This document shows, piece by piece, positions 1-42,848 of a stretch of DNA of 42,848 nt. Origin of the DNA: Chloroflexia bacterium SDU3-3 (GTDB taxonomy: Bacteria > Chloroflexota > Chloroflexia > Chloroflexales > Roseiflexaceae); NCBI GenBank assembly GCA_009268125.1, contig WBOU01000025.1:1-42848 (forward strand). Direction: 5' to 3'. The notes under the pieces are model-generated. The model saw only the letters and a list, made by a program, of their open reading frames with translations, did no database searches and was not told the origin of the DNA. Numbering within the stretch: the first letter of the stretch is position 1; each line of letters opens with the position of its first letter. Position numbers and translations under genes: made by a program.

Positions 1-346
1 GACCTTCGCCGGGCTGGACTACGGGCTGCACTGGGGGCTGATCGTGGACGGGGCGCTGGAGAAGCCCTATGTGCTGGCGGGGCTGGCGGCCTTCGGGCTG
101 CTGGTGCCGCTGGCGGCCACCTCGACCCGCTGGGCCATGCGCCGCCTGGGCAAGCGCTGGAAGCCGCTGCATCGGCTGGTGTACGCGGCGGCGGCGCTGG
201 CGGTGCTGCACTTCCTTTGGCTCTCGAAGGATCCGCGCCAGGCCCTGCTGTTCGGCGCGGCCCTCGCCCTGCTGCTGCTGCTGCGCCTGCCCCTGGTGCG
301 CCGCACCGTGGTGGCCTGGCGCACTAGGGCGGGCGGCGCTACTTGA
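1..346 (+). CDS. msrQ: MsrQ-like haem-binding membrane subunit, C-terminal part
   Basis: The reading frame is open from base 2 and ends at TGA 344-346, so only the C-terminal part (about 114 residues) is present. It has hydrophobic segments around PYVLAGLAAFGLLVPLAATS, LHRLVYAAAALAVLHFLWL and the Leu-rich end, with the KRWKPLHRLVY and AVLHFLWL motifs seen in MsrQ/YedZ. In that family the histidines of these helices bind haem, and the protein passes quinone-pool electrons to the periplasmic methionine sulfoxide reductase MsrP. An msrP gene would be expected upstream, outside the window. The 3' end overlaps the convergent holin-like gene by 8 bp. The family is fairly clear; a related ferric-reductase-like protein is the alternative. 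Confidence 0.8.
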   Translation, partial: TFAGLDYGLHWGLIVDGALEKPYVLAGLAAFGLLVPLAATSTRWAMRRLGKRWKPLHRLVYAAAALAVLHFLWLSKDPRQALLFGAALALLLLLRLPLVRRTVVAWRTRAGGAT

Positions 347-779
347 CCTGACGCACCACTACCACCGGCGTCTCGCCCGAGAGGATGTTGAGCAGCGTGG
401 TGATGACCGAGATGATCAGGCCGCCCAGCAGAGCCGACCAGAAGCCGTCGATGGTGAACTGCAGGCCAAACGATCCGGCGATCTGGGCGGTGATGATCAG
501 GAAGACGGCGTTGAGCACCAGCCCGAACAGCCCGAAGGTGAGCAGGATGAGTGGGCATGTCAGCAGGGTCAGCAGCGGGCGGATGAGCATGTTTACCCCG
601 CCGAACACCGCCGCGATGATGCCCAGCTGCCAGCCGGGGCCGGTGAAGTGCATTCCGGGCACCAGCAGCACCGCCGCGAAGATCGCCAGCGTGGTGATCA
701 GCCAGCGGATGAGCGTGTGGAAGAGCTGCTTGTGCCAGGGTTTCTGCTGCGGCTCGTTGGGAAGTATTGGTTCTTGCAT
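339..779 (-). CDS. Phage-holin-family 4 (YvlD-like) membrane protein
   Basis: This is a 146-residue, very hydrophobic protein with about four membrane helices after a short charged N-terminus. The order is a helix near 22-42, then GIIAAVFGGVNMLIRPLLTLLT, the ILLTFGLFGLVLNAVFL stretch, and GFWSALLGGLIISVITTLL. The N-x-L-IRPLL..L..P..ILT.GLF..V.NA pattern matches the Phage_holin_4_2/YvlD family. Members are widespread, poorly characterised membrane proteins and need not be phage holins. Only 3 bp separate it from the TetR gene upstream on the same strand, so the two are probably co-transcribed and the regulator probably controls this gene. Its 3' end overlaps that of msrQ by 8 bp. Confidence 0.8.
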   Translation of the reverse strand: MQEPILPNEPQQKPWHKQLFHTLIRWLITTLAIFAAVLLVPGMHFTGPGWQLGIIAAVFGGVNMLIRPLLTLLTCPLILLTFGLFGLVLNAVFLIITAQIAGSFGLQFTIDGFWSALLGGLIISVITTLLNILSGETPVVVVRQVK

Positions 780-782
780 AGG

Positions 783-1385
783 TTATTCGTGTTGCTCGCC
801 AACGCCGAGGCCCTGCAGCATGAACTGGGTGACCTGCTCGGCGATCGACTCGGCATCCCAGCCGGTGATCTGGCGCAGGTGGTGGAAGGTGCGCGGGGTC
901 ATCAGCTCGGCGCAGAGCGCGGCGCGGATGGTCAGGTCGCCGGGGGCGAACATGCCCTGCTGCTGGCCTTCGGCGATGGTGATGGTGAGCATATGGTGCA
1001 GGTCGGCGTAGAGCGCGCTGGCCGAGCACGGGGCCGACTCGGATGCGGCTGGGTCGAGCAGCGCCGACTGGCATTCTATTTTGACATAAAATGTGTAGAC
1101 CAGCGCGTGGAGCTTGGTGATGCTGTCGGGGGCGGTGGCGGTGGCCTGCTGCAGCTTGCTGCGGGTGTCGTGACAGACCGCATCGCTGACGGCGGCGAAG
1201 AGGTGCTCTTTGCTCGGGAAGCGGCGGTAGACCGTGCCGACGCCCACCCCGGCGCGCCGCGCGACCTCTTCCATGGTGACGCCGCTGCCGCGCTCGGCGA
1301 AGAGTTCGTTTGCGGCCTCAAGCACCCGCTCAAGGTTGCGCAGCATGTCCTTGCGCTCGCGTCGCCCGCTTTCCAGTTTCTCCAT
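783..1385 (-). CDS. TetR/AcrR-family transcriptional regulator
   Basis: The product is about 200 residues, the normal length for a TetR repressor. The N-terminal helix-turn-helix is typical: ILEAA-like start (RVLEAANELFAERG), then VTMEEVARRAGVGVGTVYRRFPSKEHLF. The C-terminal ligand-binding half is not diagnostic. I chose ATG at 1385, which has GGAG about 12 nt upstream; a GTG at 1403 would add six residues but lacks a ribosome-binding site. It is followed at 3 bp by the holin-like membrane gene. A TATACT -10-like box on the minus strand (1425-1430) and a perfect 15-bp palindrome at 1454-1468 lie just upstream, consistent with autoregulation. The ligand is unknown. Confidence 0.88.
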   Translation of the reverse strand: MEKLESGRRERKDMLRNLERVLEAANELFAERGSGVTMEEVARRAGVGVGTVYRRFPSKEHLFAAVSDAVCHDTRSKLQQATATAPDSITKLHALVYTFYVKIECQSALLDPAASESAPCSASALYADLHHMLTITIAEGQQQGMFAPGDLTIRAALCAELMTPRTFHHLRQITGWDAESIAEQVTQFMLQGLGVGEQHE

Positions 1386-1453
1386 GGCGATTGTGTGCTC
1401 CACATCTGCATTCGTTCGCCGTGTAGTATAGCACGGGCGTCAAGAAAACGGAA

Positions 1454-1468
1454 GATGTGTTCCACATC
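1454..1468. promoter_or_regulatory. Palindromic operator candidate upstream of the TetR gene
   Basis: GATGTG-TTC-CACATC is a perfect inverted repeat (6-bp arms, 3-bp centre). A related half-matching copy, TGTGCTCCACATC, is at 1394-1406 next to the TetR start. Two similar sites around a TetR promoter suggest autoregulation; binding by this regulator is inferred. Confidence 0.5.
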
Positions 1469-1511
1469 AAACGGGCCATCGCCAGCATCGCTAGCGATGG
1501 CCCGTTTGATG
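1465..1511. terminator. Bidirectional-type stem-loop, 18-bp perfect arms
   Basis: Arms 1465-1482 and 1494-1511 are perfectly complementary around an 11-nt loop. The structure lies 17 bp past the stop of the minus-strand nuclease-like gene, so it probably ends that transcript. There is no clean T-run. It shares 4 bp with the TetR operator palindrome. Confidence 0.6.
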
Positions 1512-1527
1512 ATTGCGGCGCGCTTCC

Positions 1528-2610
1528 CTACTTGAGCCGCAGGCCAAACTGGCCCAGCAGCACCGGCAGCGCTGCGTCGATCCCCGCGAGGTGCTGGTCG
1601 TCGATGGCGACTAGATGGAGCTTGTGGCGGGCGTAGATCGCCTGCTTGCTGGCCTTGCGGTCGAGCAGGGCGGCCTCGCGCTCGCAGCCCCAGTACTCGA
1701 TGTAGATGCGGCCGGTGGGCAGGTAGAAGTCGCAGTAGGCCTCCTCCTCGGTGGGCAGCGGGCGCTCATAGGCGTGCACCAGCCCGGCGTTGTAGAGCCA
1801 GTTGTCGATGCGCAGCTCGGCCTGGGTGCGCACTAGGTGGCCGTCGGTGGTGCGCAGCCGCGCGGGGGCGCGCTCGCGCAGCGCCCGCTCGCTGTTCGGC
1901 TTGGCCTCGCCCGCCGACTGGATGTGGCGGATGGCGCGCGGCAGCGCCGGGTTGTCGAGTGTCGCCAGCGGCCAGTGGACAAAAGGCACATTGGTCTGCG
2001 GGTGGCGCTGCTGGGTGGCCCCCAGCGCCTGCCCCGCCGGTGTGAGCAGCCAGCCACGGTCGGCCCGCTCGATCCAGCCCAGCTCGGCGCAGATCGCCAG
2101 CAGCGCGTGGGTCTGCACGCCCAGCTTCTCGGCCAGGGCGCTGGCCGACAGGTAGCTGGGCGGCTGCTCTGGCTCGGCGGGCGGCGGGGCGGCGGGGCTG
2201 ATGGCCGGGCGGTAGATCGCCATCCAGTGGGCCAGGCAGTAGGGCGAGCTGGCCCGCCGCCCGCTGGCGCAGCCGGGGAAGGCGCACGACTGCTCGCTGT
2301 GCTGCTGGGCGGGTGGCTGCGGCTCGGTGGCGGCGGGCAGCATCTTGACGCCATGTCGGGCGGACACGTGGCCGGGGTTGATCTGCAGTACGCGGTTGAG
2401 GCAGAATAGCCGCTCGCTGTCGGTGGCGACCAAGCCCGAGAGCCAGAGCCAGGCGTGTTCGTTTCTGGCATCCCGCGCGATCGCTTTGGCCAGCAGATCA
2501 AGCGCCGTGGGGATGCTGCCCTGGCGGCACGCCTGGATGGCCTGCTCGACGATGTCGGGCACGGGGTGAAGGGTTGTGGTGGGTGTGGTCATAGCCGGTT
2601 CGCGTACCAT
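1528..2610 (-). CDS. TPR / zinc-finger-like / winged-helix / PD-(D/E)XK nuclease-like protein
   Basis: A 360-residue protein of composite make-up. Residues about 15-90 look like one or two TPR-type helical repeats (AIQACRQGSIPTALDLLAKA). Residues about 108-130 hold a Cys/His cluster (CAFPGC...YCLAHW) that could bind zinc. Residues about 150-200 resemble a winged helix (LSASALAEKLGVQTHALLAI). The C-terminal third has a restriction-endonuclease-like pattern: TQAELRIDNWLYNAGL, an Asp in CDFYLP, a Glu in IYIEYWG and a downstream KQAIY, as in PD-(D/E)XK nucleases with a QxxxY motif. The fold assignment is motif-based inference and the role is unknown; DNA repair or defence are possibilities. ATG at 2592 is an alternative start; neither start has a good ribosome-binding site. 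Confidence 0.7.
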   Translation of the reverse strand: MVREPAMTTPTTTLHPVPDIVEQAIQACRQGSIPTALDLLAKAIARDARNEHAWLWLSGLVATDSERLFCLNRVLQINPGHVSARHGVKMLPAATEPQPPAQQHSEQSCAFPGCASGRRASSPYCLAHWMAIYRPAISPAAPPPAEPEQPPSYLSASALAEKLGVQTHALLAICAELGWIERADRGWLLTPAGQALGATQQRHPQTNVPFVHWPLATLDNPALPRAIRHIQSAGEAKPNSERALRERAPARLRTTDGHLVRTQAELRIDNWLYNAGLVHAYERPLPTEEEAYCDFYLPTGRIYIEYWGCEREAALLDRKASKQAIYARHKLHLVAIDDQHLAGIDAALPVLLGQFGLRLK

Positions 2611-2953
2611 CTGGATAAGCTGGGTTTGTTACTTGATAGGCACCAATAGTACTACATCTTCATGCGATTGGCGTTGCAATCGAGGCAGTATTTGGTAGCA
2701 TTTGTATAATAGCCTGCCTGATCATCATTCACAAGGGCTATTCTAGCCTAGTGTTGATCGTATTTGGGGCTGTGCGCTGCGATGCTGCTGCTCTTGTGTG
2801 GCGATCTCCTCCTTCCCTTTTTGAAAAGATGGCCATGTTGGTCTGAAAAATACGGTATCGTGTGCTGATTACGCTCCCAACGAGCAGGAAAGTGCAGTCA
2901 CTTCCTGCGTTCTGGCTGCCGCTCTGCCCATGGCCATACGCCGCTTTTTCTCA
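2611..2953. other. Intergenic stretch, no gene seen
   Basis: This is the divergent space between the minus-strand nuclease-like gene and the plus-strand amylopullulanase. A TATAAT-like box occurs near 2704, without a convincing -35. Open frames here are short and do not look coding. Confidence 0.5.
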
Positions 2954-2982
2954 TTGACAGCCCTGAGGGCTGATGCTAGAAT
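2954..2982 (+). promoter_or_regulatory. Sigma70-type promoter of the amylopullulanase, with nested palindrome
   Basis: TTGACA (2954-2959), a 17-bp spacer and TAGAAT (2977-2982) make a near-consensus promoter about 125 bp before the start codon. A perfect 15-bp palindrome, CAGCCCTGAGGGCTG (2958-2972), fills the space between -35 and -10, where a repressor would block RNA polymerase. Confidence 0.75.
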
Positions 2983-3106
2983 AGCACTATCCTGAAACGG
3001 TTTAGTGCTGGAGAGATGGCGCTTGCGGCCCGGGCACCCCGCCCAGCGACGCGGCCTACTTGATAGCAGATGTTCATTGGTGAACGAAGGCCAAGGAGAG
3101 GTCACT

Positions 3107-6100
3107 ATGTTGCCTAGCTTTCGCTGGTGGAATCCGGCGCTGCGGCGGCTTTCTGCTGCTGTGCTCGCGATGACCCTGGTTGCCCCCACGCCATTCTCCG
3201 CCCCACCCGCCCGTGCCGCCGACCCGACTGTCACGCTGGCTGGCTCGCTCCAGAGCGAGGCGGGCTGCTCTGCCGACTGGCAGGCCGACTGCGTCGACAC
3301 CCACCTTGTGCTTGGCGCAGATGGTATCTATCGGCTGAGCCTGGCCCTGCCCGCTGGCAGCTATGAGTACAAGGTGGCCCTGAACGACAGCTGGACCGAG
3401 AACTACGGTGCGGGCGGCGTGGCGGGCGGCGACAATATCGCGCTCAACCTCAGCGCTCTCACCACCGTTATCTTCTACTACGACCCGACTAGCCACTGGA
3501 TCACCAGCAATAAGAACGCCGTAATCGCCACGGCCGTCGGCGATTTCCAGAGCGAGGCGGGCTGCGCAGGCGACTGGCAGCCGGGCTGCCTGACGACTTG
3601 GCTGGAGGATCTGGATGGCGACGGCACCTACACCTGGGTCACCACCGCGCTGCCCGCTGGCACCTACCAGGGCAAGGTGGCGATCAACGAGGGCTGGGAT
3701 GAGAACTACGGCGCGGGCGGCGCGCCGGGCGGTGACAACATCACCTTCACCGTCCCGATCAGCGGCACCCGCGTGCGCTTCAGCTACAACAGCGCCACCC
3801 ACCTGCTCTCGATCAGCGCTGGGCACGCCCAGGATGGCAATGTGGAGTACGACGGCCTGGCGCACAACTCGCAGAGCGACGTGTACCGCGTGCCGTTCGG
3901 TGCGGTGAACCCGGGCACGGCGGTGACGCTGCGCTTCCGCACCTACCATAACGATGCGACCGGCGTGCGCCTGCGGCTCTACAGTACCGCCACCAGCAGC
4001 GAGACCTTCACCCCCATGGAGAAGGTGGCCGACGGCGTGAGCTGCTACGATGCCGCGCTAGCCAGCGAGTCGTGCGACTTCTGGGCCACCACGGTGACGC
4101 CCAGTCAGCTTGCTACGCTCTACTACCGCTTTGTGGTGAGCGACGGCAGCGCCACGGCCTACTACGCCGACGACTCCTACAAGGATGGCGGCGCTGGCGT
4201 GGCGACCGCATCCATGGAAGACAACAGCTATGTGATCACGGTCTTCGACCCGGCGTTCCAGCCCATCCCCTGGATGCAGAACGCGGTGATCTACCAGATC
4301 TTCCCCGACCGCTTCCGCAACGGCGATACGTCTAATGACCCCACACCTAGCGATGTGCGCTACGACTCGGCGACCAACCCGCTGGCGGCCATCCTGAAGA
4401 AGGGCTGGGGCGACCTGCCCGAAGGCGCGTGCAGCAAATATGTGAACCCCTCAAGCGCGTGCGACGAGTCGCCGCGCGGGCGCGACTACTTCGGCGGCGA
4501 CCTGAAGGGCATCACCGCCAAGCTCGACTATCTGCAGGCGCTGGGCGTCAACGCCATCTACATGAACCCAATCTTTGAGTCGGGGTCGAACCATGGCTAC
4601 GACACCCAGGACTACAAGCAGATCGATAGCTTTTTCGGCAGCCAGCAGGACTGGGATGACCTGGCGGCGGCGGCTGACGCGCGCGGCATGCGCCTGATCC
4701 TCGACGGCGTGTTCAACCACGTGGCCTCGGATAGCGCCTACTTCGACCGCTACCACAACTACGACACGCTGGGCGCGTGCGAGAGCGTCAGCTCGCCCTA
4801 CCGCTCGTGGTTCACCTTCACCGAGCAGGCGGGCGGCCCCTGCGCTGGCCCGAATGGCCCGAACACCATGAACTACACCGGCTGGTACGGTTTTGACTCG
4901 CTGCCGGTGCTGACCAAGGAGAACGCGGCGGTTCGCAACTTGGTGTACGGCGGCCCCGACAATGTGGCGGCCTACTGGCTGAACCAGGGCGCTGCTGCCT
5001 GGCGGCTGGATGTGATGGGCGACGGCTCGTTCCCGGCCTCGTTCTGGAAGGAGTTCCGCAGCACGGTCAAGACCACCGACGCGGATGCCCCGATCATCGG
5101 CGAGCTGTGGAAGAAGGACGAGGCCCTGCCCAAGATCCAGGGCGACCAGGCCGATACGGTGATGAACTACCGCTTCCGCAACGCCATCCTGGGCTACTTC
5201 GGCAAGGTCGATAACAAGGGCTTCGCCGATGATGGCCAGTCGAACCTGCCGCCGTCGCTGTTCGCCCGCAAGATCATGTCGACCCGCGAGGACTACCCCG
5301 ATGCGGTGTTCTTCACATCCATGAACCTGATGGACTCGCACGATACCCAGCGTATCCTGTGGAGCCTGACCCCCGGCGAGGAGAACCCTGAGCAGAAGGA
5401 GCAGAACGCGGCGAATCTGGCCCAGGGCAAGCAGAATCTGCTGCTGGCCGCGCTGGTGCAGATGACTATGCCGGGCGCTCCGACTATCTACTACGGCGAC
5501 GAGGTCGCGCTTAACGGTGCGGATGACCCCGACGACCGCCGCACCTTCCCGTGGACTGACCTGACTGAGACGCCCACGGTCACGCCGACCACACCCACGG
5601 TCACGCCGACCACGCCCACGGCCACGCCGACCACGCCCACGGCCACGCCGACCACGCCCACGGTCACGCCGACCACGCCCACGGTCACGCCGACGCCTGG
5701 CTCGGGCGGCGAGACAAACGTGATCTATCTGCCGCTGGTGCAGACCGGCGCGACGCTGCGGCAGAGCGCCGCACGCGCGACCGACCCAGCCTATGGTGCG
5801 GGCGGCGACCCGAGTGTGCTGGCGGGCTACCGCAGCTTCACAGCGCTGCGCAACGCCAACCCAGTGCTGCGCGACGGTGATCTGCACTTCCTGCTGACCG
5901 ACGATACCAGCCGCACTATGGCCTATGTGCGGCGCAATGCCGACACCGTGGCGATCGTGGCGGTGAACCCCGGCGACACCGCGCAGACGCTCAGCATCCC
6001 CACGGCGGGCTACGTGCGCGACGGCCTGACCCTGAACGACGCGCTCTCCAGCGGCGCGGCGCTGACCACAGCGGATGGCAAGCTGACCGTGAGCCTGGGC

Positions 6101-7774
6101 GCGCGCAGCGCGGCGGTCTATATCAGCGCGGCGGGCCAGGATCTGGTGGCCCCGGCGGCACCCGTGTCGCTGAGCGCCACCTCCGATGTGGGCAAGGTCG
6201 ACCTGAGCTGGTCCAGCGTGGCTGGTGCATCCAGCTATGTGATCTTCCGCTCGTCGTTGAGCCAGGGCGGCTATGCGCAGGTGGCCGAGGTGGCTGGCAC
6301 CAGCTACGCGGACACCGGCGTCACCAATGGCAAGCGCTACTACTATGTGGTGAAGGCTGCCGACGCGGCTGGCAACCTGTCTGCCTCCTCGAATGAGGAT
6401 GAGGCGGTTCCGGCCCTCCCCGTGGGCTACGCCAATCTGGACACCACCACGCTGACCTTCGAGCGCACGGCCACGCCGCATACGGTCGATGGCCAAGTGT
6501 ATGTGGCCGGCCTCACCGATGTCGACGCTAGCCCCGCGCTCATCCTGGCCGAGGTGGGCTATGGCGCCCAGGGCAGCGACCCAGCGGCCTGGACCACATG
6601 GCAGCCGATGGCCTACGCCGCCAAGGTGGGCAACAACTACCGCTACACCGGCAGCATCCGCCCCGAGCAGATCGGCAGCTTCGACCTGCTGGTGCGCTTC
6701 TCGACCAACCTTGGCGACACATGGGCCTACGGCGATGCAGATGGTGAGATCTCCCCTGCGCCAGCTCCAGCGCCGCTGAACCCAGGATCGCTCACCGTTC
6801 AGCAGCCGTTGGACGCCACCGCGCCCGCCGCCCCCGCGAACGTGCGCGTGGCCGACTGGAGCGCGGGCTTCATCACTGTGGCCTGGGATGCGGTGGCCGA
6901 CGCCTCGCTCTACCGCGTGTACCGCGCCACCGCCAGCGGCGGCCCCTTCAGCGCAGTTGGCGAGGTGGACAGCAGCGCCACCAGCTACACCGACAGCACC
7001 GTGGGCAACGGCACCACCTACTGGTACAAGCTGGTGGCGCTCGATGCGGCCCTGAACGCCTCGGCGGACTCGGCGGTGGTCTCGCAGACCGCCGCGCCCA
7101 AGCTGGTGGCCGTCACCTTCCGCGTGCGCGTGCCCGACGAGACCCCGGCGGGTGATACAGTCAGCCTGGTGGGCGACCACAGCACGCTGGGCGCGTGGAG
7201 CGCCACAGGCCTAGCCATGACCAACCTGGGCGGCGGCATCTGGGAGGCCACGGTCTCCATCGCCGATGGCACGCTGGTGCAGTACAAGTACAACCGTGGC
7301 GCGTGGGAGCGCGTCGAGTGGTGGGGCGGCATCACCAGCACCGCCAACCGCTCGATGACGGTGGCCTACGGCAGCAACGGCACGCAGCTGGTGGACAACA
7401 CCGCCACCGACTGGGGCACTGGCAGCGACAGCACCAAGGCTGTGCAGTACTGGCGCGACCCGCTGGTGGCATCCACCTCGCCCGCCGACGGCGCGAGCGT
7501 GCCAGCCCCCGCCAGCATCACGGTGACGTGGCGGCGCGAGGTGCAGGCCCCGACTAGCGGCGATCTGTCGGGCATCATCGTGGTGAAGCGGGGTGGCGTG
7601 GCGGTAGCGGGCACGGTGGCAAGCACCGGGGCCGACCAGTACACCTTCACACCTGCTGCGCCGCTGGCGGCGGGCAGCTACACCGTGGTGGTCGATCAGG
7701 CGCGCTCGGCGCTGGGCGGCGACTCGGTGGCGATGCAGCGGCCCTATACTTGGGGCTTCACCGTGACCGAGTAG
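3107..7774 (+). CDS. Secreted multidomain amylopullulanase / alpha-amylase (GH13)
   Basis: The product is 1555 residues and should hydrolyse starch or pullulan outside the cell. ATG 3107 is chosen because AAGGAGAG precedes it and a signal peptide follows (residues 1-37, ending ARA). Two X25-type pullulanase modules follow (about 38-135 and 138-235, sharing LPAGtY.yKvA and ENYGAGG). A linker Ig-like region precedes a GH13 barrel from about 388 (NAVIYQIFPDRF). The catalytic residues are Asp635 (WRLDVMGD), Glu666 (IIGELW) and Asp746 (NLMDSHD). After RRTFPWTD a Thr/Pro repeat and a VIYLPLV segment (about 820-905) are inserted before the end of the amylase fold. Then come two fibronectin-III-like domains (about 1020-1110 and 1245-1330), a CBM20-like starch-binding domain (about 1345-1440) and a final Ig-like domain. 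It stands alone between its own promoter and terminator. Confidence 0.92.
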   Translation: MLPSFRWWNPALRRLSAAVLAMTLVAPTPFSAPPARAADPTVTLAGSLQSEAGCSADWQADCVDTHLVLGADGIYRLSLALPAGSYEYKVALNDSWTENYGAGGVAGGDNIALNLSALTTVIFYYDPTSHWITSNKNAVIATAVGDFQSEAGCAGDWQPGCLTTWLEDLDGDGTYTWVTTALPAGTYQGKVAINEGWDENYGAGGAPGGDNITFTVPISGTRVRFSYNSATHLLSISAGHAQDGNVEYDGLAHNSQSDVYRVPFGAVNPGTAVTLRFRTYHNDATGVRLRLYSTATSSETFTPMEKVADGVSCYDAALASESCDFWATTVTPSQLATLYYRFVVSDGSATAYYADDSYKDGGAGVATASMEDNSYVITVFDPAFQPIPWMQNAVIYQIFPDRFRNGDTSNDPTPSDVRYDSATNPLAAILKKGWGDLPEGACSKYVNPSSACDESPRGRDYFGGDLKGITAKLDYLQALGVNAIYMNPIFESGSNHGYDTQDYKQIDSFFGSQQDWDDLAAAADARGMRLILDGVFNHVASDSAYFDRYHNYDTLGACESVSSPYRSWFTFTEQAGGPCAGPNGPNTMNYTGWYGFDSLPVLTKENAAVRNLVYGGPDNVAAYWLNQGAAAWRLDVMGDGSFPASFWKEFRSTVKTTDADAPIIGELWKKDEALPKIQGDQADTVMNYRFRNAILGYFGKVDNKGFADDGQSNLPPSLFARKIMSTREDYPDAVFFTSMNLMDSHDTQRILWSLTPGEENPEQKEQNAANLAQGKQNLLLAALVQMTMPGAPTIYYGDEVALNGADDPDDRRTFPWTDLTETPTVTPTTPTVTPTTPTATPTTPTATPTTPTVTPTTPTVTPTPGSGGETNVIYLPLVQTGATLRQSAARATDPAYGAGGDPSVLAGYRSFTALRNANPVLRDGDLHFLLTDDTSRTMAYVRRNADTVAIVAVNPGDTAQTLSIPTAGYVRDGLTLNDALSSGAALTTADGKLTVSLGARSAAVYISAAGQDLVAPAAPVSLSATSDVGKVDLSWSSVAGASSYVIFRSSLSQGGYAQVAEVAGTSYADTGVTNGKRYYYVVKAADAAGNLSASSNEDEAVPALPVGYANLDTTTLTFERTATPHTVDGQVYVAGLTDVDASPALILAEVGYGAQGSDPAAWTTWQPMAYAAKVGNNYRYTGSIRPEQIGSFDLLVRFSTNLGDTWAYGDADGEISPAPAPAPLNPGSLTVQQPLDATAPAAPANVRVADWSAGFITVAWDAVADASLYRVYRATASGGPFSAVGEVDSSATSYTDSTVGNGTTYWYKLVALDAALNASADSAVVSQTAAPKLVAVTFRVRVPDETPAGDTVSLVGDHSTLGAWSATGLAMTNLGGGIWEATVSIADGTLVQYKYNRGAWERVEWWGGITSTANRSMTVAYGSNGTQLVDNTATDWGTGSDSTKAVQYWRDPLVASTSPADGASVPAPASITVTWRREVQAPTSGDLSGIIVVKRGGVAVAGTVASTGADQYTFTPAAPLAAGSYTVVVDQARSALGGDSVAMQRPYTWGFTVTE
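5570..5695 (+). repeat. Six 21-bp in-frame tandem repeats coding Thr/Pro linker
   Basis: Six copies of a 21-bp unit (acgcccacggtcacgccgac plus one base) encode TPT(V/A)TPT heptads. Units differ at only a few positions, so the copy number is probably variable. The repeat lies inside the amylopullulanase, between catalytic barrel and C-terminal part. Confidence 0.92.
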
Positions 7775-7802
7775 CGGCTGTAGGCGTTTGGTAATTGAAA
7801 GG

Positions 7803-7837
7803 AAGATGCTTGTCTTATGTAATAAGACAAGCATCTT
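7803..7837 (+). terminator. Stem-loop terminator after the amylopullulanase
   Basis: Perfect 16-bp arms (7803-7818 and 7822-7837) with a 3-nt loop lie 28 bp past the stop codon and run into TT-G-A-TTT. The AT-rich stem differs in composition from the gene before it. Confidence 0.7.
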
Positions 7838-8055
7838 TTGATTTGATATATCCAGTTTATTCTAAATATGCAAGTTTAATTAGTAAGATATTAAATAACC
7901 CACCCCCTACGATATTATTTGATCAGTAGTAAATTTGGAATATGAAGTGAGCTTAATGTTTGCAATTTTGATCATATAATGAATAAAATGAGTAATGAGA
8001 TTTTAGATTATTACAAATATTATAGAAAGAGATTCATTAGAAGGAGTATATTGAT

Positions 8056-8787
8056 ATGCTGATAAAAATCTTGCAGTCTGTGTTACGCTTCCTAGCTCAT
8101 ATGTTTCAAGAATGGGGAAACTTGATTCGTAGCCAGAAGGGTTTTGTTGGAACCACATTGGCAGTATTGATGGGCTTGATACCATTATGTTGTATTTGTT
8201 CTTTTGGCCTTGCTGTGGTACGGAACACAGGTGAAGCTGTTGGTGTAATACCAACGCGCACAGCTACACCCATCCCGACAGCTACACCCATCCCGACAGC
8301 TACACCCACCCCGACAGCTACACCCATCCCGACAGACACACCCATCCCGACAAAAACGCTTTTACCAGAAGAAGCTACAGCTCAAGCAGAAGCTGAAATA
8401 AAAGCTACTTCAGTTGCTTTAGAACAGGATTATCCTAAAATTGACATTCGTGAGCTTGTGAAAGCTCCTGAACGTTATCGCAAGAAAAATCTTCAACTAG
8501 AAGGAACTGTCTTTAATATTCGCGAAGAAACAGGCTTTATTGAAGGAATGCTTAATGAGGGGCCAACTACATATATGCAGATATGGGTGAATCTACCAGG
8601 GGGTAACGATTTTGATCGGGAAGCTATTTCTATTCGATTTCAAGGTACACTTGAGGAGGTTTTTAACGACAGTTATGTAAGAGTTTATGGCGTTGGTGAT
8701 GGTGTACTAGAAGGTGAGAATCGGATGGGAGGATCGATACGCCAGCCTCTTATCCGTGGTGAGTGGATAAAGTGGTCTTCTCAGTGA
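8056..8787 (+). CDS. Membrane-anchored protein with Thr/Pro linker and OB-like C-terminal domain, unknown
   Basis: The 243-residue product has an N-terminal amphipathic stretch, one membrane segment at about 33-54 (TTLAVLMGLIPLCCICSFGL), a Thr/Pro-rich linker at about 65-95, a short Ala/Glu helix, and a folded domain at about 125-240. That domain (RELVKAPERYRKKNLQLEGTV ... YVRVYGVGDG) looks like an OB-fold of the tRNA_anti-like/DUF type often found in lipoproteins and exported proteins; this is a pattern match only. AAGGAG precedes the ATG. The gene and its flanks (7785-9000) are clearly richer in A and T than the rest of the window, and codon use differs, suggesting recent acquisition. I do not recognise a function. 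Confidence 0.75.
   Translation: MLIKILQSVLRFLAHMFQEWGNLIRSQKGFVGTTLAVLMGLIPLCCICSFGLAVVRNTGEAVGVIPTRTATPIPTATPIPTATPTPTATPIPTDTPIPTKTLLPEEATAQAEAEIKATSVALEQDYPKIDIRELVKAPERYRKKNLQLEGTVFNIREETGFIEGMLNEGPTTYMQIWVNLPGGNDFDREAISIRFQGTLEEVFNDSYVRVYGVGDGVLEGENRMGGSIRQPLIRGEWIKWSSQ
8262..8353 (+). repeat. 18-bp tandem repeats coding TATPIP linker
   Basis: About five copies of an 18-bp unit (acagctacacccatcccg) encode a (T-A-T-P-I-P) linker just after the membrane segment. Period and sequence differ from the 21-bp Thr/Pro repeat in the amylopullulanase, so the two arose independently. Confidence 0.85.
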
Positions 8788-8917
8788 TTAAATATACAGC
8801 TTAAGCGATCTCATGTACCTCATGATATGGTAAGTGGTGTGATGCGTGTACCTTTTAACCTTCCAACGTATTATGCTAGAGATGTGTTAGAACTGCCCTG
8901 CGGGCCTGCCGGTTCTA

Positions 8918-8946
8918 TTGACAAACCGGAATGCGCGTTCCATAAT
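8918..8946 (+). promoter_or_regulatory. Promoter of lon
   Basis: TTGACA (8918-8923), a 17-bp spacer and CATAAT (8941-8946) lie 95 bp before the lon start. An inverted repeat CCGGTT-N9-AACCGG (8909-8929) covers the -35 box and could be an operator. No CIRCE heat-shock element (TTAGCACTC-N9-GAGTGCTAA) was seen. Confidence 0.7.
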
Positions 8947-9040
8947 ACCCCCAACGGAATTTTCATTCCGCTTTATCAGGTCGATCGGCAGCGGGCAGAC
9001 TGCCACAGCTTCACCGATGTGGGCCTAGAAAGAGGAGTTC

Positions 9041-11491
9041 ATGAGCGACGCGACATTCTCTCACGCAGACTCACCCGCAGATTCACGCCAAGCGCTGCCG
9101 CTGATCGTCAGCGATAGCGTCGTGCTCTTCCCATATACCGTCATGCGCCTACCGCTCGACGACCATAGCGCCAAGGCCGTAGACGCCGCGATCGCCAACA
9201 ACCGCCTGGTGGTGGTGATGAACCGCCGCAGCGATGCCGACGAGGATGCGCCGCTGGCCATGCAGCTGCATCGTGTGGGCGTGGTGGCGCGGGTCGAGCA
9301 GTCGGGCATGCTGCCAAATGGCATCACCGGCGTGGTGCTGCGCGGGATCGTCCGCGCCGAGCTGGGCGAGATCACCGAGGGCCACGACTTCGCTAGGGCC
9401 ACATTCAATGAGCGCCCCGATGTGGTGGAGCGCAGCCCCGAGCTGGAGCACCTGATGGCCGAGGTGCGCGCTGCCATCGACGCGGTGCTGGAGGCCCAGG
9501 GCGATGTGCCGCAGGAGATCCGCAGCTTCGTGCGCGGCCTGACCGAGCCGGGCCAGCTGGCCGACAACACCGGCTACTCGGGCGACTACTCGTACGAGGA
9601 GCGGCAGGATCTGATCGAGACCTTCGATGTGTTCCGCCGCCTGGAGAAGGTGCGCGACTTCTACCAGAAGCAGCTTACCATCAAGGAGCTGCAGGCCAAG
9701 CTGCGCCAAGAGGTGCAGGATGGCGCGGCCAAGCAGCAGCGCGAGTTCTACCTGCGCCAGCAGATGAAGGCCATCCAGAAGGAGTTGGGCGAGGACGACG
9801 CCGAGTCGGATGAGCTGGATGAGCTGCGCACCAAGCTGGCCGCTGCCGAGATGCCCGCCGAGGCCCGCAAGGAGTCCGACCGCGAGCTGAATCGGCTGGG
9901 CCGCATGAACAGCGCCTCGCCTGAGTACCAGATGGTGCGCACCTACCTAGAGTGGATGGCCGAGCTGCCCTGGAATAAGGTCACCGGCAATGCCATCGAC
10001 GTGAGCTACGCCCGCGAGGTGCTGGACGCCGACCACTACGGCCTGGAGAAGATCAAGGAGCGCATCCTGGAGTACCTGGCGGTGCGCCAGCGCCGCGCCC
10101 TGATCGCCGCCGATGGCGAGCGTGGCCGCGAGCCGATCCTGCTGTTCGTCGGCCCTCCCGGCGTGGGCAAGACCAGCCTGGGCCAGAGCATCGCCCGCTC
10201 GCTGGGCCGCTCGTTCGTGCGCATGTCGTTGGGTGGTGTGCGCGACGAGGCCGAGCTGCGTGGCTTCCGCCGCACCTACATCGGCTCGCAGCCTGGGCGG
10301 ATCATCCAGGAGCTGCGGCGCGCTGGGTCTTCCGACCCGGTGATCCTGCTGGATGAGGTGGACAAGATCGGCCAGGACTACCGGGGCGATCCCTCGTCGG
10401 CGCTGCTGGAGGTGCTGGACCCCGAGCAGAACAACACGTTCACCGACCACTACCTGAATGTGCCGTACGACCTGTCGAAGGTGCTGTTCATCGCCACCGC
10501 CAACGACCTGAGCACCATCCCTGGCCCGCTGCGCGACCGCATGGAGGTGATCGAGCTTTCGGGCTACATCGAGGATGAGAAGGTGCATATCGCCCGCCAG
10601 CACCTCATCCCCAAGCAGGTGAAGTCGAGCGGCCTGCGCCCCGAGGAGGTGGAGGTCGAGGAGACCGCGCTGCGCGAGATCATCGGCGGCTACACCCGCG
10701 AGGCCGGTGTGCGCAGCCTGGAGCGCCAGATCGGCACGGTGCTGCGCAAGGTCACACGCAGGCTGGCCGAGCAGCCCGCCGACCAGCCCGCCGAGCCGGT
10801 GGCGGTGACGCCCGAGCTGGTGCGCACCGCGCTGGGCCGCCCGCGCTTCTTCAACGAGGCCCGCGAGCGGATCGACCAGCCGGGCATCGCCACGGGCATG
10901 GTGTGGACGCCGGTGGGCGGCGACATCGTGTTCGTGGAGGCGACCTCGCTGGAGGGCAACCCTGGCCTGAAGATCACGGGCCAGCTGGGCGACGTGATGC
11001 GCGAGAGCGCCGAGGCCGCGCTGACCTATGTGCGCTCGCGCTCGAAGTCGCTGGGCATCGACCCCAAGTTCTTCGATACGCACGCCATCCACATCCACGT
11101 CCCGGCGGGCGCGGTGCCGAAGGATGGCCCCTCGGCGGGCATCACCATGGCCACAGCGCTGGCCTCGGCGGCCACCGGGCGCTTCGTGCGCGATGACGTG
11201 GCGATGACCGGCGAGATCTCGCTGCGCGGGCGGGTGCTGCCGATCGGTGGCATCAAGGAGAAGGCGCTGGGCGCGCACCGCGCTGGTATCCGCACCATCG
11301 TCCTGCCGCGCCGCAACATGGACGACCTGGACGACCTGCCGCGCGAGGTCTTCGACGAGCTGACCTTTGTGCCGGTGGATACGCTGGATGAGGTGCTGGC
11401 CACGGCGCTTCAGCAGTCGACTAACCCCTTTGAGGGCAAGGTGACGGGTATGCTGGAGCTTCCCCGCGATGTCCAGTATGTCCAGAGCTAG
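9041..11491 (+). CDS. lon: ATP-dependent Lon protease
   Basis: An 816-residue cytoplasmic AAA+ serine protease that degrades misfolded and regulatory proteins. The N-terminal substrate-binding domain begins with LPLIVSDSVVLFPYTVMRLPL, followed by a coiled-coil region around 205-260 (KQLTIKELQAKLRQEV). The Walker A is GPPGVGKT (371-378), followed by Walker B VILLDEVDK. The protease domain has the catalytic Ser698 in KDGPSAG and the Lys of GGIKEKALGAHRAG (739/741). GGAG sits 6 bp before the ATG. Length and motif order are those of a full bacterial LonA. It has its own promoter and terminator, so it appears monocistronic. Confidence 0.97.
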   Translation: MSDATFSHADSPADSRQALPLIVSDSVVLFPYTVMRLPLDDHSAKAVDAAIANNRLVVVMNRRSDADEDAPLAMQLHRVGVVARVEQSGMLPNGITGVVLRGIVRAELGEITEGHDFARATFNERPDVVERSPELEHLMAEVRAAIDAVLEAQGDVPQEIRSFVRGLTEPGQLADNTGYSGDYSYEERQDLIETFDVFRRLEKVRDFYQKQLTIKELQAKLRQEVQDGAAKQQREFYLRQQMKAIQKELGEDDAESDELDELRTKLAAAEMPAEARKESDRELNRLGRMNSASPEYQMVRTYLEWMAELPWNKVTGNAIDVSYAREVLDADHYGLEKIKERILEYLAVRQRRALIAADGERGREPILLFVGPPGVGKTSLGQSIARSLGRSFVRMSLGGVRDEAELRGFRRTYIGSQPGRIIQELRRAGSSDPVILLDEVDKIGQDYRGDPSSALLEVLDPEQNNTFTDHYLNVPYDLSKVLFIATANDLSTIPGPLRDRMEVIELSGYIEDEKVHIARQHLIPKQVKSSGLRPEEVEVEETALREIIGGYTREAGVRSLERQIGTVLRKVTRRLAEQPADQPAEPVAVTPELVRTALGRPRFFNEARERIDQPGIATGMVWTPVGGDIVFVEATSLEGNPGLKITGQLGDVMRESAEAALTYVRSRSKSLGIDPKFFDTHAIHIHVPAGAVPKDGPSAGITMATALASAATGRFVRDDVAMTGEISLRGRVLPIGGIKEKALGAHRAGIRTIVLPRRNMDDLDDLPREVFDELTFVPVDTLDEVLATALQQSTNPFEGKVTGMLELPRDVQYVQS

Positions 11492-11514
11492 TCGCTAGCG
11501 ATCGAGCGTAGAGA

Positions 11515-11550
11515 GGCCGCGTGTGGGCAACCCCCACGCGCGGCCTTTTT
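11515..11550 (+). terminator. Intrinsic terminator of lon
   Basis: GC-rich 13-bp arms (11515-11527 and 11533-11545, one mismatch) are followed by TTTTT, 23 bp after the lon stop codon. Confidence 0.88.
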
Positions 11551-11631
11551 GTGCGTTCTGCTGGGGTATAATGGCGCGTGTGCCGCTGGGATGCCGAGAG
11601 TCGCCCCAGCCTATGATAGAGGAGCTTCCCC

Positions 11632-12366
11632 ATGGGTTACGACCTGCTGCTGCTGAGCAACTCGCGCATGCATGGCCAGCCGCCGCTGGCGCACCTTGGC
11701 CCCGCGCTGGATGCGTTTCTGCAGGGCCGCGCCACCATTCACTTTGCGCCCTTCGCCCTGCGCGATCACGAGGGCTACACGGCCAGCATCCGGGCGGCGC
11801 TGGCCCCGCGCGGCATCCGTGTGGTGGGCCTGCACGCCGTGGCCGACCCGCTGGCCGAGCTGGCCCATGCCGAGGTGCTGTTTGTGGGCGGCGGCAACAG
11901 CTTCCGTTTGCTCAAGCAGCTGTATGCGCTGGGGCTGCTGGATGTGGTGCGGCGGCGTGTGGCCTCGGGCGAGCTGCGCTACATGGGGGCCAGCGCGGGC
12001 AGCAACATGGCCTGCCCAAGTCTGCGCACCACCAACGATATGCCAATCGTTCAGCCCCCGTCATTTGAGGCCTTTGGCCTCATCCCCTTCCAAATCAATC
12101 CGCACTATATCGATGCCGACCCATCCTCGACCCACATGGGCGAGACCCGCGCCCAGCGCATCGCCGAGTTTCTGGAGGAGAACGCGGTGCCGGTGCTGGG
12201 CCTGCGCGAGGGCGCGTGGCTGCGCCGCCAGGATGATCGGCTGACGCTGCACGGCCCGACCGGCGCGGTGCTGTTCGAGCGCGGGGCCGAGCCGCAGCCC
12301 TATGCCGAGGGCGCGGATCTGTCGTTCCTGCTGGGCCGCTCGCCCGCATTTGATACGGTCTCCTAA
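11632..12366 (+). CDS. pepE: Dipeptidase E (peptidase family S51)
   Basis: The 244-residue product matches the length of PepE, which cleaves Asp-X dipeptides in the cytoplasm. The catalytic triad is placed as in the E. coli enzyme: Ser121 in GASAGSNM, Asp136 in TNDMPI and His158 in INPHYID. FVGGGNSFRLLKQL is also typical. GAGG lies upstream of the ATG. The M24 peptidase gene starts 22 bp later with its own strong ribosome-binding site, so the two form a small peptide-degradation operon. Confidence 0.93.
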   Translation: MGYDLLLLSNSRMHGQPPLAHLGPALDAFLQGRATIHFAPFALRDHEGYTASIRAALAPRGIRVVGLHAVADPLAELAHAEVLFVGGGNSFRLLKQLYALGLLDVVRRRVASGELRYMGASAGSNMACPSLRTTNDMPIVQPPSFEAFGLIPFQINPHYIDADPSSTHMGETRAQRIAEFLEENAVPVLGLREGAWLRRQDDRLTLHGPTGAVLFERGAEPQPYAEGADLSFLLGRSPAFDTVS

Positions 12367-12388
12367 AGCGAAAAAGGAGGAGCGCGCG

Positions 12389-13573
12389 ATGGATATCTAC
12401 CAGGAGAAGGCGGCCCAGGTGGCGGGCTTGCTGGATGCGTTCGACATGGACATGTGGTTGATCTTCGTGCGCGAGACCGCCGAGAGCGCCGACCCGGCCC
12501 TGAAGATGCTGGGCCACTATGGCGTGGTGTGGACCACGGCCTTTGTGTTCACCCGCTCGGGCGCGCGGGTGGCGCTGTGCGGGCGCGGCGACGACGAGGC
12601 CATCCGCATGCAGGGGGTGTTCGACGAGGTGCGCACCTACACCCAGGGCATCGGCGACGAGCTGGTTCGGCTGCTGGCCGAGCACGACCCGCAGCGCATC
12701 GGCATCAACTACAGCCAGAGCGATGTGAGCGCCGATGGCCTGACCTTCGGCATGTACCTGAACCTCTGCGAATACCTGAAGGACACGCCCTACCGCGAGC
12801 GCCTGGTCTCCGCCGAGCCGTTTGTCGAGGCGCTGCGTGGCCACAAGACCGCGCAGGAGCTGGCCCGCATGCGCGAGGCGATCGCGCTGGGTCTGCAGAT
12901 CTTCGAGGAGACCAGCGCCTTCCTGCGGCCCGGCCTCTCCGAGAAGCAGATCTACGCCTATGTGCACGATCTGGTGCGCCAGCACGGTGTGGACACCTCG
13001 TGGGATGCCGCGCACTGCCCCACGCTGAACGCTGGCCCCGGCTCGCCCTGGGGCCACGTGGGCGTCTCCGACGAGGTTATCCGCCCCGGCGAGACGCTGA
13101 ACATGGACTTCGGCATCATCCTGAACGGCTACTGCTCGGACAACCAGCGGGTGTGGTACTGCCTGCGCCCCGGCGAGAGCGCGCCGCCCGCCGAGGTGCA
13201 GCACGTGTTCGATGTGGTGATCGGCGCGATCCAGGCTGCCGCCGATGTGGTGCGCCCCGGCGTGCGCGGCTGGGAGGTGGATGCGGTGGCCCGCAGCTTC
13301 ATCGTGGGTGCGGGCTACGAGGAGTTTCCGCACGCGCTGGGCCACGCCGTGGGCCGCTACTGCCACGATGGCGGCGTGGGCTTCTACCCGCGCTGGGAGC
13401 GCTACGGCACCAAGCCGTATGGCACCATCAGCGCCGGGCAGATTTTTACGCTGGAGCTGGGCGTGCGTTCGCCGTTTGGCTACATCAGCGTGGAGGAGGA
13501 GATCTTGGTGACGGAGGACGGCTACGAGTGGTTGGCCCCGCCCCAGAAACAGCTGTGGCTCATCCGCCCCTAG
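12389..13573 (+). CDS. M24-family metallopeptidase, Xaa-Pro peptidase-like
   Basis: A 394-residue protein. ATG 12389 is chosen because AAAAAGGAGG precedes it; upstream in-frame codons belong to the overlapped pepE. The N-terminal creatinase-like domain (1-150) is followed by the pita-bread catalytic domain. Metal ligands fit M24: Asp in NMDFG, Asp in CSDNQRVW, His in HALGHAVG, Glu in TLELGV and Glu in VEEEI. Such enzymes remove the residue before a proline, or act on small proline peptides; substrate cannot be read from the sequence. It is co-transcribed with pepE. Conversion of proline peptides fits the hydroxyproline operon further along, but the two are 14 kb apart and the link is only a suggestion. 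Confidence 0.9.
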   Translation: MDIYQEKAAQVAGLLDAFDMDMWLIFVRETAESADPALKMLGHYGVVWTTAFVFTRSGARVALCGRGDDEAIRMQGVFDEVRTYTQGIGDELVRLLAEHDPQRIGINYSQSDVSADGLTFGMYLNLCEYLKDTPYRERLVSAEPFVEALRGHKTAQELARMREAIALGLQIFEETSAFLRPGLSEKQIYAYVHDLVRQHGVDTSWDAAHCPTLNAGPGSPWGHVGVSDEVIRPGETLNMDFGIILNGYCSDNQRVWYCLRPGESAPPAEVQHVFDVVIGAIQAAADVVRPGVRGWEVDAVARSFIVGAGYEEFPHALGHAVGRYCHDGGVGFYPRWERYGTKPYGTISAGQIFTLELGVRSPFGYISVEEEILVTEDGYEWLAPPQKQLWLIRP

Positions 13574-13592
13574 CGCCCTGGCTCAGGCAACA

Positions 13593-13628
13593 AAAGTGGG
13601 CGGCGACCGATTGGTCGCCGCCCACTTT
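13593..13628. terminator. Bidirectional terminator between convergent genes
   Basis: Perfect 16-bp arms (13593-13608 and 13613-13628) with GATT loop. The ends are AAA and TTT, so the hairpin can work on both strands, for the peptidase operon (+) and the unknown gene (-). Confidence 0.85.
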
Positions 13629-13642
13629 GTGTTAGGGGAGCT

Positions 13643-13984
13643 TTACGCCTGCGCCGTCTGCTCGCGCAGCTTCACCACCAGATCGTTGGTGGCGCTGTGG
13701 ATGCGCACGCCCTGGAAGCCCTCCGGCCCGGGCACGGTCTCCTTCACCTCGATCCGCGAGAGCACCTGCTGCACCGGGCCGCTGGGCGGGGTGGCCAGGA
13801 AGGTGTAGTCGTAGATGCCGTCCGCAGGCGGCTGGATGTAGACGTGGGCCACGAGGACTGGGTTGTCCCAGCCCCGCGTGGGCACCTGACCGGTGGCGAT
13901 CACCAGATACTCGCCCCTGGCGGTCTGCTCAAGCGAGGCGTCGATGATCTGCGTTACTGGCTCGCGGTCCTTGCTATTCGTCAT
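13643..13984 (-). CDS. Small conserved-looking protein of unknown function
   Basis: A 113-residue soluble protein with no signal peptide or membrane segment. It looks like an all-beta fold (EYLVIATGQVPT..., VLVAHVYIQPPADGIYDYTFLATPP, VLSRIEVKETVPGP). An AAGGAA box lies before the ATG and a good terminator follows, so it is probably a real gene. The PADGIYDYTFLATPP stretch suggests a binding domain, but I recognise no family. It is monocistronic and convergent with the peptidase operon. Confidence 0.7.
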   Translation of the reverse strand: MTNSKDREPVTQIIDASLEQTARGEYLVIATGQVPTRGWDNPVLVAHVYIQPPADGIYDYTFLATPPSGPVQQVLSRIEVKETVPGPEGFQGVRIHSATNDLVVKLREQTAQA

Positions 13985-14228
13985 GGCTGTGTTCCTTTTG
14001 GCTACAAACGGTTCGCTTCACCTGGGTGAATATGGGTTTCAGGGAGATGTTAGGGGCGCGCGCATGACCCCGGGCCATCGCTCTGTTTGGCTCGAATGTG
14101 TGCAGGTGATGTTGCCTAGTATGCCTCAGAACGGTGCCAGGGCCATCGTGCCTTGGCCGGATCCGCCGTGGCGAGAAAATACGCGGATGGGCGGATGTTG
14201 CCATGCCCGAATCGCCGTCAGGAAGACG
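13985..14228. other. Intergenic, nothing recognised
   Basis: This is the upstream space of the small unknown gene, GC-rich and without a clear promoter. Open frames in it have no start signal and no family resemblance. Confidence 0.4.
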
Positions 14229-14615
14229 TTAGGAGAGCCACGATGTGTAGGTGCGCGGGTACCACACGATCGACAGCGAGTGGATCTGGGCCAGCAGCGC
14301 ATCGGCCTTGGCATAGTAGCCCTTCAGGCCGGGGGCTAGCACGGGGTAGATCCGCTTCAGCTGGTAGATCACCATCTGGCTCTCGCCGATGATACGGAGC
14401 GGGCCACGCTGCCCCGAGTCGATGTAGGCGTGCAGCCCGGCCAGCAGCCCGCAGTATTCGGCCACATGAAGGGTGTTGCTGGGGCTGGCCGGGAAGATAT
14501 CGCTGCCCTGGATGGGGCTGCCGCTGGCAAGGGTGATGGCGTAGCGCCATGTCATCATGCCGCAGGGGTTTGGCTCGCACGCTCCCTCAAAGGTGAGGCT
14601 GTCGATGGGGTCCAT
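14229..14615 (-). CDS. RNase H-like protein with changed catalytic residues, short C-terminus
   Basis: A 128-residue protein starting at ATG 14615, which has GAAGGAG upstream. It has the RNase H1-like/RVT_3 layout: TFEGACEPNPCG, then HVAEYCGLLAGLHAY, then LRIIGESQMVIYQL. In active members the first and third motifs carry Asp (FDG and GDSQ); here both are Glu (Glu10, Glu78), while the middle Glu53 is kept. The protein stops at WYPRTYTSWLS, where the family normally continues to an ADxLAN motif with the fourth metal ligand. It may be inactive or a nucleic-acid-binding relative. It stands alone and the upstream DNA is AT-rich. Confidence 0.75.
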   Translation of the reverse strand: MDPIDSLTFEGACEPNPCGMMTWRYAITLASGSPIQGSDIFPASPSNTLHVAEYCGLLAGLHAYIDSGQRGPLRIIGESQMVIYQLKRIYPVLAPGLKGYYAKADALLAQIHSLSIVWYPRTYTSWLS

Positions 14616-15104
14616 TGTGGCTCCTTCACAAGATGGCAACCTGAAACACAGCACCCAAGGCTATGGTAGGCCGGGGGCGGTAGGAAGGCTATGGGTGAGA
14701 AGAGAACGGTGCTGCTGGCGCACCTGAGCTGCTGGCTGCATCGCGAAAGGCTGCCAGGTTGAGATAACCTGTTAGACTTCGACATTCCATCTTCATCGAT
14801 AGATGTGCTACGTTCTATTATCCTCAGGATTGCCTGAAGAATCAAGTAGATGTTTGGCAATCGATACGCCGCTATCTTGATCAGAGATAAATAGCAGGAT
14901 AGCGATCTCGTTTTGTGTATAGAATGTACGATTTGTTTATTGTTTAATAAGAAATTGCTTTTCTGAAAACATGATTCAACATGATGCACTGCCGGGATAT
15001 CGTATATTTTTGCCAAAAAAGACTAGCTCTCGATGGTTCTAGATGCAAAATAAGAAGCGTTTTTTCGCCTAATCCCTTCTGGGTGTATGTGGCTCGTGAT
15101 ATCT
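14616..15104. other. AT-rich intergenic stretch beside the TnpB element
   Basis: About 490 bp without a credible gene. The part from 14760 is clearly AT-rich compared with the flanking genes and may be older mobile or acquired DNA. No repeat or RNA gene was recognised. Confidence 0.45.
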
Positions 15105-15109
15105 TTCGG

Positions 15110-15300
15110 TTGTGACGGCTCCCACGGCTAAGGCGCGTGGGCTTCAAGGGAGTGCCGCCCCACTCCACCATGTCAGGTACGAAGGGTAGCGAGGCCGCGT
15201 TGGAGGATGTTGATCGCCGCATTCACATCACGATCCATCACCAGCCCACACGTTGGGCACGTATGCACGCGGTCAGACAAGGTCTTATCGACCAATGTGC
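15110..15300 (-). ncRNA. Probable omega (reRNA) guide RNA overlapping the tnpB 3' end
   Basis: TnpB nucleases use an RNA from the 3' part of their gene plus the right end. Here the right-end hairpin just after the stop codon (15121-15146) would form the RNA scaffold end, with guide sequence continuing into flanking DNA near 15110 or below. The 5' limit is a guess based on other families. Confidence 0.4.
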
Positions 15301-16282
15301 CGCAGCGGGAACACCGCTTGGACGTATTGCGGGGGTCGACCAGCATGACCCGCCTGCCAGCTTCTGCCGCTTTGCTGACGGTCATCGCGATAAACTGCGA
15401 CCACGCCACGTCCATAATGCTCTTGCGCATCCCGCTGCTCGTGCCCATGGCTTGTGGGGCAAGGGCTTCAAACACGATGACCTGAAAGCGATTGACGAGC
15501 TTACGGCTTGCCTGATGCGCAAAATCGCTGCGTCGGTTGGCAATGCGCTCGTGGATCTTGGCAAGAATCAGCTTTTGTTTGGCGTGCTCGGCCCAGTTTG
15601 CTGCTTGCTTGGCGGCGTCCTTCCGCCGCTGGACGCGCCCCAGGTCTGCTTCATCGCGGCGGTAGAAACACGGGTTAGCGATCTGCTCCCCATCGGAGAA
15701 CGTCGCGAACGATGCCAGCCCCATATCCACGCCCACCACCTCGCCCGTGGGGCGTTGTTCATGCGTTTCCATCTCGCAGGAAAACGAGACAAACCACTTG
15801 CCACTCCGAGAACGGCGTATCGTCACGGTTTTGGGCGTTCCCTCAACGGGACGATGCAAGACCACCTGGACCGCGCCGACGTTCGAGAGGAGCAACCGGT
15901 TGCCCTCCAGCCGCACGCCGTTCCCGTACTGCGGGTAGGTGATACTGTCGTATCGTCCTTTGCCTTTGAACCGGGGAAAGCCTGCTAGTTCAGCGCCACG
16001 TTTGAGGCGTTGGAAGAAGGCGTGATACGCCAAATCAACCCGCACCGAGACGTTTTGCAGGACTTGTGAGTGAACGCCTTTCAATGCAGGTTTTGCTCTC
16101 TTCCAAATCGGAAGCAGCGCCTGGGTATCGTACAACCGCAACCGCTTGCCGCGTTCTTCATACGCGCGTTTGCGTTCGGCAAGCGTCTCGTTCTAGACCC
16201 AACGGCACAGTTCCAAGTGCTGCTCAAGCAAGCGGCGCTGCCCTTTGGTGAGATAGATGCGGTATTTGTAGGTTTTCTGCAT
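15173..16282 (-). pseudogene. tnpB: TnpB RNA-guided nuclease gene with in-frame amber codon
   Basis: The 370-codon frame starts at ATG 16282 (MQKTYKYRIYLTKGQRR) and is broken only by TAG at codon 30 (16193-16195), between ELCRWV and NETLAERKRAYEE. The usual residue there is Tyr, so one base change explains it. The rest is intact: RuvC-I Asp186 in GVDMG, RuvC-II Glu272 in IVFEAL, a four-Cys zinc ribbon (CSRC...CPTC) and RuvC-III Asp352 in DRDVNAAINI. A TTG at 16141 could restart translation, giving 322 residues without the N-terminal beta strands. It is probably inactive, unless the amber codon is read through. Confidence 0.85.
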
Positions 16283-16607
16283 ACGTTAAGCATAGCACAC
16301 CACGCTATAAAATGCACCATATGTGCTATACCGACCGTGGGCGAAAGCCGCTCAAGCGGAGCGTTTCATCCCACCGCTGAAGCTGGTGGGCGTTCACGCC
16401 TAAAGGCAAGCATCCGTAAACTCGTATCACAGCGCTTACAAGCCAGCGGGCCAAAAGAAGGATGCCCGCTCATCCGTATGGATGTGCTTGTTCTCACACC
16501 AATGGCAGCCCTACAATCAGCGGTATTGATCATACCCGTTTGCCACTTCTGCGCTACGCTAGGGGCAGCGTAATACTCAGAATGTGTGCAGGCTGTCAAT
16601 GCCGTCG
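16283..16607. other. Left end of the TnpB element and flank
   Basis: Contains an ATAGCACA/TGTGCTAT inverted repeat (16292-16299, 16322-16329) around the likely tnpB promoter, and two short hairpins around 16349-16390. No protein gene is credible here. Confidence 0.4.
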
Positions 16608-16659
16608 GCTGTTCCGCACGATCGCGCCCTATCGCGCGATCGTGTGGGGCAGCTTTTTT
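16608..16659 (+). terminator. Strong intrinsic terminator or attenuator before the GT39 gene
   Basis: A roughly 19-bp stem (outer part with G-U pairs, perfect core 16617-16626/16635-16644) is followed by TTTTTT at 16654-16659. It points into the GT39 gene, whose ATG is 53 bp away, and no plus-strand gene precedes it. It could end a small unannotated transcript or act as a leader attenuator. Confidence 0.7.
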
Positions 16660-16712
16660 ATGCGCGCGGTCGGCTGACGCAGCCTGGCAGAAGTCGTGGT
16701 GTAGAGGCAGGT

Positions 16713-18689
16713 ATGCGAATTGAATTTCCACGGGCGCACTCCCGTGCTATCCCCTGGCTGCGCGAGGATGTGGCCGCGCTGCTGCTGCGGCTGGTGGTGC
16801 TGATCACGGCGCTGCTGCCGCGCATCATCCAGCTGGGCATGTTTGTAACGGTGGATGAGGCCGACCACTGGATCGAGCGCTCGACCACGTTTCTGGCCGC
16901 GCTGCGCAGCGGCGATCTGGCGGCCACCGCCATCACCTCGCACCCCGGCGTGATCACCATGTGGCTGGGCAGCGCGGGCATCGTGCTGCACGAGCTGGCT
17001 CTGCAGGCCCACCTGGCGCAGGACACCTTCGCGGCGCGGCTGGCGCTGATGCAGCTGCCGGTGGCGCTAGCCAACGCCCTGGGCGTGATGGTGGGCTACG
17101 CGCTGCTGCGTCGGCTGCTACCCGCGCACACCGCCTTCCTGGCCGCGCTGCTGTGGGCCGCCGACCCCTTCCTGATCGCCTACAGCCGCGTGCTGCATGT
17201 GGATGCGCTCACATCCACCTTTGTGACGCTCAGCTTCCTGGCGGCCTGTGTCTACTGGAACCATACCCCGCAGCGGCGCACGCTGGTGCTCTCGGGGGTG
17301 TTCGCGGGCATGGGGCTGCTGTGCAAGTCGCCCGCGCTGGTGCTGTTCCCCGCGGTCGGCCTGCTGGCGCTTTCCGCGCGCACGCCACGCCGCGCCGTGG
17401 GCGCGCTGGCTGTATGGGGGCTGGCCGCCGCCGCCACCGCCGCGCTGCTCTGGCCCGCCCTGCTGGTCGAGCCGATGCGCGTGGTCGAGCTGGTGGCCAG
17501 CGGCGTCACCGACAATGGTGCGGTGCCGCACGCCAATGGCAACTTCTTCCTCGGCCAGGCCACCGATGCGCCAGGGCTGCTGTTCTACCCGGTGGTGCTG
17601 GCCATGCGCACCACGCCGATCACGCTGGTGGGCCTGCTGCTGCTGCCCTGGGCCTGGCGCGATCTGGCCCACCACCGCCGCCGCGACATGGCCGCGCTGG
17701 CGCTGCTGGTGCTGCTGGTGCTGCTGGCGCTCAGCATCTTTGCCAAGAAGCACAACCGCTATCTGGTGCCTGCCTTCCCGGCGGTGGATGTGCTGGCTGC
17801 TGTGGGCCTGGCCGGGGCCTTGGCGCGCATCTCGCTGCGGCGGGTGCGCCAGGCCGCCGCTGCCGCGCTGGTGGCCGCTGCCGCGCTAAACCTAGCCTTC
17901 TGGCACCCCTACAGTATCGCCTCATTCAACCAGCTGCTGGGCGGCGCGCAGGCTGGCGCAGATGATTTTCTGGTGGGCTGGGGCGAGGGCCTGGAGCAGG
18001 TGGCTGCCTGGCTGAATGAGCAGCCCGATAGCCAGGGCGCCTGGGTGGCCACCACGCTCAAGTCGCCGCTGGCCGCCTACCTGCGCCCCGGCATGCACGT
18101 GATGCAGCCCAACCTCGACATGCCCGAGAAGATCCGCTATGTGGTGGTGTATGTGCGCAACGCCCAGGGCGGGCCGCCCGCGCCGCCGTTTGACCGCTAC
18201 TATCAGTACGGCACGCCCGCCCATACAGTCAGCATCCACGGCGTGCCCTACGCGTGGATCTACCAGGTGCAGCCGCAGATCACCACCGCCAGCGGCGCAT
18301 CGTTTGGCGATGCGCTAGCGCTGCGCGGCTTCAGCCTGGATGTGGGGGACGCCGGTGCGGTGGCGCTGAAGCTGGCCTGGCAGACCACGCGGGCAGGCCA
18401 GAGCGACTACGCCGCCTTTGTGCATGTGCTTGGCCCTGATGGCCAGCGCTATGCCCAGCTCGACCCGCAGCTGGCCACCGGCGGGCTGGGCGTTGGCCGC
18501 TTCCTCACCAGCGAGCTGCCCTTCAGCCTGCCCGCCGACGCACCCGCAGGCACCTACCGCGTGCTGCTGGGCACCTACGACCCTGCCACCGGCCAGCGCC
18601 TGGCCCTGGGCGGCGCGCAGGCCGCCGACCCCGCGCTGGATGGCGGCGAGACGCTGCTGCTGACCACCTTCACCAAGAGTGGTGGCTAG
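16713..18689 (+). CDS. GT39-type polytopic membrane glycosyltransferase
   Basis: A 658-residue protein with roughly ten membrane helices in the first 420 residues and a soluble C-terminal domain. ATG 16713 is chosen because AGAGG precedes it and the earlier frame crosses a terminator. The first loop has VDEADHWIERS, the acidic DE motif of the PMT/ArnT (GT39, GT-C fold) enzymes, which move a sugar from a polyprenyl-phosphate donor. The C-terminal part (about 530-655) is a beta-sandwich-like domain (ALRGFSLDVGDAGAVALKLAW) frequent in Chloroflexota membrane glycosyltransferases. Acceptor and sugar are unknown. It is convergent with the carbonic anhydrase, with 3 bp between the stops. Confidence 0.85.
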   Translation: MRIEFPRAHSRAIPWLREDVAALLLRLVVLITALLPRIIQLGMFVTVDEADHWIERSTTFLAALRSGDLAATAITSHPGVITMWLGSAGIVLHELALQAHLAQDTFAARLALMQLPVALANALGVMVGYALLRRLLPAHTAFLAALLWAADPFLIAYSRVLHVDALTSTFVTLSFLAACVYWNHTPQRRTLVLSGVFAGMGLLCKSPALVLFPAVGLLALSARTPRRAVGALAVWGLAAAATAALLWPALLVEPMRVVELVASGVTDNGAVPHANGNFFLGQATDAPGLLFYPVVLAMRTTPITLVGLLLLPWAWRDLAHHRRRDMAALALLVLLVLLALSIFAKKHNRYLVPAFPAVDVLAAVGLAGALARISLRRVRQAAAAALVAAAALNLAFWHPYSIASFNQLLGGAQAGADDFLVGWGEGLEQVAAWLNEQPDSQGAWVATTLKSPLAAYLRPGMHVMQPNLDMPEKIRYVVVYVRNAQGGPPAPPFDRYYQYGTPAHTVSIHGVPYAWIYQVQPQITTASGASFGDALALRGFSLDVGDAGAVALKLAWQTTRAGQSDYAAFVHVLGPDGQRYAQLDPQLATGGLGVGRFLTSELPFSLPADAPAGTYRVLLGTYDPATGQRLALGGAQAADPALDGGETLLLTTFTKSGG

Positions 18690-18692
18690 GGG

Positions 18693-19370
18693 CTAGCCCC
18701 GCTCGCAGACCCGGCGGACGGCGCGCCCATACTGGGCATCTAGCGCTCCCCGGCTGGCGACGCGCATATCCAGGTCGTGCAGGATGCCGTCCTTCAGGCC
18801 GTAGATCCAGGCGTGGATGGTCAGATCTTGGCCGCGCTCCCAGGCCCGCTGTACGATCGTGGTCTGGCAGATGTTGGTGGCCTGCTCGATCGCGTTTAGC
18901 TCGCACAGCAGGTCGAGCTGCTGCTCGGGGCTGGCGCAGCGCTCGATCGCGGCGTGGTGCTTGTGGTGCACATCCTGCACGTGGCGTAGCCAGTTGTCGA
19001 TCAGGCCGAAGCTGAGGTTTTGCAGCGCCGCCTGCACGCCGCCGCAGCCGTAGTGCCCGCATACGATGATGTGCCGCACCTTCAGCACCTCCACCGCGTA
19101 GTGCAGCACCGAGAGGCAGTTGAGATCGCTGTGCACCACCACGTTGGCCACGTTGCGGTGCACAAACATCTCGCCCGGCAGCAGGTTGACCAGCTGGGTG
19201 GATGGCACACGGCTGTCGGCGCAGCCAATCCACAGGTACTCGGGGGCCTGCTGCTTGGCTAGCCGCTCGAAAAAAGACGGGTCGGCCTCGGTCATCGAAT
19301 TGGCCCAGGCGCGGTTGTTCTCGAAGAGCTGCTCGATGTTGATCGGGTGCTCGGATGGGTAATTTTCCAC
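18693..19370 (-). CDS. can: Beta-class carbonic anhydrase
   Basis: The 225-residue product interconverts CO2 and bicarbonate in the cytoplasm. Zinc ligands are Cys50, His106 and Cys109 (GCADSR and CGHYGCGG), with the Asp52-Arg54 catalytic dyad. Length and motifs match the E. coli Can type. AAAGGAG precedes the ATG. In an autotrophic or mixotrophic phototroph it would supply bicarbonate for carboxylases, but no carbon-fixation gene is nearby. It is transcribed divergently from the TetR gene. Confidence 0.95.
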   Translation of the reverse strand: MENYPSEHPINIEQLFENNRAWANSMTEADPSFFERLAKQQAPEYLWIGCADSRVPSTQLVNLLPGEMFVHRNVANVVVHSDLNCLSVLHYAVEVLKVRHIIVCGHYGCGGVQAALQNLSFGLIDNWLRHVQDVHHKHHAAIERCASPEQQLDLLCELNAIEQATNICQTTIVQRAWERGQDLTIHAWIYGLKDGILHDLDMRVASRGALDAQYGRAVRRVCERG

Positions 19371-19439
19371 AGTCGCTCCTTTCTTTCTTCTCCACCCCTA
19401 TTGTACGCATGTGTGGGCAGTTTGTGTTTTTTGCATGGC

Positions 19440-19490
19440 TTGACTCTTGAGTGCTCTTTTGATATGATAGATGAGTGATTAGTCAGTCAT
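19440..19490 (+). promoter_or_regulatory. Promoter and operator of the TetR/SDR regulator gene
   Basis: TTGACT (19440-19445), 17 bp, TATGAT (19463-19468) is a good promoter. ATGAGTG-N6-CAGTCAT (19471-19490), a near-perfect inverted repeat, covers the expected start of transcription. The same element stands before the SDR gene. Confidence 0.8.
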
Positions 19491-19502
19491 TATGGGGTGG
19501 AC

Positions 19503-20081
19503 ATGGCACGTCCGAAGAGCGAAGATAAACGTAAGGCGATCCTGGATGCAGCCGCCATGGTGTTTGCCGAGCGCGGGGTGTGGTCAACCCCCACGTCGGC
19601 CATCTCCAGAGCTGCTGGCGTTGCGGATGGCACGCTGTTCACCTATTTCGCCACAAAAGAGGTGTTGGTAAATGCGCTCTATCGTGCGATCAAAGAAGAT
19701 CTGGCCAAGGTGATGATGGACACGTGCCCTATGTCTGCCAGCTTCCAGGCGATCTTTTTCCATGTCTGGGAAAGCTATGTGCAGTGGGGAATTGCGAATC
19801 CGGCGCGCTACAAGGTGCTGGTCCAGCTCCAGGTCTCCAACCAGATCTCGACGGAGAGCAGGCTGATCGGGGCCGCCCCATTTGTCCAAATTGAGCAATT
19901 TGCCAACCTGAGCCGAGAGCGTGATGGGATGCGGCAGTACCCGGTTGCGTTTGTGGGTGCGCTGTTCAGCAGTATCGCTGATACAACGATAGCCGCGATG
20001 GTGCGCGACCCTGGGGGGGATGTGGACTACTGTCGTCTCGGGTTCGATGCGTTCTGGCGCGGCGTGATGGTGGCGGAGTAG
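19503..20081 (+). CDS. TetR-family transcriptional regulator
   Basis: A 192-residue repressor with N-terminal helix-turn-helix: RKAILDAAAMVFAERGVWSTPTSAISRAAGVADGTLFTYFATKEVLV. ATG 19503 fits better than GTG 19497, since GGGTGG precedes it. The C-terminal half is a generic effector domain. The same palindromic operator lies in front of this gene and of the SDR gene 57 bp downstream, so it most likely represses both and is relieved by a small molecule handled by the reductase. Length and layout are complete. Confidence 0.92.
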   Translation: MARPKSEDKRKAILDAAAMVFAERGVWSTPTSAISRAAGVADGTLFTYFATKEVLVNALYRAIKEDLAKVMMDTCPMSASFQAIFFHVWESYVQWGIANPARYKVLVQLQVSNQISTESRLIGAAPFVQIEQFANLSRERDGMRQYPVAFVGALFSSIADTTIAAMVRDPGGDVDYCRLGFDAFWRGVMVAE

Positions 20082-20093
20082 TTTTTTTTGAAG

Positions 20094-20118
20094 TATAAAT
20101 GAGTGATTAGACACTCAT
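20094..20118 (+). promoter_or_regulatory. SDR promoter region with TetR operator
   Basis: A TATAAA box (20094-20099) is followed by ATGAGTG-N6-CACTCAT (20099-20118), a perfect 7-bp inverted repeat with the same ATTAG centre as the operator at 19471-19490. The -35 is weak. Confidence 0.75.
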
Positions 20119-20138
20119 TTAAGAAGAAGGAGCAAGCG

Positions 20139-21065
20139 ATGAAGACCATGGATATCCCTAACCAGCGCGGCATACTGGCGGTAGTGACGGGCGCAAACAG
20201 CGGCATTGGGCTGGGCATCACGCGGCGGCTGGCGGCGGCGGGGGCCGAGGTCATCCTGGCCGTGCGCAACCAGCAGAAGGGCGAGCAGGCCATCCGCCAG
20301 CTTCAGAGCGAGCTTCCCACCGCCAAGCTGGGGCTAGAGCTGATCGACCTGGCTAGCCTCGACTCGGTGCGGGCCTTTTCTGCCCGCCTGAACGCCGCCG
20401 GACGGCCCATCCACATGCTGATCAACAACGCGGGGATCATGGCCCCGCCTACGCGCCACACCACCGCCGATGGCTTCGAGCTACAGTTCGGCGCCAACTA
20501 CCTCGGCCACTTTGCCATGACCGCAGGGTTGCTGCCCCTGCTGCGGGCGGGCACGGCGCGCGTGGTGACACTCAGCAGCCTGGTGAACCGCATCGGCCAT
20601 ATCAACTTCGACGACCTCCAGTGGGAGAAGCGCTACTCGCCGGGGCGAGCCTACGGCCAGTCGAAGCTGGCCGATCTGCTCTTCGCTATCGAGCTGAACC
20701 GCCGCAGCCAGGCCCACAGCTGGGGTATCCGCAGTAATGCCGCCCACCCCGGCGCGACGCACACCAACCTGCAGACCACTGGCCCTACGCTGGGCACCGC
20801 GCGCACCACCGCCAGCCCATTTATGCGCCTCACCACCATAATTCCGGGCTTCTGGCAGGAGGTAGAGCAGGGCTGCCTGCCTGCGCTGTTCGCGGCCACC
20901 AGCCCCGCTGCGGTGGGCGGCGGCTACTACGGCCCCGATGGCTTTGCCGAGCTGAGCGGCATGCCCAAGCCAGCCCGCATCCCCCGCGAGGCGCTGGATG
21001 CCCAGGTGGCCAGGCGGCTCTGGCAGGTCTCCGAGCAGCTGACCGGCAGCCAGTTTGCTGCCTAG
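20139..21065 (+). CDS. Short-chain dehydrogenase/reductase, retinol-dehydrogenase-like
   Basis: A 308-residue NAD(P)-dependent oxidoreductase. ATG 20139 is preceded by GAAGGAG; a GTG at 20103 lies inside the operator and is unlikely. The Rossmann fold has TGANSGIG (about 16-23), the NNAG motif, the catalytic Ser in TLSS and Tyr-x-x-x-Lys in YGQSK. A basic residue after beta-2 (VRNQQKG) suggests NADP preference. The sequence resembles the WWOX/retinol dehydrogenase branch, but substrate is unknown. Its place behind a TetR gene with a shared operator points to an inducible detoxification or xenobiotic role. Confidence 0.9.
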
Positions 21066-21074
21066 GGGAGCTGC

Positions 21075-21104
21075 AAAAAAGCCTGGGGCATTGCGGCCCC
21101 AGGC
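21075..21104 (-). terminator. Terminator for the VWA-1 gene (also SDR side)
   Basis: Nine-bp GC arms (21081-21089 and 21096-21104). On the minus strand the stem is followed by TTTTTT (21075-21080), 22 bp past the VWA-1 stop. Confidence 0.85.
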
Positions 21105-21126
21105 TTGAAGAGTCTCTCATGCTCGA

Positions 21127-22623
21127 TCAGTAGTATGGGCACGGGCTGCCGCCGAGCTGTAAATAGAGCGGCTGCGCTGTGGTGCTGCCGCTGATGGTGA
21201 GCGGCACGCGCTCGGCCCCGCTGGCCTCGGGGGCCAGCCCCACCGACTGATACACACGCGAGATGCCATCCTCGGACTTGTAGCCCACGCTTGCCCTAAC
21301 TAAGTAATCACCATCGGGGATGTTACTGAAGCTGTAGCGCAGCTGGCCCGTCTGCGGGTCGGCAGTGATAGCGGATTCTCCCATATAGGTATTGTCGCTG
21401 GCGCGGAAGAGGTGAACCTTGTTCCATCGCGCTGGATCGAGAGCAGGTGTATGTGCGGCGTCGATGCTGCTAACCCATTCGCTCGACACATGCTCGATGC
21501 ATACGTCAGAAGGCGCTCGACGGTCGCTCATGATTGTGCTGATAATTTGTGGCGTATTGTAGAAGTATGTGTTGGAGAACGTGCTGGCAATATTTTCCAT
21601 CCCAAGTTCTTGGTAGGTGAGCAGCGGGATGGTATATATCTGGACACTAGGGATGGCGACCTTGATGTTATTAGCCTCGATGAGGCTGGCGGTGATTGGG
21701 CGATACTGCTGATGCTCGTTGCTATAGCCAATCTGGCATTCGGTGTTGTCCAGTGCGGCCTGCCGTGTGAGATCGGGGCACACATCGCGGGCATAGTTGG
21801 TCGTGCCATCCAAGAATACGTTGGCCGGACCATCGGCGATGAACATAACCACAGGTCGATAGGTTTCGCCGTTGGGCGCGGTGGTGGGGGCCACCTGCAG
21901 CACCTGCAGCGCTTTGCTGATGGCCTGCGCGTGGGCCGAGCCGCCCTGGGTGCGGTAGGGGTCGTTGGCGTACATGCCCGCCTGAAGCACGATACTGCGC
22001 AGCGTGGCGGCGTCGCTGGTCCAGCCGCTGGCGGGCAGCACCTGGGTGTTGCCGCTGTAGCCGCGGCCCGAGCTGAAGGCGATGATCCGCATGCTATCGT
22101 TGGGGTGCAGTTGGTCGATCAGCTCGTTCACCAGCTGCTTGGCCTTGTAGATGCGGCGCTCAGTCGGCTCGTGCCAGGCCGCGTTGGCCCCGCCTGTGCA
22201 CTGGGTGCTGTAGGGCAGCGCGCTGGGCGAGAGCGACTCGCAGCGTACATTTGCGCCGGACAGCGTGCCTTCGCCGTCGGGCGTGTAGCTCATCGAGCCG
22301 CTGACATCCAGCACCACCAGAAACTGGTATGGCGTCTCGGGCGTGGTGACGATCTCGTGGTAGGCAGGCCGCAGCGCCACCGCGCCGCTGAGCGTGCGGG
22401 GTGGTACGGGGGTGGCTGGCTCGCCAATGTCGGGCGTGATGGTTGGGATGGCGGTTGGGTCGACACTTTCGGGCGGCGGAAGAAAGATCTCGGGCGTGGG
22501 TGTGGGGTCGGTCGGCTCCTGGGCGAAGGCGGAGGGCACCGCGCCGCCATTCCCCAGCCCAACGAGGGCCAGGGTGCTGATCAGCGCAGCTACCCCAAGG
22601 ATGCCGGAACTTCTTCTTTTCAT
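21127..22623 (-). CDS. Secreted VWA-domain protein 1 (with C-terminal beta domain)
   Basis: A 498-residue exported protein. It has a signal peptide (1-35, ending AFA), a Thr/Pro-rich spacer (37-76), a VWA domain (about 98-370) and a C-terminal beta-sandwich-like domain (about 375-490) ending in GGSPCPYY. The metal site is complete at Asp106-x-Ser-x-Ser (DVSGS), with ADGPAN later. The features shared by all four paralogues are: DGEGTLSG and a Cys just after the metal motif, (S/T)ERRIYxAKQ, IIAFSSGRGYSGN, ADGPANxFLDG, ARDxCPxL and CQIGYS...RPIT. VWA domains mediate metal-dependent protein binding. No ribosome-binding site is obvious. It is the last gene of the array and has a terminator. Confidence 0.88.
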   Translation of the reverse strand: MKRRSSGILGVAALISTLALVGLGNGGAVPSAFAQEPTDPTPTPEIFLPPPESVDPTAIPTITPDIGEPATPVPPRTLSGAVALRPAYHEIVTTPETPYQFLVVLDVSGSMSYTPDGEGTLSGANVRCESLSPSALPYSTQCTGGANAAWHEPTERRIYKAKQLVNELIDQLHPNDSMRIIAFSSGRGYSGNTQVLPASGWTSDAATLRSIVLQAGMYANDPYRTQGGSAHAQAISKALQVLQVAPTTAPNGETYRPVVMFIADGPANVFLDGTTNYARDVCPDLTRQAALDNTECQIGYSNEHQQYRPITASLIEANNIKVAIPSVQIYTIPLLTYQELGMENIASTFSNTYFYNTPQIISTIMSDRRAPSDVCIEHVSSEWVSSIDAAHTPALDPARWNKVHLFRASDNTYMGESAITADPQTGQLRYSFSNIPDGDYLVRASVGYKSEDGISRVYQSVGLAPEASGAERVPLTISGSTTAQPLYLQLGGSPCPYY

Positions 22624-22830
22624 GTTTTTACCGTGTTCTAATACATTCCCAACGGAGAAGGGAGCGTAGTTTGGCGGACGATAGGCTGTGTGGGAATAGT
22701 CTCATTATAGCGTCATAGCACCGCAGGCGCAAACAGCAGTTCTATGTGCCAAGATTTCTAGGCATTAAGGCAACAACAAGGCAACGAATACCACGAGCAT
22801 TTGAATATCTGTTTGTTGTGTGGGGCGACA

Positions 22831-22853
22831 TAGGGGGCAATGCCTGCCCCCTA
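22831..22853. repeat. Stem-loop downstream of VWA-2
   Basis: TAGGGGGCA (22831-22839) and TGCCCCCTA (22845-22853) are perfect arms with a 5-nt loop, 17 bp past the VWA-2 stop on the minus strand. It could act as a terminator, although no T-run follows. Confidence 0.5.
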
Positions 22854-22869
22854 CGTGGTTCCGAAGCCC

Positions 22870-23811
22870 CTATGGGTAGCTGGCTGCGATCTGGGCCAGC
22901 ATATCGGGCGAGGTGTAGCGGTAGGCCATGGCGGGCGTGGAGGCCACATCCACCATTCCCATGTCTTCGGTCTTGTTGGTCATCGTCACCGTGTACAGAT
23001 CGACCGCGTAGGTCTGTTTCAGCTGGGCGGCGGCGCTGATCAGCTGGGTGATTGGGCGGTCCATCTTGTATGTTTCCGAGTACCCGATCTGGCAGGTGGC
23101 GGTATTCTGCGCTTGGCTCGCGGTAAGGCTGGGGCAGATATCTCTGGCTGTGTTTGCCGTCCCATTGGCGAAGATATTGGCGGGGCCGTCGGCCACCAGC
23201 ATCACCACGGTGCGGTAGGTGGCCCCTTCGGGTGTGGTGGTGGGCGCTACGGCCAGCGCATCCTGTGCCTTGCTGATGCCAAAGGTGTTGGCCGAGCCGC
23301 CGTTGGTGATATAGGGGTTGGCGTTATAGCTGCCGACGGTGAGTAGGCTAGCCTTGAGCGCGTCGTGGTCGGATTCCCAGCCGCTGGCAGGAGCGATAGT
23401 GGTGTTGCCGCTGTAGCCGCGCCCCGAGCTGAAGGCGATGATCTCCATTCGATCTTCTGGCCGCATCACATCGATCAGATTGCTGACCATCTGCTTCGCG
23501 AGGTAGATGCGGCGCTCGTTCTCCACACGCCAGAACGAGTTGGGTCCAGAACAACCGTCTTTATACCTTAGATCTCTTGGTGCATCCCACTCGCATTGGT
23601 AATCAATGTTAGAGACTGTGCCTTCGCCATCAACATTCCAGCTCATCGAGCCGCTGACATCAAGGATGATCAGGTACTGTTTGGGCTGGCTGTCGGGCGG
23701 CGCGTCGGTGGAGGTGCGGGCGGTGGCGCTGGTGTCGAGCGCGCCGAGGCCGAGGGTGGTGCAGATGCCGCAGGCGATGAGCGCGGTGCGCAGGGCGGAT
23801 GTGGGGCGCAT
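22870..23811 (-). CDS. Secreted VWA-domain protein 2 (short form)
   Basis: A 313-residue exported protein: signal peptide (about 1-32, ATA-R), short spacer, and VWA domain to the end. The metal motif is DVSGS (Asp51) followed by MSWNVDGEGTV. The same landmarks as in VWA-1 follow (NERRIYLAKQM, IIAFSSGRGYSGN, VADGPANIFANG, ARDICPSL, CQIGYS, RPIT). It stops at AQIAASYP, where VWA-1 and VWA-4 continue into a beta domain, so it is either a natural short form or has lost its C-terminus. A perfect AGGAGG lies before the ATG. Confidence 0.88.
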   Translation of the reverse strand: MRPTSALRTALIACGICTTLGLGALDTSATARTSTDAPPDSQPKQYLIILDVSGSMSWNVDGEGTVSNIDYQCEWDAPRDLRYKDGCSGPNSFWRVENERRIYLAKQMVSNLIDVMRPEDRMEIIAFSSGRGYSGNTTIAPASGWESDHDALKASLLTVGSYNANPYITNGGSANTFGISKAQDALAVAPTTTPEGATYRTVVMLVADGPANIFANGTANTARDICPSLTASQAQNTATCQIGYSETYKMDRPITQLISAAAQLKQTYAVDLYTVTMTNKTEDMGMVDVASTPAMAYRYTSPDMLAQIAASYP

Positions 23812-23985
23812 AGAATCCTCCTGTTTGCTAGAGAAGTGGGTGAGGGGGTTGTTCCCTTGCCGATAGTATACCGTTAGGAGATTGAATGCACTGATAGTGA
23901 GAAAAGATGAAGCTGATAGTTAGGTCAATGCTACTCCTCGCGAGATGATACTACGCTTATATCTTTATGGATAAGTGGATAAGGA

Positions 23986-24010
23986 GATGCGGTCGAAGAT
24001 CGACCGCATC
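23986..24010. terminator. Stem-loop downstream of VWA-3
   Basis: GATGCGGTCG (23986-23995) and CGACCGCATC (24001-24010) are perfect 10-bp arms, 54 bp past the VWA-3 stop. It is terminator-like without a T-run. Confidence 0.5.
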
Positions 24011-24063
24011 ATCTGCTACCCGCAGGCCACGAGACGCAGATCTCATAGGTGCCAGAAGGTAAA

Positions 24064-25035
24064 TTAGCGAGATCGGTCTGCCGTAGCGCTGCTACCTGGC
24101 TGTATGCCGTACGAGGTCTGAAGTCTGATCTGCTCGATGGTATATGTCGGCTGCTCGGATGTGTAGACCATGGATGGCGATGATGCCACGCGCACCAAAC
24201 TTTCGGTGTTGTGATCGCTTGCGTCGATGGCGAAGATCTGGATGTTAGGATGGCTCTGCTGGAACGCCTGCGCCGCCTGGATCATGGCGGTGATTGGCCT
24301 TGGTGTGCCATCCTCGGTCACGCCAAGGTGGCAGTAGCTGGTGGTTTCGGCCTGGCCTGGGGTGAGGTAGGGGCAGCTATCCTCGGCGGTGTTGGGCGTG
24401 CCGTCGAGGAATATGCTGGCCGGGCCATCGGCGATGATAATCACCACGGTGCGCGCGTTGACCTCGGCGGGCGCGGCGTCGGCCACGGCGGCGAGCGCGG
24501 CGATGCCCTGGGCGTTGGCCGAGCTGCCCTGGGTGCGGTAGGGGTTGCCGCCCACCTTGCCCGCGTGCAGCACGGCGTCCCGGAGCGTGGCGGTGTCGCT
24601 GCTCCACCCGTTGGCGGGCAGCACGGCCACGTTGCCGCTGTAGCCGATGTCGCCCGAGAAGGCCACGATGCGCATGCTGTCCTCTGGCGCTTTCAGTTCG
24701 ATGAGGGTATTGAGCATCTGCTTGGCGGTGTAGATGCGCCGCTCGGTCGGCTCGCGCCAGGCGCTGGACACGCCGCCGCTGCATGTGTCCACCAGCGGCA
24801 GATTGGTGAAGTGACCCTCCTGCTCGCAGCGCACATCGACGCCGTCCAGCGTGCCATCGCCGTGGATGTTGTAGCTCATCGAGCCGCTGACGTCGAGCGC
24901 GATCAGGTAGTTGATCGGCACGTGTGTGACGATAGGGGGCGCGGCAGCGCGGCTGTGGGCGGTTGCGCTGCCGCCAAACCCAACGATCGTGGCGGTGCAG
25001 ATGCTAGCTACGGCGGGAAGATGATGACGGATCAT
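24064..25035 (-). CDS. Secreted VWA-domain protein 3 (short form)
   Basis: A 323-residue exported protein with signal peptide (about 1-27), metal motif DVSGS (Asp48), then MSYNIHGDGTLDG. Landmarks are the same as in its neighbours, with local differences: IVAFSGDIGYSGN for FSSGRGYSGN, and AEDSCPYL for ARDxCPxL. It ends shortly after the VWA domain with a Ser/Thr-rich tail (GSSATADRSR) and lacks the beta domain. AGGAG precedes the ATG. Each gene in this set appears to have its own ribosome-binding site and leader of roughly 150-250 bp. Confidence 0.87.
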   Translation of the reverse strand: MIRHHLPAVASICTATIVGFGGSATAHSRAAAPPIVTHVPINYLIALDVSGSMSYNIHGDGTLDGVDVRCEQEGHFTNLPLVDTCSGGVSSAWREPTERRIYTAKQMLNTLIELKAPEDSMRIVAFSGDIGYSGNVAVLPANGWSSDTATLRDAVLHAGKVGGNPYRTQGSSANAQGIAALAAVADAAPAEVNARTVVIIIADGPASIFLDGTPNTAEDSCPYLTPGQAETTSYCHLGVTEDGTPRPITAMIQAAQAFQQSHPNIQIFAIDASDHNTESLVRVASSPSMVYTSEQPTYTIEQIRLQTSYGIQPGSSATADRSR

Positions 25036-25189
25036 AGGAGTGCTCCTTTTGCGTTATGTTTGGCACAGTCAGCACTATAGAAAGCTCTTCCTGCCTCGTA
25101 CACCCATCTTCCTGCCGTTCGCTGTATGCTTTCTGGTGGCTCTATTTCACTTGGAGAAGCGTATCAGCGATTGTTTACGCTCATCCCGA

Positions 25190-26569
25190 TTATGCGCCGC
25201 ACACATCGTCGGTGCTGGCCTTTTGGATGAAGAGCGGCGGCACGGTCTGGCCGTCAAAGGCGAGCGTGATTGCGCTGGCCCCCGCTCCGTTATCCAGCCC
25301 AACAGCGGTGTACTCGCGGGTCTCGCCATCAAGGCCAGTGTAGGTGATTGCGGCGCTCAGCTGGTAGGTGCCCGCCGCGACGCCCGCGAGGCTGTAGTTT
25401 ATGCCACCCTGCTCATCCACTACAATAGGCATCTGGGCCACGGTCGAGATGCCATCCTCGCTGCGCAGTGTGACGCTGCCCTGTATAAGCCGCTCGGGGA
25501 TGATTGAGCCAGTCCAGTAGCTACCATCTGTGCATATTTCTTCAAGCGCGATGCGGACGAGCTGGTTAGGATCGCTATAGTGGGCGTAGAGATCTGGGGT
25601 GGATGCCATATCGGCGAATCCCATAGTGTCTGATGTATGCGCCATGTGTATGATGGAGATATCTCCCCAGTCGAGATATAGGTATTGTTTCATGAGATTT
25701 GTCTGATTCAGCATCTCGGTGATAGGCCGATTTCGGCTATACATTGGTGAGTACCCGATCTGACAGGTGCTGCTGTTGATCGCCTGCCTCAGCGATAAGT
25801 TCGGGCAGATGTCGCGAGCGAAATTTTGGCTCCCGTCTAAGAATGTATTGGCTGGCCCATCAGAGAGCATAATAATCTTGGGGAGATATGGGCGACCATC
25901 GGGAGTATAGTAAGGGCTATACCCAAGGAGCGTTCTTGCAGCATAGATTGCCTGCGCGTGGTTTGCATTGCCCTGGGTCAGATAGGGATCGTTTGCGTAG
26001 GCCCCGATGGCCTGAAGAGAATCTTTGAGCGTCGTCTTATCGCTTGTCCAGCCAGATGCGGGCTGGGCAACAACATTGCCAGTGTACCCTCTGCCCGATG
26101 CGAAGGCGATGATCCGCATCGTATCATCTGGCGGCATCGCGTCGATGAGATTTCGGATAGCTTCTTTTGCAAGATATATTCGCCGCTCGCTCTCAACATG
26201 CCATGGGGCGTTGGGGATGGTGACGCTTGAGCCGCTTTGGCAGCGATCATAGTAGGCGAGGCTGCTGGTCCCTTCCCACTCGCAGTTGACGTTTTCTCCG
26301 GTGGCGCTGAGCGTGCCTTCTCCATCCATGTTGTAGCTCATCGAGCTGCTCACATCGAGCAAGATGGTGTATTGGTATGGTTCGTGGTCTAGATACCGGG
26401 CCTGAGATGTGTAGAGGTGAATCTGGCCGCTGCTGGCGGTCGATGTGGCGCTTGGGGCATTTGTGCGGGCGAGGCGGTCTTGAATGGCGCTTGATGGCGG
26501 CAGTATCATCAGCATCGAGCAGAAGCTGATGTGGGCTAGGGCCATCGGGATGGGGATCTGTTGGTGCAT
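25190..26569 (-). CDS. Secreted VWA-domain protein 4 (with C-terminal beta domain)
   Basis: A 459-residue exported protein. The N-terminus is hydrophobic (ALAHISFCSMLMILPPSSA) and is probably a signal peptide. The metal motif is DVSSS (Asp72), a conservative change from DVSGS that still fits DxSxS. The body shares ESERRIYLAKE, IIAFASGRGYTGN, SDGPANTFLDG, ARDICPNL, CQIGYS and RPIT. The C-terminal beta domain (about 345-450) includes LRSEDGIS and pairs with the one in VWA-1 (YKSEDGIS). AAAGGAAA lies upstream. Base use is less GC-rich than in VWA-1 to VWA-3, suggesting a different age or history. Confidence 0.87.
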   Translation of the reverse strand: MHQQIPIPMALAHISFCSMLMILPPSSAIQDRLARTNAPSATSTASSGQIHLYTSQARYLDHEPYQYTILLDVSSSMSYNMDGEGTLSATGENVNCEWEGTSSLAYYDRCQSGSSVTIPNAPWHVESERRIYLAKEAIRNLIDAMPPDDTMRIIAFASGRGYTGNVVAQPASGWTSDKTTLKDSLQAIGAYANDPYLTQGNANHAQAIYAARTLLGYSPYYTPDGRPYLPKIIMLSDGPANTFLDGSQNFARDICPNLSLRQAINSSTCQIGYSPMYSRNRPITEMLNQTNLMKQYLYLDWGDISIIHMAHTSDTMGFADMASTPDLYAHYSDPNQLVRIALEEICTDGSYWTGSIIPERLIQGSVTLRSEDGISTVAQMPIVVDEQGGINYSLAGVAAGTYQLSAAITYTGLDGETREYTAVGLDNGAGASAITLAFDGQTVPPLFIQKASTDDVCGA

Positions 26570-26889
26570 CTGCTATTTCCTTTTGTAGAGAGGGGTGAAC
26601 AGCTGCGTATCTGCCGAATGCTACGATTGCCTAGGCCATGGCGCACCTCCTTTTTGCAAAATGCTGGTTGCGCCGCCTTTCGATGAAGCCGCGCACAATC
26701 ATGACGTTGGGATCTGAGAAAGGTTCCCCTAAAGATGCAGATGTAGCTATCAAAGATTTGAGCAACCTTTAGCGCCTTAATATAGACCTATTGGTGATAG
26801 AAACTTTTATCGATGCGCTCACAGTGCTGGTAAAGAGAATGTTGCCGATGCCTTGGGGGGATGCGGGGATGCCTTCGGGGAACGCGTCG

Positions 26890-26943
26890 TCGAGTGCACC
26901 TCCCCCGGCGAGGCTGTAGCTCATTGAGCTGCGACTGCTCTGC
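26890..26943 (-). pseudogene. Possible remnant of a fifth VWA gene
   Basis: On the minus strand this reads SSRSSMSYSLAGGGALDD, close to the metal-site region of VWA-4 (DVSSSMSYNMDGEGTLSA). At DNA level, gctgtagctcattgagctgc here matches the equivalent VWA-4 site in 18 of 20 bases. No start, signal peptide or remainder of the domain can be followed, so it is at most a decayed fragment. Confidence 0.4.
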
Positions 26944-27033
26944 CGCGATCCTAGGGCTTTGAGTGGGGCGTACCCGCCATGAGACCAGCAATTTTGGGAG
27001 GATGCCTTGCTACGAGGGCTTGCGCAGGCCCCC

Positions 27034-27765
27034 CTACCCGCGCTGCATGCGCAGGGCGCGGTACTCGCTGGGGGCCAGCCCCACCACGGCCCGGAACTGC
27101 CGCGTGAACGAGCTGTGGTCGGCGTAGCCGCATGTCTGCGCCACCTCGGCGATGCTGCGCGGGCTGGCCAGCAGCTGCGCCGCCGCATCCACCCGTGTCT
27201 TGATGATCAGCTGCTTGGGGCTGAGGCCAAAGATCCGCTCGATCTGGCGCTCGAACTGGGCGGGCGAGAGCTGGCTCATGGCGGCGAGCGCGGGCAGTCG
27301 CAGTGGCTCGGCGTAGTGCTGCTGGATGTGGGCCACGGCGGCGGCGATGCGGGCGTACACCGGGTCGCTGCGGTCGGGGCCGCGCAGGTCGCGCGAGATT
27401 CCGGCCAGGCCCACCACCGCGCCACCCGGCCCCAGCAGCGGCAGCTTGTAGGTGAGGCACCAGCCCGGGCTGCGGCTGGGGTAGAGGTGCAGCTCCAGCC
27501 GGTCGGCCAGGGGCCGCCCGCTGGCCAGCACCTCGCGGTCCTGGGCGGCGTAGCTCGCGCCCAGCTCGGCGGGGAACAGGGCCAGCGGGTCGCGCCCGAT
27601 CAGCTCCTGCTTGCTGGCGCAGCCGCAGCGCCGCATCAGCGTGGTGTTGACCACCTGGTAGCGGCCCTCGGTGTCCTTGATGAAGAAGACCACGTCGGCC
27701 AGCCGGTCGAACAGGGCCTCGGTGACGGCGGGCGCGGCGGCGGCCTGGAGAAGCGTGCTGAGCAT
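27034..27765 (-). CDS. PAS-AraC transcriptional regulator of the hydroxyproline operon
   Basis: A 243-residue regulator. An N-terminal PAS domain (about 12-125: ALFDRLADVVFFIKDTEGRYQVVN, GLAGISRDL) is followed by an AraC-type double helix-turn-helix (about 140-240: LRLPALAAMSQLSPAQFERQIERIF and IAEVAQTCGYADHSSFTRQFRAVVGLAPSEYR). ATG 27765 is chosen as the first start that does not run under the divergent gene; no ribosome-binding site is visible, so the true start could be slightly different. It is transcribed away from the hydroxyproline operon with only 72 bp between them, the usual place for a local activator. The PAS domain may sense hydroxyproline or an intermediate. Confidence 0.85.
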   Translation of the reverse strand: MLSTLLQAAAAPAVTEALFDRLADVVFFIKDTEGRYQVVNTTLMRRCGCASKQELIGRDPLALFPAELGASYAAQDREVLASGRPLADRLELHLYPSRSPGWCLTYKLPLLGPGGAVVGLAGISRDLRGPDRSDPVYARIAAAVAHIQQHYAEPLRLPALAAMSQLSPAQFERQIERIFGLSPKQLIIKTRVDAAAQLLASPRSIAEVAQTCGYADHSSFTRQFRAVVGLAPSEYRALRMQRG

Positions 27766-27837
27766 TGTGCAAAAATCCGCATGTGTTTCGCGCTGATTGT
27801 ACAAGACTTTTGCCCGCCGCGATAGTACGATGCCCGT
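27766..27837. promoter_or_regulatory. Divergent promoter region, regulator / hydroxyproline operon
   Basis: A short 72-bp space with the 8-bp palindrome TTGTACAA (27797-27804), which can also serve as a -35, and GTACGAT-type sequence near 27824. The epimerase lacks a ribosome-binding site, so its message may be leaderless. Confidence 0.45.
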
Positions 27838-28782
27838 ATGAAATACGTCTCCATTGTTGACTCTCACACCGCTGGCGAGCCGACCCGCGTGGTGGTCGAT
27901 GGCGGGCCGGATCTCGGCCCCGGCACGCTCGCCGAGCGCCTGGCCGTGTTCCGCGAGCGCTTCGACCGCTTCCGCTCGGCGGTGGTGAACGAGCCGCGCG
28001 GGTCGGATGTGGTGGTGGGCGCGCTGCTCTGCGAGCCGAGCGACCCCACCTGCGCCGCTGGCGTGATCTTCTTCAACAACGTGTCGTACCTGGGCATGTG
28101 CGGCCACGGCACCATCGGCCTGGTGGCCACGCTGGCCCACCTGGGCCAGATCGGCCCCGGCGCGCACCGCATCGAGACGCCGGTGGGCGTGGTGACGGCC
28201 ACCCTGCACGAGGATGGCAGCGTGACGGTGCAGAACGTGCCCAGCTACCGCCACGCCCACCGCGTGCGGGTGGCGCTGGATGACGGCAGCGCTGTGACCG
28301 GCGACGTGGCCTGGGGTGGCAACTGGTTTTTCCTGTGCGAGGACCACGGCGCAGATGTCGAGCTGCCGCAGGTGGCCGCGCTCACCGATCTCGCGTGGCG
28401 CATCCGCGCGGCGCTGGAGCGCGCGGGCGTCACCGGCGCGGGCGGCGCGCCGATCGACCACATCGAGCTGTTCGCGCCAGGGCAGGGCGGGGCCAGCAGC
28501 CGTAGCTTCGTGCTCTGCCCCGGCGGCGCGTACGACCGCTCGCCCTGCGGCACCGGCACCAGCGCCAAGCTGGCCTGCCTGGCCGCCGCTGGCAAGCTGG
28601 CCCCCGGCGAGCTGTGGGTGCAGGAGAGCGTGATCGGCAGCCGCTTTGTGGCCCGCTACACCGCGCTGGGTGATGGCCGCGTGCTGCCCAAGATCACCGG
28701 CTCGGCCTTCGTGACGCTTGAGGGGCGGCTGCTGCTCGATGAGCGCGACCCGTTCCAGTGGGGGATCCGCGCCGATGCCTAG
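27838..28782 (+). CDS. 4-hydroxyproline 2-epimerase (proline racemase family)
   Basis: A 314-residue enzyme that converts trans-4-hydroxy-L-proline to cis-4-hydroxy-D-proline, the first step of bacterial hydroxyproline breakdown. Both catalytic cysteines of the family are present: Cys88 in MCGHGTIG and Cys237 in [13 protein letters not shown]. Having two cysteines marks an epimerase/racemase and excludes the Thr-type dehydratase branch. The start [16 protein letters not shown] is typical for the hydroxyproline branch. It overlaps the next gene by 8 bp. Proline racemase is the alternative, but the neighbours argue for hydroxyproline. Confidence 0.93.
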
Positions 28783-29896
28783 CGCCGATGTGCTGATCGT
28801 GGGGGCGGGGATCGTGGGCGCGGCCTGCGCCGCCGAGCTGGCCGCGCGCGGCGCGGATGTGGCCGTGCTGGAGCGCGATGTGGTGGGCAGCGGCGCGACG
28901 GCGGCGGGCATGGGCCACCTAGTGGTGATCGACGATAGCCCGGCCCAGCTGGCCCTGACGCGCTACTCGCAGCGGCTGTGGGACGCCATGGTGGATGCCG
29001 ACCCCAGCCAGCACGACCACCTGCGCTGCGGCACCATCTGGGTCGCATCCGACGACGAGGAGCTGGCGGCCATCGGCCCCAAGCAGGCGCTCTACGCCGC
29101 CAACGGCATCGCCAGCCAGCCGCTCGATGCGCACACGCTCTACGAGCTAGAGCCGAAGCTGCGCCCCGGCCTCGCGGGCGGCCTGCTGGTGCCGGGCGAC
29201 AGCGTGGTCTACCCGCCGCGCACCGCCCTGGCGCTGATGGAGCGGGCCGCCGCCGCTGGCGCGCGCCTGCTGCACGGCGAGGCCGCCGCGCTGCTGCCCG
29301 ACGGCGTGCGGCTGGCCGACGGCAGCGCCATCCGCGCGGGCGCGGTGGTGGTGGCCACCGGCGCGCGCTGCCCCGCGCTGCTGCCCGAGCTGCCCATCCG
29401 CCCCAAGAAGGGCCACCTGGCGATCACCGACCGCTACCCCGGCATGGTGCGCCACCAGCTGGTGGAGCTGGGCTACATCAAGAACGCCCACGCCGCCGAC
29501 GGCGACACCGTCTCGTTCAACGTGCAGCCCCGGCCATCCGGCCAGATCCTGATCGGCTCCTCGCGCCAGCCCGGCGTGGCCACCCGCCCGATCGACTTCC
29601 CCATGCTGGCGCGCATGGTCGCGCGGGCGGTGGCGTTTATGCCCGCGCTGGCGAGCTGCACCATGGTGCGCACGTGGACAGGGCTGCGCGCCGCCACGCC
29701 CGATGGACTGCCGCTGATCGGCCCGCACCCCGCGCGCCCCGGCGTGTGGCTGGCCACCGGCCACGAGGGCCTGGGCATCACCACTGCGCTGGGCACCGCG
29801 CAGCTGCTGGCTGCGCAGCTGCTGGCCCAGCCCGCGCCCATCCCGCCCGAGCCGTACCTACCCCAGCGCCTGCCCGAGCTTGCGGCGGTGGCCTAG
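28775..29896 (+). CDS. D-hydroxyproline dehydrogenase, beta (FAD, DAO-family) subunit
   Basis: A 373-residue FAD oxidoreductase of the D-amino-acid oxidase/glycine oxidase family. ATG 28775 overlaps the epimerase stop and avoids a start inside that gene. The nucleotide-binding motif is [20 protein letters not shown] at the N-terminus; the C-terminal signature [18 protein letters not shown] and [19 protein letters not shown] is complete. In the three-subunit dehydrogenase of Pseudomonas-type hydroxyproline operons, this subunit oxidises cis-4-hydroxy-D-proline to pyrroline-4-hydroxy-2-carboxylate. The other two subunits follow directly. Related sarcosine or opine oxidases have the same architecture, so the specificity is inferred from the operon. 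Confidence 0.9.
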
Positions 29897-30046
29897 CTTG
29901 GTTCGTGCCCAGAAGCATGCATCTAAATGTGCGGCGCTGCGTAGAGTCTACATCCATCCCGCCCCTGCATCCTCACACCTGGCGACGCATGCCAGCCAAG
30001 CGCCGCCGCTGCGAGTTTTCTCCCTGTAGCGATCTGGAGTTTTTCC

Positions 30047-30301
30047 ATGCCGAATGTGACGGTCTTTGTTAACGGAGCGCGCATCCAGATGCCCACCGGA
30101 AGCGTGGTGGCCGCCGCGCTGGCCGCCGCCCGCGCGCCTGCCCGCATCTCGCTGGGCGGCGAGCCGCGCGGCCCGCTGTGCGGGATGGGCATCTGCTGCG
30201 AGTGCCGGGTGACAATTGATGGACAGCCGCACCGCCTGAGCTGCCAGGTGGTGTGCGCCGAAGGGATGCAGGTGAGCACCGATGAAGCAGGAATCCTTTG
30301 A
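30047..30301 (+). CDS. D-hydroxyproline dehydrogenase, gamma [2Fe-2S] subunit
   Basis: An 84-residue ferredoxin-like protein. Four cysteines fit the small HcnA/SoxD-like 2Fe-2S subunit pattern: Cys45, Cys50, Cys53 and Cys66 (CGMGICCEC...SC). It should carry electrons between the two flavoprotein subunits. CTGGAG precedes the ATG. Its end overlaps the next gene by 20 bp. The 150-bp space to the beta subunit gene is the only real gap in the operon and holds no gene. Confidence 0.9.
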   Translation: MPNVTVFVNGARIQMPTGSVVAAALAAARAPARISLGGEPRGPLCGMGICCECRVTIDGQPHRLSCQVVCAEGMQVSTDEAGIL

Positions 30302-31568
30302 TGTGCTGATCGTGGGCGCTGGCCCCGCCGGGGTGGCCGCCGCGCTGGCCGCCGCCCGCTCGGGGGCGCGGGTGGGCGTGGTGGATGCCAGCCCGACCCC
30401 CGGCGGCCAGATCTGGCGCGGTGGCGCGGCCCACAGCCACGACCCCCAGTCCCGCCGCTGGCTGCCCCGGCTGGATGCCGCCCCCGGCGTGCGCGTGCTC
30501 TGCCAGACCAAGGTGGTGGCCCCGCTCGACCCCTACGCGCTGCTGGCCGAGACCCCGGCGGGCGCGGTGGAGCTGCGCTACGCCGCCGCCGTGCTGGCCA
30601 CCGGCGCGCGCGAGCGCTTCCTGCCCTTCCCCGGCTGGACGCTGCCGGGCGTGCTGGGCGCGGGCGGCCTGCAGGCCCTGGTGAAGGGCGGCCTTTCGGT
30701 GGCGGGCAAGCGCGTGGTGGTGGCGGGCAGCGGCCCGCTGCTGCTGGCCGTGGCCAGCTTCCTGCGCGAGCGCGGGGCGCAGGTGCCCGTGGTGGCCGAG
30801 CAGGCCCCGCTGCGCAAGCTGCTGCCTTTCGGCGCGCTGCTGGCCGGGCTGGCCCCCGCCAAGCTGGCCCAGGCCGCCGCCTACGCCCCGGCTGGCGCGG
30901 CCTTGCGCCCCGGCTGCTGGCCGCTGGCCGCCGCCGGCCAGGTCTGGGTCGAGCAGGTGACGCTGGCCCAGGGCGAGAAGACCTGGGATGTGCCCTGCGA
31001 CTACCTGGCCTGCGGCTTCGGGCTGGTGCCCAACCTAGAGCTGGCCAGCGCGCTGGGCTGCGCGCTGGCGGATGGCGTGGCCCAGGTGGATGTGTGGCAG
31101 CGCACCAGCATCGCGCATATCTACGCGGCGGGCGAGATCACCGGCGTGGGTGGCGTCGACCAGGCCCTGGCCGAGGGCCAGATCGCGGGCTACGCCGCCA
31201 CCGGCAACCGCGCCGCCGCCCAGGCCCACTTCGCCCAGCGCGCGCAGGCCCACCGCTTCCGCCAGGCCCTGGAGTTCACCTACGCCCTGCGCCCCGAGCT
31301 GGCCGCGCTGGCCCAGCCCGACACGGTGGTGTGCCGCTGCGAGGATGTGGCCTACCGCGATCTGGCCCGCCACACCAGCTGGCGCAGCGCCAAGCTGCAC
31401 ACCCGCTGCGGCATGGGGCCGTGCCAGGGCCGCGTGTGCGGCGCGGCCACCGGCTACCTGTTCGGCTGGGGGCAAGATTCGGTTCGCCCGCCGATCGCCA
31501 CCGCCCAGGTGGCCACCTTCGCATCGCTTTCCACCCTCGAATCGCATACCCAGGAGCTACACCCATGA
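30282..31568 (+). CDS. D-hydroxyproline dehydrogenase, alpha (FAD + BFD [2Fe-2S]) subunit
   Basis: A 428-residue flavoprotein. The N-terminal FAD motif is [20 protein letters not shown], a second dinucleotide site is RVVVAGSGPLLLAVA at about 145-160, and the FAD C-motif is IYAAGEITGVGGVDQALAEG. The C-terminal 75 residues form a BFD-like iron-sulfur domain (VVCRCEDV...TRCGMGPCQGRVCG). This is the HcnB/SoxA-like layout of multi-subunit amine dehydrogenases. It overlaps the gamma subunit by 20 bp and shares an ATGA overlap with the deaminase, indicating tight coupling. Confidence 0.9.
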   Translation: MKQESFDVLIVGAGPAGVAAALAAARSGARVGVVDASPTPGGQIWRGGAAHSHDPQSRRWLPRLDAAPGVRVLCQTKVVAPLDPYALLAETPAGAVELRYAAAVLATGARERFLPFPGWTLPGVLGAGGLQALVKGGLSVAGKRVVVAGSGPLLLAVASFLRERGAQVPVVAEQAPLRKLLPFGALLAGLAPAKLAQAAAYAPAGAALRPGCWPLAAAGQVWVEQVTLAQGEKTWDVPCDYLACGFGLVPNLELASALGCALADGVAQVDVWQRTSIAHIYAAGEITGVGGVDQALAEGQIAGYAATGNRAAAQAHFAQRAQAHRFRQALEFTYALRPELAALAQPDTVVCRCEDVAYRDLARHTSWRSAKLHTRCGMGPCQGRVCGAATGYLFGWGQDSVRPPIATAQVATFASLSTLESHTQELHP

Positions 31569-32476
31569 CCATCAACTGGCACGGCGTTATCCCCGCCATC
31601 ACCACCCCGTTCAACGCCGACCTCAGCATCGACCACGGCTTCTTCGCCGAGCACTGCCGCTGGCAGATCGACTCGGGCTGCGTGGGCCTGGTGCCGCTCG
31701 GATCGCTGGGCGAGGGTGCGACCCTCAGCTTCGACGAGAAGCTGGTGCTGCTGGCCACTGCCGCCAAGGCCGTGGGCGACCGCGCCCCGATCATCCCCGG
31801 CATCGCCGCGCTCTCCACCGCCGAGGCCGTGCGGCTGGCCCAGGCCGCCCAGGCCGCTGGCTGCGCGGGCCTGATGGTGCTGCCGCCCTACGTCTACGCC
31901 TCCGACTGGCGCGAGATGAAGGCCCACGTCGCCGCCGTCATCCGCGCCACCGAGCTGCCGGTGATGCTCTACAACAACCCGGTGGCCTACAAGACCGATT
32001 TTACCCCCGAGCAGATCGCCGAGCTGGCCGCCGAGCTGCCCAACATGGTTGCGGTGAAGGAGTCGAGCACCGATGTGCGCCGCGTGACCGCCATCCGCGC
32101 GCTGCTGGGCGACCGCCTGAACATTTTGGTGGGCGTGGATGACGCCATCGTCGAGGGCGTGCAGGCCGGAGCCATCGGCTGGATCGCCGGGCTGGTGAAC
32201 GCCTTCCCGGTCGAGTCGGTGGCCGTGCACCGGCTGGCCATCCAGGCCAAGGCTGGCGGCGACCGCGCCCAGCTGGATGCGCTCTACCGCTGGTTCCTGC
32301 CTATGCTGCGCATGGACACCGTGCTCAAGTTCGTGCAGCTGATCAAGCTGGCCCAGGAGCTGGCGGGCGTGGGCAGCGCCCGCGTGCGCCCGCCCCGCCT
32401 AGAGGTGGTCGGGGCCGAGCTGGAGGAGGCCCGCGCTGTCATTCTGCACGCGCTGGAGACGCGGCCCGCGCTGTAG
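31565..32476 (+). CDS. Pyrroline-4-hydroxy-2-carboxylate deaminase (DapA family)
   Basis: A 303-residue class I aldolase-like lyase that should deaminate delta1-pyrroline-4-hydroxy-2-carboxylate to 2-oxoglutarate semialdehyde. The family residues are there: the Schiff-base Lys165 in VAVKESS and Tyr136 in MLYNNP, with GSLGEGATLS as the substrate loop. The same fold includes dihydrodipicolinate synthase, but the position behind the dehydrogenase supports the deaminase role. The final enzyme of the route, 2-oxoglutarate semialdehyde dehydrogenase, and an uptake system are not in the window. Confidence 0.88.
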   Translation: MTINWHGVIPAITTPFNADLSIDHGFFAEHCRWQIDSGCVGLVPLGSLGEGATLSFDEKLVLLATAAKAVGDRAPIIPGIAALSTAEAVRLAQAAQAAGCAGLMVLPPYVYASDWREMKAHVAAVIRATELPVMLYNNPVAYKTDFTPEQIAELAAELPNMVAVKESSTDVRRVTAIRALLGDRLNILVGVDDAIVEGVQAGAIGWIAGLVNAFPVESVAVHRLAIQAKAGGDRAQLDALYRWFLPMLRMDTVLKFVQLIKLAQELAGVGSARVRPPRLEVVGAELEEARAVILHALETRPAL

Positions 32477-33077
32477 CCTGCGCTGTTGAAAACGAGCATT
32501 GCGATCAATGGCGCATAGGTGACATGATTGCAGCTCCACTCTACCCACCTGGCCCATAGAGAAACCAACATTATGGAGGCCCCACCAGTTGGCCCGACCT
32601 ACGGGGAACCGTTTACCACCAAGACACCAAGGCACCAAGGGAACCGATTCACCACGAAGACGCGAAGGCGCGAAGGGCACAAGAAGCGTAAAAAAATGGC
32701 GCGAAGCCAGCCCTACCCACCTGGCCCATGCGGCGAAGGTGCAGCTCATGTGTTGATGGCCATATGTACGAACAGGAGCCGCCAGGGAACGACATAGGAA
32801 CGCTCAACATTGGGGGTTCGAAGGGGGCGTAGCCCCATCGCGGGGTTCACAGGGGCTGGCCCCTGTGCGCCGCCCGCGCAGGGCACACACCCAGCGCAAA
32901 AGAGGAACCCTCATCATCGAAGCCGCAACCAGTCGGCCTGACCGGGCAACGCTGCACGCATTGCCTACGGTCGGGCCGACGCGGAACCACCCCCAAAAGT
33001 GATATCGACTGAGTCGCGCGCCCCCATCGGTGAAAGTCGGCGGGGGCGCGCTGCTGTTGTTTTCCCATTGAGAAGGC
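32477..33077. repeat. Non-coding stretch with several repeat types
   Basis: No credible gene. A 17-bp exact repeat (ctacccacctggcccat) occurs at 32541-32557 and 32713-32729. Between them are two related copies of a CACCAAGACACCAAGG-type element (32607-32641 and 32642-32677), a motif often met in Chloroflexota and other environmental genomes. Then comes GGGGGCGTAGCCCC with hairpin CACAGGGG-CTGG-CCCCTGTG (32848-32867), which looks like a dispersed genome repeat. The hairpin could stop the hydroxyproline operon, but is 370 bp away. Confidence 0.6.
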
Positions 33078-33266
33078 GTGGGCAAGTGCTGGGGAGCTGT
33101 GGGGAATCACTCGGGAGGCGTGGGCAAGTGCTGGGGAGCTGTGGGCAAGTGCTGAGGAGCTGTGGGGAATCACTCGGGAGGCATGGGGAATTGCTCGGGA
33201 GCTGTGGGCAATGACTCGGGAGGCATGGGGAATTGCTCGGGAGCTGTGGGGAATCGCTCGGGGGCA
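33078..33266. repeat. Minisatellite, nine 21-bp units
   Basis: Nine exact 21-bp periods, of two main kinds (GTGGGCAAGTGCTGGGGAGC- and GTGGGGAATCACTCGGGAGG- types) arranged in mixed order. Length is a multiple of three, so both strands stay open (about 150 codons on the minus strand), but neither frame has a start signal or plausible protein. I treat it as non-coding. Confidence 0.85.
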
Positions 33267-33353
33267 CTGCTCTGTCATTCCCCAGGCCAACAAACGGGCG
33301 GCGATGCTCTACAGCACCGCCGCCCCAAGATAAAACATGATCTACCCCGCCTG

Positions 33354-33806
33354 CTAGATCCAGCGGCGCACCTCGCGGGTGTAGGCGCGGTAGTCCTCGC
33401 CGAACTTCGCGGCGAGCGCCCGCTCCTCCGGCACGATCTGGAAGCGAGTCATATACAGGATGAACAGCGGCAGCACCAGCAGCGCCAGCGCGTTGCCGAA
33501 GAACACCGCCCAGGCCAGCAGCGCCAGCGCCAGCCCAAGGTACATCGGGTTGCGGGTGTGGCGGTAGATGCCCTGGCGCACCACCGTGGCGGCCTTGTCG
33601 GGGTGCAGCGGGTCCACCGTGGTGGCCGCGCGGCGGAAGGTGCGCACGCCCAGCAGCCCGATGGCCGCGCCAGCCAGCGCGATCGGCAGCGCGACGAGGC
33701 TGCGGTGCGGCACCGGCAGCGTCAGCGCCGCGCCCAGCGCGCTGAGCAGCCACATCAGCGCCGCCGCGATCAGGAACACCACCACCGGCGGAATCTTCAG
33801 CTCCAT
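33354..33806 (-). CDS. Isoprenylcysteine carboxyl methyltransferase-family membrane protein
   Basis: A 150-residue membrane protein with about four helices. ATG 33806 is chosen because AAAGGAAAGG precedes it; a longer frame to 33878 has no such signal. Conserved pattern: VRQGIYRHTRNPMYLGLAL, then VPEERALAAKFGEDYRAYTREVRRW, which is the ICMT/PEMT-like SAM-binding signature. Bacterial members methylate small or lipid substrates, mostly unknown. It stands alone in a region of repeats. Confidence 0.87.
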   Translation of the reverse strand: MELKIPPVVVFLIAAALMWLLSALGAALTLPVPHRSLVALPIALAGAAIGLLGVRTFRRAATTVDPLHPDKAATVVRQGIYRHTRNPMYLGLALALLAWAVFFGNALALLVLPLFILYMTRFQIVPEERALAAKFGEDYRAYTREVRRWI

Positions 33807-34456
33807 GGCACCTTTCCTTTCTGCGTTTGCCAGAGCATACCACAGCTGCGCCCGATCACTGCAGGGCATCGCCCTCACAGGGTGTCACTTTTGGCATTCC
33901 TCTCCTTTTTTTGCAACCATACGCGGGCGGGCACCAGACCCGCCCTACGGCGATGATTCCATCGCGCTTGCCCAATCGCTGTCGGTGGCAGCCATCGGGC
34001 GTGTTTCGGCGCGTAGGAGCGCGTGTACTGCCGCATCGGAATGCCCGGCCCAAAAAGTGGTACCTGCTGAGCTCCATCGCCCGTAGCGCCCGCTGGAAAC
34101 ATGCGCATGGCTGCGAGCTTCTGAAGCATGGGAAACATGGGTTCTGCGCTCTTTATTTTCGCAGGCGACATAATCACTGGGAATAGACGTTATCGGCAAA
34201 TAATGAGCGCAAAATGAGAAAACAAAGCGAGTCGCGCATATTTCTCGCTAAGCTCAGCAAATTTTCATCTATAGCTCATTCTTATTGCAACAAGCGAATA
34301 GCAATAACCGTCCTATAATAAGGCTGGAGATCGCTGCTTATGGCCCTCTATCTGCTATCTAGGCTATAAGCATATACTGTATGGTCGTGTTCGCCCATCT
34401 TCGAGCCAGCGCATTGCCTTGCAATCTGGCTTGGATAGAGAAAGGGACTGATACTC
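33807..34456. other. Intergenic, partly AT-rich, candidate -10 box
   Basis: About 650 bp with no credible gene. The last 280 bp are AT-rich; TATAAT at 34314-34319 may be the -10 of the secreted protein gene, but its -35 is unclear. Nothing else recognised. Confidence 0.45.
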
Positions 34457-35119
34457 ATGAAGCGCTTTTTCGCGGCATGCGCCGCACTGCTGCTGCTCGC
34501 CCCCCTGGTCGCGCTCTCAACCCCCGCCGCCTTCGCCAAGGATGCGGGCGTGGCCACGGTCTCGCCCGCCGAGGGGCCGGTAGGCACCACGTTCAGCTTC
34601 CACTTCAGCGGCTTCGACAAGACCGAGCGCGCTGGCTACTGGCTGAATATGCCCAACGGCACCATGCTGGAGATCAACCGTGGCAAGGGCATCACCACCG
34701 TCAACGGCACGGTGGATGTGCAGTGGACGCCGCGCGCTGGCAACCCCGCGGGCTGGTGGACGATGGTGGTGCAGGGCACCCAGAGCGATGTGGTGAAAAC
34801 CGTCTCGTTCCAAGTGCTGCCCTCGGATACCGCCGCCGCCCCCGGCGATGTGAATGTGGCCCCGACCACCGGCGCTGCGGGCACCACGTTTGCCTTCATG
34901 GCCACCGGCTTCGATGGCGATGAGCGCGTGGCCTACTGGCTGAACTCGCCCAATGGCACGCTGGTGTCGATCGACGACTACGAGACCTACACCAACGACG
35001 ATGGCCGCGTGGACATTACCTGGCTGGCCCCGGCTGGCTCGGCCACCGGTGGCTGGCAGCTGGTGCTCCAGGGTGCCGAGAGCGGCATCGTGAAGATTAT
35101 CCCCTTCGCCATCCAGTAG
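34457..35119 (+). CDS. Secreted protein with two tandem Ig-like repeats
   Basis: A 220-residue exported protein: signal peptide (1-27, FAK) and two repeats of about 90 residues (33-118 and 130-220). Each repeat has VxPxxGxxGTTFxFxxxGFDxxERxxYWLNxPNGT, then a WTPRAG/WLAPAG segment, then WxxVxQGxxSxxVKxxxF. They look like all-beta IPT/Ig-type modules from an internal duplication. No catalytic motif. It probably acts in the cell envelope or outside. A strong terminator follows, and the start is preceded by AAAGGGA. I do not recognise a function. Confidence 0.8.
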   Translation: MKRFFAACAALLLLAPLVALSTPAAFAKDAGVATVSPAEGPVGTTFSFHFSGFDKTERAGYWLNMPNGTMLEINRGKGITTVNGTVDVQWTPRAGNPAGWWTMVVQGTQSDVVKTVSFQVLPSDTAAAPGDVNVAPTTGAAGTTFAFMATGFDGDERVAYWLNSPNGTLVSIDDYETYTNDDGRVDITWLAPAGSATGGWQLVLQGAESGIVKIIPFAIQ

Positions 35120-35136
35120 CACCGATCTCGCAGGAC

Positions 35137-35170
35137 GGGCCGCGCCAGCACTGGCGCGGCCCATTTTGTT
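35137..35170 (+). terminator. Intrinsic terminator after the secreted repeat protein
   Basis: GGGCCGCGCCAG (35137-35148) and CTGGCGCGGCCC (35151-35162) are perfect 12-bp arms, followed by ATTTTGTTTT. It also separates the convergent sulfotransferase gene. Confidence 0.88.
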
Positions 35171-35176
35171 TTGCGC

Positions 35177-36886
35177 CTACCAGCGCGCCGCCAGGCGCGC
35201 CATAGCCCGCAGCGCGCCCGCCGCCATGGCGCTGCGCGGCCTGCCCTCGTCGAGGATGCGCAGCGTGCACACGGCCCAGCGCAGCGCGCGCTGGTCGGGC
35301 GTGTGCGCCATGGCCCACGCTAGCGTAGCGCTGCGCTGGGGAGCCAGCAGCTCGGCCCATGCGGCGTACTCGGTGCTGGCCTGGCCCAGCAGCCACAGCA
35401 GGAAGGGGATGCGGCTGCCCGCGTAGAGCTGGGGGAAGGCCTGCCGCACATCGGGCCTGCGCCGGTAGATGTGGGCGGCCACGGCGGTGATCGGCGGCAG
35501 GCTGGCCGAGGTGGCCGGGTCTTCGGCGGCGGGCTGGGCGGCCCAGGTCAGCAGCGCCTGCCATGTGGGCGCGGTGAACGTAGCATCGAGGCCATACTCG
35601 GCCTGGGCGTGCTGCGCCACCCACAGCAGCACGTCGATGCGGTGCTCGCCGTCGATGTCGGGGTAGGCCCGCCGCAGATCGCCGCGCGTGCGGTGCAGGA
35701 AGCGGGCTAGGCTGGTGATTGGCGGCGCACCAATGTCGGCTGGGTCGCTGTGGGTGGCCCAGGCCTGCAGCGCTCGCCGTGTGGGCGCGGTCAGCAGCTT
35801 GTCGAAATGTGGCGGGCTGCTCGTATACCCGCACAGCCACATGGCCAGCGAGATGCGGTCGCGCCCACGCGGGTCGGGGAAGGCGGCCTGCAGATCGCCC
35901 CGGCTGCGGTAGATGTGGGCGACCCAGTTGCTGATCGGAGGCATAGGAGTCTCTGCCGTGCCATCATTTGGAGCTGGGGCGTGCATCCAGGCGATGAAGC
36001 TTGAAAGGCAGGCGGCCTGCGCCAGCTCCGGCCAGCGCCGCTCGGCCTGGGATGATTCGACCGAGAGGTAGATCTCCTTCATCAGCGAGACGACGGCGGG
36101 CGGCAGATCATGGCGCTCGAAGAAGGTGGCGCGGCGTGGTGTGGCCTTGGGGCGTATGTCGCGCCACACATCATCCTCGCCCAGGCTGTAGCCCAGCTCG
36201 GCGAAGAAGACGGGGTACGGCTGCTCCTCGCGCAGCAGCTGCACGATCTGCGCGGGCAGCGCGCTGCGCCACTCGCCGTAGCCGCCCCTGCGGAAAAAGA
36301 TGCTGCCATCCTGCGAGAGCGCCCGCATCGTGCCGATGTCGCAGCGCTCCACCGCCCGCTCGATCGCCTCAAGCGGCACGGGCTGGATGCGGTCGGTCAG
36401 GTGCTTGAGTGTGCCCACGGGGTCGTTGTAGAGCGCCTCGTAGGGCACGATATGCGATGCACCGCTGCGCACCCAGGCCGCCGAGACGCCCACGACATCC
36501 TTGAAGGTGCTCTGGATCACGCGGCGCACCGGCTCGCCGAAGCTGCCGTCGTCGAGGGCGAGGTCGGCCAGCTGGTAGAAGTTGTGGCGGCGGCGGTAGG
36601 CCCGGATGTAGTGGTAGAGCGAGAGCAGCACATCGCCGGGGTGTCGGATGGTGGTTATCAGGGTGGCCTGGGTAGCCTGCGCCCAGCGCAGCAGCTCTGG
36701 CTCGGGCCAGTAGTGCTGGTGGCTGATCCAGCGCTGGCCCTGGCGGCTGGCTATGCTGGGGTCGAAGGGGAAGTCGAGCTTGGTGGTGGGCAGATCGTAG
36801 ATGGCCGCGAGCAGCTGTCGGAGCCATGTGTTGCCAGTTTTTGCGGTGCTGGCGATCAGTATTCGCTGTGGAGCTGGGGCATTCAA
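35177..36886 (-). CDS. Sulfotransferase fused to three C-terminal helical repeats
   Basis: A 569-residue protein. The N-terminal 270 residues are a PAPS-dependent sulfotransferase: 5'-phosphosulfate loop STAKTGNTWLRQLL (13-26), 3'-phosphate loop IRHPGDVLLSLYHYIRA (about 80-96), and FRRGGYGEWRSAL (about 198-210), which fits the RKGxxGDWK motif with changes. After a linker come three repeats of about 73 residues (from about 317, 390 and 466), each beginning PPI(S/T) and containing IYRxRxDLQxAFPDxxGxxRIxxLLW. Such modules occur behind glycosyltransferases in other bacteria and may guide the enzyme to its substrate. Acceptor unknown; extracellular polysaccharide or lipid is likely. Confidence 0.87.
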   Translation of the reverse strand: MNAPAPQRILIASTAKTGNTWLRQLLAAIYDLPTTKLDFPFDPSIASRQGQRWISHQHYWPEPELLRWAQATQATLITTIRHPGDVLLSLYHYIRAYRRRHNFYQLADLALDDGSFGEPVRRVIQSTFKDVVGVSAAWVRSGASHIVPYEALYNDPVGTLKHLTDRIQPVPLEAIERAVERCDIGTMRALSQDGSIFFRRGGYGEWRSALPAQIVQLLREEQPYPVFFAELGYSLGEDDVWRDIRPKATPRRATFFERHDLPPAVVSLMKEIYLSVESSQAERRWPELAQAACLSSFIAWMHAPAPNDGTAETPMPPISNWVAHIYRSRGDLQAAFPDPRGRDRISLAMWLCGYTSSPPHFDKLLTAPTRRALQAWATHSDPADIGAPPITSLARFLHRTRGDLRRAYPDIDGEHRIDVLLWVAQHAQAEYGLDATFTAPTWQALLTWAAQPAAEDPATSASLPPITAVAAHIYRRRPDVRQAFPQLYAGSRIPFLLWLLGQASTEYAAWAELLAPQRSATLAWAMAHTPDQRALRWAVCTLRILDEGRPRSAMAAGALRAMARLAARW

Positions 36887-37610
36887 CCGAGATCCTTTCC
36901 GTGTGTGGTGATGCCCCTAGATGTAGCAGGTATTTGTGAATTTTTGGTTTAGAAGCTGTGGAGATTTGGTGGGTTTCCTTTGGGGTGAGAAATACCCTGT
37001 TCTTTATTGTACAAATAATACAAAGAAATGCTGTGGATAGTGCTCTATTTACGCATATAAAGTAGTTTAAAGTGGATAAAGAGGCAGGATAATGCAAGAA
37101 ATACCATGAAAAAATGCATGAAAGCATTTGTAAGTCTGTTTATAATCGGGCTTCATTGTGCATATTGTACAAATGTACGCGAAGGCTTGTGTGAGATTAT
37201 TGCATAGACATAAAGATTCTTCTTTGCTATTATGGCATTAAATCATGTTGATGAGATCTATTACCTATTTCCCAATCAATAGGAAGTATATACGCCTTCT
37301 TTCTGCCTCATAGGACTGCAGCCTGATTGTCAGCGCCGACTTTCCCCATTGCGATGCCGCATTTGAACATGGCTTTCCTTGACTTCGCTCTATAGACACC
37401 TCGACTTTGCAGACGAGATAAATACTTATTCTATGAGTGGTTGATGGTATGCCTTTATATCATGAACTAATCTACTTATTTGATGAGTATGAGGCCATAA
37501 GAATTGCCCAACGATAATAAGGGTTCTCTCTTCATATCGTAGTGTTTGGACATATAGAGATATACGCTAGATTTATCGCAGTATAGTAGATATTTATTTA
37601 TTTAGTAACT
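36887..37610. other. AT-rich intergenic stretch upstream of nif
   Basis: About 720 bp of clearly AT-rich DNA between GC-rich genes, with no credible gene on either strand. It includes the sulfotransferase promoter side near 36900-37150. The contrast in composition suggests a regulatory or acquired segment. Confidence 0.5.
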
Positions 37611-37675
37611 ATAGGCATATGATCATACAATCGTAGCAAATGCTACAATTGTATGATCATATGCCTATTTTTTTT
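37611..37675 (+). terminator. Very long hairpin followed by T8, 180 bp before nifH
   Basis: Arms 37611-37638 and 37641-37668 are complementary at 27 of 28 positions, and eight T follow (37668-37675). It looks like an intrinsic terminator on the plus strand, but no gene precedes it; it might end a small RNA, insulate nif, or be a small mobile-element-like palindrome. Confidence 0.6.
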
Positions 37676-37736
37676 GTAGTTTGCACATAAAATATTTTGG
37701 TTAAATCTAGTAAACCTAAAGTTGAGGAAAATAGAT

Positions 37737-37771
37737 TGATCATGGAGAAAATCATGATACATTCATGATCA
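37737..37771. promoter_or_regulatory. Clustered ATCATGAT-type palindromes before nifH
   Basis: TGATCATG (37737-37744), ATCATGAT (37751-37758) and CATGATCA (37764-37771) form a compact set of related palindromes about 85-118 bp before the nifH start. They look like binding sites for a dimeric regulator. No NifA site or -24/-12 promoter was seen. Confidence 0.4.
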
Positions 37772-37802
37772 TTCAGCAGGCCACTCGCAAAATATCTAAC
37801 AA

Positions 37803-38676
<874 letters not shown>

Positions 38677-38712
38677 ACTAGCGGGCCGCCGGATGCCCGA
38701 AGGAGGCGCGCA

Positions 38713-39675
38713 ATGGAACCCACCGAACCCCGACCGAACAGCGAGTGCCAAGGCAGCTGTATCCCGAAGGTTGATCTCTCGAACCACCCGTGCTACAGCC
38801 GCGCCGCGCACTTTCGCTTTGGGCGCATCCATGTCCCGGTCGCGCCGCGATGCAATATCCAGTGTAACTACTGTATTCGCAAGTACGCCTGCCCGAATGA
38901 GAACCGCCCTGGCGTCACCATGCGCGTGATCTCGCCCGACGAGGCCATGAACACCATCCGCGACGCGGTGGCCAAGGAGCCGCGCATCCGGGTGCTAGGC
39001 GTGGCTGGCCCGGGCGACGCGCTGGCCAACGACCCGACCATCGAGACCTTCGCCCGCGCCAAGGAGGAGTTCCCGCAGCTGACCCGCTGCATGTCCACCA
39101 ACGGCCTGCTGCTGCCCGACCGGATCGACGACATCGACCGCGCTGGTGTGACGGCCCTGACCATCACGATCAACGCGGTGGACCCCGCGATCGGCGAGCA
39201 GATCTACGCGCACGTGCGCTACAAGGGCGTGACCTACCGCGGGCGCGAGGCCTTCGCACTGCTGCACAGGCAGCAGATGGAGGGCCTGCGCGAGGCGGCG
39301 ATGCGCGGCATGGTGGTGAAGGTGAACTCGGTGCTCATCCCCGGCGTGAACGATAGGCACCTGGTGGAGGTGGCGCGCAAGGTGCGCGACCTGGGCGCGT
39401 ACATCATGAATATCATCCCCATGCTGCCGCTGGCGAAGTTCAAGGACATCCCCGAGCCTTCGCTGGCCGATGTGAACCGCGTGCGCAATGAGTGCGGCCA
39501 GATAATCCAGCAGTTCCGCAACTGCACGCGCTGTCGCGCCGATGCGATCGGCGTGCCCGGCGAGGAGGGCAGCGGCTGTGGCGCGGGCGCGGGTGCGGCC
39601 AAGGAGAAGACCTGCACGCCCAAGTTTATGGGCGGCAAGGCTATCGTGCGGCTGAAGCCGACCGACCCGATCTAG
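38713..39675 (+). CDS. nifB: FeMo-cofactor biosynthesis radical SAM protein NifB
   Basis: A 320-residue radical SAM enzyme making the NifB-co (8Fe-9S-C) precursor. The SAM-cluster cysteines are Cys47, Cys51 and Cys54 (CNIQCNYC). Cys27 in HPCYS and the pair Cys271/Cys274 (NCTRCRADAIG) match ligands of the two extra iron-sulfur clusters. There is no C-terminal NifX-like domain, so this is the short form also found in archaea. A Gly/Ala/Cys stretch near 286-301 is unusual. GAAGGAGG precedes the ATG. It lies between nifH and nifD, a typical order for Chloroflexia. Confidence 0.95.
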   Translation: MEPTEPRPNSECQGSCIPKVDLSNHPCYSRAAHFRFGRIHVPVAPRCNIQCNYCIRKYACPNENRPGVTMRVISPDEAMNTIRDAVAKEPRIRVLGVAGPGDALANDPTIETFARAKEEFPQLTRCMSTNGLLLPDRIDDIDRAGVTALTITINAVDPAIGEQIYAHVRYKGVTYRGREAFALLHRQQMEGLREAAMRGMVVKVNSVLIPGVNDRHLVEVARKVRDLGAYIMNIIPMLPLAKFKDIPEPSLADVNRVRNECGQIIQQFRNCTRCRADAIGVPGEEGSGCGAGAGAAKEKTCTPKFMGGKAIVRLKPTDPI

Positions 39676-39889
39676 GCTGTGTGCTGGCTGGGACCGCCAG
39701 GGCACTGCCCGCTCTGGCGCTCGATGGCGAGCACCCACATCCTACGAGCACGTTGACCGATCAGATAGAACCTCATCTGCGCGAGAGCAAAAAGACGACG
39801 ACGAGCACACATTTATGCAGTGTCGCAGCGCAAAAACAATGACGTATTGCTGTTTTTTTCTCTTGCTGTTGCGGAAGCGAAGGAAGATC
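39676..39889 (+). other. nifB-nifD intergenic leader
   Basis: The 214-bp space has a CGCCAG/CTGGCG stem (about 39701-39720) and a T-rich part (39851-39860). No gene. It may mark an mRNA processing site or internal promoter that raises nifDK relative to nifHB; no clear -35/-10 pair was found. Confidence 0.4.
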
Positions 39890-41299
39890 ATGAAATTTAA
39901 ATGTAACATTGCGCTGACTGAGCGCGAAGGCCATATCGCGATCAAGGGCCAGGATGGCTGCCAGCGCAGCGATGGCTCGAACTGCTTTATCAAGAGCAAT
40001 GTGCCCACCACCCCGGGCGACATGACCGAGCGCGGCTGCACCTACGCCGGATGTCGTGGCGTGGTCGGCGGGCCGGTGAAGGATGTCATCCAGCTCACCC
40101 ACGGCCCGATCGGCTGCGCCTTCTTCTCGTGGGGCTACCGCCCGCACCTGGCCGAGACCGACTTCCACATGAAGTACACCTTCGTGAGCGACATGAACGA
40201 GTCGAACATCGTGTTCGGCGGCGAGAAGAAGCTGCTGCAGTGCATCGTGGAGGCCGCGCAGGAGTTCCCCGAGGCCAAGGGCGTGTTTGTCTACAACACC
40301 TGCTCCACCGCGCTGATTGGCGACGACGGCAAGGATGTGGCCAAGCAGGCGACGGAGATCATCGGCAAGCCCGTGGTATTTTTTGAGTGCGAGGGCTTCC
40401 GCGGCGTTAGCCAGTCGGCGGGCCACCACGTGGGCAACGAGACGATCTTCAAGGAGCTGGTCGGCTCGGTCGAGCCGGAGGGCGACTTCAGCAACTCGAT
40501 CAACATCATCGGCGACTACAACATCAAGAACGACATCCGCACCTTCGAGCCGCTGTTCGAGGCCATGGGCCTGCAGATCATCGCGCGCTTCACCGGCAAC
40601 GTCTCGGTCGACGACCTGAAGATCATGCACAAGGCCCAGCTGAACGTGGTGCACTGCCAGCGCTCGGCCACCTACATCGCCGAGATGATGCGCGACAAGT
40701 ATGGCACGCCCTTCATCGACGTGACGCTCTGGGGCATTAAGCACATGTCCAAGGCCCTGCGCGACACCGCCGCCTTCTTTGGGCTAGAGGACCGGGCCGA
40801 GGAGGTGATCGCCGCCGAGCTGGCCAAGATCAAGCCGAAGATCGACTACTACCGCGAGCGCTTCGCGGGCAAGACGGCCTTTGTCTACCAGGGCGGCCCG
40901 CGCTCGTGGCACTGGATCGAGCTGCTGCGCGAGATCGGCATCGAGGTGATGTACGCCGCCACCACCTTCGGCCACGAGGACGACTACCAGAAGATCTTTA
41001 GCCAGATCAGCGATGGCGCGCTGGTGGTGGACAACCCCAACGTGCCCGAGATCGAGGAGATCCTGCGCGAGTGCAAGCCCGATCTGTTTATCTCGGGCAA
41101 CAAAGAGAAGTACGTGGCCTACAAGCTGGGCGTGCCGTTTGTGAACGGCCACACCTATGACACCGGCCCCTACGCGGGCTTCTCGGGCATGGTCAACTTT
41201 GCCCGCGACATCGACAAGGCGCTGCACGCGCCGATCTGGGGCCTGCTGTCGCAGCAGGGCCGACCTGTGCCGTCGTCACTTTCAGCCGCAGGAGACTAA
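39890..41299 (+). CDS. nifD: Nitrogenase catalytic component alpha chain, divergent
   Basis: A 469-residue subunit. ATG 39890 is chosen because GAAGGA precedes it; an ATG at 39815 would add 25 unrelated residues. P-cluster cysteines: Cys50 (RGCTYAG), Cys76 (GPIGCAFF), Cys138 (NTCSTALIGDD). Cofactor ligands: Cys256 (VVHCQRS) and His421 (NGHTYDTGPYAG). Gln175 and His179 (SQSAGHH) and Arg84 match residues around the cofactor in standard NifD. The length is nearer VnfD than the longer NifD forms, and GGPRSWHW resembles alternative nitrogenases, yet no delta-subunit gene (vnfG/anfG) lies between it and nifK (3-bp gap). With all ligands kept it should hold a FeMo-like cofactor; metal type is not determined by sequence alone. 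Confidence 0.93.
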   Translation: MKFKCNIALTEREGHIAIKGQDGCQRSDGSNCFIKSNVPTTPGDMTERGCTYAGCRGVVGGPVKDVIQLTHGPIGCAFFSWGYRPHLAETDFHMKYTFVSDMNESNIVFGGEKKLLQCIVEAAQEFPEAKGVFVYNTCSTALIGDDGKDVAKQATEIIGKPVVFFECEGFRGVSQSAGHHVGNETIFKELVGSVEPEGDFSNSINIIGDYNIKNDIRTFEPLFEAMGLQIIARFTGNVSVDDLKIMHKAQLNVVHCQRSATYIAEMMRDKYGTPFIDVTLWGIKHMSKALRDTAAFFGLEDRAEEVIAAELAKIKPKIDYYRERFAGKTAFVYQGGPRSWHWIELLREIGIEVMYAATTFGHEDDYQKIFSQISDGALVVDNPNVPEIEEILRECKPDLFISGNKEKYVAYKLGVPFVNGHTYDTGPYAGFSGMVNFARDIDKALHAPIWGLLSQQGRPVPSSLSAAGD

Positions 41300-41302
41300 G
41301 CC

Positions 41303-42733
41303 ATGAGCGTGATCACCAAGCAGCAGCGCGCAGTCGCCATCAACCCCAGCCGCGCCTGCGCCCCCATGGGCGCGATGCTGGCCAACTTCGGCATCCACGG
41401 CGCGCTGACCATCAACCACGGCTCGCAGGGCTGCGCCACCTACCCGCGCCACCAGATGGCCCGCCACTTCCGCGAGCCGATCGAGGTGGGCACCACGTCG
41501 CTCACCGAGCGCACCACGGTCTACGGCGGCAAGGAGAATCTGATCGCCGCGCTCAAGAACATCTACGAGCGCTTCCACCCCACCATGATCACGATCTGCT
41601 CGACCTGCCTCTCCGAGACGATCGGCGATGACATGATGGCGATTGTGGACGATTTCCGCAGCGCCTACCCCGAGATGGATGTGCCGATCTTGGCCGTCAA
41701 GACGCCATCCTACGTGGGCACGCACATCACCGGCTTCGACAGCTACCTGAAGCAGCTGCTCACCGAGTTCCCGCAGCGCCGCGCCAGGGGCGAGACCAAC
41801 GGCAAGGTCAACATCATCCCCGGCTGGGTGAACCCCGGCGACATCCGCGAGCTGAAGTCGATCGCGCACGAGATGGGCGTGGATGCCACCATCCTCACCG
41901 ACTACTCCGACACGCTGGATGGCGGCTTCTACACGCCGCGCCCGCACTTCCCGCCCGGCGGCACCACGCTGGACGAGGTGCGCGACTGCTCGCGCGCGCT
42001 GGGCACGCTGGCCATTCAGCGCTACGTGGGCGGCGAGGCGGCCAAGGTGCTGCAGCGACGCCACAACGTGCCCGCGCACATCCTGCCCATGCCTATCGGC
42101 CTGTACAACACCGACATGTTTGTGCAGACGCTCACTAAGGTCTCGGGCAAGCCGGTCTCGCCCGCGCTGGAGAGCGAGCGGGCCAGGCTGCTGGACGCCC
42201 TGGTGGACACCCACATGTTCACCACCGGCACCCGCGCGGCCATCTACGGCGACCCCGATCTGGTGGAGGGCCTGACGCGGCTGGTGGCCGAGATGGGCAT
42301 TCAGCCCGCCTACGTGCTCTCGCCGTCCGACTTCGAGGCCTGGGGCAAGCAGATGCAGGCCATGACCGAGGAGCTGGGCGTAGAGAGCGAGATCTTGCTC
42401 AAGGCCGACCTGCACGAGCTGCACAAGCGGATCAAGGCCAGCCCGGTCGACCTGATCATCGGCCACTCGAAGGGCAAGTTCATCGCCGATGCCGAGGACA
42501 TCCCGCTCATCCGCGCGGGCTTCCCGGTAGAGGATCGGGTGGGCTACCAGCGGCGCTCGGTGGTGGGCTACAAGGGCGCGATCGCGCTGGTGGATGAGAT
42601 CACTAACGCGCTGCTGGCCCGCAAGGGCACCAGCGTGATCAGTAGCACCCTGCTGACCCTGGATGTGGAAGGCCCCACCAACATTCCCCTGAGCGGTGGC
42701 GGCTGTGGCGGCGGCTGTGGCGGCCAGAACTAG
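41303..42733 (+). CDS. nifK: Nitrogenase catalytic component beta chain, with Gly/Cys tail
   Basis: A 476-residue subunit. P-cluster cysteines are Cys19 (SRACAPMGAML), Cys44 (GSQGCATYPRH) and Cys102 (CSTCLSETIGDD). TPSYVGTHITGFD follows. It lacks the roughly 50-residue N-terminal extension of classical NifK, as VnfK and AnfK do. The C-terminus ends in SGGGCGGGCGGQN, two cysteines in a glycine-rich tail, which I do not know from standard NifK and which may bind a metal or be disordered. AGGAG precedes the ATG, and only 3 bp separate it from nifD. A terminator follows. Confidence 0.93.
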   Translation: MSVITKQQRAVAINPSRACAPMGAMLANFGIHGALTINHGSQGCATYPRHQMARHFREPIEVGTTSLTERTTVYGGKENLIAALKNIYERFHPTMITICSTCLSETIGDDMMAIVDDFRSAYPEMDVPILAVKTPSYVGTHITGFDSYLKQLLTEFPQRRARGETNGKVNIIPGWVNPGDIRELKSIAHEMGVDATILTDYSDTLDGGFYTPRPHFPPGGTTLDEVRDCSRALGTLAIQRYVGGEAAKVLQRRHNVPAHILPMPIGLYNTDMFVQTLTKVSGKPVSPALESERARLLDALVDTHMFTTGTRAAIYGDPDLVEGLTRLVAEMGIQPAYVLSPSDFEAWGKQMQAMTEELGVESEILLKADLHELHKRIKASPVDLIIGHSKGKFIADAEDIPLIRAGFPVEDRVGYQRRSVVGYKGAIALVDEITNALLARKGTSVISSTLLTLDVEGPTNIPLSGGGCGGGCGGQN

Positions 42734-42744
42734 CTTGCTCCTCC

Positions 42745-42778
42745 CCGTGTCGCTGGCAAATTGCTGCCAGCGACACGG
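42745..42778 (+). terminator. Terminator of the nif operon
   Basis: Perfect 14-bp arms (42745-42758 and 42765-42778) around a 6-nt loop, 11 bp past the nifK stop. A short CGTTCTTTG follows, so it is a weak T-run. Confidence 0.75.
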
Positions 42779-42848
42779 CGTTCTTTGCAGGGAAAGCGTT
42801 CCACTGCAGGGAAGCTACCTTGGTGGTAGGTCGATCTCTTGCTTCGCC

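Follow-up and report, generated by a model that had tools for sequence, protein, structure and literature searches.

Four tandem genes for exported VWA proteins

The window analysed here, a stretch of 42,848 nucleotides from Chloroflexia bacterium SDU3-3 (contig C25 of the genome), contains an array of four minus-strand genes, which we call heads 1 to 4. Head 1 (P0001, 21127..22623) is a protein of 498 aa with a Sec signal peptide, a Thr/Pro linker, a VWA domain at residues ~96-370 and a C-terminal beta domain at ~371-498. Head 2 (P0002, 22870..23811, 313 aa) and head 3 (P0003, 24064..25035, 323 aa) possess a signal peptide and a VWA domain and have lost the beta domain, which is again present in head 4 (P0004, 25190..26569, 459 aa). 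All four frames are intact with coding-type GC3, and each N-terminus has a hydrophobic, signal-peptide-like stretch, the weakest being that of P0004, with no Lys or Arg ahead of it. Pairwise, the heads share 41-50% identity over the VWA part with E-values of 1e-50 to 1e-87 (BLASTP), far beyond chance. The open reading frames, these identities and the signal-like N-termini bear out an earlier note on this DNA, which had described a local expansion of four exported VWA paralogues, two with and two without a C-terminal beta domain.

The Pfam VWA_2 matches of the heads are at or just below the gathering score. The curated NCBIfam families gave no match above cut-off for the window heads, and no convincing sequence relatives were found in the PDB. 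An AlphaFold2 model of P0001, built from a 12-row alignment, has a mean pLDDT of 73 with most of the VWA core at 75-96. It matches VWA domains with Z-scores of 17-19, the closest being those of anthrax toxin receptors, of integrins (I domains) and of the bacterial pilus-tip adhesins Mfa5, SpaC, PilB, GBS104 and PitA. The five MIDAS ligands (D-S-S-S-D, with Ser for Thr) are kept in P0001-P0003, and P0004 has Ala at the position of the metal-ligand Thr, which is found in all 35 TadG heads of the tree described below. A DGP motif is present in all four window copies versus DGV (or DGL/DGI) in the TadGs.

Four cysteines, presumably paired as Cys128/142 and Cys282/296 (P0001 numbering), are found in every head, which supports the disulfides outside the cell suggested by the earlier note. 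Two further ones, Cys375 and Cys495, occur only in the two heads with a beta domain and are missing exactly in the two without it, which fits a putative third disulfide, with these two as partners, that would tie down the beta domain. Likewise, the array does share the motifs beyond the metal site that had been listed: P0001 and P0002 have the complete set, P0004 shows slight changes (GRGYTGN, SDGPANTF), and P0003, with the most diverged motifs of the four, has it in degraded form (HGDGT, DIGYSGN, ADGPASIF, CHLGVT).

The genes are separated by gaps of 154-252 bp. On the minus strand, the gap between heads 2 and 1 (22624..22869) contains a strong hairpin, and a TATAAT box lies upstream of head 1. 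The gap between heads 3 and 2 (23812..24063) has a strong hairpin as well, and head 2 is preceded by a good ribosome-binding site. After head 1 there is a hairpin that resembles an intrinsic terminator (21070..21110, minus strand), with an 11-bp stem followed by a T run (-22.7 kcal/mol, z -4.0). Given the hairpins in two gaps and this good terminator, the array is not obviously one operon, and separate transcription of the heads is likely from these predicted signals. A pattern scan for promoters and terminators was uninformative and did not list the 21070-21110 hairpin, though it is clearly present; the scanner seems to overlook sites of the hairpin plus T-run type.

A TetR regulator and a short-chain dehydrogenase lie on one flank of the array, an AraC-type regulator and catabolic genes on the other. 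These neighbours are metabolic and regulatory, with no export or pilus gene among them. Further along the window, at 37855-42733, nitrogen fixation genes are found in a row: nifH, a gene at 38713-39675 that is possibly nifB, nifD and nifK.

Relationship to the TadG of the same genome

A whole-genome search gave a single further match, a fifth copy on contig C19. It is a TadG, the large minor pilin at the tip of the Tad (type IVc) pilus, of 861 aa, with an N-terminal Tad/TadG pilin segment (Pfam: PF13400) and the VWA domain in its C-terminal half. The window proteins align to its residues ~426-858 with 34-40% identity, beta domain included, and the C-terminal ~130 residues align with the TadG beta domain. 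The motifs that the earlier note had called specific, including GRGYSGN and CQIGYS...RPIT, are shared by the array as stated, but they are present in this TadG as well. Similarly, its remark that no partner lies nearby is true of the immediate neighbourhood, but the informative relative sits on another contig.

The Tad genes on C19 are arranged in the order two TadE genes, TadG, a kelch protein, RcpC/CpaB, a response-regulator/TadZ, TadA, TadB and TadC. With this gene content the Tad-pilus operon is complete, and genes for two Flp pilins lie on a different contig. An exported kelch-repeat protein 3' of TadG is found in the Tad operons of two genera (L007:1081-3681 and L040), making it a candidate for a partner that TadG has at the tip or on the surface in Chloroflexales.

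The genome has a single TadG and a single Tad locus, and PF13400 matches are restricted to this TadG and a TadE-like neighbour; the Pfam search found none in P0001-P0004. The pilin module of ~400 residues is absent from heads 1-4, with an ordinary signal peptide and a short linker in its place. Together with the alignments this shows that the window proteins are paralogues of the TadG VWA head in which the pilin module has been swapped for a predicted Sec signal peptide and a short linker. As both the pilin module and a position in the tad locus were tested and are absent (the heads are on C25, the locus on C19), heads 1-4 are not TadG proteins; they belong to the homology group of the TadG head, and their architecture is new. 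The AlphaFold2 model of the full TadG was poor (mean pLDDT 53), and no interface between head and pilin segment was read from it.

We assigned the loops around the metal site from predicted secondary structure and compared their conservation with that of the remaining protein. Among the four heads the identity is 0.40-0.52 in the metal-side loops versus 0.37-0.48 in the rest, and between the heads and their own TadG it is 0.42-0.52 versus 0.27-0.40. Loop conservation at or above the level of the remaining protein points to one common kind of ligand or partner and not to diversifying recognition, so the variable recognition proteins considered in the earlier note are unsupported.

Repeated detachment of the TadG head in Chloroflexales

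We searched 400 genomes of the phylum with a profile of the head and found matches only in Chloroflexales. In a search of 82 genomes of this order, 49 gave matches, the majority in frames about as long as TadG (840-930 aa). The named records with heads all belong to Chloroflexota and include Roseiflexus MAGs, Chloroflexaceae MAGs and Chloroflexi bacterium AL-N1. For three Chloroflexales, long pili together with only Tad-pilus genes, including tadEEG, have been described (PMC7332563). The earlier note had named as evidence against itself a profile search that places all copies in a known family of described role with no local expansion; the family is indeed a known one, but the local expansion and a changed architecture are present.

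Free heads, in which a signal peptide replaces the pilin module, are found in at least five other genomes (G037, G055, G013, G060 and G006, the last being AL-N1). The G013 free head runs into a contig end and those of AL-N1 are broken frames; the intact set of the window is the largest among the genomes seen. In the G013 protein (L041:2-865) the metal motif has decayed to DAGAA with the remainder kept, which suggests a metal-independent role.

The head is also found in other arrangements. L080 (G069) has two heads in a single chain of at least 1207 aa, and L084 (G079, on the same contig as L061) is an exported protein of 1456 aa which reuses a TadG-type head. AL-N1 (L040) has two adjacent sets of a small pilin-like gene, a full TadG and a kelch protein beside one TadA/TadZ/RcpC set, and thus a duplicated tip module.

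In a phylogeny of 44 heads, which predates the G060 sequence and does not include it, the window proteins group together as a single clade of four (support 100/97). The free heads of G037 and G055 nest inside the TadGs of their own family, and those of G006 group with the TadGs of G006. The test of one common origin for all free heads gave a strong rejection (p-AU 6e-37), which means that the head has split from the pilin module several times. The TadG of the window's genome has as its nearest neighbour the TadG of another genus (100/99), and a clade of the window heads with their own TadG is rejected (p-AU 0.001). Since the own TadG has its closest partner in another genus, the window lineage looks older than the split of the genera. 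The window set is thus probably an old paralogous lineage and not a simple copy of the present TadG, and horizontal transfer within the family may also have been its source. Phage or plasmid cargo was rejected as an origin, as a tblastn search with P0002 against phage and plasmid collections gave no match.

Inside the window clade the branching is ((2,4),1),3, which implies that copies 2 and 3 lost their beta domains independently of each other. The ends do differ, as noted earlier, but a family that changes its ends is better seen as one with two losses of a domain already present in TadG. Downstream of P0003 there is a weak out-of-frame trace that may be a remnant of the lost beta domain (3 of 300 shuffles score as high); no convincing remnants were found in the gaps after P0002 or P0004.

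Proposed role and known systems

Judged from sequence, we lean slightly towards the heads being secreted adhesive proteins with metal-dependent ligand binding that act in the sheath or matrix of the filament, with docking on the Tad tip as the main alternative mode. They would be exported as folded, disulfide-bonded and metal-binding VWA domains, would presumably recognise ligands of the class that the TadG head binds, and without the Tad_N helix they could not polymerise into a pilus on their own. The surface adhesins proposed in the earlier note were a reasonable guess and are plausible from sequence. The Ala at the metal-ligand Thr of P0004 would count against metal-dependent binding. The heads of TadG/CpaL have been proposed as tip adhesins or mechanosensors (PMC12607857, PMC12075869), and TadG/KilN as the modular backbone of the tip (PMC12075869). 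In Caulobacter, CpaL has a regulatory or mechanosensory role (PMC12607857), so adhesion is uncertain even for the parent TadG.

No cell-surface anchor was recognised in heads 1-4, and an adhesin role therefore needs retention by the sheath or a partner. Such retention near the cell is the sole further assumption of a pilus-independent adhesin, which we consider the most likely reading.

The genome also has a recurrent tail, [YF]LP[LIM][IV]xR followed by a stop, which forms the C-terminus of at least 16 predicted proteins and in many cases follows a Thr/Pro-rich stalk. One example lies just right of the window (G000:C25:46153-46176; L008, L110), with 15 others elsewhere in the genome, and the reversed pattern has 0 matches. 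NCBIfam already lists this YLP-box as a putative sorting motif (NF050076, NF053834). In the free heads L021, L024, L077 and L039 of other genomes, a YLPL-like box directly follows the signal peptide (e.g. CVYLPLVVVAG) and is not C-terminal; the NCBIfam YLP models did not match L021, L024 or L077. The window heads have no such box, except perhaps IFLPPP in P0001.

The free heads might instead be recruited non-covalently to the Tad tip complex (TadE/TadG), as PilY1 is to its pilus, and provide several alternative tips for one pilus. The genome has a single Tad system, whose tip protein carries the same head and shares loops near the metal site, such as GRGYSGN and CQIGYS...RPIT. A VWA tip protein that is not a pilin is known in PilY1 (PMC12607857), and the Kil pili of Myxococcus have alternative minor-pilin tips, four in number (PMC12075869). 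However, both the Kil tips and TadG carry pilin helices that the free heads do not have, no docking segment was identified in the free heads, and their genes are neither in nor near the Tad locus. We hold docking to be possible but rather unlikely. Its generalisation, that Chloroflexales repeatedly turn the Tad tip head into free exported proteins which dock on the same pilus as interchangeable non-pilin tips on one machine, is a still more doubtful, speculative extension.

The loops on the ligand side that the heads have in common with TadG would also be expected of soluble decoys or modulators, which compete with the TadG head for a ligand or partner and so tune pilus adhesion or surface sensing; but four copies as diverged as these look like specialisation and not like dosage, and we consider this role improbable. 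Duplicated, functionless TadG fragments on their way to being lost would account for the broken free heads of AL-N1, for the loss of the beta domain from heads 2 and 3 and for the possible remnant downstream of head 3. Debris of this kind is very improbable for the window, where four of four frames are intact with signal peptide, conserved cysteines and coding-type GC3 and three of four keep the metal site, since neutral decay over a divergence to 41-50% identity would have broken the frames.

In the part of the literature covered by our search we found no description of free TadG heads. The repeated detachment suggests that the head is useful without its pilin module. The free heads would be natural, soluble and anchor-free TadG heads in several copies, with and without the beta domain and one with an altered metal site. 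They thus offer a ready-made set for finding the ligand of the Tad-pilus VWA head, which is hard to study in TadG apart from pilus assembly.

The closest known system is the VWA form of TadG/CpaL in Tad (type IVc) pili, which has the VWA head, beta domain, cysteines and motifs of the window heads (34-40% identity with the own TadG head). The window heads differ from it in that the Tad_N helix and the ~400-residue pilin module have given way to a Sec signal peptide, and in their position outside the tad locus and their four tandem copies. PilB of Streptococcus sanguinis, Mfa5, SpaC and GBS104 have the VWA fold of head 1 (Z 16-18), but with less than 20% identity to it, and each is a subunit of a pilus that brings anchoring modules of its own. 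By analogy only, the heads resemble PilY1/PilC1 of type IVa pili, which are exported, non-pilin VWA proteins associated with pili; docking of the heads is putative, and the C-terminal part of the window proteins is a short beta domain of the TadG type. With the Kil pilus tips of Myxococcus (KilN) the heads have in common the notion that a single Tad pilus may use alternative heads, several in number, but the Kil tips retain their pilin helices and their genes form tip gene clusters (PMC12075869).
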